Of a stretch of DNA of 64,000 nt, positions 1-64,000 are shown one piece after another (positions within the stretch are counted from its first letter, which is position 1; every line of letters starts with the position of its first letter). The position numbers and the translations under genes are program-made. The DNA lies in assembly GCA_018242585.1 (NCBI GenBank), contig JAFEBQ010000020.1:37513-101512 (forward strand), written 5' to 3'. The notes beneath the pieces were generated by a model that did no database searches, was not told the DNA's origin, and saw only the letters and a program-made list of their open reading frames with translations. This stretch comes from Planctomycetota bacterium. Its GTDB lineage: Bacteria; Planctomycetota; Planctomycetia; Pirellulales; PNKZ01.

Positions 1-20
1 TTCTCCCCGGGGGAGAAGGG
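1..20. repeat. Truncated palindromic repeat end at window edge
   Basis: The first 20 bases form the short palindrome TTCTCCCCGGGGGAGAA. This is the reverse complement of the palindrome near 60557, so it looks like one end of the same intergenic repeat type, cut off by the window start. Confidence 0.5.
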
Positions 21-54
21 TTTTATCGCGCGAGTCAGTGTGCCCCATCGCACA

Positions 55-804
55 TCACACGCGGCGGCGCTCTTGTTCCAGGCGATCGACAATGAACTGC
101 AGCGCTCGCGGGGCCATGTGATTGTAATAGTCCCAGCTATGTCCGCCAGCTTCGGTCTCGAGGTCGGTCTCGTGCGGAATGCCGAGCGCCGACATTTTCA
201 TGTGCAATCGCTGCGCGCTTTCGTGCCAGCGCAGATCGTTCGGGTCGGACGAGAACCAGACGTTCCGCGGCCAGTTCAGCGGATGAACGTGCAATGTGGC
301 CGTGTCCTGCCGCGCCGCTTCGGCATCGGGGTACATCTGGATGATCGTCTCTTCCTCGGGATCGTCATAGCGAATCTGGTAATCGATCGCCGGCGCCATG
401 GCCACGGCGATGGGAAATGTATTCGGGTGCTTGAACGCGAACCTTAGCGCGCCTTGCCCCCCCATGCTCGTTCCCAGCAGCGCAATCCGCGGCGGCTCGG
501 CCCCCCAGCGTTCCTTGATCTGTGGAACAATGTTTCGCAGCACGTGCTGCTCGGCCGTGAGCTGGGGGTCGAACTCGTCACAAATCTTGTCGGCCCACCA
601 ACTGCGCTTGGTCTGGGGCGCGATCACCCGCAGTCCGTGCTGGCCAAACAGCCCGGTGAACGTCGGGTTCTCGTGCAGCCGCGCCAAGTGGACGCCGTGC
701 AGGTACATCACCACGTAACCGTGCGGACTGGGCTGCGCGGGCTCGAACAGATCGCAGGGGTGCCCGGCGACTTTGACTTGCGACCACTGGCCGGAAGCAG
801 GCAC
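55..804 (-). CDS. Alpha/beta hydrolase, esterase-like
   Basis: A 249-residue alpha/beta hydrolase of the esterase D/PHB depolymerase-like group. The nucleophile elbow GTSMGG lies near residue 112 with the serine in its middle. An oxyanion-type segment (YLHGVH) is near residue 35, and the C-terminal GGHSWDYY motif supplies a likely catalytic histidine. No signal peptide is visible, so it is probably cytosolic. It is transcribed divergently from hpt, 80 bases away. The natural ester substrate cannot be told from sequence. The fold assignment is firm, the substrate is not. Confidence 0.8.
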   Translation of the reverse strand: MPASGQWSQVKVAGHPCDLFEPAQPSPHGYVVMYLHGVHLARLHENPTFTGLFGQHGLRVIAPQTKRSWWADKICDEFDPQLTAEQHVLRNIVPQIKERWGAEPPRIALLGTSMGGQGALRFAFKHPNTFPIAVAMAPAIDYQIRYDDPEEETIIQMYPDAEAARQDTATLHVHPLNWPRNVWFSSDPNDLRWHESAQRLHMKMSALGIPHETDLETEAGGHSWDYYNHMAPRALQFIVDRLEQERRRV

Positions 805-884
805 GTAAAAACTCCTGGGATCAATCGCGAAAACGGCGGCCGACGATTACAATACCGACGCGTCGCGGGACATCGGGCCGGAGT

Positions 885-1403
885 TTGCGAGTTGTGAAAG
901 TATTACTCTCTGAACAGCAATTGCGCGACGGCGTGGCGCGCCTGGCCGACCAGATCAACGACCATTACGGCGGCAAGCCGCTGACGATCATCGGCGTGCT
1001 GACTGGCAGCATCGTACTCGTGGCCGACCTGATTCGCCAGTTACGGATGCCGCTCCGCGTGGGCGTGGTGCAGGCCAGCAGCTACCGCGGCGCGGCCACC
1101 ACGCCCGGTGAATTGCGAATCAGGGCCGACATGCTCCCCGACTTGAAAGGGCGAAACGTGTTGGTGGTGGACGACATCTTCGACACCGGCCAGACTTTGC
1201 ACGGATTATTGGCCGAATTGAAAACTCTCGGCCCGAATGACCTGCGCAGCGCTGTCCTGCTGTGCAAAGAGGGCCGGCAGCAGGTGGCAATGCTTCCCGA
1301 TTACGTCGGCTTCACGATTCCCGATGAGTTCGTCGTGGGCTACGGGCTCGACTATCACGACGAGCATCGCAACTTGCCTTACTTGGCCGTGGTCGAGCCG
1401 TGA
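885..1403 (+). CDS. hpt: Hypoxanthine phosphoribosyltransferase
   Basis: This purine-salvage enzyme transfers phosphoribose from PRPP to hypoxanthine or guanine in the cytosol. The 172-residue length is normal for bacterial Hpt. The PRPP-binding loop VLVVDDIFDTGQTL is clear near residues 88-101, followed by the substrate-side segment IPDEFVVGYGLDY. The start is TTG at 885; a GTG at 894 is an alternative, and neither has a strong Shine-Dalgarno sequence. Its stop codon overlaps the GTG start of the downstream glycosyltransferase by four bases, so the two are likely translationally coupled although their functions are unrelated. Confidence 0.93.
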   Translation: MRVVKVLLSEQQLRDGVARLADQINDHYGGKPLTIIGVLTGSIVLVADLIRQLRMPLRVGVVQASSYRGAATTPGELRIRADMLPDLKGRNVLVVDDIFDTGQTLHGLLAELKTLGPNDLRSAVLLCKEGRQQVAMLPDYVGFTIPDEFVVGYGLDYHDEHRNLPYLAVVEP

Positions 1404-2473
1404 CGATGCGCGTCTTGCATCTTGTGGCCGACGGCGGGCCCTCGGCCGCCAGCAAGCAATTGCGCTGGCTGACGTCGACCGGTCTGGTCGAGTCGCGCGT
1501 CGTGGCGATTAGCGCGCCCTGCGGCCAGTTGACCATCAAGCCCGATCTCGCCCGCGCAAGTAGACGGCTGTTCGACTGGCCGTTTGTTCGCCGGTTGCGC
1601 GCTCTGGTGCGCGAGTTCCAGCCGGCCGTGGTTCACGCTTGGGACATTGCGCCCAGTGCCGCCGCCTTTTGGACTCGCGTGGCGGGGCACCGTGGCCGGC
1701 TAATCGTCAGTTGCCGGCGCATCGCCGCCGATCAGGCGTTGCTCGGGCCAACTCTGGCGCGCCGGTGGGGCGTAAGGATCGACCGCGTGGTCGTGCCGGC
1801 CGAGCCGTTCGCAGATGTCCTGAGCTCTCAGTTCCCCGGCAGCGCGGTGACCGTGGTCCCGGACGTCTTGGCTGACGAAACCTCGACGCCAGCGTTGGCG
1901 AACCTTCGCCAGCAACTCGGCCTGCCCGAAAGCGCCCGGCTCGTGTTTTGTGCCGCGCCGTTCGACGTCACGTCTGCGTTGCGCGATCTGATCTGGTCGA
2001 TCGACCTGCTGCGCGTGATTCGAGACGACGTTCACCTGGCCCTGGTCGGCCACGGCCCTTGGGACTCGCGTTTGCGGCATTTTAGCCAGACGATCGGCAC
2101 TGGTCGAAACGTCCACTTTCTGGGCCGGCGAGATTCACTGGCCCCCTGGCTGGCACAGGCCGACATCTATGCTCAGCCCGGCTACTGTTTCACCCCGCCG
2201 CTGGCAATGCTCGAAGCCATTGCGACCGGCCGCCCCGTGATTGCCGCCGACAGTCCGGGCATTCGACAAGTCGTCGAGAATGAAACCTCGGCGCGACTGA
2301 TCCCTTGGGGAGATCGGGCGGCCTTGGCGCGCGAGATCAACCGGCTGTTGGATCAGCCCGAGCTGGCCCGTCAACTGGCGGCGACAGCCAAACAGCGCTT
2401 TCCGGCAGATCACGCGCCCGCTCAGATGCGACAAGCTTACGAACAGCTTTATGCCGGGATCGCGCAACATTAA
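1400..2473 (+). CDS. Glycosyltransferase, GT4-like
   Basis: A 357-residue GT-B fold glycosyltransferase related to family 4, probably cytosolic or peripheral to the membrane and acting on a cell-envelope or storage glycan. The C-terminal donor-binding half is recognisable (LALVGHGPW, VHFLGRRD, then PLAMLEAIATGRPVIAADSPG). In the usual E-x7-E motif the second glutamate (MLEA) is kept, but the position of the first is a phenylalanine in GYCFTPP, which is atypical. The GTG start overlaps the hpt stop; an ATG two codons later is equally possible. It is followed by glgC after a gap of about 160 bases, so a glycan role is plausible but inferred. Confidence 0.8.
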   Translation: MTMRVLHLVADGGPSAASKQLRWLTSTGLVESRVVAISAPCGQLTIKPDLARASRRLFDWPFVRRLRALVREFQPAVVHAWDIAPSAAAFWTRVAGHRGRLIVSCRRIAADQALLGPTLARRWGVRIDRVVVPAEPFADVLSSQFPGSAVTVVPDVLADETSTPALANLRQQLGLPESARLVFCAAPFDVTSALRDLIWSIDLLRVIRDDVHLALVGHGPWDSRLRHFSQTIGTGRNVHFLGRRDSLAPWLAQADIYAQPGYCFTPPLAMLEAIATGRPVIAADSPGIRQVVENETSARLIPWGDRAALAREINRLLDQPELARQLAATAKQRFPADHAPAQMRQAYEQLYAGIAQH

Positions 2474-2641
2474 GCGACGCTTATCTTCGGTCGATCGCCG
2501 CTGCACGCTCGATCTTCTATCGCTGCCGAACAATCGCTAAACTAGGGCGGCCGCGTCGCGTCTGATTCGGCGGCCATTGCACCAAGGAGCGGGCAACATC
2601 AAGCTCGGGTAAAGCCGAGCCAGAGCCGCGGGAGTTTGTCG

Positions 2642-3898
2642 ATGGATAACATTCTGGCCGTGATCTTGGCCGGAGGAAAAGGTTCGCGACTCGAACCTCT
2701 GACGCGCGACCGCGCCAAGCCAGCCGTCCCCTTCGGCGGCGCCTACCGGATTATCGACTTCGCGCTGTCCAACTGCTTGAACAGCGGGTTGCGCAAGATG
2801 CTGATGCTTACGCAATATAAGGCGATGAGCCTGGACCGGCACATCAACCTGGGCTGGCGGCGTTACTTGTGCCGCGAGCTCGACGAGTTCATCGATGTCG
2901 TGCCGCCGCAACAGCGGATCGACGAGCACTGGTACCAGGGAACCGCCGACGCGGTCTACCAGAACATCTACACCATCGAGCGCGAGCGCCCCGACTACGT
3001 GGTGATCCTGGCCGGTGATCACATCTATAAGATGGATTACATGCGGCTGGTCGAAAGCCACAAGCAAAACCGCGCCGACCTGACGATCGCTGCGCTGCGG
3101 GTGCCGTGCCGCGACGCGACCGAGTTCGGCGTCATGCAAGTCGACACCGACAGCCGAATTGTGGGATTCGAGGAAAAGCCAGCCCAACCCAAGGCGATTC
3201 CCGGCGATCCGGGTCACGCCCTGGCGTCGATGGGCATTTATGTCTTTAGCGCGCGGTTCATGTTCGAGCAGTTGTGCATCGATGCCACTCGCCCGCACAG
3301 CGCCCACGACTTTGGCAAGAACATCATTCCGTCGATCATCAACAGCCATCGCGTGTTCGCGTTTCCGTTCTTGGACGAAAACCGCAAGAGCGCGGCCTAC
3401 TGGCGCGACGTCGGCACGTTGGACGCATACTACGAAGCCAACATGGACCTGGTGTCGGTCGACCCGCTGTTGAACATGTACGACGGTCACTGGCCGATTC
3501 GGACCTACTTGCCGGCTTCGCTGCCGCCGCCGAAGTTCGTTTTTGCCGAACACGGCTCATCGACGCGTTGCGGCCAGGCGCACGACAGTATAGTCTGCCT
3601 GGGAAGCATCATCTCGGGGGGGCATGTCGAGCGATCAGTCATCGGCGCCGACGTGCGGGTGAACAGTTTTGCCCACATCGAGGGCTCGATCCTGTTCGAG
3701 AACGTCGACATCGGCCGCCACGCCAAGGTCCGCCGCGCCATCATCGACAAAGGGGTGCATATTCCTCCCGGCGTCGAGATCGGCTACGACCACGAGCACG
3801 ATCGCGCCCGCGGTTTCACCGTCACCGAAAGTGGCGTGGTGGTGATCGCCAAAGCGGACGGGGTCGAGCACTTCGTCGAAGCGGACAGCATGGCGTGA
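2642..3898 (+). CDS. glgC: Glucose-1-phosphate adenylyltransferase
   Basis: This enzyme makes ADP-glucose from glucose-1-phosphate and ATP, the committed step of bacterial glycogen synthesis. The N-terminal nucleotidyltransferase signature AGGKGSRLEPLTRDRAKPAV, the PFGGAYRIIDFALSN segment and the WYQGTADAVYQN motif are all present. A left-handed beta-helix follows in the last 120 or so residues. Length is about 418 residues, as expected. The ATG at 2642 is chosen because GGAG at 2631-2634 is correctly spaced for it; an in-frame TTG at 2636 lies too close. No other glycogen gene lies nearby. Confidence 0.95.
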   Translation: MDNILAVILAGGKGSRLEPLTRDRAKPAVPFGGAYRIIDFALSNCLNSGLRKMLMLTQYKAMSLDRHINLGWRRYLCRELDEFIDVVPPQQRIDEHWYQGTADAVYQNIYTIERERPDYVVILAGDHIYKMDYMRLVESHKQNRADLTIAALRVPCRDATEFGVMQVDTDSRIVGFEEKPAQPKAIPGDPGHALASMGIYVFSARFMFEQLCIDATRPHSAHDFGKNIIPSIINSHRVFAFPFLDENRKSAAYWRDVGTLDAYYEANMDLVSVDPLLNMYDGHWPIRTYLPASLPPPKFVFAEHGSSTRCGQAHDSIVCLGSIISGGHVERSVIGADVRVNSFAHIEGSILFENVDIGRHAKVRRAIIDKGVHIPPGVEIGYDHEHDRARGFTVTESGVVVIAKADGVEHFVEADSMA

Positions 3899-4054
3899 GC
3901 GTCGATTTGTCGAGGCAGTGACGACGAATTGCTTGACAAGTCCGCGCCGATCGATCAAGACTTAGGCAAGGTGCATGCACTTAGGCGTTCGCCTCCTGCC
4001 TTCAAGTTCACCCCACCGCTACTCCCGCCACTCGCTCGATCGGAGTTCCCGCCC

Positions 4055-5401
4055 ATGTCACGCACTCAAGTCTCGCGCCGTCACTTTCTTTCGACCGCCG
4101 CGGCCAGCGCCGCCGCCTTGACCGTGGCGCGGCCCGCCTGGTCGCGGGCGTTGGGGGCTAGCGATTCGTTGCGTGTGGCGTCGGTCGGCGTCGGCGGCAA
4201 GGGTTGGTCGGACCTGACCAGCGTGGCGGCCAGCAAGGCGGTTCGCGTGGTCGCGCTGTGCGACATTGACGACTCGAAGAACTTCATGGGGCGCGCGGCC
4301 GAGAAATACCCCGACGCGGCCCGCTTTGTCGATTGGCGCAAGCTGCTGGACAAGGCCAACGACTTTGACGCCGTGATCGTTTCGACCCCCGATCACATGC
4401 ACGCGCCGATTTCATTGGCGGCCATGGCCCTCGGCAAGCATGTCTACTGCCAAAAACCGCTGACCCACACGGTGTTCGAAGCCCGACAAATGCGCCGCGC
4501 CGCCGAGCGCAATCGCGTGGTGACGCAAATGGGGAACCAGATTCAATCGCACGAAGCCTATCGCACCGCGGTCAAGTGGGTGCATGACGGTCTGATTGGC
4601 AAGGTCCGCGAAGTCCACTCCTGGCAAAGCGGCAAGATGCGCTGGATATTGACCGACAATCGCCCGGCCGGCAGCGACCCGATTCCCGAAACGGTTCATT
4701 GGGACGAGTGGCTGGGCGTAACGGCTGAGCGGCCCTACAAGGCGGAAATCTATCATCCGTTCAATTGGCGCGCCTGGCAGGCGTTTGGCACCGGGCAACT
4801 CGGTGACTTCGGCTGTCACATTTTGGATCCGGTCTTCATGGCCGTCGGGCTGACGGGACCGACGATGATTCGCGCCGAGGCGCCGACCATGAATCAGGAA
4901 GTCTGGAACAACCGCTCGACGGTTTGGTTCGAGTTCCCACGCACCAAATACACCGCCGGCGATTCGGTTCGCGTCACCTGGTACGACGGCGAAGGGCACA
5001 TGCCCGAGCCCAGCGGACTGGGCATTCCCAGCGACTACAAACTGCCTGGCGCCGGCTCGGTGGTGGTCGGCACCGAGGGAAGTTTGGTGATTCCGCACGT
5101 CAAGGAACCGAAATTGTTCCCGGAAGAAAAGTTCGCCAGCCAGCCCCCGGAAAAAGTGCCCGCGATCGATCACTATGTCGGCTGGGCTGACGCCTGCCGT
5201 GGCGAGGGCTCGACCGGCTCGAACTTTGGCTACTCGGGTCCGCTAACCGAAACGGTGCTGCTCGGCACGATTGCCGTGCGACTGGCGGGCAGTGACCTGC
5301 GCTGGAACAGCGAGGAGATGAAGTTCGCCAACTCGGCCGAGGCCAACGCCCTGTTGAGCAAGCCCTATCGCCGCGGCTGGGAACCCGCCTGGGTTAAGTA
5401 A
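4055..5401 (+). CDS. Gfo/Idh/MocA oxidoreductase with Tat signal
   Basis: A 448-residue NAD(P)-dependent dehydrogenase-like protein that is probably exported folded. The N-terminus has a twin-arginine signal (SRRHFLS, residues 7-13) followed by an alanine-rich hydrophobic stretch. The Rossmann segment VGVGGKGW follows, then HVYCQKPLTH, where the usual glutamate of the EKP motif is glutamine, as is common in exported planctomycete members. The ATG at 4055 starts the Tat signal and has CGGAG upstream; the frame stays open further upstream to 3929 without homology. The substrate is probably a sugar or cyclitol, but this is not determinable. Confidence 0.9.
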   Translation: MSRTQVSRRHFLSTAAASAAALTVARPAWSRALGASDSLRVASVGVGGKGWSDLTSVAASKAVRVVALCDIDDSKNFMGRAAEKYPDAARFVDWRKLLDKANDFDAVIVSTPDHMHAPISLAAMALGKHVYCQKPLTHTVFEARQMRRAAERNRVVTQMGNQIQSHEAYRTAVKWVHDGLIGKVREVHSWQSGKMRWILTDNRPAGSDPIPETVHWDEWLGVTAERPYKAEIYHPFNWRAWQAFGTGQLGDFGCHILDPVFMAVGLTGPTMIRAEAPTMNQEVWNNRSTVWFEFPRTKYTAGDSVRVTWYDGEGHMPEPSGLGIPSDYKLPGAGSVVVGTEGSLVIPHVKEPKLFPEEKFASQPPEKVPAIDHYVGWADACRGEGSTGSNFGYSGPLTETVLLGTIAVRLAGSDLRWNSEEMKFANSAEANALLSKPYRRGWEPAWVK

Positions 5402-5420
5402 CTCGCAGAGAGTGTCAATT

Positions 5421-5576
5421 GGGTAGCCCCGGTTGCCCTGCAACCGGGGTTGCGCAGCAACAAGAAACCACGAGCGCCGCTTTCCCTATTTGGCAAGCCA
5501 GCTTGGCTGACCACGTGTCGCCCGAGGTTTCTTGCGGGCTATCGCCCGCCCAGGTTGCAAGCAACCTGGGCTACCC
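5421..5576. repeat. Palindrome-ended intergenic element, family B copy 1
   Basis: About 156 bases between two convergent genes. The left end GGGTAGCCCCGGTTGC is followed by GCAACCGGGG and GCAGCAACAAGAAACC. The right end carries GGTTTCTTGCGGG and CCAGGTTGCAAGCAACCTGG, ending in GGGCTACCC. The two ends are inverted versions of each other and each is itself a palindrome. A related copy is at 22034. Confidence 0.75.
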
Positions 5577-5629
5577 ACTTCGTGGCGTTTTGCGGCGCAG
5601 TCGCGAGTCGGACTCCACTGGAGCGTCGC

Positions 5630-8293
5630 TCACCACGCGCGGTCGCGGGACGCTTCCTGCAACTCGAACTCGTTGATCGCCGAGAGGAGCGTCTGGCGCA
5701 CATCGTCGATGCGACGCTGGTCGCTGACTTGGCGCCCGCCGTGTTCGGTCACGTAGAACACGTCGACGACCTGGTCGAGGTACGTACCGATCTTGGCCAC
5801 CGACACGCTTAGCCCCAACTCGAACAGCGTGCGAGTGATCGTATAGAGCAAGCCCATCCGGTCGGCGGCGAAGATATCGAGAATCGTGTACCGGTCGCTG
5901 GTGGCGTTGTCGATCATGACCTGAGTGGGGAGCGGCGACAACCCGTCGCGTCCAGGCTTCTCGGCTGGCTGCCACATTCGCCGGAAAACCGGCGTGCGCC
6001 CGTCGTTGTTGCGCAGCGCCGCGATCATCGCCCGGCTCACTTCGTCGAGTCGATCTTGCGGAGGCGGACCGGCAAAGTCGGGATCCTGGACGTGAAAGCG
6101 GTCGAGCACCAGACCATCGGCCAGCGTGTTGATTTCCGCCGAGAGAATCCGCATTCCCTGGCTGGTCAGCGCGCCGGTGATCTTATGAAACAAGCCGGGC
6201 GTAATGCCCTCGTTCGTGCCGACCGAAAACTCGATCGTGCCGGTCTCGGGCTGATAAACGCCGCGAACGATGGCGTCTTGCGGCCCCAGGTGACGCAACG
6301 AGCGGAGATCGGCCGCGATTTGCTTCGCGGGCGTGACGTTCAAATAGGCGCTCGGCAAGGCGTCGACCTGGGCTCGATACCAAGGGGCGTCTTCATCGCT
6401 TTCCAACAGAGTCAGCACCTCAGAACGTCCGCGCTCGAGGCGGAACTCGACCTCGCGCGTGGGATCCTCGCCCCCCAGGTGCTGCATTGTCCGGTGGAAC
6501 AAATCGGTCAGAACTTCGATCTTCCAGGCATTCAACACCCCCGGCCCGACCGCGCCCGTGTCGGCCGCCGTCAGCACGTACAACATCTCCATCAACTCGG
6601 GCGAGCCGACATCGACGGCGAACTTGACCACCAGATCGTTGTCACTCGTGTCGCGGCGAAACGCCAGGTGGGACATCACCAGGTGCTTGTGTACCAGAAA
6701 CTTCAGCAAGTCGCCGTCGGCCGCGGCAATGCCCAGCCGTTGGGCGACTTCTTCGGCGATTCGCAAGCCGACCTCGCTGTGATCTTCCGGATAGCCTTTC
6801 CCCAGGTCATGAATCAGCAGTGCCAAGTGCAGGATCCACTTCCGCTTGATGTGCCGATAGACCGCGCCGAGCGGTCCTGAATCGGCACGAAAACTAGTAC
6901 ACAAAGCCACCGCGCGCAAGCAGTGTTCATCGACCGTAAACTTGTGGTAGACGTTGAATTGCAGCAGGCTACGGGCGTGATTGAAGGCCGGAATCAGAAT
7001 CTCGAGCACGCCCCACTCGTGCAACTCGCGGAGAATGTTCCCCAACCGCGCAGGCTGGTTCAACAGCGACAGGAATCGCTCGGCCGCCTGGGGCGATACA
7101 TCGCGCGACAACGTGGGTACGGCGGCGCGAATGGCTTCGCCGGTGTCGTGCGCGATCGGCTTGTTGTACAAGTTCGACAGATCAGCCAAGCGCAGGATTT
7201 CGACCAGATCGCTCTTGATCTTGACCAGACCGTGGCGGTTGGCGGCGATCTGGTGTGGCTCGACGCGGAAATCGCGCTCGAACTGATGCCCCAACAGCGC
7301 GCTGAACAGCGGCCCCCACCAGGCCTTCCGCCGCGCGCCAATCACGAACCGTCCGGCGATGTTGCTGACCTGGTTCGTCATGCGAAAGTATTCGCGCATG
7401 AAATGCTCGACCGGCAGCATCCCCACGGTGCCTTGATGGCCAAACACTTCGGCCAATCGCATTTGCTCGGCGCGGTCCATCACGTCGTTCGAGCGGCCCG
7501 CGTGAAAGTGCATCTCGTTCCGGACATGCAACAAGAATTCATGCGCGCGCACCAGCGCCGTGAAGTCCTCGCTCGACAGCGCGCCGGACAACCGCAAACC
7601 ATCCAGGTCGGCCACGCCATGACGGGCAAAGCCGATCCAGCGGATCAGTTGAATGTCGCGCAGGCCCCCCGGCGAACGCTTCAGGTTCGGCTCCAACAGG
7701 TAAACCGTCTCGCCGTATTGGTGTCGCTCCTCGGCCCGGGCTTTTTCGACCGCCGCCATGATCGGGCCGGCGCGACGATGAATGCGCTTGCCAAAGCTGC
7801 GCGTGAACCGCTGGAACAATTCCTCGCTGCCAGTCAGAAACCGCGACTCGACCAGCGAGGTGCAGATCGTGGCGTCGGCGCTGGCCAGCTTGCATGCCTG
7901 GTCAACGGTTCGCACACTTTGTCCCAGCGTCAGCCCCATGTCGAACACGTTGCGGACCATCCGCTCGGCCAAGGGCGCGACGCGATTGCTCACTTCGCGA
8001 TCGTGCAGGATCATTAAGTCGACGTCCGAAAACGGTGCCACGTCGCCGCGTCCATACCCGCCGTGCGGCACCAGGACGACGTGCTTGCGCAGCCCGTCGG
8101 GTTCGGCATCGCCGATTTCGACCAACGCCGCCTCGAACAGCCCGAGCACAATGCGATCGAACAATTCGGTCAACGCGCGACAGACTTGAATGCCCGGCGA
8201 ACCGCGCTGATGCCGGGCGAGCAATTTGGCCCGGCCTTCGGCCAGTTGCTGCTTGGCGGCGATGACGTGTTGATTGAGCCCGGACGCGGACAT
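5630..8293 (-). CDS. glnD: PII uridylyltransferase / uridylyl-removing enzyme
   Basis: GlnD is the cytosolic nitrogen sensor that uridylylates and deuridylylates PII in response to glutamine. The 887-residue length matches the family. The nucleotidyltransferase motif GGYGRGDVAPFSDVDLMILH is at residues 78-97. An HD-domain motif (HDLGKG) is near residue 495 and provides the uridylyl-removing activity. Two ACT domains that bind glutamine sit at about 700-740 and 800-850. Start is ATG at 8293. No glnB, glnK, amtB or glnA lies in the window, so the gene is isolated from its partners. Convergent with the dehydrogenase at 4055. Confidence 0.95.
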   Translation of the reverse strand: MSASGLNQHVIAAKQQLAEGRAKLLARHQRGSPGIQVCRALTELFDRIVLGLFEAALVEIGDAEPDGLRKHVVLVPHGGYGRGDVAPFSDVDLMILHDREVSNRVAPLAERMVRNVFDMGLTLGQSVRTVDQACKLASADATICTSLVESRFLTGSEELFQRFTRSFGKRIHRRAGPIMAAVEKARAEERHQYGETVYLLEPNLKRSPGGLRDIQLIRWIGFARHGVADLDGLRLSGALSSEDFTALVRAHEFLLHVRNEMHFHAGRSNDVMDRAEQMRLAEVFGHQGTVGMLPVEHFMREYFRMTNQVSNIAGRFVIGARRKAWWGPLFSALLGHQFERDFRVEPHQIAANRHGLVKIKSDLVEILRLADLSNLYNKPIAHDTGEAIRAAVPTLSRDVSPQAAERFLSLLNQPARLGNILRELHEWGVLEILIPAFNHARSLLQFNVYHKFTVDEHCLRAVALCTSFRADSGPLGAVYRHIKRKWILHLALLIHDLGKGYPEDHSEVGLRIAEEVAQRLGIAAADGDLLKFLVHKHLVMSHLAFRRDTSDNDLVVKFAVDVGSPELMEMLYVLTAADTGAVGPGVLNAWKIEVLTDLFHRTMQHLGGEDPTREVEFRLERGRSEVLTLLESDEDAPWYRAQVDALPSAYLNVTPAKQIAADLRSLRHLGPQDAIVRGVYQPETGTIEFSVGTNEGITPGLFHKITGALTSQGMRILSAEINTLADGLVLDRFHVQDPDFAGPPPQDRLDEVSRAMIAALRNNDGRTPVFRRMWQPAEKPGRDGLSPLPTQVMIDNATSDRYTILDIFAADRMGLLYTITRTLFELGLSVSVAKIGTYLDQVVDVFYVTEHGGRQVSDQRRIDDVRQTLLSAINEFELQEASRDRAW

Positions 8294-8495
8294 TCGTTGG
8301 CAGTCTTAACGTGCGGTGAGTTTGATCTCGGCTGCATGGGAAACGCTCGACCTTTGATCTTTGGCCTAGCGCTGCAGCAGCCCAAGAATTATGCGTTGAC
8401 CGGGCCAAATTGAAAACCCGAGTCGGCGGGAAACGCGGTTTATCTCGCGGAAATCCACCCTTTTGCGCGCTGCTGGCGCGCCGCGCGTCGGCCAC

Positions 8496-8864
8496 CTAGA
8501 AGGTCGACGGCCCCCCCGCTACAAACTGGGCACTGGCTGCTGAAGCGTCGTTGTTCTCGGGAATGCGCGACGCTGGTTGGGCATAGGTCCACGACTTGCC
8601 CGCTTGCCGTGCCGCTTGTTCCAGCGCTCGATCGCGCTCGCACCCCAGTCGTTCGACATGCTCGGCCAGCGCGTTGAACTCGACATCAACGCCAGTGCAA
8701 TCGTCACCAGCGCGAAACCGCAACGGCTGGCTGGCGTTACTCGCAGTTAGCTCGTGCAACGCGCGGCGGACGCGCTCGATGGGGTTCGATTGACGACGCC
8801 CCAGCAGCTTGCCGAGCCAGGTTCGATCGGAATCGCGGCGGCGCGGTAGCTTGGATTCGGACAT
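8496..8864 (-). CDS. Hypothetical protein
   Basis: A 122-residue protein of unknown function. The N-terminus is basic (PRRRDSDRTWLGKLLGRRQ) and is followed by a predicted helical middle (NPIERVRRALHELT, then FNALAEHVERLGCERDRALEQAARQ). The tail is polar and probably disordered. No signal peptide or catalytic motif is seen. The frame is open upstream to 8888, but the ATG at 8864 is preferred because the extra residues are uninformative. It sits about 200 bases upstream of glnD on the same strand. Confidence 0.55.
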   Translation of the reverse strand: MSESKLPRRRDSDRTWLGKLLGRRQSNPIERVRRALHELTASNASQPLRFRAGDDCTGVDVEFNALAEHVERLGCERDRALEQAARQAGKSWTYAQPASRIPENNDASAASAQFVAGGPSTF

Positions 8865-9046
8865 GGCGTTCTCACTCGCGTGGTTCATTAAGTCGCACAG
8901 CGCGACTGATGAAAGCCTATCTCACACGCGACCTGGGCGATGGTCCGCGGGCGGCCAGCGATCATCAAGATCACGCGCCCGCGCGAAGTTCAAGTCCTTG
9001 CAACCCGCAGAATCGCGACAAGCGCCAGTCACCACGGGCAGGCTGA

Positions 9047-9241
9047 CTACCAGAGTCCGCTCATTGGCGGAATCAGCTTGCGAATGCCACGCACGATCAA
9101 ATAAAGCAGCGTGGGATAATAGAAATCCCGCAAGCAACGCCGGCATTTGCACGGCATGGCCAAGGGGAGCCACACCCACTCGCCACCACGAGGACGGCGG
9201 GGGGAAGCCTCGTCAACAGCTAAACAATTCAAGCATCGCAT
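9047..9241 (-). CDS. Small zinc-ribbon-like protein
   Basis: A 64-residue protein with two cysteine knuckles: MRCLNC at residues 1-6 and CKCRRC near residue 35, separated by SPRRPRGGEWVWLPLAMP. It ends with the aromatic and hydrophobic stretch RDFYYPTLLYLIVRG. This layout resembles small bacterial zinc-ribbon proteins with a conserved RPRG-W linker. The open frame extends upstream to 9481, but the homology-like part begins at the ATG at 9241, with a GGGAA about 10 bases upstream. Zinc binding is inferred and the function is unknown. Confidence 0.55.
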   Translation of the reverse strand: MRCLNCLAVDEASPRRPRGGEWVWLPLAMPCKCRRCLRDFYYPTLLYLIVRGIRKLIPPMSGLW

Positions 9242-9756
9242 GGAAATCGATTCCCGGACGTTTGCATGCGCGCCAGACGCATGACAAGTGTAGTGCGCCA
9301 ACTCCAATGGCCGTGATGCGATTACGAGAGCTTCAACAAACCACAACCGGCTTGCGCCGTTCTGTCGCGGCCCTGGGAAGGTTATCGTGTGATGACCAAT
9401 CCCCTCTCCAGGGTAAGTATTGCCCGTGTTCCAATCAGCGGCAAGGCAACCCATTGCAATCGTAACGCTGACCGTGGGCACTCAACTGGTGGAAGTTCGT
9501 GGCGCGTCAGTGGTTCTTGCTTCGACGTGCCTTCGCGTGTTTTTTCAATTTTTTTTGTTCGCCTTCAAATGTTAATTTTTCACGACAGTTTGTCGCACTT
9601 CTGCGACGTTTCTCCGTTCGCGCACTGAATGTTGGAACGCCAATCTGATTGCATTTCGCGGGCGGTCCATTGATAATTATGAGGCTGCCTGTGATCCCAC
9701 CTAAGTCACTGCCCGCCTTTGCATTGAGCATCCCTTCTCCTGGGAGCGTTGAATCC
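9242..9756. other. Intergenic region, divergent promoters probable
   Basis: About 515 bases with no convincing gene between a minus-strand small protein and the large plus-strand secreted gene. The stretch 9535-9600 is unusually AT-rich for this genome, with runs of T. A small perfect hairpin GTCGCA-CTTC-TGCGAC lies at 9592-9607. The promoter of the downstream cluster is probably here, but no clear -35/-10 pair can be assigned. Confidence 0.4.
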
Positions 9757-12267
9757 ATGGATCGGTTCTGTTTGATGTCTCGCCTGTCGCGATCGAACGT
9801 CGCTTGGTTGCTGGTGGGAGTCGCGATTCTTCCGTCGCTGGTTCGCGCGGCCGATGCCGCCAACACTCCGAGTGACTCAGCGGCCAAGCCGGCAATGGTC
9901 GCGCTGAGCTTGGAGACCGGCTGGCCCAAAGGGCCAACTCGGCTCAATGGCCGAGACGCGCGCCAGCAATTGCTGGCCACCGCCACCGACGCCGCCGGAC
10001 AGAAACACGACGTGACGGCCACGGTTAAGTTCATCACCTCGGCGCCTGCTGTTGTCGCCATCGATGCCACCGGTTTGGCCACTCCCACGGCCCAGGGAGC
10101 CGTGACGGTGACCACCACGTTGGGCAACCTTTCAGCCAAAACCGAGTTGGTGGTCGAAAACTTCGCCGCCGACTCGGCGATCAGCTTTCCGAATCAGATC
10201 GTCCCCATGTTCACCAAGCTCGGTTGCAACGGGGGCGGCTGCCACGGCAAGAGCGGCGGGCAAAACGGCTTTCGCTTGTCGCTGTTGGGTTTCGAACCCG
10301 CCGAGGACTTTGAGCACTTGGTCAAAGAAGGGCGCGGCCGCCGGCTGTTCCCCGCCGCGGCCGATCGGAGCTTGCTGCTGTTGAAGGCAGTGAACGCCGC
10401 GCCCCACGGCGGCGGTCAGCGGATGGACCTGGACTCGCCCGAATATCGCTTGATGCGCCGCTGGATCGCGCAAGGTGCCGCGTTTGGCCCCGCCAATCCT
10501 CCCACGGTCACGCGAATCTCCGTCTTTCCCGAACAGCTTTCCCTGCCACGGCGCAGTCGCCAGCAACTTGTCGCGCTGGCCCATTACAGCGACGGCTCGA
10601 TCGAAGACGTAACCCGGCTGGTCAAGTACGAGTCAAATGACAACGACCTGGCCGAAGCATCGGCCACCGGATTGGTGCAGATCGGCAAGCTGGCCGGCAA
10701 CGCCTCGGTAATGGCTCGCTACCAGGGGGCCGTGGCCGTGTTCCGCGCCACCGTGCCGTTGGGCGTGAAGGTCGACAAACTGCCGCCGACTAAGAATGTG
10801 GTCGACGAGTTGGTGTTTAAGCAGTTAAAGACCCTGGGCATGCCCCCGTCGCCCGTCTGTGACGACGGCACGTTCATCCGCCGAGCCACGGTCGACATCG
10901 CCGGCCGCTTGCCCTCGGTGCAAGAAACCGAGCAGTTCATTGCCAGCAAAGACGCGAACAAACGCGATCAACTGGTCGATCGGTTGTTAGCCAGCAGCGA
11001 CTACGCGGACTATTTCGCCAACAAATGGAACGCCATCCTCCGCAATCGCCGTCGGCAGCCCGGCTATATCCGCGGCACCTATGGCTTCCATGAATGGATC
11101 CGCGACGCGCTGGCCGACAACGTGCCGTACGATCAATTCGTGCGCGGCGTGCTGGCCGCGTCGGGCGAAATGGGGGCCAACCCGCCGGTCGCCTGGTTCC
11201 GCGAAGTCAACGAAGTCGAGCAACAGATCGAAGACAGCGCCCAGTTGTTCTTGGGCCTGCGCATTCAGTGCGCCCGCTGCCACCATCACCCGTTCGAGAA
11301 ATGGAGCCAGCGCGATTACTACAGCTACGGCGCGTTCTTCTCGCGCGTGGGCAAGAAGCCAGGCGTGGAACTCGACGATCAGATTATTTTCCATCGTCGC
11401 GGCGCGCCGTCGATGGCCAATCCCAAGACCGGCGAGCAACTGAAGCCGACCGGCCTTGGCGCCAAGCCGCTGGAACTGCCCAACGAGCGCGACCCGCGCC
11501 AGGCGCTGGTCGACTGGATGGCCGACCCCAGCAACGAGTTCTTCGCGCCGGCGCTGGTGAACCGCTACTGGAAGCACTTCCTGGGGCGCGGCCTCGTCGA
11601 GCCGGAAGATGACATGCGAGTCACCAATCCGCCGTCCAACCCCGAGTTGATGGCTGCGCTGAGCCGCGGTTTTGTCGACAGCGGCTTCAATCTGAAGCAA
11701 TTGATCCGCACGATTTGCACGTCGACGACGTACCAGTTGAGCGCCGAGCCCAACCAGTATAACGCCGACGACAAGCAGAACTTTTCTCGCTATTATCCGA
11801 AGCGCCTGGCGGCCGAAGTGTTGCTCGACGCGCTCGACACCACGGCCGCGGCGACGACCGGGTTCAATGGCCTGCCCGCCGGGACGCGCGCGGTGCAGTT
11901 GCCCGACTCGGGCGTGAACTCGTACTTCCTCACGGTGTTCGGCCGGCCCGAAATGACCAGCGCCTGCGAGTGCGAACGGACTGGCGACGCCAACCTGGCC
12001 CAGAGCTTGCACCTGCTAAACTCGGCCGACGTGCAGGGCAAGCTGACCGCCGGCTCGGGTCGCGCGGCCCTGCTGGCCAAGGACACCGGTCGCCCCGTGC
12101 CGCAGAAGGTCAACGAAATCTACATGACCGTTTACTCGCGTGCTCCGTCGCAACAAGAGTTGGACGTGGCCGCCGCCTACCTGGGCAAGCACTCGAACCA
12201 GCAGCAAGCCTACGAGGATATCCTCTGGGCGTTGGTGAACACCAAAGAGTTCTTGTTCAACCACTGA
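9757..12267 (+). CDS. Secreted Big2-DUF1549-DUF1553 protein
   Basis: An 836-residue exported protein of a family expanded in Planctomycetota. A hydrophobic signal segment (NVAWLLVGVAILPSLVRA) is followed by a bacterial Ig-like (Big2) domain at about 40-130. A cytochrome-like motif CNGGGCHG follows near residue 150, then DUF1549 from VDELVFKQL onward, containing a CARCHHHPF haem-type motif, and DUF1553 near the C-terminus (DPRQALVDWM, NRYWKHFLGRG). Start ATG 9757 is chosen for its TGGGAG ribosome site; the frame is open upstream from 9649. No DUF1501 partner is adjacent. Biochemical function is unknown for this family; polysaccharide-related roles are often suspected. Confidence 0.88.
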   Translation: MDRFCLMSRLSRSNVAWLLVGVAILPSLVRAADAANTPSDSAAKPAMVALSLETGWPKGPTRLNGRDARQQLLATATDAAGQKHDVTATVKFITSAPAVVAIDATGLATPTAQGAVTVTTTLGNLSAKTELVVENFAADSAISFPNQIVPMFTKLGCNGGGCHGKSGGQNGFRLSLLGFEPAEDFEHLVKEGRGRRLFPAAADRSLLLLKAVNAAPHGGGQRMDLDSPEYRLMRRWIAQGAAFGPANPPTVTRISVFPEQLSLPRRSRQQLVALAHYSDGSIEDVTRLVKYESNDNDLAEASATGLVQIGKLAGNASVMARYQGAVAVFRATVPLGVKVDKLPPTKNVVDELVFKQLKTLGMPPSPVCDDGTFIRRATVDIAGRLPSVQETEQFIASKDANKRDQLVDRLLASSDYADYFANKWNAILRNRRRQPGYIRGTYGFHEWIRDALADNVPYDQFVRGVLAASGEMGANPPVAWFREVNEVEQQIEDSAQLFLGLRIQCARCHHHPFEKWSQRDYYSYGAFFSRVGKKPGVELDDQIIFHRRGAPSMANPKTGEQLKPTGLGAKPLELPNERDPRQALVDWMADPSNEFFAPALVNRYWKHFLGRGLVEPEDDMRVTNPPSNPELMAALSRGFVDSGFNLKQLIRTICTSTTYQLSAEPNQYNADDKQNFSRYYPKRLAAEVLLDALDTTAAATTGFNGLPAGTRAVQLPDSGVNSYFLTVFGRPEMTSACECERTGDANLAQSLHLLNSADVQGKLTAGSGRAALLAKDTGRPVPQKVNEIYMTVYSRAPSQQELDVAAAYLGKHSNQQQAYEDILWALVNTKEFLFNH

Positions 12268-12340
12268 TCCCGCCCTCGATCGCTTGCGCGACGCGGTTTG
12301 CCGTCGTCGCGCCGGCGCTTCACGCACCCCACTTTGAGCT

Positions 12341-15247
12341 ATGACTCCACAGCCCAGCTACGTTCGTCGGCATGCGCACCCGTCGCGCTGGTCATGGCTC
12401 GCGGTGTTGGCCATGCTGACCACCACGACAACTGCGCAATCGCAGCAAGCCACGCTGCCGCAATCGAAGCTCTATGCGGTAACACCGGTCGGCGCGCGAC
12501 AAGGGGCCGAGGTCGAACTGCGCACGACGGCGGGCGAAAACCTGGAACGCGTCGATCGGCTGTTGTTCTCGCACGCCGACATCAAAGCCACGCAAATCAT
12601 GGACCCGCCGGCAGTCGAGGGCCTCGCGCCGCGTCCCACCGGTCGCTTCCGCGTCGCCGTCGGCGCCAAGGTGCCGCCGGGCGTGTACGAGGTCCGCACG
12701 GTCGGCCCCTTGGGGGCGAGCAATCCTCGCGCGTTCGTTGTCGACGGCTTGCTCGAGATTGCCGAGTCGGGCGAGCATCGCACCCTGACCACGGCCCTAA
12801 ACATTGCCGTCAACACCACGGTCAACGCCACGGCCGAGGCGGCGGCGATTGATTTCTTCAGCTTCGATCTCGACGCCGGTGCGCGTGCGATCGTCGAAGT
12901 TTCGGGCGCACAAATCGACTCGAAAATCGACGCCAGCGTCGCCGTGTTCGACCCCAGCGGACTCGAAATCGCCCACAATCCTCGCGCCACCGGACGCAGC
13001 GACGCCGTGGTCGACTTTGAAGCGCCGGCCAAAGGACGCTACACCGTCGGCGTACATGACCTGACCTATCGGGGCGGGCCCGAGTTTTTCTACCGGCTCA
13101 CGGCTCGTACCGGACCAGTGGTCGTCCAGGTCTGGCCGCCGGTGGGCAAAAGTGGCGCTACCAGCGAAGTGGCACTGGTGGGTCGGAACCTGCCTGGGTC
13201 GAAGCCCGACGAGGCCTGGCGATTGGCGCGTCGACCGCTTGATCGCACGACGACCCAAGTGGCGTTCCCGACGCTGAATGAAACGATTTCGGCCAATGTC
13301 GCCCCGCTGCTCGGCGCGAACCAGGCGACCATCGACGTGTTTCCGTTTCACGCCGCCGCCCCACTAACGACATTGAATCATCCACTTCTTGGCGCCAGCA
13401 ACGCGCCGGTGATCGTCGAAAGCGAGCCGAACTCGACGAGCGTCCAGGCCCAGACCGTCACCGCGCCGTGCGAAGTCGTCGGCCGCTTCGACGCCCGCGG
13501 GACAGGGGACTGGTACCAGTTCACCGCCAAGAAAGGGCAAGCCCTGACGGTCGCCGTCTTTTCACAGCGACTGGGGCAGTCGACCGATCCGCAACTGGTC
13601 GTGCAACGCGTGACCAAAGACGCCAAGGGGGTCGAACAGGTTTCCGACCTGGCCGAGGTTGACGACGACGCCGGCGTGGGGACCAACGAGTTCACCACCG
13701 GGTCGAGCGATTGCGAATACCGCTTCACCGCGCCCGATGACGGGACGTACCGTGTGCTGGTGCGCGACCTGGTCGAAGGACTGGTCGACGTGCCGCGCAT
13801 TTACCAGTTGCAGATTCGCGAAGCGAAGCCTGATTTTCGCCTGGTCGCCGTCTCCACTCGCTTGCCTGCGGCCCAAGCTGGCAACAAGGTGCCCAATCAG
13901 TTGGGCAATCCGTCCGAGCCGCTGGGCCTGGTGCTGCGACGCGGCGGGTCGGCGCGGCTTGACGTCCTGGTGCTGCGGGCCGACGGCTTCGACAAGCCGC
14001 TCGTCCTGTCGTTCACCGGCTTGCCCAAAGGGGTTCGCGCGCCCAGCGTGACCGTCGGTCCCAGCCAGTCGATCGCACCCGTCGTCCTGTTGGCCGACGA
14101 CTCGGCGGAAGTCGCGACGGCGAACATCCAAGTGATCGGTACGGCGGCGAACGACGCCAAGTTCATTCACACGGCCCGCTATGGCACCGTCACGTGGCCC
14201 AACGAGCCGATCCGCAACAAGATCGGCGCCCGGCGTAATTCGACCGCGCGGCTGACCAGCGATCTGCCCTTGTCGGTGATCGAAGAAACATCTCCATTCA
14301 CCGTGCAATGGGGGGATGTGTCGGCCGCCGCTCGGCAAGCGCGCGGCATGAAGGTCGAACTGCCGATCAAGGTCACCCGCCGCGAAGGCTACAAAGAAGC
14401 GATCACCGTCGCGGGCATCGGGCCAACGGCTTCGTTCAAGTCACAACCGGCGACGATCGCGGCCGGGGCGACCGATGGCAAGCTGTCGATCGAGCTATTG
14501 CCGACCGCGCCGACCGAGGAGTTGGCGATTTATCTCGTCGGCCAGGCCAAGTACCAATACAAGCGCGACCTGGGAGCGGCGCAGCTCGAAACCGCGCGCA
14601 AGCAGGCGGACAAGCTCGTGACCGACGCCAGCGACGCGGCCAAAAAAGGGGAACAAGCCAAGCAGGCCGCCACGCAAGCAGCGGCGAAAGCCAAGGCCGA
14701 AGCTGACAAAGCGCCGGCCGAGAAAGCGGCTGAGCTGAAGGCCAAAGCGGCCGATCTGGAAAAGGCTCGCGCCGCCGCCGAGAAAGCGGCCATTGATGCC
14801 GCGGCCCACGCCAAGCGCGCGACCGAGGCGCGCGATGCACTGGCCAAGCAAGTGGCCGATGCCACGAAGGCCAGCGCGCCGAAAGAAGTCAGCGCGATCA
14901 TGCCCTCGAGCCCGTTGGTCCTGCAGGTTCGTCCCACGCCGGTCGAGTTGTCGCTGGCCGCGGCGACGGTGACCGTCAAGCGCGGCGAGAGCGTCGAGGC
15001 GACACTGATTGTCACGCGGCTGTCGAACTTTGGCGACAAGCTGCCGGTCGAGGTCGTCTTGCCCGCCGATCATAAAGGGCTGACCGTGACGGCCCCGGCC
15101 CTGGAAAAAGCCCCGAAAGCCAATGTGAAGATTGCCGCCGCGGCCGACGCCAAGCCGGGGGAATTCCGCGTGATCTTGCGTGCGAAGCCCAAGTGGAGCA
15201 ATCAAACTGTGAATGTCGACGCGGCGCTGACCGTGCGCGTCGAATAG
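12341..15247 (+). CDS. Secreted PPC-domain protein with coiled-coil insert
   Basis: A 968-residue exported protein with a signal segment at about 18-33 (SWLAVLAMLTTTTTA). Two prepeptidase C-terminal-like beta-sandwich regions are visible: about 150-255 (FFSFDLDAGARAIVEV to GRYTVGVHDL) and 355-490 (ESEPNSTSVQAQ, GDWYQFTAKKGQ, DGTYRVLVRDL). An alanine/lysine-rich coiled-coil stretch occupies about 737-846, and a last beta domain ends the protein. No catalytic motif was seen, so it is probably a binding or structural surface protein. It starts 73 bases after the DUF1549 gene and stops 46 bases before the WD40 gene, consistent with one operon. Confidence 0.82.
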   Translation: MTPQPSYVRRHAHPSRWSWLAVLAMLTTTTTAQSQQATLPQSKLYAVTPVGARQGAEVELRTTAGENLERVDRLLFSHADIKATQIMDPPAVEGLAPRPTGRFRVAVGAKVPPGVYEVRTVGPLGASNPRAFVVDGLLEIAESGEHRTLTTALNIAVNTTVNATAEAAAIDFFSFDLDAGARAIVEVSGAQIDSKIDASVAVFDPSGLEIAHNPRATGRSDAVVDFEAPAKGRYTVGVHDLTYRGGPEFFYRLTARTGPVVVQVWPPVGKSGATSEVALVGRNLPGSKPDEAWRLARRPLDRTTTQVAFPTLNETISANVAPLLGANQATIDVFPFHAAAPLTTLNHPLLGASNAPVIVESEPNSTSVQAQTVTAPCEVVGRFDARGTGDWYQFTAKKGQALTVAVFSQRLGQSTDPQLVVQRVTKDAKGVEQVSDLAEVDDDAGVGTNEFTTGSSDCEYRFTAPDDGTYRVLVRDLVEGLVDVPRIYQLQIREAKPDFRLVAVSTRLPAAQAGNKVPNQLGNPSEPLGLVLRRGGSARLDVLVLRADGFDKPLVLSFTGLPKGVRAPSVTVGPSQSIAPVVLLADDSAEVATANIQVIGTAANDAKFIHTARYGTVTWPNEPIRNKIGARRNSTARLTSDLPLSVIEETSPFTVQWGDVSAAARQARGMKVELPIKVTRREGYKEAITVAGIGPTASFKSQPATIAAGATDGKLSIELLPTAPTEELAIYLVGQAKYQYKRDLGAAQLETARKQADKLVTDASDAAKKGEQAKQAATQAAAKAKAEADKAPAEKAAELKAKAADLEKARAAAEKAAIDAAAHAKRATEARDALAKQVADATKASAPKEVSAIMPSSPLVLQVRPTPVELSLAAATVTVKRGESVEATLIVTRLSNFGDKLPVEVVLPADHKGLTVTAPALEKAPKANVKIAAAADAKPGEFRVILRAKPKWSNQTVNVDAALTVRVE

Positions 15248-15293
15248 TCCGCCTGTCCGTGCATCCCGCCATTTTCATCCCGCCGAGAAACTG

Positions 15294-18200
15294 ATGATGT
15301 CCGCTCGCTTTGTCCTATCGGGCCTGATTCGCGCGTTGGTCCTGTCGGTCACCGCGCTGGCTTTGACAAGCCAACTGGCGCACGCCGCTGACGAGCCCAA
15401 GCTGCTGCCGGTGGCCGCCGTCAAGCACGACGGGCCGGTGGACTTCGAGCGCGAAGTGCTGCCCATTCTGAAGCGGAACTGTCTGGCTTGTCACAACGCC
15501 ACGACGGCTGAGAACTCGCTGTCGCTCGAGACGCCGCAAGCGATTTTGAAGGGTGGCGACGGCGGGCCGTCGGCCGTGGCCGGCAAGGGGGACGCCAGCT
15601 TGTTGTTGGTTCGCGCCCGTGGCGGCGGCGACGGGATCATGCCACCGGCCGAGAACAAAGCCGGCGCCAAAGCGCTCACGCCCGAGGAGCTGGGTCTGCT
15701 CAAGCTCTGGATCGACGGGGGCGCCAAGGGGACCGTGTCGAGCGCCGGTGAGAAGATTCAATGGCAGCCACTGCCGGCGAGTGTCAATCCGATTTACGCG
15801 CTGGCCCTTTCGCCCGATGGCGAGTTCGTGGCCTGTAACCGCGCGAACCAGGTGTTCGTCTATCAACTCGCGACCGGTCGTGAAGTCGGCCGACTCACCG
15901 ATCCGGACCTGGTCAAATCAGGCATCTACAAGCAACCGGGGGTCGCTGATTTGGACCTGGTCCAGTCGCTGGCTTTCAGCCCCGATGGCACGCTGCTGGC
16001 GACGGGTGGCTTTCAGAACGTGAAGCTCTGGAAGCGGCCGGCCAACGTGCGCGACGCCACGGTCACCGCCAGCGCCAACCTCCGCGCGCTCGCCACTACG
16101 GCCGACGGCGCACGCTGGGCCGCGGGGACCGTCGACGGGACGGCACTGGTCTACGAGCGCGGGGCCGCCGCTCCCAAGGCCACGCTCAAGGGTCACGCCG
16201 GCCCGATCACGGCGCTGCAATTCTCGGCCGACGGCGCGACGCTGGTCACCGGTTCGGCCGACAAAACCCTCCGCAGATGGAACATCGCCGAAGGCAAAGA
16301 GACCTGGAAGCTCGAAGCCGACGCGCCGGTCGTGGCCGTCGCCCTGTTGCCCACCGGCGAGGTTGCCTCCGCCGGCGGGTCGAACGAAGTGCAAATCTGG
16401 AACCCCACCGCGCCGGCCGACAAGCAAAAGGTCGCGCAGCTCAAGGGGCACAACGCGCCGGTCACGGCGCTCGCTGTCTCGGGCGCGCATGCCGGCAAAC
16501 TTTGGTCGGGGAACGAAAAAGGGCAGGTGATCTTCTGGGACGTCAAGCCGGCCAAGTCGCTCCGGCAGGTGGAACACGGCCAGGCGATCGTCGCCATCGC
16601 CGTGCGCGGCGACGGCCAGCGCTGGGCCAGCGTTTCGGCCCAATCGGCCAAGCTCTGGAACGCGGCCGATGGCAAGATGTTGTTCGAGGTTCGCGGCGAT
16701 CCGCGGCGGCTGGTCGACGTGGCCCAGCGCGAGCGTGCGCTGAACGTGGCCCGCAATCTGGTGACCACCGAGAAGAACGGCCTGGCCGAAGCCGAAAAGG
16801 GCCTGACCGCCGAGAACGAAGCGATCAAGAAGGTTGCCGAGAATGTGAAGAAGGCCGAGAAGGAACTGGCCGACAAAACCGCCGCCGCCAAGAAAACGGC
16901 CGACGATTTGAAGGCTGCCGAAGCCGCCGCCGCCGAAGCCGACAAGGCCCAGAAGGCCGCCGAGGCGGAACTGGCCAAGGTGAACGAGCAGATCAAGCAA
17001 GGGGAGGCCAAGGTTCCCGCCGCCAAGAAGAAGTCGGACGATGCCGCGGCGACCGCTAAGAAAGAGGCCGAGAACAAGGAACTGGCTGAAGCGGCCACCA
17101 AGGCCAAAGCCGAATTGACCGACGCTGAAGCGGCCTTGAAGAAGTCGAAAGAAGCGAAGACCGCGGCGGACAAGACGCTGGCCACCGCTCAACAGAAAGC
17201 CAAGTCCGCGCCCGACGTAGTAAAGAAAGCCACTGAGGCGACGAAGAAAGCCACCGACGCCAAGACCGCCGCCGAGACCAGCAAGCGGGCGGCCGATCGG
17301 GCCGTGACCTTGGCGCAAGAAGGCAAAAAGCAAGCCGAGAGAGAAGTCGAAGCGGCCAAGAAGGCGATCGCCGTGGCTGAGGAACTGGTCAAAAAGCGCG
17401 ACGGCGAACTGGCGGCCGCCAAGAAGGCCGCGACCGAGGCGGAAAAGCCGTTGAAGGCCGCCGCGTTTTCACCCGACTCGACCGAGTTGGCCCTGGTTGA
17501 CGCCAACGGGCTGATTACCACTTGGAGCGCCGAGACCGGCGTGCCGCTCGAGACCTACACCGGCCACAAAGCGGCCGGCGTGGCACTGGCGTACACCGGT
17601 GCGCGGCAATTGGTCTCGGCTGCCGACGGGCCGGCCGCGATTGTCTGGAATACGTTGCCCCAATGGTCGTTCGTCCGGACGATTGGCGCGGGTCAATTGG
17701 CCGATCGGGTGACGGCACTCGATTTCGCGCCGGACGGCAAGCTGCTGGCGACCGGCAGCGGCGTCCCTTCGCGCGGCGGGGAGTTGAAGCTTTGGAATCC
17801 GGCCGATGGCAAGCTGGTCCGCACACTGAACGACGCGCACAGCGACACGGTGCTGAGCATTCGCTTCTCGCCGGACGGCTCGCGCATTGCCAGCGGCGCG
17901 GCCGACAAGTTCCTGAAGGTGCATAACGTGGCCGACGGCAAACACGTTCGCAGCTACGAAGGGCACACCCATCACGTGCTGGGAGTCAGTTGGTCGCCGG
18001 ACAGCAAGCTCTTGGCCAGCAGCGGCGCCGACAGCGTGATCAAGCTGTGGGACGTGGCCAGCGGCGAACAGAAGCGGACGATCGCCGGCTTTACCAAGGA
18101 AGTGACCGGCGTGACGTTCCTGCCCGACGGGAACCAGGTGCTGGCTTGCTCGGGGGACGCCTCGGTCAAGATCAAGCGCGTGAACGACGGCGGTGACGTG

Positions 18201-18374
18201 CGGGCTTTCGCCGGCGCGAGCGATTTCATGTACGCGGTGCTGGCGACCGGCGACGGCAAGACAATCATCGCCGGCGGCCAGGACAGCACGATCCGCGTCT
18301 GGAACGCCGACAACGGCCAGTCGATTCGCACCCTCGCTCCGCCCGCCCCGGCCCAAGCCCAGGCAAGCAAGTAG
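15294..18374 (+). CDS. Cytochrome c / WD40 protein split by coiled coil
   Basis: A 1026-residue exported protein. A signal segment (LSVTALALTSQLAHA) is followed by a planctomycete-type cytochrome c domain with the haem motif CLACH at 63-67 and a distal GIMPP segment. WD40 repeats run from about 160 to 480. Then comes an alanine/lysine/glutamate-rich coiled coil of about 240 residues (roughly 483-722), and a second block of WD40 repeats from 722 to the C-terminus. The coiled coil therefore separates two beta-propeller portions. It is the last gene of the three-gene secreted cluster. An electron-transfer plus scaffold role is inferred only. Confidence 0.85.
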   Translation: MMSARFVLSGLIRALVLSVTALALTSQLAHAADEPKLLPVAAVKHDGPVDFEREVLPILKRNCLACHNATTAENSLSLETPQAILKGGDGGPSAVAGKGDASLLLVRARGGGDGIMPPAENKAGAKALTPEELGLLKLWIDGGAKGTVSSAGEKIQWQPLPASVNPIYALALSPDGEFVACNRANQVFVYQLATGREVGRLTDPDLVKSGIYKQPGVADLDLVQSLAFSPDGTLLATGGFQNVKLWKRPANVRDATVTASANLRALATTADGARWAAGTVDGTALVYERGAAAPKATLKGHAGPITALQFSADGATLVTGSADKTLRRWNIAEGKETWKLEADAPVVAVALLPTGEVASAGGSNEVQIWNPTAPADKQKVAQLKGHNAPVTALAVSGAHAGKLWSGNEKGQVIFWDVKPAKSLRQVEHGQAIVAIAVRGDGQRWASVSAQSAKLWNAADGKMLFEVRGDPRRLVDVAQRERALNVARNLVTTEKNGLAEAEKGLTAENEAIKKVAENVKKAEKELADKTAAAKKTADDLKAAEAAAAEADKAQKAAEAELAKVNEQIKQGEAKVPAAKKKSDDAAATAKKEAENKELAEAATKAKAELTDAEAALKKSKEAKTAADKTLATAQQKAKSAPDVVKKATEATKKATDAKTAAETSKRAADRAVTLAQEGKKQAEREVEAAKKAIAVAEELVKKRDGELAAAKKAATEAEKPLKAAAFSPDSTELALVDANGLITTWSAETGVPLETYTGHKAAGVALAYTGARQLVSAADGPAAIVWNTLPQWSFVRTIGAGQLADRVTALDFAPDGKLLATGSGVPSRGGELKLWNPADGKLVRTLNDAHSDTVLSIRFSPDGSRIASGAADKFLKVHNVADGKHVRSYEGHTHHVLGVSWSPDSKLLASSGADSVIKLWDVASGEQKRTIAGFTKEVTGVTFLPDGNQVLACSGDASVKIKRVNDGGDVRAFAGASDFMYAVLATGDGKTIIAGGQDSTIRVWNADNGQSIRTLAPPAPAQAQASK

Positions 18375-18415
18375 GGCCAGATCGCCGACGCAGGTATCGA
18401 CTCACCATGCGCATC

Positions 18416-18497
18416 GGGTGCCATGCTCAAGGCTTTAAGCCTTGAGCATATCGGTACACGCTTCGCATGCTCAAGCCTGCTGACTTGAGCTTCACCC
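18416..18497. repeat. Palindrome-ended intergenic element, family C copy 1
   Basis: An 82-base element starting GGGTGCCATGCTCAAGG and ending TTGAGCTTCACCC. The first half is a hairpin (ATGCTCAAGG with CCTTGAGCAT). The middle GTACACGCTTCGC is identical to the copy at 33314. It lies between two convergent genes. Confidence 0.8.
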
Positions 18498-18527
18498 GAT
18501 ATTGTTTTTCAATGGGCGGCCAGCTAC

Positions 18528-18929
18528 TCACCACTCGCCGGCGGTCTTGGTCGGCCCGTAGGCGCCGAATTCGATCGTGTGGCCGTCGGGATCCTGGCAG
18601 AAGACCTGTTTCACGTTGCTCGACGGTTGGATGTTGATTCGCAAGGTAAGTCCGGCCGCGCGCAACTGGGCCTCGGTCGCTTCGATGTCGGGCACTTCAA
18701 AGGCGAAATGGTTGTGACGCGAGCGGATCACCTCGGGCGCGACCCAATCTTTGTTCTCGATCAGGTGAATCTGCAGGCCGTAATTGAATAGCCAGGCGCC
18801 GCCGAAGTCGAACTTCACGCGCGGTATCTCGGCGAAGCCCAGCAGATCGCGATAGAACGCGATCGCCTTGGGCAAATCACGCGTGACGAGCGCCACGTGA
18901 TGAATCGCTTTGATCTTGAGTGGCGGCAT
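18528..18929 (-). CDS. Glyoxalase/VOC-family protein
   Basis: A 133-residue single-domain vicinal-oxygen-chelate protein with two beta-alpha-beta-beta-beta halves. Candidate metal ligands are the histidine of IHHVALVTRD near residue 10, the histidine of NHFAFEV near residue 75 and the glutamate of HTIEFG near the C-terminus. It could be a lyase, dioxygenase or resistance-type protein; the sequence does not decide. Start ATG 18929. It is convergent with the WD40 gene, with a repeat between them. Confidence 0.8.
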   Translation of the reverse strand: MPPLKIKAIHHVALVTRDLPKAIAFYRDLLGFAEIPRVKFDFGGAWLFNYGLQIHLIENKDWVAPEVIRSRHNHFAFEVPDIEATEAQLRAAGLTLRINIQPSSNVKQVFCQDPDGHTIEFGAYGPTKTAGEW

Positions 18930-19351
18930 GAGGGTTCTGCTTTCTCGATTGCAGTAACAAAGGGCCAGAGCCAGGGGCCTAGAGCGCTTCTCAAAGCACT
19001 GTAGCGAGCGTGTCTACCAAGCCGGTGGCTTTGCCACCGATATGGGGCGGCAGAGCCGCCGGCTTGGGTAAGCAAGCGATACATGCTTCTGAGAACTGTT
19101 CTAAGCCCACGGTCAAAACGCCAATCGAACTCGACCAAATCATGAAGCTACGCGCCAACACGCCAGCAGCTAGCGGCAGGTTTATGACAAATTGTGCCGA
19201 TTATGCTGATTTTATCGTCTGCGGAAAGATTCACGCCGATAAACCAGACAGCGAATCGGCGTTGTCGCGGGCCAGCGGCCCCCAAAGGCGGCGCCCGTCG
19301 CGACTACCGAACACATCTTTCCCCTCGTCTTCGATCAAGGGAAGCGACACG
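18930..19351. other. Intergenic region with a hairpin repeat
   Basis: About 420 bases between divergent genes. It contains the palindromic element at 19016-19069 and otherwise no supportable coding sequence; a frame open through this stretch into the lipoprotein gene has no protein-like character before 19352. Confidence 0.4.
19016..19069. repeat. Double-hairpin palindromic element
   Basis: A 54-base element. ACCAAGCCGGTGGC with GCCACCG forms one hairpin, GGCGGC with GCCGCC a second, and the outer ends ACCAAGCCGG and CCGGCTTGGGT pair with each other. It has the same architecture as the other intergenic elements in this window but a different sequence. Confidence 0.65.
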
Positions 19352-19945
19352 ATGAAACACCTCTTCACTCTTCTGGCCCTGGCCGGTTTGTCGCTGGGCA
19401 ACTCGGGCTGCTGTTGCGGTCCACGTCCGTGGGCCAGGTTCTTTGGCTGCGACCCATGCGGTGGCGGCTGTGGTGAGCGTTATTACGGCGATTGGGCCGA
19501 AGGGCGCCCGTATTGTCAGGATTGCTGCGACTGCGGCGGCAATTGGACTGGTCGGCCCCCCGGATTTGCCCCAGGTTACCACGGTGGTCGCGGCGGTTAT
19601 GTCCAAGGGGGCGAGCAATGGAGCGATGGCCAGGTTATCGAGTCGACGCCCGGGGCGGCCGAAGATGTCAAGCCGCAACAGCCGACTCCGGCCGAACCGC
19701 CCACGCCGACCAGCACTCAGACTCGCCGCAACATGCGGACTCGTCCAGTGAGCGGCCATCAGCAAACGCACGCCGCGCCGCAGCGTCGCGAGTATGACGA
19801 CGAGCAAGACGTCGACACGCGATATCGCGCCCCAAGCATGAACCGGCCGGCGAGTTATCAGTCTCGCCAGTTCCGCCCGCGCGACGATCGCTATGCCGAC
19901 CATGACGACGACTCTCGCCAGCCGCCGCGCCGCTACGCGCCGTAA
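19352..19945 (+). CDS. Cysteine-rich lipoprotein, hypothetical
   Basis: A 197-residue exported protein. The N-terminus MKHLFTLLALAGLSLGNSGC is a lipoprotein signal, with lipidation expected at cysteine 20. A cysteine- and glycine-rich segment follows (CCCGPRPW, CDPCGGGCGERYYG, CQDCCDCGGNW), then a long polar tail rich in Pro, Gln and Arg that is probably disordered. The ATG at 19352 starts the signal peptide and has an AAGGGAAG ribosome site. The cysteine cluster could bind metal or form disulfides. Function unknown. A strong terminator follows at 19977. Confidence 0.75.
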   Translation: MKHLFTLLALAGLSLGNSGCCCGPRPWARFFGCDPCGGGCGERYYGDWAEGRPYCQDCCDCGGNWTGRPPGFAPGYHGGRGGYVQGGEQWSDGQVIESTPGAAEDVKPQQPTPAEPPTPTSTQTRRNMRTRPVSGHQQTHAAPQRREYDDEQDVDTRYRAPSMNRPASYQSRQFRPRDDRYADHDDDSRQPPRRYAP

Positions 19946-19976
19946 CGCAACGGACTGTTCGACGTATTGAAAAACA

Positions 19977-20008
19977 AACAGCCCCCGGTCGTTTAACCGG
20001 GGGCTGTT
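19977..20008. terminator. Bidirectional intrinsic terminator
   Basis: A perfect 13-base-pair stem (AACAGCCCCCGGT with ACCGGGGGCTGTT) with a six-base loop, followed by TTCTTT on the plus strand and preceded by an A-rich stretch that gives a U-tract on the minus strand. It lies between convergent genes ending at 19945 and 20050, so it probably serves both. Confidence 0.92.
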
Positions 20009-20049
20009 TTCTTTGCGCTAGGTTCAATGTTTCGTTGCGTCGCGAACGA

Positions 20050-20703
20050 TCAGCCCTTGCTGTCGTGCTCACGGCACCAGGCGAGGATGTCGGGCACGGC
20101 CTTGGGCAGCGCGTCGCGATTGAACTTGCCACCGGCCTTGGCCGGAGCGGCTGTGGGAGGCGCTTCGGCTTCAGCCGGCGCTTCGGGCTCTGGCGGCGGC
20201 GCGGCTGGCTTGGCCGCTGGCTTCGGAGCGGCGGGCTTGGCGGCGGGTGCTGCTGCACCACCACGTGCCGCAGCCAGCACGTCGGCGGTCGATTTCTTGG
20301 CAGCAGGAGCCGCAGGTTTCGCGGCCGGCGCTGGCTTGGGCGCCGGAGCGGCGGCCTTGGCGGCCACTTGTGCCCGGGCCATCTCGGCGACCGACGGCTT
20401 CTTGGCTTCGGCGGCCGGCGCGTCCCCCTTGGGCTTCTCGGCGGCGGGCTTCTTCTCGGCCTTGTGATCCTTTTCGGCCGGCTTGGGCGGCGGCGCGTCG
20501 ACCACCCGCAACCAGTCCGGGTCGATGTCGTACCAACCAATGTTCAGGTTGGCGTCGAACTGAACCAGCGCCCGGCCGCTCATGTTCACGGTCTTGACCT
20601 GGCCGGTCATGCCATGAAACCGCTTCAGCTCGGGTCGGCTGTCATCGACGACAACGTACTTGTCGGTGTACTGACGCTTGAGGGCTTCGACTTGGTCGAA
20701 CAT
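20050..20703 (-). CDS. Hypothetical protein with Ala/Pro/Lys-rich tail
   Basis: A 217-residue protein. The first 70 residues look like a small SH3/KOW-type beta domain (DQVEALKRQYTDKYVVVDD, HGMTGQVKTVNMSGRALVQF, WYDIDPDWLRVV). A long low-complexity region rich in Ala, Pro and Lys follows, and the short conserved-looking C-terminus reads GKFNRDALPKAVPDILAWC. There is no signal peptide. A nucleic-acid or ribosome-related role is only a guess from the KOW-like start. Convergent with the lipoprotein gene. Confidence 0.7.
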   Translation of the reverse strand: MFDQVEALKRQYTDKYVVVDDSRPELKRFHGMTGQVKTVNMSGRALVQFDANLNIGWYDIDPDWLRVVDAPPPKPAEKDHKAEKKPAAEKPKGDAPAAEAKKPSVAEMARAQVAAKAAAPAPKPAPAAKPAAPAAKKSTADVLAAARGGAAAPAAKPAAPKPAAKPAAPPPEPEAPAEAEAPPTAAPAKAGGKFNRDALPKAVPDILAWCREHDSKG

Positions 20704-20850
20704 CGATTGCTTCTGCGCAAGGTGAGAAGTGACGTATTCAGCACGCGGCCAAATGCGCTATCTGCCACAGCAACACGGACTTATTATCAGAGTTCACGGT
20801 GAGAAATCAAGGTCCGGAAGTCAAGCAAGCGGCGTATCGCCAAGAATCGC

Positions 20851-21924
20851 TTAGAGAAACCGTTCCAGCCCCTGTTGCTCGATGGCTTTGATTAACTGTC
20901 GCACGGCTTCTTCGTTCCCCTTTTGCGTCACCAGCGTGGCGTGGGGCGTCTGGACGATGATGCAATTCTCCATGCCCAGCGTCGCGATCAGGTGATCGGC
21001 CTGGCCGCGGATGATACAGCCGCGGGTGTCGACGCCGACGAAGGTGCCATCGACCGTGTTCCCCTGAGCGTCGGCGGGCTTCAACCGTTCCAGGGCCTGC
21101 CAACTGCCGACGTCGTCCCAACCGAACGGCGCTTCGAGCACATAGACCTCTTCCGCCCGCTCGAGGACGGCATAGTCGATCGAGATCGACTTCAGCTTCG
21201 GGAACTGCTCGTCCAGCGCCGCGTTCCAGCCCGGCGTGTTCAGGTGCTTGCCCAGCGCGCTCAGGCCGACGCCCAACTCGGGCTCGTGTTGACCGAGCAG
21301 TTCGAGAATCGTCCGAGCACCCCAAACAAAGATGCCGCAGTTCCAATAGTACGAGCCCGATTCGACGTAGCGACCGGCCGTGGCAGCGTCGGGCTTCTCA
21401 CGAAATGAACCGACGCGATACAGCCCGGCCGCGGCGTCGACCGCCGCGCCGCGCTCGATGTAGCCGAAACTTGTCGATGGGTACGACGGCTTGACCCCGA
21501 ACAGGACCAGCGCGCGCGGATGCTCGTCGAGGATCGCCGCCGCGCGCGCGAACGCTTGTTGAAACGCGCTGGCCGGCGCGATGACATGATCGGCCGGCAT
21601 CACCACCATGCGGGCCTGCGGATCGGCGGCCAGCAAGCTCATCGCGGCCAGGCCCACACACGGCGCGGTGTTGCGCCCGCACGGCTCGAGCAGCACGTGC
21701 TCGGGCGCGACTTCGGGAACTTGACGCCGGGTTTCGGCAGCGAGGGCGGCTCCGGTGACGATCCAGATTCGCTCGGCGTCAATCGCGGGCTGGCAGCGTG
21801 CGGCGGTTTCTTGCAGCAGTGTACGCGAACCTTGAAACGTCAGGAACTGTTTGGGTAGCGCGCGGCGGCTTTGAGGCCAGAACCTGGTGCCGCTGCCGCC
21901 GGCCATGATGACTGCGTGGAGCAT
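20851..21924 (-). CDS. manC: Mannose-1-phosphate guanylyltransferase
   Basis: Makes GDP-mannose from mannose-1-phosphate and GTP for glycan synthesis. The N-terminal signature MAGGSGTRFWPQSRRALPKQ is at residues 7-26. The segments MPADHVI, FGYIERG and FREKPD follow in the normal order. At 357 residues it is the short, single-function form, without the phosphomannose-isomerase domain of bifunctional ManC/AlgA. Start ATG 21924. Divergent from the inositol monophosphatase gene, with a repeat element between. Confidence 0.93.
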   Translation of the reverse strand: MLHAVIMAGGSGTRFWPQSRRALPKQFLTFQGSRTLLQETAARCQPAIDAERIWIVTGAALAAETRRQVPEVAPEHVLLEPCGRNTAPCVGLAAMSLLAADPQARMVVMPADHVIAPASAFQQAFARAAAILDEHPRALVLFGVKPSYPSTSFGYIERGAAVDAAAGLYRVGSFREKPDAATAGRYVESGSYYWNCGIFVWGARTILELLGQHEPELGVGLSALGKHLNTPGWNAALDEQFPKLKSISIDYAVLERAEEVYVLEAPFGWDDVGSWQALERLKPADAQGNTVDGTFVGVDTRGCIIRGQADHLIATLGMENCIIVQTPHATLVTQKGNEEAVRQLIKAIEQQGLERFL

Positions 21925-22033
21925 GGGTGCTACCGCTATAGGATCGAGCTAAACGAATTGGCTTTTCATAACGTGCCGGGCAAAACGCGTCGAGGGGATT
22001 TAGTCGACAGAACGGTTTGAGAACTTTCCACGT

Positions 22034-22142
22034 GGGTGGCCCGGCCGCTTGCGGCCGGGTCGCGCCAGCGACAAGAAAAGGGTTGCGCTTAGGCTTCTTC
22101 TTGTTGCTAGCGCAACCCGGCCGACGAGCGGCCGGGCCATCC
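22034..22142. repeat. Palindrome-ended intergenic element, family B copy 2
   Basis: A 109-base element beginning GGGTGGCCCGGCCGCTTGC and ending GAGCGGCCGGGCCATCC. Inside these, GCGACAAGAA and TTCTTGTTGCTAGCGC face each other. The order of parts matches the element at 5421. It fills most of the 300-base divergent gap between manC and the inositol monophosphatase gene. Confidence 0.75.
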
Positions 22143-22227
22143 TTGATCGGTGTAACAGCCCTCCTAGTCGCTGCCGAGGAAATCGGAATAATGGCGGTTT
22201 TCAGTATAGCTGATCTTTGGGTGCCCA

Positions 22228-23025
22228 ATGGCTGTTGCTCCGATTGACGTGGCCCGTTCCGCCGCCCAGGCCGCCGGCGAAATCATCGCCCGTTACTTCC
22301 GCGAAGGGGTGACGATGCGGCTCAAGAACCCGTGCGATCTGGTGTCGGACGCCGACGTGAACGCCGAGCAGGCAATCGTCGACGTGGTGCGGGCCGCGTT
22401 CCCCGGTCACGCGGTGCTGGCCGAGGAGAAGCACAAGGATTCGATCGACGCCGAGCATCTGTGGGTGATCGACCCGTTGGACGGGACGACGAATTTCGCC
22501 CATCACATTCCGCACTTCGGCGTCTCGATCGCCTATCTGCATCGGGGCGTGGCGCAATGTGGCGTGATCTACAACCCGCTGCGCGATGACTGGTACACGG
22601 CCGAGCGCGGGGCCGGCGCGTTTCATAACGGCCAGCGGTTGGGCGTGTCGGAGCATAAGAATCTGAACGAGACCCTGGTCGGGCTGGGCTTCTACTATGA
22701 CCGGGGCGCGCTGATGGAAGCGACGCTGACTGCGGTTCATGCACTGTTCCAGGAACAGATTCACGGCGTCCGTCGGTTCGGCGCGGCTTCGCTCGATTTG
22801 TGCGCCGTGGCCGAAGGATTGTTCGGCGCGTTCTTCGAGTATGTGCTGTCGCCGTGGGACTACGCCGCCGGCAAGTTGCTGGTCGAGGAAGCTGGCGGCC
22901 TGGTCACGACTTGCACCGGGCACACCTTGGGGCTGACGCGGAGCAGCGTGCTGGCCTCGAACGGGCATCTGCACGAGGCGATGCTCGAAGTCATCGCTCG
23001 GCATGACCCCGGGGTAACGGCGTGA
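22228..23025 (+). CDS. suhB: Inositol monophosphatase family protein
   Basis: A 265-residue Mg-dependent phosphatase. The metal-binding motif WVIDPLDGTTNF is near residues 85-96, preceded by EEK (residue 69 region), and the second motif SPWDYAAGKLLVEEAGG is near residue 210. The length fits SuhB/IMPase. The substrate may be inositol-1-phosphate or another sugar phosphate; some homologues act on NADP or histidinol phosphate. Start ATG 22228. Cytosolic. Confidence 0.9.
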   Translation: MAVAPIDVARSAAQAAGEIIARYFREGVTMRLKNPCDLVSDADVNAEQAIVDVVRAAFPGHAVLAEEKHKDSIDAEHLWVIDPLDGTTNFAHHIPHFGVSIAYLHRGVAQCGVIYNPLRDDWYTAERGAGAFHNGQRLGVSEHKNLNETLVGLGFYYDRGALMEATLTAVHALFQEQIHGVRRFGAASLDLCAVAEGLFGAFFEYVLSPWDYAAGKLLVEEAGGLVTTCTGHTLGLTRSSVLASNGHLHEAMLEVIARHDPGVTA

Positions 23026-23089
23026 ATGTTCGGCGCGTCGCGCATCGCCTTGCTACGCATCGCGAAACGACGTGGCGGTCCAAGCGATG

Positions 23090-23245
23090 AACATCCCTCC
23101 CTTTAAGGGAGGGATTGAGGGAGGGTAAACGCGCCGCCAGTGGAGCGATTGTTGATTTGGCAACGTGGCTTCTGGTGATTGAGACCTTCCAGGCTCTGAA
23201 CGTCTTTACCCTCCCCCCGCCCCTCCCTGAAAGGGAGGGGTGTTT
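23090..23245. repeat. Palindrome-ended intergenic element, family A copy 1
   Basis: About 156 bases. The left end AACATCCCTCCCTTTAAGGG continues GAGGGATTGAGGGAGGG and TAAAC. The right end (TTTACCCTCC, then CCCTCCCTGAAAGGGAGGGG, TGTTT) is its inverted copy. The core contains GATTTGGCAAC at 23154-23164, also found in copies 2 and 4. It occupies the convergent gap between suhB and maf. Confidence 0.88.
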
Positions 23246-23276
23246 GTCGCGCGCTGCGCGATCGCGAAACTCGTGG

Positions 23277-23897
23277 CTAAGTCGCCGCCGGGCTCATGGG
23301 ACGTTGGCGGACGATTTCGTCGAGCATCAGGTCCAGTAGCTCAAGCGGCAACCCGACCACGTTTGACTCGCTGCCCGCGATAATCGTCAGCCAGCCTTGC
23401 CGGTCCTGAAATCCGAACGCGCCGGCCTTTCCTTCCCACAATCCGCTGGCCAGGTATTCGCGGATGGTGTCGTCGGTGAGCGTGGCCATTTTGAGCGTGG
23501 TCTTGTCCACGCGGACGATCGGCTTGCCGGCCGGCCGGGCCCATACGCACAAGCCGCTGTACACGTAATGCTCGCGCCCGGACAGCCAGCGGAGCATCTG
23601 CTCGGCATGACGCACGTCGTCGGGCTTGTTCAGGATTTGCCCGCCGCACTCGACCGCGGTGTCACAGGCCACGACGATGCCTCGTTCGACGCGCCGCGCC
23701 ACGTCGGTCCCTTTTTGCAGGGCCAACCGCGCCACCATTTCGGCGGCGGCTTCGTGCGGACGGGGGTTGTCCTCGGCGCTTGGGTCGGGCTCGACCACGC
23801 GAAACCGATAGCCGTTCTCAGTCAGCAAACCGCGACGGCGGGGAGAACTGCTGGCCAGGATGATCTCAATCTCGGGCATCGGCATGGTGGGTGGCAC
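23277..23897 (-). CDS. maf: Maf-like nucleotide pyrophosphatase
   Basis: A 206-residue Maf/HAM1-type pyrophosphatase that hydrolyses non-canonical or dTTP/UTP-type nucleotides in the cytosol. The N-terminal motif LASSSPRRRGLL is near residues 12-23, followed by VACDTAVECGGQILNKPDD, which carries the conserved catalytic aspartate. An ATG at 23897 is listed; ATGs at 23885 and 23879 are also possible because the first residues are not conserved. Divergent from the RluA gene, 150 bases away. Confidence 0.9.
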   Translation of the reverse strand: MPPTMPMPEIEIILASSSPRRRGLLTENGYRFRVVEPDPSAEDNPRPHEAAAEMVARLALQKGTDVARRVERGIVVACDTAVECGGQILNKPDDVRHAEQMLRWLSGREHYVYSGLCVWARPAGKPIVRVDKTTLKMATLTDDTIREYLASGLWEGKAGAFGFQDRQGWLTIIAGSESNVVGLPLELLDLMLDEIVRQRPMSPAAT

Positions 23898-24046
23898 CCA
23901 AGTGTCGGGACGGTTTCACGCATCGCTCGACGCGGGCCGGTCTGTTACGATCGGTCAACCGTGGCGATTCGTAACGTGCGGAGCGTCGGCGCCGAGATTC
24001 TAAACGGCCATCGCCAAATTGACAAAACCAGTCCGGCCTCCCTGGC

Positions 24047-24736
24047 ATGAACGCTCGCGACATCCTCTACGAAGACAACCACTTGCTGGTGGTGAATAAG
24101 CCGGCCGGGCTGGCCACCATGGGGGCGGTCGCCGGGGCCGACAGTTTGTGCGAGCAGGCCCGGCGATACATCAAGCACAAGTATCAGAAGCCTGGGGATG
24201 TCTACTTGGGGGTGGTCAGCCGGGTCGACGCCTCGGTCACCGGAGCGGTGGTGTTTGCCCGCACGTCCAAGGCGGCGGCCCGGCTGACCGAGCAGTTCCG
24301 CTCGCGCGCGGTCGAGAAGGTTTACTGGGCGCTAGTAGCCGGCGCGCCTCCGCAAGAGGGCACGTGCGTCGACCCCATCTGGAAAGACGACCGGCAACAG
24401 CGGATGATCGTCGTCGAAGCCGGGCACACCGGCGCACAGGAAGCCCGCTTGCGATTTAGCCGTCGTTCATTGGGGCCGAAGTGCGCCCTGCTCGAAGTGC
24501 AACTCGAAACCGGCCGCAAACATCAGATCAGGCTGCAACTCAGCTCTCGCGGCTGGCCCATTTTGGGGGACGTAAAATACGACAGCCGCCGCCCCTGGCC
24601 CGCGGGCATTGCCCTGCATTCGCGGCGGCTGGTGCTCGATCACCCCACGCGGCACGAGCCCATCGCGGTCGTGGCCCCGCTCACTGAGGCGTGGCGGCGG
24701 TTTGGCGTCACGGAACAGGGGCAAATCGGCGGCTAA
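24047..24736 (+). CDS. RluA-family pseudouridine synthase
   Basis: A 229-residue pseudouridine synthase lacking an S4 domain. The start matches the family (ILYEDNHLLVVNKPAGLAT). The catalytic motif is degenerate: SRVDASVTG replaces the usual HRLDxxTSG, but the catalytic aspartate is kept. The C-terminal GRKHQIRLQLSSRGWPILGD motif is intact. The target RNA position cannot be assigned. Start ATG 24047. Confidence 0.87.
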   Translation: MNARDILYEDNHLLVVNKPAGLATMGAVAGADSLCEQARRYIKHKYQKPGDVYLGVVSRVDASVTGAVVFARTSKAAARLTEQFRSRAVEKVYWALVAGAPPQEGTCVDPIWKDDRQQRMIVVEAGHTGAQEARLRFSRRSLGPKCALLEVQLETGRKHQIRLQLSSRGWPILGDVKYDSRRPWPAGIALHSRRLVLDHPTRHEPIAVVAPLTEAWRRFGVTEQGQIGG

Positions 24737-24998
24737 CGGGCTATTAGATCGACAGTCGGCCCGGCTCGCCGCAGTGGTTCCGACTGGGTTAATTTGGCGT
24801 TAGCCCTCGCCATTTTTGGCCGTCAGCGAATACTCGACATTCTGTCAACGGCAGTGGACAATGGGAAAACCTTTTGTCCGCGCCAGGCAAGGCGTCGCCG
24901 CGCGAGCATTGGGTCACGCCCACCGTCAGGTTGCATTATTTCGTCCCCGCCGGCAGCAGCGTTGTTCCACGCTGCGTTTCTGACACTACGTCCATCGG

Positions 24999-26429
24999 GT
25001 GACGATCGAGGACTTTGTGGAGCGGTCGCTGTTCATTCGCTGCGCGCTGACTAGCAGCCTGTTGACTCAAGCTGAGATCGACGAGGCCGTGGCGGAGATT
25101 GCGCGCGCCGAGGGGAACAAAGGGCCCATCTCCGACGACAAGTTGATCGGCAAGCTGGTCGACTTGTGCCGCTTGAATCGTTGGCAGGCTGAACAACTTC
25201 GCGCCGGTCGCACCAAGTTCAACCTGGGGCCGTACAACATTATCGACTCGATCGGTCAGGGAGGCATGGGGCAAGTCTTCAAGGCCGAGCACTCGATCAT
25301 GGGGCGCGTGGTCGCGGTGAAAGTCTTGCCGCGCAGCCGTTCGACCCCCGAGGCGATCAACAACTTTGCCCGCGAGATTCGCGCCCAGGCCCAGCTCGAT
25401 CACGAGAACCTGGTCCGCGCCTACGACGCGGGGCACGACGGCAATGTCCACTTTCTGGTCACCGAGTATGTGCCCGGCACCGATCTGCGCCGGCTGGTTC
25501 GCTCGCAAGGCCGCTTGGATATGGCGGCCGCCGCGTCGATCGTTTCGCAAGCCGCGCGCGGACTCGATCACGCTCACAGCCGCGGCTTGATTCACCGCGA
25601 CGTCAAGCCGGGCAACGTGTTGGTGATGCCCGATGGACGAACCAAGGTTTCCGACCTGGGGTTGGCTGGTTACTTTAACGAGTCGGAGCAGACCGACGTG
25701 TTTGGCGGCAAGGTGGTCGGCACGGCGGACTATCTGGCCCCCGAGCAGATCACCACGCCCGACCGGTTGACCACGGCCAGCGACGTCTACTCGCTGGGCT
25801 GCACGCTCTACTACGCGGTGACCGGCAAGGTGCCGTTCCCCGGCGGCAACGCCCGCGACAAGGCCCGGGCTCACTGCAACGTGCCGCCGCTGGACCCGCG
25901 GCGGTTGAACCCGGACCTGAGCGACGCCTTTGTCGAAGTCATCGCCGACATGATGGCCAAAAAGCCCGAGCACCGCGTGCAGAACGGGCCAGAAGTCGTC
26001 GCACGGCTGGCCCCGTGGGTCGACGCTCCGCTGCCGGCCACGGCACAAGAACTTCCGGCCGGTACAGGGTTGCCCCCGGCGATTCCGATGACCGGGGGAG
26101 TGCGCCCCGCCCCGTCCGAAGCGAGCGACACCGAGCCGTCGTTCCTGGTCCAACCGGCCGAGGATCCTTCGCACGCCGAAAGTCCCAGCCAGCAATCGCT
26201 GGGCACGCAGCCATCGAGTTCCTACAACGAAGAGACGGTGCCCGGCTTCCGGCAATTTGATTCGCGTCCCTCGCCGATCCCGGTTCGCAATTCGGCGGGC
26301 TCGATCGTCGCTTTCGATCGACCGGCGATCCTCATCAACAAGCCGTGGCAAATGGCGCTGGTGGCGGGTGGATCAGCACTCGTCGGCGGCACCGTGGCGC
26401 TGGTTCTGCGCGCGCTGCTGGTCGGCTAG
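24999..26429 (+). CDS. Membrane-anchored Ser/Thr protein kinase
   Basis: A 476-residue Hanks-type kinase. A helical region of about 70 residues (SSLLTQAEIDEAV, LNRWQAEQLRAG) precedes the kinase domain, as in many planctomycete kinases. The domain holds the glycine loop GQGGMGQVF near residue 85, lysine 108 in VAVKVLP, the catalytic loop HRDVKPGN at 199-206, and DLG at 219 in place of DFG. It also has GTADYLAPEQ. A proline-rich linker leads to one C-terminal membrane helix (about 450-475) with almost nothing after it. The start is GTG at 24999. Target and input are unknown. Confidence 0.9.
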   Translation: MTIEDFVERSLFIRCALTSSLLTQAEIDEAVAEIARAEGNKGPISDDKLIGKLVDLCRLNRWQAEQLRAGRTKFNLGPYNIIDSIGQGGMGQVFKAEHSIMGRVVAVKVLPRSRSTPEAINNFAREIRAQAQLDHENLVRAYDAGHDGNVHFLVTEYVPGTDLRRLVRSQGRLDMAAAASIVSQAARGLDHAHSRGLIHRDVKPGNVLVMPDGRTKVSDLGLAGYFNESEQTDVFGGKVVGTADYLAPEQITTPDRLTTASDVYSLGCTLYYAVTGKVPFPGGNARDKARAHCNVPPLDPRRLNPDLSDAFVEVIADMMAKKPEHRVQNGPEVVARLAPWVDAPLPATAQELPAGTGLPPAIPMTGGVRPAPSEASDTEPSFLVQPAEDPSHAESPSQQSLGTQPSSSYNEETVPGFRQFDSRPSPIPVRNSAGSIVAFDRPAILINKPWQMALVAGGSALVGGTVALVLRALLVG

Positions 26430-26504
26430 GTCAGCCTAGCCACGGAGTCGTGGAGTTGGGCACGGAGTGAATTGCCAGGCGGTGAGCCTGCGCGCCGAAA
26501 CGTG

Positions 26505-26654
26505 AACATCCCTCCCTTCCAGGGAGGGAATGAGGGAGGGTAAACGCGCCACAGGCCAGACCGTACTCGATTTGGCAACTCCTCCGGTTGAGACGTGCTT
26601 GGCCGTGAACGTCTCAACCCTCCCCCTTGCCCCTCCCTGAAAGGGAGGGGTGTT
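26505..26654. repeat. Palindrome-ended intergenic element, family A copy 2
   Basis: About 150 bases, left end AACATCCCTCCCTTCCAGGG, right end CCCTCCCTGAAAGGGAGGGG then TGTT. The core has GATTTGGCAAC at 26569-26579, in the same position and orientation as copy 1. It sits in a convergent gap. Confidence 0.88.
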
Positions 26655-26708
26655 CATCGCGCGCGCATCGGCACGTTACACGAGTTGACGTGTATTGCTC
26701 GCGCCAAC

Positions 26709-27173
26709 TCACAACTTCTCAAACGAAGCCCAAAAGTCTTTTTTGCTCACCCGGTACGTTTCCTTGCCGGCTTTGCGGGCGATGGGGCGCACTAGGTAGC
26801 CGTCGGGCAGCGGCACCACTTCGTAGATGATGCTCGAATCGCGGCGCCGCGCCTTGAATGGCCCGTCGGGCTCGGCGGCCGGCGCGTCGTGACTCTGGGC
26901 CGCCTGGGCCTCGCGCAACCGGGCGTCAAAGTCGACACCTGCCCCGGCCGACACCCACGAGGCGTCGTAAAAGTCCTGCTCGCGCTCGACCTTTGGACCC
27001 GAACTTCCCGGCAATCCAGGCAGTCGCGGCAGATAGCGCATGGCGCTGAACAGGAACTTGGAAAGGTCGCGCCAGAAATAAAAGATCATCAGCAGCAGCG
27101 CCGCCGGCACGCCGATCAAGATGGCCCAATTGATCGCCCAGGCGATCCAGCTCGAGACGCTCGTAGTGTTCAT
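26709..27173 (-). CDS. Hypothetical single-pass membrane protein
   Basis: A 154-residue protein with one strong N-terminal membrane helix (SWIAWAINWAILIGVPAALLL, about residues 7-29). A polar linker follows, then a compact C-terminal domain (IIYEVVPLPDGYLVRPI, KETYRVSKKDFWASFEKL) that may face the cytoplasm. No known family was recognised. Start ATG 27173. It is divergent from the large acyltransferase fusion at 27427. Confidence 0.68.
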   Translation of the reverse strand: MNTTSVSSWIAWAINWAILIGVPAALLLMIFYFWRDLSKFLFSAMRYLPRLPGLPGSSGPKVEREQDFYDASWVSAGAGVDFDARLREAQAAQSHDAPAAEPDGPFKARRRDSSIIYEVVPLPDGYLVRPIARKAGKETYRVSKKDFWASFEKL

Positions 27174-27426
27174 ACCCAGGTCCGTGCCCAGCGCTCAGTT
27201 CCAATGGGGGGATCGCGTCGTCCGCCCACTCCCGCTCTGCTCTATGTTAGTCGGCGGTGGGCCAAAGCTTCAATTGCCGCGTAAACCTCGTAGTTCGTTG
27301 CACATCGGACGTGCGGCCGCTGGTTGACCCGACGGCGGCTGGTCCGGTACAGTCACCCGGCATGCATCGCACGGGGCAGAGTCTCGGGAAGGGACCGCCG
27401 GGCGGTCACAGGCGGTAGGCGGGCGA

Positions 27427-30400
27427 ATGGCTAACCACGGACAATTATCGCAGTTGCGCGTCAGTTCGCCAAGTTTCATCGGCCTGCTGGTGGCGCAACT
27501 GCTCGGCACGGTCAACGACAACCTGCTCCGCTGGCTGGTCGCCAAAATCGGCATGCAGGTCGTCGGCCCGACCTACGAGCGGCAGGTGCTGGCCGCTGGG
27601 CTGGCGTGCCTAGTATTACCGTTCTTAATTCTGGCCGCCCCCGCTGGTTATCTGGCCGATCGCTACAGCAAGCGGACGGTCATCGTCGCCTGCAAGCTGG
27701 GCGAGATTGTGATCATGGCGCTGGCCATCGCGGCCATGGTCTGGGGCAACCCGCTCCTGTTGTTTGTCTTACTGGCCGCTGCGGGGGCTCAGGCCGCGTT
27801 GTTCGGACCGGCCAAGCTGGGGAGCATTCCCGAGATGCTCCAGCCCAACCAGATATCCATCGCCAACGGGCTGATGGGAATGATGACGGTCGGCGGCATC
27901 ATTATCGGCACGGCAGGCGGCTATTGGCTTTACTCGCTGATCGACGTCAAGGGATCCGATGGCGTGCAGGTTCTCTGGTGGATCGCGGCCCGGGCCCAGT
28001 GGTGGGTCTTGGCCGTGGCGCTCGGTGGCGTGGCGGTCGTCGGCTGGCTGGCCAGCTTGTTGATCATTCCGCTGCCGGCCGAGAACCCCAAGTGCAGGTT
28101 CCCCTGGAACCTGTTCGGCCAGACTTGGGCCGACTTGCGCGGGCTATGGAGCGATCGCGCGTTGTTCCGCGTGTCGCTGGGAAGCGGCTTCTTCTGGGCG
28201 CTCGGCTCGTTAGCCAACGCCAACATCGACATCTTCGGCAAGTTGCACCTTAACTTGCAAGAGACGCAGATTCCGCTGCTGCTCGCCCTGTTGGCGATGG
28301 GCGTCGGCGTCGGCAGTGCCATGGCCGGCATTCTGTCCCGTGGGCATGTCGAGCTAGGGCTCGTGCCGCTAGCGGCGACGGGCATTGCCATCGGCGCGGT
28401 GATGCTCTTTCTGGTGCCCGAGGTCCAGTCGGGCTATTTGAGCCCCGAATACTATTGGACCGCGTTCTGGTTGTTCGAGCTGGGCTGCTGCGCCGGCATG
28501 TACGATGTGCCGCTGCAGTCGTTCATTCAATATCGCAGCGCGCCGGAACGCCGCGGCAGCATCCTGGCCGCGTACAACTTCCTGGCCTACACCGGCATGT
28601 TGTCGGCGTCGGGTATCTTCGCCATCTTGGGCATGCCGGTTGGCCAGCCGGAGCACCCGCTGTTTTCGGCCCAGGCGATCTTTCTGATCGCCGGCGTCGC
28701 CACCCTGCCCGTCGCGCTCTATGCGTACGTCCTGTTGCCCCAGGCGACGATTCGCTTTGTCGTCTGGGTGTTCAGCACGACGATCTACAAAGTCCGCGTG
28801 TTCAACGTCGATCGCATTCCCGCCACCGGCCCGGCGGTCCTGGCGCCGAATCACGTGAGCTGGATCGACGGCGTGCTGCTGATGATCACCTCGTCGCGGC
28901 CGCTGCGGATGATGCTGTACGCCGATTACGCCGAGCGGTGGTATCTGCGCGGCCTGGCCAAATTGATGGGGGCCATCCCCATTCGCGCCGGCGATCGTCG
29001 CTCGGTGATCGAGGCGCTCCGCCGCGCGCGCGAAGCCCTCGAAGCCGGCGAGGTGGTCTGCATCTTTCCCGAGGGGCGGCTCTCACGCAGCGGGCAGTTA
29101 CAGGCCTTTCAGCCGGGGATTCTGTCGGTCATCAAGTCGACCGGCGCGCCCGTGGTGCCGGTCTACCTGGACGAACTCTGGGGAAGTATCTTCAGCTTCC
29201 ACGGCGGCAAGCTCCTCGGGAAGTGGCCGCGACAGTGGCGCTATCCGGTCTCGATTCATTTTGGCGAGCCGCTGGTCGGCGTGCAGGACGTCGAAACGGT
29301 TCGCTCGGCGGTACAACAACTGGGAGTCGTCGCAGTGACGCAACGTAAGACCCGCGAGCCGGTGTTGACCCGGCGGATGATTCGATCCTGCAAGCGGCAG
29401 TTGTTCCGCTCGAAGGTCGCCGACTCGCTGGGGACCGACATGACCGGCGGTCAGTTCCTGGCCCGGGCGCTCACCTTGCGGCGTATTTTGCGGCGGGACA
29501 TTCTCGCCCCCGATGAGAAGTACGTAGCCATCTTGGTCCCCACGTCGGCCGCGGCCGTCGTCACGAACGCGGCCTTGGCGCTCGATCGGCGGATTGCCGT
29601 CAACCTGAACTACACGGCCTCGGCCGAGGTCATGAACTCGTGCCTGCGCCAATGTGGTATCAAGCACGTGCTGGCCAGTCGCAAACTGCTCGACAAGCTG
29701 AACGTCAAGCTCGACGCCGAGATCGTGGTGTTGGACGATTTGAAAAACACGGTTAAGACCGCCGACAAGGCAGTCGCCGCCCTGCTGGCTTTTGCCACGC
29801 CGACGGCGGTGCTCGAACGGCTGCTCGGCCTGCGGCACGTCAGCCCGGACGATACGCTGGTGGTGATCTTCACGTCGGGCTCGACCGGCGAGCCCAAGGG
29901 AGTGGTCCTCAGCTACCACAACGTGGGCTCGAACGTCGAAGCGATCGATTCGATCGTGCAACTGACGCGGCAGGACGTGCTGCTCGGCGCGGTGCCGTTC
30001 TTTCACTCGTTGGGCTACACGACCACGATGTGGACCGTGCTCACCATGCACATCAAGGGGGCCTATCACTTCAGTCCCTTGGACACGCACGAAATCGCCA
30101 AGCTGTGCCAGCGGCACAAGGGGACGGTGATTATCACCGCACCGACGTTTTTGCGGTCGTTCCTGCGCCGCGCCGACGTTGAAGAAATGCGCTCGCTCGA
30201 AGTCGTGGTGGCCGGGGCCGAGAAGCTGCCGGTCGACTTGTGCGACGCCTTTGAAAAGAAGTTCAACGTCCGCCCGGTCGAAGGTTACGGCACGACCGAG
30301 TGTTCGCCCCTGGTGGCGGTGAACATTCCCGCGCGGCGCGCGCCGCCGACCGATGAAGTGGTGGCCAAGGAAGGAACCGTCGGCCGGCCCATTCCCGGCG

Positions 30401-30954
30401 TGGCGGCCAAGGTGATCAATGCCGAGACCGGCGAGCAGTTGGGCTTTGACACGCCGGGCTTGCTGCTGGTTCGGGGGCCAAATGTGATGCAGGGCTACCT
30501 GAACCGCGACGATCTGACGGCCAAGGTGATGCGCGACGGCTGGTACAACACCGGCGACGTGGCGATGATCGACGCCGATGGCTTCATCAAGATCACCGGC
30601 CGCGAGAGCCGGTTCTCAAAACTTGCCGGCGAGATGGTGCCGCACATCGGCGTCGAGGAAGCAATTCAGCAAGTGATCGGCGCCGAGCAGGACAAAATCT
30701 GCGTCGCCGTCACCGCGGTGCCCGACGCCCGCAAGGGGGAACGGCTGGTGGTCATTCACACCGAACTGGCGCAAACGCCTGATCAGATTGTCAAGCAACT
30801 CGGACAACTGGGCTTGCCCAATTTGTGGATTCCGTCGGCTGACAGCTTCTTTCAGGTCGAGCAGATTCCCGTCTTGGGGACCGGCAAGCTCGACTTGAAG
30901 GGGCTCAAGACGCTGGCCCTGCGGCATTTCGCCCCCGAAGCGGCCAAGGCTTGA
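27427..30954 (+). CDS. MFS-PlsC-AMP-ligase fusion (LplT/Aas-like)
   Basis: A 1175-residue inner-membrane protein with three fused parts. Residues 1-440 form an MFS transporter like LplT. Residues about 447-634 form a PlsC acyltransferase, with the HxxxxD motif in NHVSWID (H476, D481) and FPEGRLSRSG near 548. Residues about 672-1170 form an AMP-dependent acyl-ACP/acyl-CoA ligase, with TSGSTGEPKGV near 816 and YGTTECSPL near 954. By analogy with E. coli LplT and Aas, it would flip and reacylate lysophospholipids (2-acylglycerophosphoethanolamine). The ATG start at 27427 is firm, from the immediate MFS homology. Confidence 0.92.
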   Translation: MANHGQLSQLRVSSPSFIGLLVAQLLGTVNDNLLRWLVAKIGMQVVGPTYERQVLAAGLACLVLPFLILAAPAGYLADRYSKRTVIVACKLGEIVIMALAIAAMVWGNPLLLFVLLAAAGAQAALFGPAKLGSIPEMLQPNQISIANGLMGMMTVGGIIIGTAGGYWLYSLIDVKGSDGVQVLWWIAARAQWWVLAVALGGVAVVGWLASLLIIPLPAENPKCRFPWNLFGQTWADLRGLWSDRALFRVSLGSGFFWALGSLANANIDIFGKLHLNLQETQIPLLLALLAMGVGVGSAMAGILSRGHVELGLVPLAATGIAIGAVMLFLVPEVQSGYLSPEYYWTAFWLFELGCCAGMYDVPLQSFIQYRSAPERRGSILAAYNFLAYTGMLSASGIFAILGMPVGQPEHPLFSAQAIFLIAGVATLPVALYAYVLLPQATIRFVVWVFSTTIYKVRVFNVDRIPATGPAVLAPNHVSWIDGVLLMITSSRPLRMMLYADYAERWYLRGLAKLMGAIPIRAGDRRSVIEALRRAREALEAGEVVCIFPEGRLSRSGQLQAFQPGILSVIKSTGAPVVPVYLDELWGSIFSFHGGKLLGKWPRQWRYPVSIHFGEPLVGVQDVETVRSAVQQLGVVAVTQRKTREPVLTRRMIRSCKRQLFRSKVADSLGTDMTGGQFLARALTLRRILRRDILAPDEKYVAILVPTSAAAVVTNAALALDRRIAVNLNYTASAEVMNSCLRQCGIKHVLASRKLLDKLNVKLDAEIVVLDDLKNTVKTADKAVAALLAFATPTAVLERLLGLRHVSPDDTLVVIFTSGSTGEPKGVVLSYHNVGSNVEAIDSIVQLTRQDVLLGAVPFFHSLGYTTTMWTVLTMHIKGAYHFSPLDTHEIAKLCQRHKGTVIITAPTFLRSFLRRADVEEMRSLEVVVAGAEKLPVDLCDAFEKKFNVRPVEGYGTTECSPLVAVNIPARRAPPTDEVVAKEGTVGRPIPGVAAKVINAETGEQLGFDTPGLLLVRGPNVMQGYLNRDDLTAKVMRDGWYNTGDVAMIDADGFIKITGRESRFSKLAGEMVPHIGVEEAIQQVIGAEQDKICVAVTAVPDARKGERLVVIHTELAQTPDQIVKQLGQLGLPNLWIPSADSFFQVEQIPVLGTGKLDLKGLKTLALRHFAPEAAKA

Positions 30955-31059
30955 GCCAAGTGCGCCGCGCGCGATAATGGGCGCGCTTATTTGACGCTGC
31001 GAACAAGGCGTTCGCTTCGTGCTGGTTGCCGTTCAACTTTCAAAGCGGAGAAGCAGATC

Positions 31060-31692
31060 ATGCCACGCCGAACATTCTTCTGGTGGGCGATGTTGTTGAG
31101 TCCGCTGTGGACCGGCGCGCTGGGCTGCGTCCCCTGCGATCATCCGGTTAGCGACGCCAAGGATTCCAAGGTCGACGATCGGCTGTTCGGTCGCTGGGAG
31201 ATCATCCCCGAGAAAGGGGAAGAGAATCAGCCGCCTGACCGGTTTACGTTGTCCGCCGCGCCCGGCTCGCCGACGACCATGCGGATGGTTCCGATCCCCA
31301 TTCCCGGCGAGAAGGCCCAGCCGGGGGACGAAGAGTCGATGCCCGTCTATGCCACCACGGTCGGCAAGCTGTCGATCCTCAGCGTGCTGACCTCTGAACC
31401 CAGCGAACCGACAAAGTACGACCTGGTTCTGTATCGCGTCATCGACAAGGACAACGTCGATTTCTTCATCCTCGATCCCGACGTGATCGCCGCCGCCATC
31501 AAGCGCGGTGAGCTAAAAGGGACGGCTCCCGATCTGGCCAAGCTGGCCAACCCGGCGACGGCGGTCGGAACGGCCCTGGGACAGATCACGAACTCACCGG
31601 CCGAGCTGCGTGCGTATTTGACCAAGCACGGCGAGCAGTGCTTCGACAGTTTGGACAAGCCGATCAAGATGAAACGCTTGCCAGCGAAGTGA
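31060..31692 (+). CDS. Hypothetical lipoprotein
   Basis: A 210-residue exported protein. The N-terminus (RRTFFWWAMLLSPLWTGALGC) carries a lipobox, GALGC, with lipidation expected at that cysteine. The mature part begins with a lipocalin-like DDRLFGRWEIIPEKG and is mixed alpha/beta without recognised motifs. ATG 31060 is chosen because GCGGAG lies 8-10 bases upstream; the frame extends upstream to 30991 without a signal. Function unknown. Confidence 0.72.
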   Translation: MPRRTFFWWAMLLSPLWTGALGCVPCDHPVSDAKDSKVDDRLFGRWEIIPEKGEENQPPDRFTLSAAPGSPTTMRMVPIPIPGEKAQPGDEESMPVYATTVGKLSILSVLTSEPSEPTKYDLVLYRVIDKDNVDFFILDPDVIAAAIKRGELKGTAPDLAKLANPATAVGTALGQITNSPAELRAYLTKHGEQCFDSLDKPIKMKRLPAK

Positions 31693-31774
31693 TTGTCTTT
31701 CGTGCGACGAAGCTAGAACGAGAGAGGCGTTCAGTTCCTATAGGTAGAAGGCCCATCGAGCGCCGCTCTCCAAT

Positions 31775-33178
31775 TCAATTCGGGCCGTTGCCCTTCTTCC
31801 AAAGCTCGTCAAGCATTTCGACCGCGGTATCCACAAGCTTTTGAATGCCTTCGAGCGCCACGAAATTCGCGCCGGCTAGCGTCTCGTAGCCCTCGTGCTG
31901 GAAGGCCAATTCCGTGGGTTCGTAGCCGACCCAGTCGTTGGTCAGTTCGCTCAGGATGGTGTGTGGGAAAGGCGAGCGTTTCTTCACCAAGATGCCCCAT
32001 TCGACAAACAGCTCACCCGCGTTCGTCGCGATGGCGAACGGGCCAATCCGCGCAGCGCTCACCGGCACATTCAGCAGGTGCGGCATCGCCGCAGCGGTGC
32101 GTTTCGCCCCCTCGAATGATTCCGGTCGCCAGCCCAGTCGACTGATGGCCCCCGGACGCTGCGCCTCGGCATTGCAGCGCGGCACGTCGATATCGCGACG
32201 CGCATAGTCCACGACCACGGGCCCCTCGACGGGAATCGCTGCCTTCGCGGCATCCACGGCCGCTGTGGCAAATACGGCGGAGCGCTCCTTCCAGTCTGGC
32301 GCCCAACTCACGGGGGGCTGAATGTTGCCGGACGCACCCTGCGTAAAGACACACACCGCTTGTGGCCCGAACTCCTTCGTGACGTATTCCGCGATCACAC
32401 CAGGAAAATCCGCCGACCAGGTGTGAATCTTGATGCGATCGTGCAGGCAGGGGTGGCAGGTGAAGTTCACCAGCGACCCGAGCATTTTTCCATCCCGCGT
32501 ATCAAACCGCACCAGCCACAGCTCCGGGTCAATGACCCCTTCGCTGCCGAGCACCTGCGGCACCTGCTTGAGATCGTTCAACTTCTTGAGCCAGGTGTTC
32601 AGCACAAGCCCGTCCGACTTGGAAATCAGCCGGCGGTTGATGTGCCCCTCCAGGACCAGCGAGCGCCCGATCGACATGCGGGCGGGCTGCAGCGCTTGGT
32701 TCGCCCGGACGATGCTGTCGGCGATCAGCTTGGGCAGGGTGTCGATGTAGGCTTTGTTGGCCGTGGCCTTGTCGCCGTCGGCCGGGATCAGCGGGGAGCT
32801 ATGGTTGTGGCTCGGGCAAACCAGCACCGCATCGCGCGTGATGTCCGTCTGCTGGGTCACGAGCGCGATGGCTCGATCCGCCAAGTCGTGACGAATTTTC
32901 ACCAGGTCCACGCCCACGATGACGAGCTTCTTGCCGCCACTCTCGACAACCATCGCCCGCGCCCGTAGCGGATCATCGGTGCCAGTGCTCGTCGGTCCTC
33001 CCGGACCCGTAATGATGGCTCCCACCGGTGGTGTGATGTCTACCTGGCCAAAGCCAGCCTTCAATTCACCTGGCGCCGCCTCCCCTCCGGCAGCAAAGCC
33101 AACCAGACACATCCACGTCGTGAGAAAGCAGACGCACGCGGCTCCGCGTGAGGAAAGCGAGGCAGCTTTATGTTTCAT
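31775..33178 (-). CDS. Secreted neutral-ceramidase-domain protein
   Basis: A 467-residue exported protein with a cleavable signal (CVCFLTTWMCLVGFAAGGEA). It matches the N-terminal catalytic domain of neutral/alkaline non-lysosomal ceramidases: AGFGQVDITPPVG at the start of the mature domain and CPSHNHSSPLIP near residue 120 with candidate zinc histidines. NFTCHPC and FTQGASGN follow. Family enzymes are longer; the C-terminal Ig-like domain seems absent, as in many planctomycete paralogues. Whether it cleaves ceramide or another amide is unknown. Confidence 0.85.
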   Translation of the reverse strand: MKHKAASLSSRGAACVCFLTTWMCLVGFAAGGEAAPGELKAGFGQVDITPPVGAIITGPGGPTSTGTDDPLRARAMVVESGGKKLVIVGVDLVKIRHDLADRAIALVTQQTDITRDAVLVCPSHNHSSPLIPADGDKATANKAYIDTLPKLIADSIVRANQALQPARMSIGRSLVLEGHINRRLISKSDGLVLNTWLKKLNDLKQVPQVLGSEGVIDPELWLVRFDTRDGKMLGSLVNFTCHPCLHDRIKIHTWSADFPGVIAEYVTKEFGPQAVCVFTQGASGNIQPPVSWAPDWKERSAVFATAAVDAAKAAIPVEGPVVVDYARRDIDVPRCNAEAQRPGAISRLGWRPESFEGAKRTAAAMPHLLNVPVSAARIGPFAIATNAGELFVEWGILVKKRSPFPHTILSELTNDWVGYEPTELAFQHEGYETLAGANFVALEGIQKLVDTAVEMLDELWKKGNGPN

Positions 33179-33313
33179 CGAGCTAATCCTACGCTCATTG
33201 AGGTTGGATGGAATGAATGACGCGCATTGCGGGGCAACGCTTCATGACTTCGGTTGCCGCATTGCTGCCGAGCAATAGCCGTGAGGGCAAACTACTTATC
33301 CGATCGCCGCAAT

Positions 33314-33397
33314 GGCGCCATGCTCAAGGCCCTAAGCCTTGAGCATGCCTGTACACGCTTCGCCTGCTCAAGCCTGAGGGGCTTGAGCATGGCACCC
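33314..33397. repeat. Palindrome-ended intergenic element, family C copy 2
   Basis: An 84-base element. ATGCTCAAGGCCCTAAGCCT with TGAGCAT makes the first hairpin, GTACACGCTTCGC is shared exactly with the copy at 18416, and GCTCAAGCC with GGCTTGAGC makes the second. It lies between two minus-strand genes. Confidence 0.82.
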
Positions 33398-33438
33398 ACT
33401 CGTTTGGGATCGGACTAGGCGTGCCTCGACGGCCCGGT

Positions 33439-34587
33439 CTATTTCGCCGTCAGGGGCGAGGCCACCGGGTGCATGGTGGCATCTTCGCCGAACCGACGGG
33501 CGCGATAGATGCGCAACCCGTGCGATGCGTGATACAGCCCGCCACATTCCTGGTCGAGATCCTTGGTCATCTCGAACATCTTCAACAGCGAGACGCAGGC
33601 CCTGACCATCCAAGGTTTCGACAGCTCCTCGTCGGGCAGACAAACCGCCAGGAACTCGAACGTGTGGCCTGTGTTGTTAAGCCGCAGCGCCACGTCCCCC
33701 GCGGTGCCCGAGCGCTGGAAGTAGTTGGTTGAGAACGAGCCGTCGGGCTGCTGGTACATCCGCGCGGCCTGTACGCATTCGTCGATCATCTTCTGGGCCG
33801 CCGCCCAGCCGCCATCCAACGGCCCGCCGGCGCGAAGCCGACGATTGACCGCCACGGCCAGGGTGTACATCCGGTGCGAGCCGCCGCAGGCCGCCTCGCC
33901 CAGGTTGGAAATTTGACGCGGCGTTTCCATCGCCACCAGCCGGTCGATGTTCCACTTGCTGCCGTCGCGCGCCACCCAAGAATGATCCGGCGGCATATAG
34001 GTACACAGCGCCATCAACGTCCAAGTGGCTTCCATGCCGTCGCGCGTGTCCCACTCGGCTTGCGTCAGCAGATCGCGCACATGGTAGGTTGTGCCGTTGA
34101 CAATCAGCGGCGTGTCCATTGGCACGCCACACTGGGACATGTAGCCGACCCACTGGTCCTCGTGCCCCGAACCGACCTTGCTGCCGGGATCAAGCGGCGA
34201 CTCAAGCCCTTTTTCGCCGGGGGTGAAGACCCAGCCTTTGAACTCGCCACCGTTCAAAATCCAGTCGAGGCCTTTGGTGACGGGCTGACCGTCAACGCTT
34301 AATTGCAGGTCATAGCCGTAGGACAACACGCCATGAACGATCTGCCAGGCGTTGTTCACCTTGGGATTCAACCGGCGGCGTTTCACCTCGTCGATCACGG
34401 CGTCGAGCCGGGCCTTCAATTGCTCGTCGCTGGGCAGAGCGGTCGACGCAGCTGGCGCCGGTGCGGTGGGCGACGACGTCGCCGAGGTGTCATTGCACCC
34501 GGTCAAAAACAAGGCCCCGGCGTATACGCCCAGCAACCCGACACTCGACAGCACCACGCCACGCCACGACCGAACGAACAAAGACAT
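33439..34587 (-). CDS. Hypothetical lipoprotein, possible alpha/alpha toroid
   Basis: A 382-residue lipoprotein. The hydrophobic N-terminus ends in the lipobox LFLTGC, followed by a Ser/Pro/Ala-rich linker. The mature part has repeated helical, aromatic segments (NNAWQIVHGVLSYGY, EATWTLMALCTYMPPDHSW, GGSHRMYTLAVAVNRRL) reminiscent of terpenoid-cyclase-like alpha/alpha toroids, but no catalytic motif was found. Start ATG 34587. No family could be named with confidence. Confidence 0.72.
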   Translation of the reverse strand: MSLFVRSWRGVVLSSVGLLGVYAGALFLTGCNDTSATSSPTAPAPAASTALPSDEQLKARLDAVIDEVKRRRLNPKVNNAWQIVHGVLSYGYDLQLSVDGQPVTKGLDWILNGGEFKGWVFTPGEKGLESPLDPGSKVGSGHEDQWVGYMSQCGVPMDTPLIVNGTTYHVRDLLTQAEWDTRDGMEATWTLMALCTYMPPDHSWVARDGSKWNIDRLVAMETPRQISNLGEAACGGSHRMYTLAVAVNRRLRAGGPLDGGWAAAQKMIDECVQAARMYQQPDGSFSTNYFQRSGTAGDVALRLNNTGHTFEFLAVCLPDEELSKPWMVRACVSLLKMFEMTKDLDQECGGLYHASHGLRIYRARRFGEDATMHPVASPLTAK

Positions 34588-34937
34588 AAAGCCAATTCTC
34601 GTAAACTACTGGGAGAGACCGCGATTTAACCACGGCCGAGAAGACACCGACCCGCATCGTGCCCGACCGACGAATATTCCACTGTTTCGGACCTTAACAG
34701 CCGAGGGTACATCTTTCCAGTCGAAGGTCGGGTGGTGACGATGTTCCAGGTCGCGAAAACCGCGCAACAAAGCAAGATGTGCCAACCACTTGCTGCAAAT
34801 GCGCGCCCGATTGCCCAACCATCAGGCGGGGAATGCGTAAAATAGCTCCAGAATGCTTGCGATCGGTCGCTGGCTCGCAGGGTGCGAACCGGCCGAAGGT
34901 CGCCCGGCCCCAAGGGGCTAACGAGTAGCCTCCAGAC
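34588..34937. other. Divergent intergenic region, nothing recognised
   Basis: About 350 bases between divergent genes. No repeat, RNA or coding region could be supported. The promoters of both flanking genes are presumably here. Confidence 0.4.
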
Positions 34938-35639
34938 ATGTACATGCCGTTTGATCCCATCTATTTCGTGTTCCTGGCGCCGGCGCTGTTGCTGGCGATG
35001 TGGGCGCAATTTCGTGTGAAGTCGGCCTATGCCGTCGCCCAGCAAATCCCGGCCAGTTTGTCGGGAGCCGCGGCCGCGCGCCTGTTGCTGAATCACGCTG
35101 GCTTGAATGACATCAGCATCGAGGTCACGCCCGGCGAGCTGAGCGATCACTACGATCCGGGCCAGAAGGTTCTGCGGCTTAGCCCCGCGGTCTATCACAA
35201 CCAGTCGATCGCGGCCGTGGGCATTGCCGCGCACGAAGCCGGCCACGCCATGCAAGACGCCGAGAGCTACGCGCTGATGATGCTGCGCAACGCGGCCGTG
35301 CCGTTGGCGAACTTTGGCGGCGGCATTAGTTCGCTGCTGTTGATGGTCGGCCTGCTGGCCCGTAGCCACACCATGATCACGATTGGCATCGTCGCCTTTT
35401 CGTGCGTGGTCTTCTTCCAGGTCGTGAATCTGCCGGTCGAGTTCGACGCCAGCAATCGCGCCAAACGCCACCTGGTGGAACTAGGCGTGATCGATCGCGA
35501 CGGGCTCGAATACGTGCGCGGCGTGTTGAACGCGGCGGCCTGGACCTATGTGGCCGGCACGCTGCAATCGATCATGACGCTGCTGTACTACGTGATGCGC
35601 TTCAGCGGCGGCAGCCGCAGCGACTACGACGAGGGTTAG
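34938..35639 (+). CDS. YugP-type zinc metallopeptidase
   Basis: A 233-residue membrane metallopeptidase of the YugP/neutral zinc peptidase family. The zinc motif HEAGH is at residues 99-103. Membrane helices lie at about 6-20 (FVFLAPALLLAMW), 115-145 and 200-220. The start (YMPFDPIYFVFLAP) is typical. Substrates are unknown in general for this family; a membrane quality-control role is commonly proposed. Start ATG 34938. Confidence 0.9.
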   Translation: MYMPFDPIYFVFLAPALLLAMWAQFRVKSAYAVAQQIPASLSGAAAARLLLNHAGLNDISIEVTPGELSDHYDPGQKVLRLSPAVYHNQSIAAVGIAAHEAGHAMQDAESYALMMLRNAAVPLANFGGGISSLLLMVGLLARSHTMITIGIVAFSCVVFFQVVNLPVEFDASNRAKRHLVELGVIDRDGLEYVRGVLNAAAWTYVAGTLQSIMTLLYYVMRFSGGSRSDYDEG

Positions 35640-35676
35640 CCACGACGCGGGGTAACGCTCAGCCCGATCACACGCA

Positions 35677-35841
35677 AACACCCCTCCCTTCCAGGGAGGG
35701 GCTGGGGGAGGGCCAAGGCGTTCACAGCCAAAACGCTTCGCGCCAAAGGTTTGACCTTTGCACAAAGACATCTGGCCTTCGCGTCTTTACCCTCACCCGC
35801 TGCGCTTCGCTCCGCGACCTCTCCCTGAAAGGGAGAGGTGT
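35677..35841. repeat. Palindrome-ended intergenic element, family A copy 3
   Basis: About 165 bases, left end AACACCCCTCCCTTCCAGGG. The right end (TTTACCCTCACCC, CTCTCCCTGAAAGGGAGAGG) carries an extra GCTGCGCTTCGCTCCGCGA segment that resembles the left part of the divergent copy at 60556. It sits between convergent genes. Confidence 0.82.
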
Positions 35842-35875
35842 CAATGCGCGGCGGCCAGCGCGCAAAGGCTACTTC

Positions 35876-37072
35876 TTACTTGCGGGCCAAGGGGTGCTTC
35901 ATCGGCAGCCAAGCGCCGTTTTCCTTGCTGCTGGCCACCGATTGCTGGATGAAGTACATCCCTTCCACGCCGTCGTTCACATTCGGGTAAACCGTGTTCG
36001 TCTTCTCGAACGGTTTTCCCTCGGCCCTCAGCGCCATGTCGTCGAAGGACGCGCGATAGACATTGGCAAAGGCCTCGAAGAACGCCTCGGGGTGCCCGCC
36101 CGGCAAGCGGCACGCCGCCTTGGCGCCACCGGTCATGTAATCGGCGTTCGGGTTGCGCGTGTAGATGTTCATCGGCTGCCCGTTGCGACGCACGATCAGC
36201 TTGTTCGGCTCTTCCTGGTGCCATTCGAGCGAGCCCTTGGTGCCGTCGATTTCGATGAACAAATCGTTCTCGCGACCATGACTGATCTGCGAAGCGGTCA
36301 CCGTGCCTAGCGCGCCGTTCTCGAACCGGACCATCGCGCAACCATAATCGTCGAGCTGACGGCCCGGCACGAAAATCTTGAGATGGCAACTGATCGTTTC
36401 GGGCAGCAAGCCGGTCGTGTAGCGAGCCAAGTTGTAAGCGTGCGTGCCGATGTCGCCAAAGCAACCCGCGATGCCGCTCTTGGACGGATCGGTTCGCCAG
36501 GCGGCTTGCTTCTGCGAGTCTTGTTCCAGCCGAGTGCGCAGCCAGCCTTGGATGTAGCAGGACCGGATGGCGTTGATCTCGCCCAGGTCGCCGTTCAAGA
36601 TCATCTCGCGCGCTTGACGCACCAGCGGATAGCCGGTGTAGTTGTGGCTGACCGCGAACACCACGCCCGACTTCTTGACCGTCTCGGCCAAGGTTTCGGC
36701 CTGGGCCAGATCGAACGTCATCGGCTTGTCACAGATGACGTTGAAGCCGGCGTCGACGGCGGCCTTGGCGATGGCAAAGTGGGTGTGGTTCGGCGTGGCC
36801 ACCGAGACAAAGTCGATGCGCTCGCTGGCCGGCAACTTGGTCTCGCTGGCAACCAGTTCAGTGATGGAACCATAGGCCCGCGCCGCCGGAATATCGTAGT
36901 CGGCAGCCGAGGCCTTGGCCTTGGCCGGATCGCTGGACAGCGCGCCGGCGACCAAGGCGGCCCGGTTGTCGAGCACGGCGGCCGTGCAATGGACGCGACC
37001 GATAAAGGAGCCCGCGCCGCCCCCGACCAACGCCATGCGCAGTTTGCGATTCAATGAACCATTCGTGGGCAT
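35876..37072 (-). CDS. Gfo/Idh/MocA family oxidoreductase
   Basis: A 398-residue cytosolic NAD(P)-dependent dehydrogenase-like protein with no signal peptide. The Rossmann start is [16 protein letters not shown], the conserved DKPMTFD is near residue 140, and [16 protein letters not shown] near 225 holds the conserved histidine region. Likely acts on a sugar or inositol derivative. ATG 37072 has a well-placed GGAG upstream. Confidence 0.9.
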
Positions 37073-37440
37073 GACCGATGCTCCTTGCTCGACCGGAAAT
37101 AAGTTTGGCGGCTAGCGACCCAAGACCAACGGGTGATTTCCGTGGCACCGCCGTTGGTTTCGGGTTTCGACCCTATATAACAGCGCCATCGGCCCAGAGT
37201 AAGCCCCGAGATGCAGCCCTTGATTTTCTCGCCAACTCCCCATTGTCCGGCCGCCGATCGAGCATCGATCCCAGACGCAAAACTATGGAATATCTTCGAG
37301 CCGAACGCTAGGATGGCAGCCACTGGTTCGCAAGTCGGGGTAGTGCTTTTCGAGCTTGCCCTGGCCGTCTGGAATGGACGGTCGGCGCGAACCCATCGTC
37401 ATCGTTAAACCACTCTTCTTCCGTTCAAGGAGCGTCCTTC
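37073..37440. other. Divergent intergenic region
   Basis: About 370 bases between divergent genes. An AT-rich CTATATAAC at about 37172-37180 is a possible -10 region, but no paired -35 box could be assigned with confidence. No gene or repeat is supported. Confidence 0.35.
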
Positions 37441-37962
37441 ATGATTCGACGCATGCTGTTCAGCCGCGTGACTTGGGTGATCGCAGGGATTGCCATCGGC
37501 CTGGGAGTGAGCGCTTTGATCCCCCAGCAAACGGTCCAGGCCACCGCCACGGATCGAGGTGAAAACTTCGCCATTGCCACCGGCTCGTGCGACGGCACGA
37601 CCGACGCCATCTTTACGCTTGACTTCCTGACCGGCGATCTGCGCGGCGCGGTCATCCACCCAGTCACCAAAGGCTTGGCCGCGGTCATGCAACACAACGT
37701 GTTGAAGGACTTGAAGGTCGAAGCCGGCAAGCAGCCCAAGTTTCTGATCGTGACCGCCGCGTGCGACTTGCGCTCGATGGGCGGCATCCAGATGGCCCAG
37801 AGCATTTTGTGCGTCACGGAATTGGGAAGTGGCGTGATGGCGCTGTATGGCTTCCACTACAGCCCGGCGGTCACCAACAGCCGAACTGGCACGCCGGCCC
37901 AGTTGGAGTTTCTGCCGTTGCTCGTGACCAGCATTCGCAACACCCAAGTCCGTGGACAGTAG
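37441..37962 (+). CDS. Hypothetical exported or membrane-anchored protein
   Basis: A 173-residue protein with an N-terminal hydrophobic helix (VTWVIAGIAIGLGVSALIP, about 10-28) that is a signal or anchor. The rest is a compact domain with FAIATGSCDGTTDAIFTLDFLTGDLRGAV and VTAACDLRSMGGIQMAQSILCVTELGSG. A strong AAGGAG is 8 bases before the ATG. The downstream thiS GTG start is only two bases after its stop, suggesting co-transcription, though no thiamine role is known. Confidence 0.75.
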   Translation: MIRRMLFSRVTWVIAGIAIGLGVSALIPQQTVQATATDRGENFAIATGSCDGTTDAIFTLDFLTGDLRGAVIHPVTKGLAAVMQHNVLKDLKVEAGKQPKFLIVTAACDLRSMGGIQMAQSILCVTELGSGVMALYGFHYSPAVTNSRTGTPAQLEFLPLLVTSIRNTQVRGQ

Positions 37963-37964
37963 CA

Positions 37965-38180
37965 GTGGCCACCACACCGGTGCAGATCACCCTCAACGGC
38001 CAGCCACGGTGCATCGAGGCCGGCGCCACGGTGTCGCTGTTGCTGGCCGAGTTGGGCATCAAGGCGCCCCACGTGGCCGTCGAGGTGAACCTGAACCTGG
38101 TGCCGCGCGCCGAACATCCGCGCCACGTGCTGCGCGCCGGCGACGCGGTCGAGGTCGTCACGCTAGCTGGCGGCGGCTAG
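37965..38180 (+). CDS. thiS: Sulfur carrier protein ThiS
   Basis: A 71-residue ubiquitin-like sulfur carrier for the thiazole half of thiamine. The C-terminus ends VVTLAGGG with the required terminal diglycine. The N-terminal strand VQITLNGQPRCIEAGATV fits ThiS. The start is GTG at 37965; the frame extends upstream, but that part overlaps the preceding gene out of frame. thiG follows 57 bases later. ThiF-like adenylation would have to be supplied from elsewhere. Confidence 0.9.
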   Translation: MATTPVQITLNGQPRCIEAGATVSLLLAELGIKAPHVAVEVNLNLVPRAEHPRHVLRAGDAVEVVTLAGGG

Positions 38181-38237
38181 GCGGCGCGGCGCAACATCAG
38201 GTGTCTTCTCTTGGTTGACTGGAATTGATCTTCTCTT

Positions 38238-39098
38238 ATGGCTACCGACGTCGCCCCCTCGAACGATACCGCGATTGATGACGACCGCTTCCAACTGGGC
38301 CGGCACTGGCTGACCAGTCGGCTGATCGTTGGCACCGGCAAGTACTCGTCTTACGAGTTGATGGGGGAATCGCTCCGCGCTTCGGGGACCGAATGCGTAA
38401 CGGTGGCCGTGCGGCGTGAACGGCTGGTCGACTCGGCCGGTCGCAACTTGCTGGATCACCTGGACACGTCGCGCTATATCCTGCTGCCGAACACGGCTGG
38501 CTGCTTCACCGCGGACGATGCCGTGCGCGTGGCGCGGTTGGGGCGTGAAATCCTCAGCGGCCTGAACAACCCCGGCGCCGACTGGGTGAAACTGGAAGTC
38601 TTGGCCGATACCAAGACGCTGCTGCCTGACCCCGTGGCGACCTTGGAAGCGACGAAGCGACTGGTGGCGGACGGCTTTCAGGTGCTTTGTTACACGACCG
38701 ACGATCCGGTGATTGCGCGGCAATTGAAGCAAGCCGGCGCTACCAGCGTGATGCCCGCCGGCAGCCCGATCGGCTCGGGGCAGGGGGTTCTGAACGCGAA
38801 CAACATCCGCATCTGCCTCGAATACCTGAAGCAAGACGACCCGGACTATCCGGTCATCGTCGATGCCGGCGTGGGGACGGCCAGCGACGTGGCCTTTGCC
38901 ATGGAGCTAGGCGTCGACGGCGTGCTGCTGAACACGGCCATCGCCCACGCGGCCGATCCGGTTCGCATGGCGCGGGCCATGCAAGCGGCCTGCGCGGCCG
39001 GCCGGTTGGCATACCGCTCGGGGCGCATTCCGCGGCGATTGTACGCCACGGCCAGCAGCCCCGACGAAGGCACCATCGCCCCCTCTCGGCGGCGATAA
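38238..39098 (+). CDS. thiG: Thiazole synthase ThiG
   Basis: Forms the thiazole ring of thiamine from deoxyxylulose phosphate, dehydroglycine and thiocarboxylated ThiS. The 286-residue TIM-barrel begins [20 protein letters not shown]. The Schiff-base lysine is residue 118 in WVKLEV, and phosphate-binding GSGQGVLN and [17 protein letters not shown] follow. Directly downstream of thiS. No TPP riboswitch was recognised upstream of the operon. Confidence 0.95.
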
Positions 39099-39107
39099 CC
39101 GAAGAAA

Positions 39108-39145
39108 TGCCAATTGAACCGCAGAGGCGCAGAGGACGCAGAGAA
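39108..39145. repeat. Short purine-rich direct repeats
   Basis: Just after thiG, the stretch CGCAGAGGCGCAGAGGACGC followed by AGAGAAGACACGGAGA consists of imperfect direct repeats of a GCAGAGG-type unit. It has no coding character. Confidence 0.45.
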
Positions 39146-39255
39146 GACACGGAGAGCAAAACTATGAGGAGGAGCGTGAACGACGTTTCGTGCTCTAGTC
39201 GCTGGGCCATAGGCCCGCGCGAATGCGATTTTTCGTCATAGCGCGCAATAAAAAA

Positions 39256-39277
39256 CCCAGGAGGTGAAACCCCTGGG
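39256..39277 (-). terminator. Intrinsic terminator for the 39315 gene
   Basis: Hairpin CCCAGG-A-GGT / ACC-CCTGGG with a three-base loop. Read on the minus strand it is followed by a run of six or more T residues, so it terminates the minus-strand gene ending at 39315. Confidence 0.85.
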
Positions 39278-39314
39278 CTTGTGTTAGTGATTGATTTGTC
39301 GCGCACCGAGCGGC

Positions 39315-39557
39315 TTAGGCCGACGGACGGCGGTAGTGCTGGTAGGCCATCAGCACTTCGTACAGGTCGCTCGACAAGGTCACCTCGTCGTCGGCGAAGT
39401 CACGCAACCAGGTCCGGCGGCTTTCCACCGCGTCGGCCAGCAAGTGGGCGACGTCGCGCAGCCGCACGCGAACTGTATCGTTTTGCTCGGGAGCGGCGGC
39501 CACCGAGGTGCGAAGTTTATCCGGGCCGTAATAGACACGCAGTTGGGCTCGAGCCAT
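39315..39557 (-). CDS. Small conserved-looking hypothetical protein
   Basis: An 80-residue protein (RAQLRVYYGPDKLRTSV at the start, VRVRLRDVAHLLADAVESRR in the middle, SSDLYEVLMAYQHYRRPSA at the end), probably an alpha/beta fold without catalytic motifs. The ATG at 39557 is chosen over 39611 because the compact domain begins there and the extension looks unstructured. It has its own intrinsic terminator at 39256, supporting that it is real. Confidence 0.7.
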   Translation of the reverse strand: MARAQLRVYYGPDKLRTSVAAAPEQNDTVRVRLRDVAHLLADAVESRRTWLRDFADDEVTLSSDLYEVLMAYQHYRRPSA

Positions 39558-40103
39558 CGGGGACGCTTCCTTACGACGTGAGGTGTTCCAGCCCGTCGAA
39601 AATGACGGCACTTTTTTGCCCGCCCTGTTGCGTCCTACTTATCGGTTGTACGCATGGCGCAAGTTTGGAGTTTTTCTGCCGATTAAACATTTTTTTCGGC
39701 GCAGCAAAGCTAGCGGACCTGGGCACGGCGACAGCATTAAACCGACGGTAACGGTATTTGCTTCCACCCCTAGCGCCGGCGGTCTGAAGCTTGACAGTCG
39801 CCCAGGCAATCCATAGATTGCCAAATCGATTAAACCGGTTGATCTGTTGTGGTTGCGCGAACTTGACTGTCTCCGGTTCGATCGATCGACATGCGAGACG
39901 CTCCGAGTGAGAGGAGCGTCTTGGTGATCGGCCGCCCCGCGGCTCGAACGGTGGTGGGGAATGATTTGCTAGCAGGCCGATCGTGCCTGTCGGCTCGGGG
40001 CGCTCGGGTCAAGAGCGCGAATCACGGGATCGCCACTGCCGCCCGCCATCGCAAGCATTGCTGCTGGGTGGGCGGAAATCGCGGTTCGACGGAACGGGAG
40101 CGT
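39558..40103. other. Long divergent intergenic region, no gene seen
   Basis: About 545 bases before tex. The part 39600-39790 is richer in A/T than the surroundings, including TTTTTT runs. Short open frames exist but have no protein-like composition or ribosome site. It may hold promoters for both neighbours; nothing more can be supported. Confidence 0.4.
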
Positions 40104-43061
40104 ATGCCCAATTTGCCGGTTATCGATCTGGGTCAGATTGCCGCCGCCGTGCGGTTACCGCTGGCGCGCGTCGAAGCCGTCGTCGGCCTGCTCGACGCTG
40201 GCAATACGGTGCCGTTCATCACGCGCTACCGCAAGGACCAGACGGGCGGGCTCGACGAAGAGCAAATCCGCGCCGTGCAAGAGCGCGTAATCAAAGAACG
40301 CCTGCTGGCCGAGCGCAAGCAGACGATTCTCCGCTCGATCGAGTCGCAAGGCCGGCTGACCCCCGAGTTGTCGGCGGCCATCGCCAAGGCCGACACCACC
40401 AAGCGACTCGAAGACTTGTACCTGCCGTACAAGCCCAAGAAACAAACCCTCGCCACCACGGCCCGGCAGCGCGAACTGGAACCGTTGGCGCTGGAAATCC
40501 TGAACGCCGACTCGGCCTGCGCCGACCTCGACGCGCGAGCGCGCGATTTCGTCAACCCGGACAAGCACGTCGGCTCGGCGGCCGACGCGCTGCTGGGGGC
40601 GGGTCACATCCTGGCCGAGATGTTCAGCGAGCGGGCCGATCTGCGCGAACGTCTGCGGCCGATCTTCGACCGCTCGGGACGAATCATCACTAGCGCCATC
40701 GAGCAAGAGTCCAAGAAGACTTCCGAGCCAGCGGCGCCAGCCAAGGAAGCTGAAACCCAGGAGGCGTCCGCGGACGAGTCGATTCCCGCGCCGGCCGTGG
40801 CCTCGACGACTGTTGAACCCGAGGCCGAAGCGCCAACCGACCCCGAACCCGCCCCCTCGGAACCATCCGTAGCTGCCGAACTGGCGAGCACGGCTGTCGA
40901 AACCACCTCGGAGACCAGTGCCGCCGTGGCCGAGGCTCCCGCGCCGACAGACAGTGCGGCTCCTGCCCCGGCCATGGCCAAGCCGGCCAAGGGGGAAGCG
41001 GGCAAGAAGAAAAAGGCCACCGATCTGCGCAAGCAGCGGAAGCTCGATCGCCAGAAAGAGCGTCAGGCCTGGCTGCAGCGCGCGTTCCGCGACTATTTCA
41101 ACTTCAGCGACGAGCTGGGGAAGATTCCGCCCCACCGCATTCTGGCCATCAACCGGGGCGAGCGGGCGCGGATCCTGCGCATCAAGATTGAGTTCGACGT
41201 CGCCGGTATGCAACAGGCCGCCGAGGACTTGCTCGTGCCGGCCGTGCATCCGCACGCCGAGTTTCTGCGCGGCTGCGTCCGTGACGCGCTGACGCGGCTG
41301 GTGTTGCCGAGCCTGGAACGTGAAGTCCGCCGCGAGTTGACTGATCTGGCCGAAGAGCACGCGGTCGAGGTGTTCATCCAGAACCTGCGCAAGTTGTTGT
41401 TGCAAGCGCCGGTCCACGAGCGCCGTTTGCTGGCGATCGACCCGGGCTTCAAGAGCGGTTGCAAGCTGGCCGCGCTCGACGAGTTCGGCAACCTGCTGGA
41501 TCACGGCCTGATCAACATCATTGGCAAGGAAGAGCGCCAGGCCGAAGCTCGCCAGAAAGCTGTCGAACTGATCGACAAGCATCAACTGAACACGATTGTC
41601 ATCGGCAACGGCACGGCTTGCCGGGCGACCGAGCAATTTGTGGCTGGGCTGCTGGCCGGCGAACTGACGGGACGAAGCATCAGCTACACGATCGTCAACG
41701 AAGCGGGGGCCAGCGTCTATTCGACCAGCCAGGTCGGCCGCGCCGAGTTTCCCAATTACGACGCCACGCTGCGCGGGGCCATTTCGATTGGTCGTCGCTT
41801 GCAGGATCCGCTGAGCGAGCTGGTCAAGATCGACCCGGCCAACATCGGCGTGGGCATGTATCAGCACGACATGAAGGCCAAGCACCTCAAGGATTCGCTC
41901 GACGCGGTCGTCGAATCGGCGGTGAACTTTGTCGGCGTCGATCTGAACACGGCCAGCGCGTCGCTATTGCGCTATGTGTCTGGGCTGAATCAACTGACGG
42001 CCCAGCGGCTGGTCGAGCACCGCACCGCGAACGGCCCGTTCCGCAATCGCGAGCAACTCAAGGAAGTCAACGGCATCGGCGACGGCACTTTTGTCCAGGC
42101 GGCGGGCTTTTTGAAAATTGCCGGCGGCGACAACCCGCTGGACACGACCTGGATTCATCCCGAAAGCTACACGGCGGCCACGGCCGTGCTGTCCAAGGTC
42201 GAGGCCGCGCCGACCGACCTGCTCGACAAAGAGCGGGCCGCGTCGCTGGCCCAGCGCACCGGTCAATTGCAGGTCGACCCATTGGCTGGGGAATTGAGCC
42301 TGGGCGCGCTCACGCTGCGGGACATCATTGCCCAGCTTGGCCGCCCCGGCCGCGACCCGCGCGAATCGCTGCCGCCGCCGATGTTCAAGCAGGGGATTAT
42401 CAAGGTTGACGATCTGACGCCGGGCATGGAGTTGGCCGGCACGGTGCTGAACGTGGTCGACTTCGGCGCGTTCGTCGACATCGGGCTGAAGGACAGCGGG
42501 CTCGTCCACATCAGCCAGTTGGCCGATCGGTACGTCAAGGATCCGCACGAAGTCGTCTCGGTCGGCGATATGGTGAAGGTCTGGGTGATCGAAGTCGACA
42601 AGCAGCGCCGCCGCGTGTCGTTGACAATGATCGAGCCCGGCACGCGCCGCCCACCGCCACAACGCCGCGGCCGCGACGAACAGTCCGGCGAGCAACAAGC
42701 AGGCGAACAGGGGGGCGGGCAGCAGCGCCCACCGCAACAACAGCGATCATCTGCTCAGCAGGGCTCTTCGGGCCAACAACGTCCGCCACGCTCGGCGCAA
42801 CAACAACCGCAGCGTTCCCACGCGGCTGGCGGTCGACCGCCGCAGCAGCGCCATGAATACGCCAAGGGGCGTCCGGAAAAGTCGCGCGCGCCGGCCCAGT
42901 TCACGTCAAAGCCGCAGCCCAAAGAGATCGTGCCGCTGACCGAGGCGATGAAAAAAGGGAAAGCCCCGCTGCGGACGTTCGGCGATCTGAAGCAGTTCTT
43001 CACCCAGCAGCCAACCGAAGCCGAACCCAAGCCGCCGGAATCCGAAAAGCCTGCGGAATAG
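40104..43061 (+). CDS. tex: Tex-family RNA-binding protein with long insert
   Basis: A 985-residue Tex/YqgF-like transcription accessory protein. Domains in order: the N-terminal Tex region (VPFITRYRKDQTGGLDEEQ); a low-complexity Ala/Pro/Glu/Thr insert at about 196-319 ending in a Lys/Arg-rich stretch; the YqgF-like core (AIDPGFKSGCKLAALDEFG); helix-hairpin-helix motifs (LNTASASLLRYVSGL); an S1 domain at about 764-843; and a Gln/Arg/Pro-rich tail of about 140 residues. Typical Tex proteins have 720-780 residues, so the insert and tail explain the extra length. ATG 40104 is chosen for GGGAG at 40096-40100; the frame is open upstream from 39891. Confidence 0.92.
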   Translation: MPNLPVIDLGQIAAAVRLPLARVEAVVGLLDAGNTVPFITRYRKDQTGGLDEEQIRAVQERVIKERLLAERKQTILRSIESQGRLTPELSAAIAKADTTKRLEDLYLPYKPKKQTLATTARQRELEPLALEILNADSACADLDARARDFVNPDKHVGSAADALLGAGHILAEMFSERADLRERLRPIFDRSGRIITSAIEQESKKTSEPAAPAKEAETQEASADESIPAPAVASTTVEPEAEAPTDPEPAPSEPSVAAELASTAVETTSETSAAVAEAPAPTDSAAPAPAMAKPAKGEAGKKKKATDLRKQRKLDRQKERQAWLQRAFRDYFNFSDELGKIPPHRILAINRGERARILRIKIEFDVAGMQQAAEDLLVPAVHPHAEFLRGCVRDALTRLVLPSLEREVRRELTDLAEEHAVEVFIQNLRKLLLQAPVHERRLLAIDPGFKSGCKLAALDEFGNLLDHGLINIIGKEERQAEARQKAVELIDKHQLNTIVIGNGTACRATEQFVAGLLAGELTGRSISYTIVNEAGASVYSTSQVGRAEFPNYDATLRGAISIGRRLQDPLSELVKIDPANIGVGMYQHDMKAKHLKDSLDAVVESAVNFVGVDLNTASASLLRYVSGLNQLTAQRLVEHRTANGPFRNREQLKEVNGIGDGTFVQAAGFLKIAGGDNPLDTTWIHPESYTAATAVLSKVEAAPTDLLDKERAASLAQRTGQLQVDPLAGELSLGALTLRDIIAQLGRPGRDPRESLPPPMFKQGIIKVDDLTPGMELAGTVLNVVDFGAFVDIGLKDSGLVHISQLADRYVKDPHEVVSVGDMVKVWVIEVDKQRRRVSLTMIEPGTRRPPPQRRGRDEQSGEQQAGEQGGGQQRPPQQQRSSAQQGSSGQQRPPRSAQQQPQRSHAAGGRPPQQRHEYAKGRPEKSRAPAQFTSKPQPKEIVPLTEAMKKGKAPLRTFGDLKQFFTQQPTEAEPKPPESEKPAE

Positions 43062-43115
43062 ACCGCGCTTCGGTCAATGGTCGCCCTGCGTCCATGTCAT
43101 GCGTCGCGCGCGACA

Positions 43116-43255
43116 AACACCCCTCCCTTTCAGGGAGGGGCAGGGGGGAGGGTCAAGGCGCTCTCGGCCTGACACGCTTCAACAACTGGCGGTTTGCCAA
43201 ATCGTCAGCGTTCTGGCGGGTAATGCGTTTACCCTCCCTGAAAGGGAGGGATGTT
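43116..43255. repeat. Palindrome-ended intergenic element, family A copy 4
   Basis: About 140 bases, left end AACACCCCTCCCTTTCAGGG, right end CCCTCCCTGAAAGGGAGGGA then TGTT. The core holds GTTTGCCAAATC at 43192-43203, the inverse of the core motif in copies 1 and 2, so this copy is in the opposite orientation. It lies in the convergent gap after tex. Confidence 0.85.
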
Positions 43256-43311
43256 CACCACTTGGCCTGCGACGCCAAAGAAGTCGCATACGGTTGCCAT
43301 CAAGCGATCCT

Positions 43312-44322
43312 TCAGCGGCGCAAGCCTGGTTCGACCAGCAACCGGCCGGCGACGTGGCCGCCGCGAATCTTTTCGATCCACTCGGGCATCTCATCCAGGC
43401 TGGCCGTCGCCGCGACCAGCTCGTCGAGCTTCGCCGGTCGCCAGGGGCCGGCCAGTTTTTCCCACGTGGCCAAGCGCAGCGGCATCGCGCATTCGACCGA
43501 ATCGATGCCGGCCAGTGTGACGTTCCGCAAGATGAAGGGGTAAACCGTCAGCGGCAAGTCAGTGCCGCCGACCAGTCCGCACGCCGCCGCGCAGCCGTTC
43601 CGCTTCAACGTGCGAACGACGGTCGAGAGCATCGACCCGCCGACGGTGTCGACCGCGCCGGCCCAACGCTCGGCCAGCATTGGCTTGTTGCTGGCGTCGG
43701 TCACCTCGGCACGGTCGATGACTTCGGCCGCGCCCAGCTTCTTCAACCAGTCGCGCGAGGCCGGCTTGCCCGAGACGGCCGTGACGTGATAGCCCAGCTT
43801 GGCCAGGATGGCGACCGCCACACAGCCGACGCCGCCACTGGCGCCGGTGACCAGCACCGGCCCGCTGGTCGGCGGGACTTCGGCGCATTCAAGCGCGGCC
43901 ACGCAAAGCGCGGCCGTGAAGCCCGCCGTGCCGTAGATCATCGCGTCGCGCAGACTCATGCCGCGCGGCAGCTTCACGACCCAGCCGGCCGGCACACGAA
44001 TCCGCTCGGCAAAACCACCCCAGGTGTTCTGTCCCTGATCAAACCCGGTGACCAGCACCTCGTCGCCGGGGCGAAGGTCCGGGCTCTTGCTTTCGAGCAC
44101 CACGCCCGAGGCGTCGATCCCCAGCACGTGCGGGAACTTGCGGGTCACGCCGGGGTGCCCGGCCGCCGAAAGGGCGTCTTTGTAGTTGAGCGAGGAATAG
44201 CGAACGTCGATCAACACGTCGCCGGCGGGCAGGTCGCCAAGGGACCGCTCGGTGACGGCCAGTTTGAACTTGCCATCGGCTTCCTTGGTCACGAGCAAAC
44301 AACGAAACGAATCGGCAGCCAT
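43312..44322 (-). CDS. AcuI/YhdH-like quinone oxidoreductase
   Basis: A 336-residue zinc-independent medium-chain dehydrogenase of the YhdH/AcuI (acryloyl-CoA reductase) group. The start FRCLLVTKEADGKFKLAV, SSLNYKDALSAAG, the LVTGASGGVGCVAVAILAKL nucleotide-binding loop and DSVECAMPLRLATWEKLAG near the C-terminus are typical of this subgroup. It likely reduces an activated alkene using NADPH in the cytosol. The gap to the dehydrogenase upstream on the same strand is only 27 bases, so the two are probably co-transcribed. Confidence 0.9.
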   Translation of the reverse strand: MAADSFRCLLVTKEADGKFKLAVTERSLGDLPAGDVLIDVRYSSLNYKDALSAAGHPGVTRKFPHVLGIDASGVVLESKSPDLRPGDEVLVTGFDQGQNTWGGFAERIRVPAGWVVKLPRGMSLRDAMIYGTAGFTAALCVAALECAEVPPTSGPVLVTGASGGVGCVAVAILAKLGYHVTAVSGKPASRDWLKKLGAAEVIDRAEVTDASNKPMLAERWAGAVDTVGGSMLSTVVRTLKRNGCAAACGLVGGTDLPLTVYPFILRNVTLAGIDSVECAMPLRLATWEKLAGPWRPAKLDELVAATASLDEMPEWIEKIRGGHVAGRLLVEPGLRR

Positions 44323-44349
44323 GCGATGATCTCCGCCATGAACGATTGA

Positions 44350-45384
44350 CTACACGCGAACCATTTTGCCAGTTCGCACCGATTGGGTCTGCTTCTGACA
44401 CAGTTCGAGCGCATCGAGCGCCAGCGCCCCGGACAGCAGCTCCGACGGCTTGTTCTGCTTGGCCGACTTCACGGCCTCGGTCAACTCGGCCACGAACGCA
44501 TCGACCGCCGGCAGCTTGGGTTGAATGACTTGCCCCTTGGGACCGAGGATGGTGAACGGGATGTTCATCGTCGGCTTGTCCGAAACCACGGCAAAGTCAT
44601 AGACCAGCGTGGCCCCTTCCAAGTGGATCTCAAAGCCGTGCGTGAACGAGCGCCCCTGCGGCCCGATCACGCCGCCGCTGGCCGTGACGGCCAGATCGGG
44701 ATAGAGGAACTGCGTCTCGAAGAACTCGACCACGTCGTCGCGCAGCCGACCGGTGCTGAACAGGGACTGGGGCATGCCGCACAACAGGCGAATGAAGTGG
44801 GCGTCGTGAATGTGCAGATCGACCAGCGGCCCGCCGACCTGATCGGGATTGAAAAAGTCTTTCAACCAGTGCGGCTCGGCAATTACCCGCTTGAAATGTC
44901 CGCCGAGCAGCCGGCCATACTTACCGCTTTTGATCAACTGGTAAGCGTGGGCATACTCGGGAAAGAACGGCAGCACCTGGCCGATGAGCAATTGCCGGTT
45001 GGCGCGGCGGGCGGCGTCGACCATCTGCTTGCCTTCCTTGACGTGCAGGGCGATCGGCTTTTCGACCAGCACGTGCTTGCCCGCGGCCAAGGCGGCCTTG
45101 GTTACCTCGGCGTGCAGCGAAGGCGGCAGACAGACATCGATCAGGTCGATCTTCGAATCGTCCAGCAGCATCCGCCAATCTTCGTAGCAATCGAGCGCCG
45201 ACAAATCCATCATCTGGCCCGGCGGGCCGAAGTTCCCCTTGATCGAGCGCCAATCGCCGGCCAGTTTCTTCTTGTCGCGCGTGGCAATGGCGGCAACCCG
45301 CGCCCCGCGCACCTTCTCGTAGGCGAGGTAATGAATCATCCCCATGAAGCCGATGCCAACTATTCCGACTCGCAGCATTTGCAC
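44350..45384 (-). CDS. Gfo/Idh/MocA family oxidoreductase
   Basis: A 344-residue cytosolic dehydrogenase-like protein. VGIVGIGFMGMIHYLAY is the nucleotide-binding start, VLVEKPIALHV is the EKP motif near residue 98, and LVDLHIHDAHFIRLLCG near 185 holds the catalytic-region histidines. It probably forms an operon with the downstream AcuI-like reductase. Substrate unknown. Start ATG 45384. Confidence 0.9.
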   Translation of the reverse strand: MQMLRVGIVGIGFMGMIHYLAYEKVRGARVAAIATRDKKKLAGDWRSIKGNFGPPGQMMDLSALDCYEDWRMLLDDSKIDLIDVCLPPSLHAEVTKAALAAGKHVLVEKPIALHVKEGKQMVDAARRANRQLLIGQVLPFFPEYAHAYQLIKSGKYGRLLGGHFKRVIAEPHWLKDFFNPDQVGGPLVDLHIHDAHFIRLLCGMPQSLFSTGRLRDDVVEFFETQFLYPDLAVTASGGVIGPQGRSFTHGFEIHLEGATLVYDFAVVSDKPTMNIPFTILGPKGQVIQPKLPAVDAFVAELTEAVKSAKQNKPSELLSGALALDALELCQKQTQSVRTGKMVRV

Positions 45385-45694
45385 AACTCCGATCTGATAC
45401 GTGACTTACGACTTTGCTCGACTTCCACAAATTGGGCGGTTTTTACAAGTTCCATTGAATTCCTGGCGCATTTTCATTTGGCCAAAGCACTTGCCCAGAC
45501 CAGTCACCAGGAGATTCTGGCGATGCGCTTATTACGATACGCCAACGACGAATAGGCGATCAAGGCAATAGCGGTCACAGCCTCGGGAAAAGCAACGAAA
45601 GGATAACGTCGCGGGGTTTATGGAGTTCCCATCCTCCGGCCCGACTTGGTGTCCGGCTTCATTCTGACAAATGCCCACCGCTTCGGCTTGGCCC
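45385..45694. other. Divergent intergenic region
   Basis: About 310 bases between the minus-strand dehydrogenase and the MerR operon promoter. No supportable gene or repeat was found. Confidence 0.4.
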
Positions 45695-45726
45695 TTGACT
45701 CTGTAGTATACTCCAGGCTGTAAAAC
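45695..45726 (+). promoter_or_regulatory. MerR-type promoter with long spacer and operator
   Basis: A -35 box TTGACT at 45695-45700 and a -10-like TAAAAC at 45721-45726 are separated by 20 bases, longer than the usual 17. The spacer holds the near-perfect palindrome CTGTAGTATACTCCAG (45701-45716), mismatched only at the base next to each outer CTG/CAG. This is the layout of MerR-family activated promoters, where the regulator untwists an over-long spacer. It directs the operon starting at 45761. Confidence 0.85.
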
Positions 45727-45760
45727 AGGCTCACCATCGCGGCTTGCGAAGGGACATGGG

Positions 45761-46168
45761 ATGAAGACCATGAGAATCGGCGAGGTCGCCAAACTCTCGG
45801 GAACCGGGATCGAGACGATCCGATTCTATGAGCGGGAAGGACTGCTGCTGGAGCCGGAACGCCGCCCGTCCGGCTACCGGCAGTACGACGAGGCGAGCGT
45901 CGAACGATTGAACTACATCAGACGGGCCAAGGAACTCGGCTTCACGCTGGCCGAGATCCGGGAGCTTCTGCAGTTGTCGTTCGTCGCCTCGCACTGCGAA
46001 CACATTCGCCAGCGGGCCGAGACAAAGATCACCGACATCGAACAGAAGATACGCAGCCTGCGACAAATGAAACGGTCGCTCGGCAAGATCGTGGAACATT
46101 GCCGAACGAAGGGCGCAACTGAGGATTGCCCGCTGGTTCACCAGGTGAAGAAGTGGCCGGCGGAATAA
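45761..46168 (+). CDS. MerR-family metal-type regulator
   Basis: A 135-residue activator/repressor. The winged-helix MRIGEVAKLSGTGIETIRFY is followed by REGLLLEPERRPSGYRQY, then a dimerisation coiled coil. Three cysteines, C79 (SHCE), C114 (EHCR) and C123 (DCPL), match in spacing those that bind metal in MerR (Hg) and ZntR (Zn). The CPL end is closer to mercury MerR. It sits 13 bases before the NO reductase gene and downstream of a MerR-type promoter, so it probably autoregulates the operon. The inducer could be a metal or a thiol-reactive nitrogen species; this is inference. Confidence 0.9.
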   Translation: MKTMRIGEVAKLSGTGIETIRFYEREGLLLEPERRPSGYRQYDEASVERLNYIRRAKELGFTLAEIRELLQLSFVASHCEHIRQRAETKITDIEQKIRSLRQMKRSLGKIVEHCRTKGATEDCPLVHQVKKWPAE

Positions 46169-46181
46169 CAGAGAGGATGCC

Positions 46182-48410
46182 ATGCGACGACTCTGGATCG
46201 CCTTTACCCTTGTGATGGTCGTTTCCTTTCTGATCCTCGGCTGGATCGGCACTCGCATCTATCAGGAGATGCCGCCACTGCCCGCTAAGGTCGTGTCCAG
46301 CGATGGTGCGGTGCTGATTGACGACGGCGAAATCCAAGCGGGGCAAAACGTCTGGCAGTCGCTCGGCGGGATGGAAGTCGGCTCGGTGTGGGGCCACGGC
46401 AGCTATGTTGCCCCGGACTGGACGGCGGATTGGCTACACCGGGAAGCGACTTTCATTCTCGACCACTGGGCGACGACGGAGTTTGGCGCGGAATACGCCA
46501 AGCTCGACGGCGAACGGCAGGCCCAGCTTCAAGGCCGCTTGGCGAAAGTAATGAGGACGAACACCTACGATCCGGGCACGAAGACGATCACTCTGCCGCC
46601 GATTCGCGCCGAGGCGTTTCAGGCGAATCTCAAACACTACTCGGACGTGTTCGCCAACGGCAAAGCCGAGTACGCGATCCCCAAGGATGCCGTCTCCGAT
46701 CCCGACCGGCTAAAGAAGCTGTCCGCCTTCTTCTTTTGGACTTCGTGGGCGGCATCCACCAACCGCGCCAATGCCGAGATTAGCTATACGCACAACTGGC
46801 CGTATGAGCCGCTGGTCGGGAACCGGGCCACGGGCGAAACGGTCGTCTGGACCGGCATGAGCATCATCATGCTCTTGGCGGGCATCTCGGCAATGGTGTG
46901 GTGGCACGCCGCCCGCAAAAGCGAAGAGGAAACGGCGGCGCTCCCCGAAGCCGATCCATTGGGCCAATGGGTTGCCACGCCATCGCAGCGGGCAACCATC
47001 AAGTATTTCTGGGTCGTGGCGGCACTCATTTTGTTGCAGATGTTGCTCGGCGTCGTGACGGCCCACTATGGCGTCGAGGGAGACGGGTTCTACGGCATCC
47101 CGCTCTCGAAGTGGCTGCCCTACAGCGTCAGTCGGACGTGGCACGTTCAGATCGGTCTGTTCTGGATTGCGACCGCGTGGCTGGCGGCGGGCTTGTTCAT
47201 CGGCCCACTCGTGAGCGAACACGAGCCGAAGGGCCAACGGCTTGGCGTCAACATCCTCTTTCTGGCACTTCTGATTGTCGTCGCGGGATCGCTGACCGGG
47301 CAATGGTTGAGTGTGCAAAACAAGCTGTCGGACAACGTGTCGTTCTACTTCGGCCACCAGGGATACGAGTACGTCGATCTGGGGCGGGTGTGGCAACTCG
47401 CTCTGTTCGCTGGCTTGTTGCTCTGGTTCGCCTTGATGGTTCGAGTATTACTCCCCGCTCTGCGGCGGACTGGCGAGCAGAAGCAACTGGTAACGCTCCT
47501 GGCCGTGGCGAGCGCCGCCATCGCCCTGTTCTACGGCGCCGGTCTGACTTGGGGCCAACACTCCCACCTGTCGATCGTTGAATACTGGCGCTGGTGGGTC
47601 GTCCACCTGTGGGTGGAGGGCTTCTTCGAGGTCTTCGCCACGACGGTCATCGCCTTCTTCTTCATGCGATTGGGACTGATCGGACCCGGCATCGCGGCGG
47701 CGGCGGCATTGCTCTCGGCGACGATCTTCCTGTCGGGGGGCATCATCGGAACGTGTCACCACCTGTATTTCTCTGGCACGCCCACGGTCGCCCTGGCTTG
47801 GGGATCGGTGTTCAGCGCCCTCGAAGTCGTGCCACTGACGCTCGTGGGTTTCGACGCGATGGAAGACCTGCGGCGGTCTCGGCTCACGCCCTGGGTGCGG
47901 CGGTACAAGTGGCCGATCTACTTCTTCGTCTCCGTGGCGTTTTGGAACATGATCGGGGCCGGGCTGTTCGGCTTCATGATTAACCCGCCCATCGCCCTGT
48001 ACTACATGCAGGGCCTCAACACGACGCCGTTGCACGGTCACGCCGCCCTGTTCGGTGTCTATGGCATGCTCGGCATCGGGCTGATGCTCGTCTGCCTCCG
48101 CGCGTTGATTCCGGGACAAGAGTGGAAAGATGGGGGGTTAAGGTTTTCGTTTTGGGCGCTCAACGGGGGATTGATGGCGATGTGTCTCCTGAGCCTGTTG
48201 CCGGTCGGTCTGATGCAGACCTGGGCTTCGGTGGAGCACGGCTACTGGTACGCGCGGAGCCCCGAGTTCATGCAGACGCCCGTAATGCAAAACCTCCGCT
48301 GGCTACGAGTGCCGGGCGATACCGTGTTTTTTCTCGGCGCCGTCGCCCTGGTTTGGTTCGTGGTGGGGTTGAAAACAGGGCATTCGTTTCGCAAGACGGA
48401 GACGCGATGA
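46182..48410 (+). CDS. norZ: Quinol-dependent nitric oxide reductase
   Basis: A 742-residue inner-membrane qNOR that reduces NO to N2O with quinol electrons. The N-terminal extension after the first helix (about 30-220, with GQNVWQSLGGMEVGSVWGHG) is typical of the quinol type, replacing NorC. Metal ligands are visible: H321 (TWHVQ, haem b), H475 with E479 (HLWVEGFFE), H526/H527 (GTCHH) for the non-haem iron, and H618/H620 (LHGHAALFG) for the haems. About 14 membrane helices. GAGAGG lies before the ATG. Second gene of the MerR operon. Confidence 0.95.
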   Translation: MRRLWIAFTLVMVVSFLILGWIGTRIYQEMPPLPAKVVSSDGAVLIDDGEIQAGQNVWQSLGGMEVGSVWGHGSYVAPDWTADWLHREATFILDHWATTEFGAEYAKLDGERQAQLQGRLAKVMRTNTYDPGTKTITLPPIRAEAFQANLKHYSDVFANGKAEYAIPKDAVSDPDRLKKLSAFFFWTSWAASTNRANAEISYTHNWPYEPLVGNRATGETVVWTGMSIIMLLAGISAMVWWHAARKSEEETAALPEADPLGQWVATPSQRATIKYFWVVAALILLQMLLGVVTAHYGVEGDGFYGIPLSKWLPYSVSRTWHVQIGLFWIATAWLAAGLFIGPLVSEHEPKGQRLGVNILFLALLIVVAGSLTGQWLSVQNKLSDNVSFYFGHQGYEYVDLGRVWQLALFAGLLLWFALMVRVLLPALRRTGEQKQLVTLLAVASAAIALFYGAGLTWGQHSHLSIVEYWRWWVVHLWVEGFFEVFATTVIAFFFMRLGLIGPGIAAAAALLSATIFLSGGIIGTCHHLYFSGTPTVALAWGSVFSALEVVPLTLVGFDAMEDLRRSRLTPWVRRYKWPIYFFVSVAFWNMIGAGLFGFMINPPIALYYMQGLNTTPLHGHAALFGVYGMLGIGLMLVCLRALIPGQEWKDGGLRFSFWALNGGLMAMCLLSLLPVGLMQTWASVEHGYWYARSPEFMQTPVMQNLRWLRVPGDTVFFLGAVALVWFVVGLKTGHSFRKTETR

Positions 48411-48607
48411 CCACGTGCGACCTGGATACGTCGGTCCCCGATTGGGTGATCGAGCATCCCGAGACATGGCCGTGCTTTCAGCGACTGGGCATCGACTACT
48501 CTTGCGGTGGTAAGTCATTGGCGTATGCGTGTCGAGAGCGAGGCTTGGATGCCGCGATGGTGCTGCAAGAACTGCTTCGTTGCCTGAACAACCCGGGGCA
48601 CACCTGA
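48407..48607 (+). CDS. Stand-alone DUF542 (ScdA/RIC N-domain) protein
   Basis: A 66-residue protein matching only the N-terminal domain of the ScdA/YtfE (RIC) iron-sulfur repair proteins. LGIDYSCGGKSLAYACRERG (residues 27-46) is the family motif, with S32 where many members have a second cysteine; other cysteines are C4, C23, C33, C42 and C59. The hemerythrin di-iron domain of full RIC is absent. The ATG overlaps the norZ stop by four bases, indicating translational coupling and a nitrosative-stress role. Confidence 0.88.
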   Translation: MTTCDLDTSVPDWVIEHPETWPCFQRLGIDYSCGGKSLAYACRERGLDAAMVLQELLRCLNNPGHT

Positions 48608-48719
48608 CGAGACAATTTCAACCAAGGAAGCAAGCGCCGGTTAAATCCTCACGCACGGCCCGGCCAGGTCATCGACGTTCGCAGCCTGTTCGGTCATCAC
48701 ATTCTTCCTCGATCAGCGA

Positions 48720-49049
48720 TTACTTGGCAGGCAATGCTTCGACGAACGCCAGCGCGCGATCGAGCCAGGCGCGCAATTGCCGATCGGTGTCGACGCCCTC
48801 GGGCTCGACCAGCGCCCAGCCGCGCATCGTCCGGCCCCCCACGTCGAATGGTTTGACGTGCGGCTCGGCGAGCGCGGCCGCGTGCTCGCCGGGCCCCACG
48901 CGCGCGATCAGCGACACGTGCCAAACGCACACCAGCATGTTGCCGTTGAGCAGGAACACCAGCCCGCCGAACATGCGCTTTTCGACCACGCCGCGCGTGG
49001 CTCGCAACTGCTGTCGCACGCGCTCGGCAAGTGATTCGCTGAACGGCAT
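48720..49049 (-). CDS. TfoX N-terminal-domain protein
   Basis: A 109-residue protein matching the TfoX/YjhX-like N-domain: LAERVRQQLRATRGVVEKRM, then FGGLVFLLNGNMLVCVW and the C-terminal GWALVEPEGVDTDRQLRAW. The C-domain of competence regulator TfoX is absent, as in most stand-alone members, whose function is unknown. It follows the rhamnulokinase gene on the same strand by 28 bases, so it may share its transcript. Confidence 0.87.
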   Translation of the reverse strand: MPFSESLAERVRQQLRATRGVVEKRMFGGLVFLLNGNMLVCVWHVSLIARVGPGEHAAALAEPHVKPFDVGGRTMRGWALVEPEGVDTDRQLRAWLDRALAFVEALPAK

Positions 49050-49077
49050 CGGCTGGACCGCCAGGAAACGAGAACGG

Positions 49078-50571
49078 TTACCGCACGGCGACTTTCAGGA
49101 ACCGCTCGTACGCGGCGTCCCATGGGGCGCTGGCGCGCGGCGCGTAGTGTTCCAGCGCGAAGCTCCGGCCCACCACCTCGCGGGCCTCGGCCACCGAGCC
49201 GACCGCGCCTGCCGACATGGCTTGGACCATCACGTTGCCGATCACCGTCGCTTCGACCGGCCCGGCCACGACGGGGCGCTGGCAGGCGTCGGCCGTGGCC
49301 TGGCAAAGCTGTTTGTTCTGCGTTCCGCCACCGACGACGTGAATCGTTTCGATCCGTCCTTCGGTCAGGCTTTCGAGCGCTCCCAAGACATATCGGTAGC
49401 GATGGGCGATCCCTTCCAGGCACGCCCGGAAGACGCCCCCTTCGTCCGTTGGAACTGCCTGGCCGGTGCGGCGGCAATAGGCCCGCACCGCCTCGGGCAT
49501 GTCGCCGGGAGCCTGAAACTCGGCGGCGTCGGGATCGATCACACTGGCCAGCGCCGGCGCGGCTTCGGCCAGTCGCGTCAGCTCGTCCCACGACAGGTTT
49601 TTTCCCTTTTGCCGCCAGACGCGGCGACACTCCTGGGCCAGCCACAGCCCCGTGATGTTCTTCAAGAGCCGGATCGTGCGGCCGACGCCCCCTTCGTTCG
49701 TGAAGTTCCAGCGCAAGCAAGCGTCGGTCAGCACCGGCCCCGGCGTTTCGACCCCCATCAAGGACCAGGTTCCCGAACTGATGTAACACCAGTCAGGTCG
49801 CGCGCCGGGCTTCGAGGCCGCCGGCACCGCCACGACAGCGCTGGCGGTGTCGTGCGTACCGGGGGCCACCACCTCGACATCGGCCAAGCCGGTTTCATCG
49901 GCCACTTCGGGGCGGAGCTTGCCCAGCCGGCTTCCTGGTTCGGTCACGGGCAGAAACATCTCGGTCGGGATGTCGAGCTTGCCCAGCAGGTCGCGGGCCC
50001 AATCGTGCGTCGTCGGATTGAAGCACTGTGTCGTCGAAGCATTCGTCGCTTCGCACGACTTCACACCCGTCAACAGCCAGTTGATCAGGTCAGGCATCAT
50101 CAAGAACGTCTTGGCCATATCCAATTGGGGCGAGCGCTGCTGGCGCATGGCGACCAGTTGATACAGCGTGTTGATGCCCATGAACTGGACGCCGGTCTGG
50201 CGAAAGACTTCCTCGCGCGGCACCTGTTCCAACACGCGCTGCATCACCCCCGTCGTGCGCCGGTCACGGTAACAGCGCGGCTGGCCCAGCAGCTCGTCGC
50301 GGGCGTCGAGCAGCCCGTAGTCGACTCCCCAGGTGTCGACGCCAATACTGCGAATGGCGGCGCCATAGCGGGCGTGAGCCGCGCGCAGGCCTTCGACAAT
50401 CTGCTGCCACAGCCCGAGGCTGTTCCAGTAAAGCCCGCCGCCGGCTTGAATGCCCCCGTGCTCGAAGCGGTGCAACTCGTCGAGCGCCAGCCGGCTGCCA
50501 TCGAACCGCCCGGCGAAGACGCGCCCCCCCGAGGCTCCGAGATCAATCGCCAGATAAACTTGCTCTGCCAT
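49078..50571 (-). CDS. rhaB: Rhamnulokinase
   Basis: A 497-residue FGGY-family sugar kinase that phosphorylates L-rhamnulose. The N-terminal phosphate loop LAIDLGASGGRVFAG, then SIGVDTWGVDYGLLD, GTHDTASAV, YISSGTWSLMG and HVVGGGTQNKQLCQ follow the RhaB order. The ATG at 50571 is chosen because the domain starts there; the open frame continues upstream to 51132 over a repeat and the next gene. No rhaA or rhaD lies nearby, so rhamnose specificity rests on sequence only. Confidence 0.92.
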   Translation of the reverse strand: MAEQVYLAIDLGASGGRVFAGRFDGSRLALDELHRFEHGGIQAGGGLYWNSLGLWQQIVEGLRAAHARYGAAIRSIGVDTWGVDYGLLDARDELLGQPRCYRDRRTTGVMQRVLEQVPREEVFRQTGVQFMGINTLYQLVAMRQQRSPQLDMAKTFLMMPDLINWLLTGVKSCEATNASTTQCFNPTTHDWARDLLGKLDIPTEMFLPVTEPGSRLGKLRPEVADETGLADVEVVAPGTHDTASAVVAVPAASKPGARPDWCYISSGTWSLMGVETPGPVLTDACLRWNFTNEGGVGRTIRLLKNITGLWLAQECRRVWRQKGKNLSWDELTRLAEAAPALASVIDPDAAEFQAPGDMPEAVRAYCRRTGQAVPTDEGGVFRACLEGIAHRYRYVLGALESLTEGRIETIHVVGGGTQNKQLCQATADACQRPVVAGPVEATVIGNVMVQAMSAGAVGSVAEAREVVGRSFALEHYAPRASAPWDAAYERFLKVAVR

Positions 50572-50669
50572 GATTGCATGCGCCTGCCAGAGGTGAAGCG
50601 AAGAGAGCGCCGAACACGGCGCGCCGGCGAGGAGCAAGATACCCGAAAACGAGCGGCAATGCGCCTCAT

Positions 50670-50768
50670 GGGTGGCACGTCCCAAGCGCAGCGCAGGGCG
50701 TGGTGAAGCGCCATCTAGCTGGGCAGCCTGTACCAGCTTCCCCACACCCGAGAACGGGCGTGCCACCC
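50670..50768. repeat. Inverted-end intergenic element
   Basis: A 99-base stretch bounded by GGGTGGCACG and CGTGCCACCC, perfect inverted repeats of each other. Inside, AGCTGGGCAGCC and GTACCAGCTTCCCC pair partly. It lies between rhaB and the metalloprotease-like gene; no second copy was seen in the window. Confidence 0.6.
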
Positions 50769-50786
50769 GGACAAGACATGCCTGAC

Positions 50787-52070
50787 TTAGGGGCGCAACT
50801 GTGGCACGCCGATCGAGTAGCCGTACCGCTGCACCAATTCCTCGGGGGACATGCCGTATGCCGCTTGCAAGGCGTCGGGCCAGTCGAGCCCTTCCTTGAT
50901 GCCGTCGATGAACTGCTTGTATTTGCGGCCGTCGATTTTCAGCAAGATGTCGACCATCGAGGCGGCCACGCCGTACTGCCAGCCTTCGATGTTGATCCCC
51001 TGGTCGAAGAAGTTGCCCCCCAGGTTCCCTTGCTGCCGAGCCCGATCGGCGCCGGCTTGTTGCTTGCGCGCCAGGATGGTCCCTTTGACCGCCGCGCCGG
51101 CCACCCAGTCGGCCACCCCTTCGTTGACCCACGAGATAATGTGGATCGACGTCCGGTAGCGGTGCAAAAACCCGTGCGAGGTCTCATGAACCAGCAAGTT
51201 GCCGAACGCGGCCGGGTCGCTGCCGCGGAAGCACGTGACGATCGTTTTGCCGTCGCTGTAGGAATGGCACAGGCCGTAATAGGTATCGGTGTCGGTCTTG
51301 TTGAACTCCAGCCGCTCGTACGCCTGGAACGCGGCCTGTTCGATGAAGCAGACGACCACGCACTTGCCGTGCCAGATGTTCTTGCCCGGCGGAATGCTGA
51401 ACACCTTGCACAGCTCGGTATACATGAGGTCGAGTTTCGTGATGTACTCGGCGATTTGCTCCTGGGGCATGTTGGTGTAGAACAGATAATACTTGGTCTC
51501 GTACAGCGTCATCGGCGGCGCGTTGTGCTTTTTGAACGATGCTTCGGTCTCGCTTTTCAACTCGCTGACAAGCTTGGCCTGCTCGTCGGTCGACAGTTCG
51601 GGCCAGAACTGGGCCCGCTTGCCTTCGAGGCGCGACTTCACCGCCGCTTCGTGCTCCAAGCGCTTCGAGCGCTTCTCCGGCGAATGAACAATCGCAGCCA
51701 GCTTGCGATCGAACGTCACGTCGGCTGGTTCGTCGCCGATGTTCATTTCGTCGATCATCGCCGCCGCCACGGTTTGCACCTTGCCCGAGGGGGGCACCTT
51801 GACGGTGATCGCCTTGATCGCGCTGGGCTTATTCGGCGCGGCGACTACTTTGGTCACCTCGGCGTCATCGATTGTCTTGCCAGCCTTGAGGACGATTTGC
51901 ACTGTCTTGCCAACCAATTCCGCCAGCGGATTGGCCGCATCGTCGGCAGCCAGCGCCGGACGCGCGGCAACCAGTGCCCAGGCCACAGCGCTGGTGACCA
52001 GCAGCCCCAAGCAGACCGCCCTAGGAAAAAAAGTGCGCTTCGTGCGCAACGATTGCAACAGCCCGTCCAT
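50787..52070 (-). CDS. Putative secreted gluzincin metalloprotease
   Basis: A 427-residue exported protein. A signal helix (AVCLGLLVTSAVAWALVAA) is followed by a small beta domain (LVGKTVQIVLKAGKTIDDAEV) and a helical linker. The C-terminal half contains H295-E296-x-x-H299 (HETSH) and E317 in WVNEGVADW, the gluzincin arrangement of two histidines and a distant glutamate. Resembles the DUF1570-type peptidases common in Planctomycetota. Activity is inferred from the motif. Start ATG 52070. Confidence 0.78.
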   Translation of the reverse strand: MDGLLQSLRTKRTFFPRAVCLGLLVTSAVAWALVAARPALAADDAANPLAELVGKTVQIVLKAGKTIDDAEVTKVVAAPNKPSAIKAITVKVPPSGKVQTVAAAMIDEMNIGDEPADVTFDRKLAAIVHSPEKRSKRLEHEAAVKSRLEGKRAQFWPELSTDEQAKLVSELKSETEASFKKHNAPPMTLYETKYYLFYTNMPQEQIAEYITKLDLMYTELCKVFSIPPGKNIWHGKCVVVCFIEQAAFQAYERLEFNKTDTDTYYGLCHSYSDGKTIVTCFRGSDPAAFGNLLVHETSHGFLHRYRTSIHIISWVNEGVADWVAGAAVKGTILARKQQAGADRARQQGNLGGNFFDQGINIEGWQYGVAASMVDILLKIDGRKYKQFIDGIKEGLDWPDALQAAYGMSPEELVQRYGYSIGVPQLRP

Positions 52071-52341
52071 ACCATTCCCCCCCGAACATCAACCTCTTCG
52101 GCTCAGTTCGCCCCACGGCGAGGGGCGCATTATGCCACGCGACGAAAGCCGGGGGCAGCGCCAGTCGGCGTGCGTCTTTGGCCTAGCGTGACGCAGCAAC
52201 CGGTTCGCGGGCCAGCGTTAACGCCTGGTAGCCCGCGGACTTTTGCGACCTGGCCGGGGGGGCCAAATATCGCGGGCCGGTTTGCCGCTGGCATAACCCC
52301 TACAGATTGAAGTCCTAACGCCCGGCAAACCGATAAGAAGG

Positions 52342-52386
52342 ATGATACGTAAGATAGTTGACTTTAATACGCATCATTCCTAGCAT
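52342..52386 (+). promoter_or_regulatory. cysH promoter overlapped by inverted repeat
   Basis: TTGACT at 52358-52363 and TAGCAT at 52381-52386, with a 17-base spacer, form a good sigma70-type promoter 32 bases before the cysH ATG. An imperfect inverted repeat, ATGATACGTA (52342-52351) and TACGCATCAT (52368-52377), has one arm upstream of the -35 box and one in the spacer, so a bound regulator could block the polymerase. The Rrf2 gene after cysH is the obvious candidate. Confidence 0.75.
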
Positions 52387-52417
52387 TGGCCTATGGCCAT
52401 GAAGCGGTGAGTGTTCC

Positions 52418-53260
52418 ATGAGTCAAGCGGCGTTTCACCTTACGTCAATCCAACCACTCGTAAAACTGACTGTGTTTCCTCCCCCTGCCACCAACGAGAC
52501 CGCCGCGAAAGCCCCCCCAACCAATGACGGCCGGGTGGTTCCCACCGTGCCGACGCCCGCTTCGGCTGGGGTTGATTTGGGCTGGCTGGCGGCCGAAAGC
52601 GCCCTGCTCGAAGGGGCCACCCCGCGTGACATCGTCGCCTGGGCGGTGAAGCACTTCCACCCGGGCCTGACGATGGCCACGGCCTTTGGCCCCGAGGGAA
52701 TGGTCATCATCCATTACCTGGCCGAGATCGATCGCACCGTGCCGGTCTTTAACCTGGACACCGGTTATCAATTCAAGGAAACGCTCGAACTCCGCGACCG
52801 CGTCGCCCAGCGGTACGGCATTGATGTCGAACTGAAGCAGCCCGAGTCGACCGTGACCGAGTACGAAGCGGCGAACGGCGGGCCGCTGTACAAGTCGAAT
52901 CCGGACCAATGCTGCTTCGACCGCAAGATTCGCGTTTTGTATCAGGCGGCCGCCGGCCAGAAAGCCTGGATGAGTGGCATCCGCCGCGACCAGAGCAACG
53001 ACCGAGCCGTGGCGCCGATTGTCGGCTGGGACAAGAAATTCGGTCTGGTCAAAATCAGCCCGCTAGCTAACTGGACCAAGCAGGACGTTTGGCGGCTGAT
53101 CACCAAGGAAGACATTCCGTACAACGCGCTGCACGACCAGGGCTACACCAGCATTGGCTGCTGGCCCTGCACTCGGGCCGTGATGTTCGGCGAAGACGAA
53201 CGCGCCGGCCGCTGGAGCGGCAGCGCCAAGACCGAATGCGGCCTGCATGTGCAAGGATGA
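52418..53260 (+). CDS. cysH: Assimilatory adenylyl-sulfate reductase (CysH family)
   Basis: A 280-residue reductase that converts APS (or PAPS) to sulfite with thioredoxin. NLDTGYQFKETLEL begins the nucleotide domain. The four cysteines C165/C166 (DQCCF) and C248/C251 (GCWPC) are those that bind a 4Fe-4S cluster in APS-type enzymes, and the C-terminus ECGLH has the catalytic cysteine. The first 40 or so residues are non-conserved. The Fe-S motif predicts APS specificity. Rrf2 regulator follows. Confidence 0.93.
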   Translation: MSQAAFHLTSIQPLVKLTVFPPPATNETAAKAPPTNDGRVVPTVPTPASAGVDLGWLAAESALLEGATPRDIVAWAVKHFHPGLTMATAFGPEGMVIIHYLAEIDRTVPVFNLDTGYQFKETLELRDRVAQRYGIDVELKQPESTVTEYEAANGGPLYKSNPDQCCFDRKIRVLYQAAAGQKAWMSGIRRDQSNDRAVAPIVGWDKKFGLVKISPLANWTKQDVWRLITKEDIPYNALHDQGYTSIGCWPCTRAVMFGEDERAGRWSGSAKTECGLHVQG

Positions 53261-53265
53261 GGAAA

Positions 53266-53367
53266 AAGTTGCTAGCGGCTAGTTCCTAGTTGCTAGGCAG
53301 AGGCAATCGGCCGACCGCCACGTAGCGTTCTTTTCACTAGCAACCAGCAACTCGCAACTAGCAACTT
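53266..53367. repeat. Inverted TTGCTAG-rich element
   Basis: About 102 bases between cysH and the Rrf2 gene. The left end AAGTTGCTAG continues with CGGCTAGTTCCTAGTTGCTA. The right end (CTAGCAACCAGCAACTCGC, AACTAGCAACTT) is its imperfect inverse. It could fold into a long hairpin in a cysH-rrf2 transcript. Confidence 0.65.
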
Positions 53368-53376
53368 CCCCACCCC

Positions 53377-53802
53377 ATGAAAGTCTCCGCCAAAACCGAA
53401 TACGCTTGTCTGGCGATGCTCGAATTGGCGGCCAGCTATGGCTCGGGCCAGCCGGTGCAGATTCGTCGCATTGCCGATCGGCATGGCATCCCGTCCCGGT
53501 TTCTGGTGCAGATTCTGCTGCAACTCAAGGGGTCGGGCTTCGTCAACAGCACGCGCGGCGCCGCTGGCGGTTACGAGCTGGTCCGCTCGCCGCGGCAAAT
53601 CACCTTGGCCGACGTCGTTAGCGCCATCGAAGGCCCCGACGAATCGTCGTCGGCCGTCAATTCCGACGCCGCTGCCGCCCGGGTGCTGCGGAATTGTTGG
53701 CAGGAAGTGACGGCCGCTGAAAAACGCATGCTGGCCGACATCTCGCTTTCGGATCTAGCCGAAAGGGTTCGCCGTCAGGCGGAACCGATGTATTATATCT
53801 GA
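53377..53802 (+). CDS. Rrf2-family transcriptional regulator
   Basis: A 141-residue winged-helix regulator. MKVSAKTEYACLAMLELA is the family start, QIRRIADRHGIPSRFLVQIL the DNA-binding helices, and GFVNSTRGAAGGYELVRSPRQI the wing. The three closely spaced cysteines that hold an Fe-S cluster in IscR/NsrR are missing (only C10 and C109), so it is more like CymR, a cysteine-metabolism regulator. Its position after cysH supports control of sulfate assimilation, which is inference. It may bind the inverted repeat at 52342. Confidence 0.9.
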   Translation: MKVSAKTEYACLAMLELAASYGSGQPVQIRRIADRHGIPSRFLVQILLQLKGSGFVNSTRGAAGGYELVRSPRQITLADVVSAIEGPDESSSAVNSDAAAARVLRNCWQEVTAAEKRMLADISLSDLAERVRRQAEPMYYI

Positions 53803-53899
53803 ACGCGAAACACTGAACGAAAAACGACAAGCGATCCTACGCGACGTTTGTTGTTCGAGTCGAGCGATTCCTCCCCGTCAGTTCCACTCTCCACCGGAG

Positions 53900-55291
53900 A
53901 TGTTGCCGATGCGCTGCACGCTTGTCGGTCGGCGTGCGCACCTTGCTGTCTGGTGCGCGGCGATTGTTCCTTTGGCTCTCGGCGTGCTGGCGACCTCGAC
54001 ACGCGCGGCCGATGAACTGCTAAGCGAAGTGGCCGCGGTCGATGGCTGGCAAGCCATGACGCCGCGCCGCGAGCTAGCGCCGCAGTTCAGTAGCGCCCGT
54101 AACGGCGAGCAACTTGCCCTGTCGATCAAAAGCGACGCGCGCGAAGGGCTCGACGGTTATTGGACGCGCCGCTTCCAGGTGACCGGCGGGCAGTGGCACC
54201 GCTTCTCGACCTGGCGACAAGTAGCCGAGGTTGAATCGCCACGGCGCAGCGCCATGGTCCGCGTTATCTGGCGCGACGCCAACGATAAGCTCGTCCCCAT
54301 TGGCCCGGAATCGAATACGACATTTCAGCCTCACACGCACCCGACCGCCTTTGCCGAACACCCGACCGATGGCGCGACCAAGGACGGCTGGACCGAAGTG
54401 GCCGGAACTTATCTGGCCCCGCCGAAGGCGACGCAGGCAATCGTCGAACTGCACCTGCGCTGGGCGCCCAGTGGTTCGATCACCTGGCGTGAAGCGAACC
54501 TCGCGCCGTCGAGCGCTCCGGCCGGGCGCAAAGTCCGGCTGGCGTCGATCCATTACATGCCCCGCGATGGGCAATCACCCGCCGACAACTGCCGGCAGTT
54601 TGTTCCGCTTGTAGAACAAGCCGCCCAACAGCGCGCCGACCTGGTCGTGTTGGGCGAAACGATCACGATCGTCAACAACGGCTACAAGGACCGTATCGCC
54701 GACGCCGCCGAGCCGGTCCCGGGGCCAACGACCGATTATTTCGGCCAGTTGGCCAAGCGGCACAACTTGTACATCGTCGTCGGCTTGTACGAACGGGCCG
54801 ATCATTTGATCTACAACGTCGCGGTCCTGCTGGGGCCCGACGGCGGGATCGTCGGCAAGTACCGCAAGGTGATGCTCCCGCGCGAGGAAGTCGAAAAGGG
54901 GATCGCGCCAGGACACGAGTATCCGGTGTTCGACACGCGGTTCGGCAAGCTGGGAATGATGGTCTGCTACGACGCGTTCTTTCCCGAGGTGGCGCGGCAT
55001 TTGAGCAATCGCGGCGCCGAAGTCATCGCCTTGCCGGTCTGGGGCTGCAACCCGACGTTGGCGGCCGCCCGGGCCATCGAGAATCACATCTATCTGGTGA
55101 GCAGCACGTACATGCAGCCGACCGACAACTGGATGCGCTCGGGCATCTGGGACCATTGCGGCCGATTGCTCGCCGAAGGCAACCAAGGGGGCTCGGTCGT
55201 GTTGGCCGAAGTCGATCTCGACGAGCGGACCTATTGGCCCAGCCTGGGTGACTTCCGCTCGCGCCTGCCACGCGAACGCGCCGAGGATTGA
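53900..55291 (+). CDS. Exported carbon-nitrogen hydrolase
   Basis: A 463-residue protein with a signal helix (AVWCAAIVPLALGVLATSTRA), a beta-sandwich carbohydrate-binding-like domain at about 45-205, and a nitrilase-fold domain from about 213. The catalytic triad is visible: glutamate in VLGETITI, lysine in YRKVMLPREE and cysteine in MVCYDAFFPE. Substrate unknown (amide or nitrile). The start is at 53900; an ATG three codons later (53909) is also possible. Convergent with the PhoPQ-related gene. Confidence 0.88.
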   Translation: MLPMRCTLVGRRAHLAVWCAAIVPLALGVLATSTRAADELLSEVAAVDGWQAMTPRRELAPQFSSARNGEQLALSIKSDAREGLDGYWTRRFQVTGGQWHRFSTWRQVAEVESPRRSAMVRVIWRDANDKLVPIGPESNTTFQPHTHPTAFAEHPTDGATKDGWTEVAGTYLAPPKATQAIVELHLRWAPSGSITWREANLAPSSAPAGRKVRLASIHYMPRDGQSPADNCRQFVPLVEQAAQQRADLVVLGETITIVNNGYKDRIADAAEPVPGPTTDYFGQLAKRHNLYIVVGLYERADHLIYNVAVLLGPDGGIVGKYRKVMLPREEVEKGIAPGHEYPVFDTRFGKLGMMVCYDAFFPEVARHLSNRGAEVIALPVWGCNPTLAAARAIENHIYLVSSTYMQPTDNWMRSGIWDHCGRLLAEGNQGGSVVLAEVDLDERTYWPSLGDFRSRLPRERAED

Positions 55292-55427
55292 CAGCTACGC
55301 CCGGAAATGGCCGACGGGACCAGAACCGGTGACGTGAGTCACCAGTTGGAACCTCGCGCGGCGCCGCGCCCATCACGATGCTTTACCGTGGTATTACGAC
55401 CGCTATCCTTACCGCGGTGGCGACGCT

Positions 55428-56819
55428 CTATTCGCCCGCCGCCGTCGCCTTCGCGCTATCGACGATCCTCACGTTCGTCGACAGGTAATACGGCAAGCGA
55501 TCGGTCTCGAACACCGCCTCGCCAAAGATCGCTTGAAAGCCGTCCTTTGGCTGTGGCAGGGTGAACTCGTAACCGGCCGCTTCTCCGGTGGCCGTCTTGG
55601 CGGCCGGCTGCATGGGTGTGCTCGACCAGCGTGCGTCACGGAAATCGCGTGTCGCTGCCGACGAGGTCCAGGCCACGACGCTCTTGGGCGGCACGTTGCT
55701 CTTCACATGCAGATGAAGCTGACCGTCGGCGTCTTTGTACTGCCAGCTCAGGTCGGCCAATTTCAACTCGCCCGCGCTTTGCCGATGCAGCGCCGTGATC
55801 GAGCCGACCAGTCGCTCGACGTCGCTCACGCCGTGACCGTGATTTGGCACGTAGAGGATGTACTTTGGCCCGAGCAGTTCGTGCCAGTAGATGTTCAAGG
55901 CGTCGAGCGGCCAGTACCGGTCATTGGTCCCCAGGATGATCAGCTTGGGCTGCTTCAAATCGTCGCGATAGCTGTACGGGTCGACGATCTGGGTCAACAG
56001 TTTCCCCGCCGGCGTGCGCACGACCTTGTCGAGCCCGCGGTCGGTGTAGTCGCGAATCTGCTCGGAAGGTTTGCCCCAGGTGGCGACCTGGTGCTCCATC
56101 TGCTTGGGCATGTTCAGCATGTCGATCACGGCCGGCGCGAGCGCCTTGACGCGCGGATCGACCGCCGCAGTCAACCACGTGGTCCAGCCGCGCTTCGAAC
56201 CGCCGATGACCGTGAAGTTCTTGACGTCGAGCGACCACTCGCGCTTACCGAATTGCTCGATGGCGGTCATGCCGGCCGTGGCGCTTTTGACCATCGGCAA
56301 CAGCAGCGGCCAGGTGTCATCCTGGGTGCGGTAATACTGCTCGAAAGTGTACGAGATCAACTGGTCTTCGCGTTTGCCTTCGAACAACGGTTGCTGCGGC
56401 ACCTGCAACAGCACCGCCACGGCCGAGCCCAGTTGTTCGGCCGCTCCCATGAACATCATGGCCTGGCCGGGCAGCTTGTCATCGGCCCGCGCGGCCTGTT
56501 CGAGTTCAGCCTTCCAGTTGCCGCCGGCAATCACCAGCAGCGCCCGCGAACTGTCGCGCAATTGCTTGGGCTTCAGGATAAAGAGCTGGTGCTTCCAGGG
56601 AATCTCACGCCAGGTCTGCGACGTGAGCGTCAGCTCGACCCATTCGCCGTTGGGGGCGTCGCCACGGCGGCGCTCTTTCCAGCCGAACGAACTGTCGGCC
56701 TGGCCGACGTAGTTAGCGAGCGCTGAATCGACGGCGCCGGGCTCTTTGGCCCGCGCGGAAGCCGCGATCAACAGCGTGAAAACAACTCCGGTCAAGCTCC
56801 ACGGCAGCGTGCGCGTCAT
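55428..56819 (-). CDS. PhoPQ-activated pathogenicity-related-like protein
   Basis: A 463-residue exported alpha/beta-hydrolase-like protein of the PqaA family. A signal peptide (SLTGVVFTLLIAASARA) precedes the conserved FGWKERRRG. The likely nucleophile elbow is VIGGSKRGWTTW near residue 208, and YVPNHGHGVSD near 330 holds a candidate histidine. The family name comes from Salmonella; the function here is probably a secreted hydrolase or esterase. Follows the MFS gene on the same strand by about 45 bases. Confidence 0.87.
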   Translation of the reverse strand: MTRTLPWSLTGVVFTLLIAASARAKEPGAVDSALANYVGQADSSFGWKERRRGDAPNGEWVELTLTSQTWREIPWKHQLFILKPKQLRDSSRALLVIAGGNWKAELEQAARADDKLPGQAMMFMGAAEQLGSAVAVLLQVPQQPLFEGKREDQLISYTFEQYYRTQDDTWPLLLPMVKSATAGMTAIEQFGKREWSLDVKNFTVIGGSKRGWTTWLTAAVDPRVKALAPAVIDMLNMPKQMEHQVATWGKPSEQIRDYTDRGLDKVVRTPAGKLLTQIVDPYSYRDDLKQPKLIILGTNDRYWPLDALNIYWHELLGPKYILYVPNHGHGVSDVERLVGSITALHRQSAGELKLADLSWQYKDADGQLHLHVKSNVPPKSVVAWTSSAATRDFRDARWSSTPMQPAAKTATGEAAGYEFTLPQPKDGFQAIFGEAVFETDRLPYYLSTNVRIVDSAKATAAGE

Positions 56820-56865
56820 GCGAATGGCCTTTTGAGTGATGGCAGCGAACGAGATGTTTGATTAG

Positions 56866-58269
56866 CTAAGCGGACTCGTCGACGTTCTGGCCTTTCAGCG
56901 AGATGTCTCGTGGCCCTGATCGAGAGTCATAAGTTCGGACGATTTGCCTCCAGGTCCAAGCCTCCGGCTCGCGCACCAGCGCCAGCCAGCCCGCGGTCAT
57001 GGTACGCGCAATCCAGCCGGCCAGGAACAGGTATCCAAAAAACGTCAACGGCAGGGGGCCGCACGGTTCTACTCCGAAGCGGTCCCGCAGCGCGTCAACT
57101 ATTTTCCCGCCAGCGATCGTCGCCGAGGCGTAACAGACGCCGGCCAGTCCGTGGTAGACGCCGAACCAGGCGGCCGCCTGTCCGCGCGGGGCCAGTTTCA
57201 ACATCAACACCGGCACGCCGATGTTGATGCCAGCAAACGCCGACCAGGCCAGCCAAGCGCCGTATAGCCACACCGTATCCCCCGGCCGCGAGAGGACAAA
57301 AAACAACAGCCCGGCGGCTTGCGCGACTTGGCTGGCGATCAGGCCAGGCCGGAGTCCGAACCGATCACTGAACGAACCGAACCAGATGCTATAACCCATT
57401 TGGCCAAACCGCATCAACGCGACAAACAACGTCTGCTGAGCCAGCGACACCTTGAGAACTTCCTTGGGATAGACGCCTTGCGCCGCTTGCGTCAGTCCAT
57501 TGACCAGCGAGCAGGTGCAGCCAAACGCCAACAACGGCCAAAAGACCGACGACGTAAGCGCGCGCCAAATGTTTCCGCGCTCGGCGGGCGCCAACTCCTG
57601 ACGACGCCGCTCGGCGTACGCCGTCGCCTCGGGCATGAACCATAAAGGGACCAGCGAGGCCAGCAGCAACAGTACCCCCACGGCCGTCACCAGCCCGTAG
57701 GCCCAAACCATCGCCTCGGGGTATCGCTCCCGCCAAGTGTCGACGAAGTAGCCGCTCGCCCAGGCCAGCGGAATGATGGCCAGCAGTTGCCAGACATTGC
57801 GCCGCGAGAAGTATCGTCCCCGCACGCGCGCCGGCACGATCCTCGACCACCAGTCCCACAGCGCAACCGTTCCCAAAGCTTCCAACGCCTGGTGAACGCA
57901 CAACAGGACGATGATGGTCTGGACGTGTGGCAAATACCGCAGCGGCGAGTCCACCACCGTGGCCACCGGCAACAGGGCGATCAGCGCGTAGCTCGATAAC
58001 GTCAGCCAGAGGCACGCTCGGCGCGCCGAACCAAAGCTCGTAATCAACGCCGGCGCGGCAAAGCGGAGCATGCCAGCCAAGGCCTGGCTGGCCAGCAACC
58101 AGCTCAGTTCGCCCGCCTGGGCTCCCAGATCGAGCGACAGATACGTGACCAGCGACCCGCTGGTGAGCGCGTTCCCCGCGGCCCACAGCACGCCGTTCCA
58201 ATGCCCCAGGCCGAGCGCACGACGGAGCGAGTCGCGAGTCGGCAATGCGTTTGATATGCTGGCGGTCAA
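56866..58269 (-). CDS. MFS transporter
   Basis: About 467 residues with 12 predicted membrane helices of the major facilitator superfamily (for example LGLGHWNGVLWAAGNALTSG, then YLPHVQTIIVLLCVHQALEA). SFSDRFGLRPG near residue 310 is the MFS loop motif. The start is uncertain: TTG at 58269 with GGAAT upstream is preferred because a longer GTG start at 58368 would overlap the divergent gene and adds residues without helices. Substrate unknown. Confidence 0.85.
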   Translation of the reverse strand: MTASISNALPTRDSLRRALGLGHWNGVLWAAGNALTSGSLVTYLSLDLGAQAGELSWLLASQALAGMLRFAAPALITSFGSARRACLWLTLSSYALIALLPVATVVDSPLRYLPHVQTIIVLLCVHQALEALGTVALWDWWSRIVPARVRGRYFSRRNVWQLLAIIPLAWASGYFVDTWRERYPEAMVWAYGLVTAVGVLLLLASLVPLWFMPEATAYAERRRQELAPAERGNIWRALTSSVFWPLLAFGCTCSLVNGLTQAAQGVYPKEVLKVSLAQQTLFVALMRFGQMGYSIWFGSFSDRFGLRPGLIASQVAQAAGLLFFVLSRPGDTVWLYGAWLAWSAFAGINIGVPVLMLKLAPRGQAAAWFGVYHGLAGVCYASATIAGGKIVDALRDRFGVEPCGPLPLTFFGYLFLAGWIARTMTAGWLALVREPEAWTWRQIVRTYDSRSGPRDISLKGQNVDESA

Positions 58270-58355
58270 ATCGATTCCGATCGTGCGTTTGGATTCCCAG
58301 TCCGGCGTCCCGCGGCACGCCGATCTCCCACGCTGGCCCAGGATAGCAGCTTGCG

Positions 58356-59177
58356 ATGATTCCGACACTCAGCCAGGTCTGTTCGCTGCCAAGCGCACTT
58401 GAGGACGACATCGCCGACTACGCCGCCGGCAAATGTCGCTCGATCGAGCTTTGGCTGGGCAAGGTCGAAGGCTGGCTGCAGCAACGCTCGGTCGGCGACC
58501 TGCGCCGGCTGTTGGCCGAGCAAGAGATGTCCGCCCCGGTGGCCAGCTACCAAGGGGGCCTTTTAATCAGCCAAGGGGACGCGCGTCGGGAGCACTGGGC
58601 CCATTTCGAGCGGCGTCTTGAACTCTGTCGCACACTCGGTGTCGGTACGTTAGTCGTGGCCGGTGATATCGTCGGGCCGCTGGCCCAGCAGGACATCGAT
58701 CGCGCTCAGGCTTCGCTTGCCGAGGCGGCCCGGTTGGCCGGAGCGGCCGGAGTGCGGTTGGCCCTTGAGTTTCAATCAGGGGCGTCGTTCGGCAACAATC
58801 TGCAGACGGCCGCAGCGTTGGTCGGCGAGTGCGACTCGCCTCACCTGGGGCTTTGCCTCGACGTCTTCCACTTCGCGAATGGCCCCAGCAAGACCGAAGA
58901 CCTGGGCTATCTGACCCCGGCCAACTTGTTTCATGTCCAGTTGTGCGACCTGGCCGGAGTGCCGCGCGAACTGGCCAATGACGCCGATCGAATCCTGCCC
59001 GGCGACGGCGATCTGCCACTCGAACCGATCGTGGCGTACCTGCGAGAGATCAGCTACGCCGGCCCGGTGTCGGTCGAATTGATGAATCCAGAAATCTGGT
59101 CGGTGCCACCACGACAATTTGGCGAGATTGCCATGACGGCCCTCCGCAAAGTGCTGGGCCTGGCAAGCATGAATTAG
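58356..59177 (+). CDS. Sugar phosphate isomerase/epimerase-like TIM barrel
   Basis: A 273-residue xylose-isomerase-like TIM barrel (AP endonuclease family 2 type). Characteristic strands are SIELWLGK, LVVAGDIVG, LALEFQSG, GLCLDVFHFANG and VSVELMNPE, with glutamate, aspartate and histidine at the metal-binding positions. Probably a cytosolic ketose epimerase or isomerase; the sugar is unknown. Divergent from the MFS gene, which could transport its substrate; this is only a neighbourhood guess. Confidence 0.85.
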   Translation: MIPTLSQVCSLPSALEDDIADYAAGKCRSIELWLGKVEGWLQQRSVGDLRRLLAEQEMSAPVASYQGGLLISQGDARREHWAHFERRLELCRTLGVGTLVVAGDIVGPLAQQDIDRAQASLAEAARLAGAAGVRLALEFQSGASFGNNLQTAAALVGECDSPHLGLCLDVFHFANGPSKTEDLGYLTPANLFHVQLCDLAGVPRELANDADRILPGDGDLPLEPIVAYLREISYAGPVSVELMNPEIWSVPPRQFGEIAMTALRKVLGLASMN

Positions 59178-59371
59178 CCGAGTCGCTGGCTGCTGGCCGA
59201 TTTGCCCGGCAAGATTGCGTAGTTGCCATCTTTGTCTCGGTTTCACACCGGGTCGGCTACGATTCGGCCGAGGATTTGCGCGGCACGATTGATTGACCGG
59301 CGGCGCGACGCTCCTACACTTAAAAGTGGGGAACTCAGGGGCCGCGGGACGTTCCAAGGAAGGGGGCAACA

Positions 59372-60406
59372 ATGCGGGTGATGAGCATGTATCGGGCCTG
59401 TGCCTTCGTGCTGTGGTGTGCCGCGGGAGGCCTGATCGCCGGTGACCCGTTCGCGTCGCTGGTGAACGCTCAGACGTTCAACCATTCCCACGGCTTCCAC
59501 CACCACGGTTCAGCGGGCGGCGGCGGCTGGAACACCTACTATGGAGGCAACTCGTTCATCAGCGGCTACAACGCCACGGGCGTGATCGCCGGCGGGCCGT
59601 ATGTGTACATGTCGTGGCTTGCTTCGCCGTACTGGTCGGCGCCCATCACCACCGGCGGGCCGGTTTTCGCGCCGGCTGGCGCGCTGTTTGGCCCCCAGGC
59701 GCAATTCAACCAGGTCTTCGGCGGACAGATGGCCGGGGGTGGAGGTTTTGCCGGAGGCAACTTCCCGTTCGGCGCCAACGCTGCAGGACAGGGGGCCGGC
59801 GCAGCCAATCCACCGGCCGCGGCGAACAATCCACAAAATGGTTTTGGCAACGCCGGCAACGGCGCGGTCCCGCCGGCGCGACCACGGCACAGCAACGAAG
59901 CGGCCCTGGCCCGCGCTCGCGAACAGCTGCACGCCGGCGACGAGCGCTTTCACCATCAACGGTTCAACGAAGCGTATCAGCGTTACAAAGACGCCGCATC
60001 CAATGCGCCGGACATGCCAGGCATTTATTTCCGTCAAGGGCTCGCGCTGTCGGCGCTGGGGCAATACTCGAACGCAGCGCGCGTGATTCGTCGCGGGCTT
60101 GAACTCGAGCCGCAATGGGCCGCCAGTCAGTTCAATCTGGACGAACTCTGGCAAGGGAACCGCATGGCCAAGGTCGCTATGCGCGAGGCGATGGCCGAGG
60201 CGGCGCTGCAACGCCCCGAGGATGACGCCGTGCTGTTCCTGTTGGGCGTGCATCTCTATTTCGACGGCCAGCGCGAACGTTCACAGACGTTCTTCTCGCG
60301 CGCCGCGGCTTTGAACCCGCCCGAGGCGGGGTCTGCGCTGCGGTTCCTGCAGGAAATCAACCGTGGCCAGGCGGCCAACCCGCCCGCCGGCCCGCGCGCG
60401 ATCTGA
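59372..60406 (+). CDS. Secreted Gly/Ala-rich TPR protein
   Basis: A 344-residue exported protein. A signal helix (CAFVLWCAAGGLIAGDPFA) is followed by a glycine-, histidine- and asparagine-rich region to about residue 165 (SHGFHHHGSAGGGGWN and GNAGNGAVPPARPR). Then come TPR-like repeats (LHAGDERFHHQRFNEAYQRY, LSALGQYSNAARVIRRGLE, VHLYFDGQRERSQTFFSRA). Likely a scaffold on the cell surface or in the periplasm. AAGGAAGGGGG lies well placed before the ATG. Function unknown. Confidence 0.8.
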   Translation: MRVMSMYRACAFVLWCAAGGLIAGDPFASLVNAQTFNHSHGFHHHGSAGGGGWNTYYGGNSFISGYNATGVIAGGPYVYMSWLASPYWSAPITTGGPVFAPAGALFGPQAQFNQVFGGQMAGGGGFAGGNFPFGANAAGQGAGAANPPAAANNPQNGFGNAGNGAVPPARPRHSNEAALARAREQLHAGDERFHHQRFNEAYQRYKDAASNAPDMPGIYFRQGLALSALGQYSNAARVIRRGLELEPQWAASQFNLDELWQGNRMAKVAMREAMAEAALQRPEDDAVLFLLGVHLYFDGQRERSQTFFSRAAALNPPEAGSALRFLQEINRGQAANPPAGPRAI

Positions 60407-60551
60407 TTTCAATCGCCATTGCGGGGCCTTTTTGCTCGTCCTTCGCCCCGCTCCCCCCATGCCAAGCGGGGGTTTCCGCGGTTATGATGAGCGGTTGTCG
60501 TGCGGTTGATGCTTTAGTGCTACTGCGCCCGAAGCGTGAGCGACATAGCGC
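60407..60551. other. Short gap before repeat, nothing recognised
   Basis: Part of the 345-base space between the TPR gene and menG. No gene or signal was recognised in this left portion; the rest is mostly the repeat at 60556. Confidence 0.35.
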
Positions 60552-60555
60552 AAAA

Positions 60556-60690
60556 TCCTTCTCCCCCGGGGAGAAGGTGGTGAGCGCAGCGAACCGGATG
60601 AGGGTCACGAGTCAGGCTGGTAGTGATGTCGCGAGCGAGTAACGCGTTTACCCTCCCCCAGCCCCTCCCTGAAAGGGAGGGGTGTTTGCG
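60556..60690. repeat. Family A element, divergent copy
   Basis: The right end (GTTTACCCTCCCCCAGCCCC, TCCCTGAAAGGGAGGGGTGT) is a normal family A end. The left end differs: CCTTCTCCCCCGGGGAGAAGG followed by GGTGAGCGCAGCGAACCGGA and TGAGGG. The left palindrome matches the fragment at the window start, and the GCGCAGCGAA part matches the right end of copy 3. Confidence 0.7.
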
Positions 60691-60751
60691 TGTTACCGCC
60701 GCCGGGCCTGCTGATCAATTCAGTCTCTGCTTTTGGAACTAGCCACCTCCC

Positions 60752-61477
60752 ATGCCGGTCGATAAGTCAGAAACTCGCGTGCGGCGGATGTTCGAGCAGA
60801 TCGCCCCGCGCTACGACCTGCTGAACCATCTGCTGTCGATGAACATCGACAAGTACTGGCGCTGGCGGACGATTCGTCTGGTACCGCCGGCGGGGGACGC
60901 GCCGATTCTGGATCTGTGTACCGGGACGGGCGATTTGGCGTTGGCCTGGCGTTGCGCGACGGCGGGGCGCACGCCGATCGTCGGCGCTGACTTCTGCCAC
61001 CCCATGCTCACGATCGGTCGCCAGAAAGGACACGCCGCCGGGGCGAACGGCGAGCTCACCTTCGTCGAGGCCGACGCTCAGCACTTGCCCTTCACCGACA
61101 ACCTGTTCCAGATCGTTAGCGTGGCGTTCGGTCTGAGGAACGTCACCGACACCGATCGCGGACTGGGCGAGATGACGCGCGTCTGTCGGCCCGGCGGCCG
61201 GGTGGTCGTGCTCGAATTCTCCCAGCCGCGCTGGCAGCCGTTCGCGGCCATCTATGGCTGGTACTTCCGCAACGTGTTGCCGCGGATCGGACAAGCACTC
61301 GCGCGGAACGCCGACGAGGCGTACGCCTATCTGCCCCAAAGCGTCGGCGAGTTCCCCTCGGGCGAAGCCTTGGCCGAGCGGATGCGCGCGGCGGGGCTGA
61401 CCGACGTCTGGTACCGAGCGCTGACGCTCGGCGTGGCGACGCTTTATGTAGGCACCAAGCCGGTGGTGGCATCATGA
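60752..61477 (+). CDS. menG: Demethylmenaquinone methyltransferase
   Basis: A 241-residue class I SAM methyltransferase (UbiE/MenG) that makes menaquinone from demethylmenaquinone. The start [23 protein letters not shown] motif [12 protein letters not shown] near residue 50, [19 protein letters not shown] and VLEFSQPRW all match. ATG start 60752 without a clear Shine-Dalgarno sequence. It overlaps ubiX by four bases and heads a quinone operon. Confidence 0.95.
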
Positions 61478-62157
61478 GTCGCGCTGATTTGCCGATCGTG
61501 GTCGGAATCACCGGGGCCAGCGGCGCGATTTACGCCGTGCGCTTGCTGGACGTGTTGTCCAGCCTGGGCCGGCGCGTACAGTTGTCGATCAGCCCCTCGG
61601 GCGCAGCCGTCATCGCGCAAGAACTGGGGCAAAAGATCGATGTCGAGAAGTTCACGCTCGATAGCTTGCTGCCATCGCGCGACGCGTTTGCCGACTCGGC
61701 GCGTTTTGCCACGTTGCGGGGCATCTTTCCGCGCCTGGCCAGCCACGAAGCCAGCCTGTGCGGCACGACCGAATACTTTCATCATCAGAACTTCTTTGCG
61801 CCAATGGCCAGCGGCTCGGCCCGGTCGGCCGGCATGGTGATCTGTCCGTGCTCCGGCGGCACACTGAGCGCCGTGGCCAACGCGGCGAGCGACAACCTGA
61901 TTCAACGAGCGGCCGATGTTCACCTGAAGGAACGCCGGATGCTGGTCCTGGTGCCGCGCGAGACGCCCATGTCGGTGCCGCAACTCGAAAACATGACTCG
62001 GTGCGCCGAGTACGGGGCGGTCGTCCTGCCGGCCATGCCAGGGTTTTATCAGCGGCCGTCAACGCTGGGCGAGCTGGTCGACTTTGTCGTGGCGCGGATT
62101 CTGGACCAGTTCGACGTGGAACACCAGTTGATGAAGCGATGGGGAGAGAAGGAATGA
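61474..62157 (+). CDS. ubiX: Flavin prenyltransferase UbiX
   Basis: A 227-residue enzyme that makes prenylated FMN, the cofactor of UbiD-type decarboxylases. The start [20 protein letters not shown] and the segment [20 protein letters not shown] are the FMN-binding parts; [18 protein letters not shown] and [20 protein letters not shown] complete the family. In the futalosine pathway, UbiX (also called MqnQ-like) supports a decarboxylation step with a UbiD homologue not seen here. ATG overlaps the menG stop. Confidence 0.94.
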
Positions 62158-62253
62158 CCAAGCCGCAATGACCAATGACCAAAGTGCAGCCGTACTTGCC
62201 AGACAGGGCGTGCCCTGTCCCCTTGGTCATTGAGATTTGGACATTGGGATTTG
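62155..62253. repeat. Inverted GACCAATGACC element
   Basis: About 100 bases between ubiX and ubiA. AATGACCAATGACCAAAG on the left faces CTTGGTCATTGAGATTTGG and ACATTGGGATTTG on the right, and the centre holds the palindrome ACAGGGCGTGCCCTGT (62203-62218). It interrupts the quinone operon without coding potential. Confidence 0.6.
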
Positions 62254-62263
62254 CAGGTAGAGC

Positions 62264-63283
62264 ATGCTCCGCCAAGTCCGTTTAATCCTGGAAATGATTC
62301 GCTTCAGCCACACGCTGTTCGCGCTGCCGTTCGCGCTGATGGCGGCGCTGATGGCTTGGAATTATGACAGCGCAATGGCGGCTCAAGTGCCAGAACAGAA
62401 TGGACGTGTCATTCCATCGGCAGTCGATCGCTACGCCAAGAATGCCTTAGGCATAGAGAATAGCGGACTCGTGGGCGAAATCGTTCTCGATCCCGGGCCG
62501 TACTCTCCGTCACGTTGGCTGCAGGCGCTGGCCATCCTGCTCTGCATGGTCTTTGCCCGCAGCGCGGCGATGGCGTTCAATCGCCTGGTCGACCGCAGAA
62601 TTGACGCCGAGAATCCGCGCACGGCCATGCGTCACCTGCCAGCGGGAACGCTGAGCGTGGCGGCCGTCACCGCGTTTGCGGTTGCGTGTGGGCTGTTGTT
62701 CATCGCCAGTACGGCGTTGTTTCTGCCCAACCGTTTGCCGTTGTATCTAAGCGCGCCGGTCCTGGCGTTTGTCTGTGGCTATAGCTTCGCCAAGCGGTTC
62801 ACGGCGCTGGCTCACTTGTGGCTGGGCGTGGCGCTCAGTCTGGCCCCGATCGCGGTGTGGATCGCTCTGCGCGGCACGGTCGAGTGGCCACCCGTGGTGC
62901 TGGCCGGCGCGGTCGCGTTGTGGGTCATGGGGTTTGACATCATTTACGCTTGCCAGGATTTCGATTTCGATCAGCGTCGCGGCCTGCACAGCGTGCCGGC
63001 CCGGCTGGGCATCAAGGGCTCGCTCCGTGTCGCGGCCTTATGTCATGCGGCGATGATTGGACTGCTGGCCTTGTTGCCGCTGGTCTACCCGGCGTTTGGC
63101 GCGGCCTATTGGGTCGGCCTGGCGGCGACGACGGTGCTGCTGGTTTACGAGCATTGGCTAGTCCGCCCCGATGACCTATCGCGGGTGAATACCGCGTTCT
63201 TTCATGTAAACGCCGTGATCGGTTTGGGGCTGCTGGCAGTAACCATTCTCGATTTGCTGATCGTCCCTCGCTTGATAACATAA
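62264..63283 (+). CDS. ubiA: UbiA-family prenyltransferase (MqnP-like)
   Basis: A 339-residue inner-membrane enzyme that attaches the polyprenyl chain to the quinone ring precursor. The first active-site motif is SAAMAFNRLVDRRIDAENPR and the second DIIYACQDFDFDQRRGLHSV, each with the required aspartates. An extra hydrophilic segment of about 50 residues (about 32-80, AAQVPEQNGRVIPSAVDRYA and GENS-like residues) lies between the first helix and the first motif; most relatives have about 290 residues. In this context it is the futalosine-pathway MqnP. Confidence 0.92.
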   Translation: MLRQVRLILEMIRFSHTLFALPFALMAALMAWNYDSAMAAQVPEQNGRVIPSAVDRYAKNALGIENSGLVGEIVLDPGPYSPSRWLQALAILLCMVFARSAAMAFNRLVDRRIDAENPRTAMRHLPAGTLSVAAVTAFAVACGLLFIASTALFLPNRLPLYLSAPVLAFVCGYSFAKRFTALAHLWLGVALSLAPIAVWIALRGTVEWPPVVLAGAVALWVMGFDIIYACQDFDFDQRRGLHSVPARLGIKGSLRVAALCHAAMIGLLALLPLVYPAFGAAYWVGLAATTVLLVYEHWLVRPDDLSRVNTAFFHVNAVIGLGLLAVTILDLLIVPRLIT

Positions 63284-63316
63284 GGGGCCAAGCAACTGTT
63301 GGAGTGCCGCGACGAC

Positions 63317-63403
63317 AACCGTAGGGTACGCACCCCGTGCGTACCATTCCGCAGTTAACCGACAGAACAATTCGGTACGCACGGAGTGCGTACCCTACAG
63401 GTT
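63317..63403. repeat. Palindromic TACGCAC element inside quinone operon
   Basis: An 87-base element. AACCGTAGGGTACGCACC with CCGTGCGTACC forms the left palindrome and GGTACGCACGGAGTGCGTAC with CCTACAGGTT the right; the ends are inverted copies. It lies between ubiA and mqnE. Confidence 0.82.
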
Positions 63404-63472
63404 CGACAAAGTACCCCAGAACCGCCGCCCCACGTCCACGGTTTTCTCAACGAATCGCCCAGAGACTTTCCT

Positions 63473-64000
63473 GTGATTGCCAGCGAAACCAGCTTGAAGA
63501 ACATTCGCGAAAAGGTGTTGGCCGGCGAGCGGCTGACGATGGACGACGGCTTGCTGCTATCGGATCCCAATACGCCGCTGTACGAGGTCGGCGCGCTGGC
63601 CGACTATGTGCGGCAGCGGAAGCACGGCCTCCGCGCTTATTACAACATCAACACGCACCTGAACCCAACGAACGTCTGCATCTATCGGTGCATCTTCTGC
63701 GCCTTCCGGTCGGACCTGCGCGACCCGAAGGGGTACGTGATGACCGACGAGGAGATTTTGGCCCGCGGGCGCGAAGCGCTCGAGAACGGCTGTACCGAAA
63801 TGCACATCGTCGGCGGCCTGCACCACCAGAAGAAGATGGAGTGGTACGTCAACATCGTGCGCATTCTGCACCAGGCGTATCCGCAACTTCACTTGAAGGC
63901 CTGGACCGGCGTCGAAATCAACTGGTTCCAGCACCTGACCGGTCGAAGTGCGCGCGACATTTTGCAAGAGCTGATTGATGCCGGGCTGGGAAGCATGCCC
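63473..64000 (+). CDS. mqnE: Aminofutalosine synthase MqnE, partial
   Basis: A radical-SAM enzyme of the futalosine menaquinone pathway, cut by the window end after 176 residues. The iron-sulfur motif HLNPTNVCIYRCIFCAF has C-x3-C-x2-C spacing, followed by CTEMHIVGGLHH and LKAWTGVEINWF, as in MqnE. The start is GTG at 63473 (VIASETSLKNIREKVLAG). MqnC and CofH are related but the TNVC-R-FCAF with EMHIVGG fits MqnE best. Last gene of the menG-ubiX-ubiA-mqnE run. Confidence 0.9.
   Translation, partial: MIASETSLKNIREKVLAGERLTMDDGLLLSDPNTPLYEVGALADYVRQRKHGLRAYYNINTHLNPTNVCIYRCIFCAFRSDLRDPKGYVMTDEEILARGREALENGCTEMHIVGGLHHQKKMEWYVNIVRILHQAYPQLHLKAWTGVEINWFQHLTGRSARDILQELIDAGLGSMP

Follow-up and report, generated by a model that had tools for sequence, protein, structure and literature searches.

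Which signal switches on a nitric oxide (NO) reductase operon that is headed by a regulator of the metal-responsive MerR type? The question is raised by a window of 64,000 nucleotides, the whole stretch of planctomycete DNA analyzed here, in which a merR gene is closely followed by genes for a quinol-dependent NO reductase (qNOR) and a small DUF542 protein. In bacteria, the response to NO is as a rule attributed to one of the regulators NsrR, NorR, DNR/NnrR or HcpR. The comparative reconstruction of NO regulons published in 2005 contains no MerR (PMC1274295), and our search, which covered open-access full text, did not turn up any account of an NO reductase operon controlled by a MerR. The occurrence of a Corynebacterium MerR together with NorB (PMC4289026) was considered as a precedent and rejected, since the two are separate proteins in a proteome and do not represent an operon. 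The parts of the system are all of known kinds; their combination, and the clade of regulators described below, are new within the literature searched.

The operon and its promoter

The regulator (P0001; 45761-46168, plus strand; 135 residues) exhibits the domains of the MerR family, with Pfam scores of 79.5 bits for MerR_1 (cutoff 21.6) and 63.9 bits for MerR-DNA-bind (cutoff 25.4) and no Rrf2 domain found by Pfam, and carries three cysteines, Cys79, Cys114 and Cys123, as well as His81. After a gap of 13 bases follows norB (46182-48410, plus strand), the predicted product of which is a single-chain qNOR of 742 residues, with a NorB_cytochrome_c-like domain (PF22085, 231 bits) fused to COX1 (PF00115, 200 bits) and with a whole-length match to the solved qNORs (830 bits to PDB entry 9wyl). 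The third gene (48407-48607, plus strand) shares 4 bases (ATGA) with the stop region of norB and encodes a 66-residue DUF542 protein (Pfam ScdA_N, 46 bits; 30.9 bits against TIGR03652, for which the cutoff is 204.7). The tight packing of the three genes, the overlap and the three cysteines had been described in an earlier note on this DNA, and all of them are present. What had been missed is the relic of a fourth operon gene, a cupin (48641-48694, plus strand; LNPHARPGQVIDVRSL), which emerges from a read-out of the frame and has lost its start codon. In relatives this cupin is intact, comprises 110-116 residues and follows qNOR or DUF542 (L003, L031, L033, L034, L038, L043 and the Rrf2-linked L008). 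DUF542 is likewise encoded directly beside qNOR in L003, L031, L033, L034, L035, L039 and L044, and is found at some, not all, of the MerR-qNOR loci; a metal-resistance gene was found in the operon at none of the inspected qNOR loci. A TfoX_N-domain gene is located near the cassette in the window (48720-49049, minus strand), and such genes lie within a few kb of it, on either side, at several loci of the window's subgroup, as if co-travelling (L031, 8397-8723; L033, 4189-4515; L034, 8677-9003; L144, 914-1240).

Upstream of merR, direct reading of the sequence yields a predicted MerR-type promoter/operator (45695-45726, plus strand) comprising (i) the −35 box TTGACT (45695-45700), (ii) a 20-base spacer (45701-45720) containing CTGTAGTATACTCCAG (45701-45716), an imperfect dyad centered 8 bases into the spacer, and (iii) the −10 box TAAAAC (45721-45726), which is a poor match. 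The MerR-type promoter with its 20-base spacer and palindrome, as claimed earlier, can thus be read in all its parts. A generic sigma-70 promoter/terminator scan of the window returned no match, since it allowed only spacers of 16-18 bases and the one present here spans 20. With up to three mismatches permitted, the operator occurs once in the window (none expected in shuffled sequences) and once in the 5.57-Mb home genome (none for the reversed-pattern control), so that a search of that genome for a regulon returned, as its sole site, the operon's own. In a published comparison of metal-type MerRs, spacers comprise 19-20 bases and the dyad center lies 8 bases from the −35 box for MerR/HMRTR and 7 bases for CueR/CadR-PbrR (PMC5045206). 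Hence, the 20-base spacer and the center located 8 bases in, both kept in 24 loci, identify the window operator as one of the MerR family with the MerR/HMRTR geometry.

Conservation of gene order and operator

A scan of GTDB genomes with the MerR alignment returned 80 loci, the best 18 of which are all from Planctomycetota (52-83% identity). At 16 of these 18 loci a qNOR that is 67-90% identical is encoded directly downstream, the exceptions being L037, which falls inside the regulator clade defined below, and L047, which falls outside. Among 398 genomes of the class, a qNOR starts just downstream of each of the best 15 MerR matches (≥194 bits), surviving as a remnant at one of them (L134), and of none of the next 15 (≤192 bits). 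After de-duplication the clade comprises 25 distinct loci, all from Planctomycetota, with qNOR starting directly downstream of merR in 23 of them and DUF542 and/or the cupin often following; a search of the phylum with qNOR found the merR-qNOR-DUF542 trio in two genomes other than that of the window. Gene order and operator are thus conserved in about 25 distinct planctomycete loci, and the possibility, allowed for in the earlier note, that the arrangement is unique to this genome does not hold.

The two clade loci without an intact qNOR start are L134 and L037. At L134 (1946-2517) merR, operator and cupin are intact and qNOR is represented by a 53-residue remnant, which looks like the result of a deletion. 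At L037 (5001-8348) the same regulator and operator occur without qNOR, merR being accompanied by the cupin, a membrane-fusion protein and a MacB/DevC-like ABC permease. A membrane-fusion protein also follows the cupin at L003, which, taken together with L037, suggests that the regulon of some species includes an exporter. No such MerR was found at the sampled qNOR loci outside the clade set, and annotated plasmids hold only metal-type MerRs of less than 60% identity. Outside Planctomycetota no MerR-qNOR pair was found by a scan that demanded two exact peptide patterns, for which reason absence there is not proven.

The operator leaves a sharp footprint in 24 of the 25 distinct clade loci. When these 24 are aligned on TTGAC, some 32 bases from −35 to −10 are near-invariant (TTGACTCTGTAGTATNNTNC...TANAAT), and the flanks, that is, the 25 bases upstream and the bases downstream, are close to random. 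At the remaining locus, L144, the operator has diverged (TTGACTTTGGAGTATACTCGAGAGTGTAAGAT). Two subtypes can be distinguished, ACTCCAG, typical of the Gemmata-like subgroup to which the window belongs, and GGTACGGAG, typical of the remaining loci; according to our reading of the alignment the dyad center lies 8 bases past −35 in both. Several sister MerRs of the metal type possess an operator nearly identical to that of the qNOR-linked clade, and a phylum-wide operator scan recovered, along with the merR-qNOR loci, the sister metal MerR loci L122 and L125 and a divergent MerR locus, L119. At both L122 and L125 the regulator precedes a protein, that of L122 being an unusual fusion of a CopZ-type zinc-binding domain with MerT and HMA domains. 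The matches at L117, L118 and L120 have no merR nearby and were discarded as stray.

Ancestry of the regulator and its probable link to NO stress

Maximum-likelihood analysis of 67 MerRs places the 17 qNOR-linked regulators and that of L037 in one clade (support 100/99). It is nested among mercury and heavy-metal MerRs whose neighbors encode MerT, CopZ-type zinc/copper domains, HMA, Cus/Czc efflux systems and P-type ATPases (recognized in part by eye and in part by Pfam). As the bootstrap is not fully settled and the deeper forks are open, we make use of the clade alone and leave the deeper branching aside. The home genome contains no other relative of P0001 (E 1e-3). Cys79, Cys114 and Cys123 align with the Hg-MerR cysteines of PDB entry 5crl and are invariant in all 18 clade members. 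Comparison of these 18 with 45 other MerRs indicates that His81 is nearly clade-specific (17/18 versus 1/45) and that Ser106 (18/18 versus 6/45) and Leu125 (18/18 versus 2/45) likewise mark the clade. The invariant triad and the clade-marking residues argue that the sensor site is used and that its tuning has changed; the residues do not say for what. The assignment of P0001 as a metal/thiol-type MerR in the earlier note was thus right and can be sharpened: the cysteines are the triad of Hg-MerR, and it is mercury and heavy-metal genes that follow the sister regulators.

The genes of the operon are linked to NO and none of them is a metal-resistance gene. In a tree of the qNORs, MerR-linked enzymes and enzymes linked to Rrf2/NsrR-like regulators interleave, with L039 (MerR) grouping with L007 (Rrf2; support 99/92) and L008 (Rrf2) with L003, L038 and L035 (MerR; support 100/99), which indicates that one and the same enzyme has changed its regulator. 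L008 combines an Rrf2 regulator and qNOR with the very cupin encoded at MerR-linked loci. The regulator of L007 has NsrR as its best NCBIfam model (113 bits, below the cutoff of 182) and possesses three cysteines, C-x6-C-x5-C, presumably located where the cluster is bound in NsrR. This exchange of NsrR-like and MerR regulators supports the NO link independently and constitutes the best available evidence that both would answer to NO stress.

The home genome also encodes a complete protein of the RIC/YtfE type, with an Rrf2 regulator as its neighbor (L115, 281-1956; G000 contig C7), so that a system of the Rrf2 type seems to operate there alongside the MerR. The L115 Rrf2 has two cysteines (CPLGL...CPLH), a type that is also located beside qNOR at L008, L010 and L012. 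In the same genome Cu-NirK was not detected, NirS is represented only by a weak partial NirS-type match inside a 1722-residue frame, and NosZ only by short matches. We therefore rejected the designation 'denitrification operon', and the qNOR of the window looks like an enzyme of detoxification rather than a member of a denitrification chain. Another Rrf2 regulator in the window (53377-53802, plus strand), devoid of the cluster cysteines, directly follows a phosphoadenylyl-sulfate-reductase-like gene (52418-53260, recognized by eye) and probably controls sulfur assimilation.

Candidate mechanism, inducers and known systems

We consider it reasonably probable that a mercury-type MerR has been repurposed to activate an NO-detoxification operon, with NO or NO-freed metal being read at its thiolate site. 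Since a MerR derived from metal sensors precedes qNOR in at least 23 loci and retains a conserved DNA target, we infer that NO stress has probably become its signal through rewiring. A MerR of the Hg(II)/heavy-metal branch would then have been recruited to drive qNOR, giving rise to a self-contained planctomycete NO-detoxification operon. Most likely, a MerR dimer would reside on the 22-base operator between −35 and −10 boxes that are 20 bases apart and would hold RNA polymerase inactive. Upon modification or filling of its Cys79-Cys114-Cys123 site, to which His81 is close in the sequence, the regulator would untwist the DNA and switch on merR-qNOR-DUF542(-cupin). Activation by untwisting of an over-long spacer is established for the MerR family, and it is from this known biology that we infer untwisting here. 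The signal, most likely NO stress, might be read at the thiolate site directly, by nitrosation or by nitrosylation of a bound metal or iron-sulfur center, or indirectly, through zinc, copper or another metal ion freed by NO. qNOR would reduce NO to N2O, and DUF542 and the cupin would probably help in the repair of iron centers or in iron handling.

For SoxR, a member of the MerR family, it has been described that NO forms a dinitrosyl-iron complex at the cluster and activates transcription (PMC4601167). In Salmonella, NO mobilizes zinc, zinc efflux is needed for NO resistance, and ZntR has been predicted to respond to NO-mobilized zinc; zinc/ZntR behavior under NO did not, however, amount to a clean induction (PMC6094482), which counts against the NO reading, and the poor −10 box of the window likewise counts against the explanation we prefer. 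It is tempting to go further and to speculate that the clade constitutes a new class of NO-sensing MerR, in which the three Hg-type cysteines and His81 bind a metal or iron-sulfur NO receptor, a sensor of mercury having turned into one dedicated to NO independently of SoxR, NsrR, NorR and DNR, but we regard this as doubtful. Furthermore, the presence at L037 of regulator and operator without qNOR, along with the cupin and an efflux-type ABC exporter, implies that the signal might be broader than NO.

Given the Hg-MerR triad and sister regulators that, judged by context, respond to metals, a metal could remain the inducer, and the present sequence evidence does not discriminate between a direct sensing of NO and the sensing of a metal. 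A plain metal response, in which Hg(II) or another soft metal is sensed, NO is not, and the qNOR operon is induced as part of metal stress, would be sensible insofar as soft metals damage iron-sulfur and respiratory enzymes. It would agree with the exactness of the cysteine triad, with the best NCBIfam score being that to Hg MerR (126 bits), with an operator that is nearly that of sister MerRs preceding MerT/CopZ/HMA genes, and with the absence from the home genome of any other MerR close to P0001. We nonetheless judge it unlikely: the score lies under the Hg-MerR cutoff of 151, the home genome has no MerA above cutoff, metal-resistance genes are missing from the operon at every inspected qNOR locus, the same qNOR(-cupin) units have Rrf2/NsrR-like regulators at other loci, and clade-specific changes (H81, S106, L125) have occurred beside the triad.

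A general thiol, electrophile or redox sensor akin to NmlR, responding to reactive nitrogen, aldehyde and disulfide stress with NO as one of several inducers, would account for the coupling of the regulator to cupin and exporter without qNOR at L037, and regulators of carbonyl and nitrosative stress do exist among MerR-like proteins, as far as the citation of a review in PMC4289026 indicates. Yet P0001 scores far under the NmlR cutoff (42 versus 175 bits) and its three invariant cysteines have metal-triad spacing rather than representing a single reactive cysteine, which makes such a sensor quite improbable. That merR adjoins qNOR by chance or hitch-hiking, and does not control it, is close to refuted by the 25 distinct loci, the conserved promoter just upstream of merR, the 13-base gap in the window and the strict separation, by score, of MerRs with and without a linked qNOR, even though the cassette has a patchy distribution of the kind often seen for moved DNA.

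If the repurposing of a mercury-type MerR for NO detoxification is correct, the known NO regulators would be joined by a further class, metal-type MerRs that have an NO reductase operon of their own in many planctomycetes and that genome annotation files under mercury or heavy-metal regulation. The system would also offer a natural setting in which to test how a site for soft metals is turned into a sensor of NO or NO-metal, with the clade, its Hg-type sisters, similar operators and diagnostic residues all to hand.

When compared with known systems, P0001 shares fold family, length and the positions of the cysteine triad with Hg(II)-responsive MerR (TIGR02051; PDB entries 5crl and 4ua1), and thus has the three-cysteine Hg site; the Hg-MerR operator type (22 bases, center 8 bases from −35, spacer of 19-20 bases) is like that of the window. 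It differs in the clade-specific His81/Ser106/Leu125 and in having an NO reductase operon as its target; its score against TIGR02051, the best among NCBIfam models, is 125.9 bits at an equivalog cutoff of 150.85, and merA, merT and merP are absent from the window operon and the inspected relatives. SoxR likewise is a MerR-family protein with a cysteine-based sensor, and is an NO-reactive activator (PMC4601167), but its Cys-X2-Cys-X-Cys-X5-Cys motif holding the [2Fe-2S] cluster is absent from P0001, which has only C79, C114 and C123 and scores 43.1 bits against the SoxR model (cutoff 116.9). NmlR has the family and the theme of nitrosative stress in common with P0001 (42.1 bits, cutoff 175), and their targets differ. 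The NsrR/Rrf2-controlled operons of L007 and L008 comprise the same qNOR lineage with an adjacent regulator and, in L008, the same cupin, whereas that regulator belongs to the Rrf2 family and is unrelated to the window MerR. RIC/YtfE/ScdA proteins share DUF542 (ScdA_N) with the 66-residue window protein, which is devoid of their hemerythrin half. Finally, the window qNOR differs from the solved qNORs (PDB entries 9wyl, 28pn and 6fwf) in its planctomycete clade and operon context, and keeps the HH and other active-site segments in the alignment with them.
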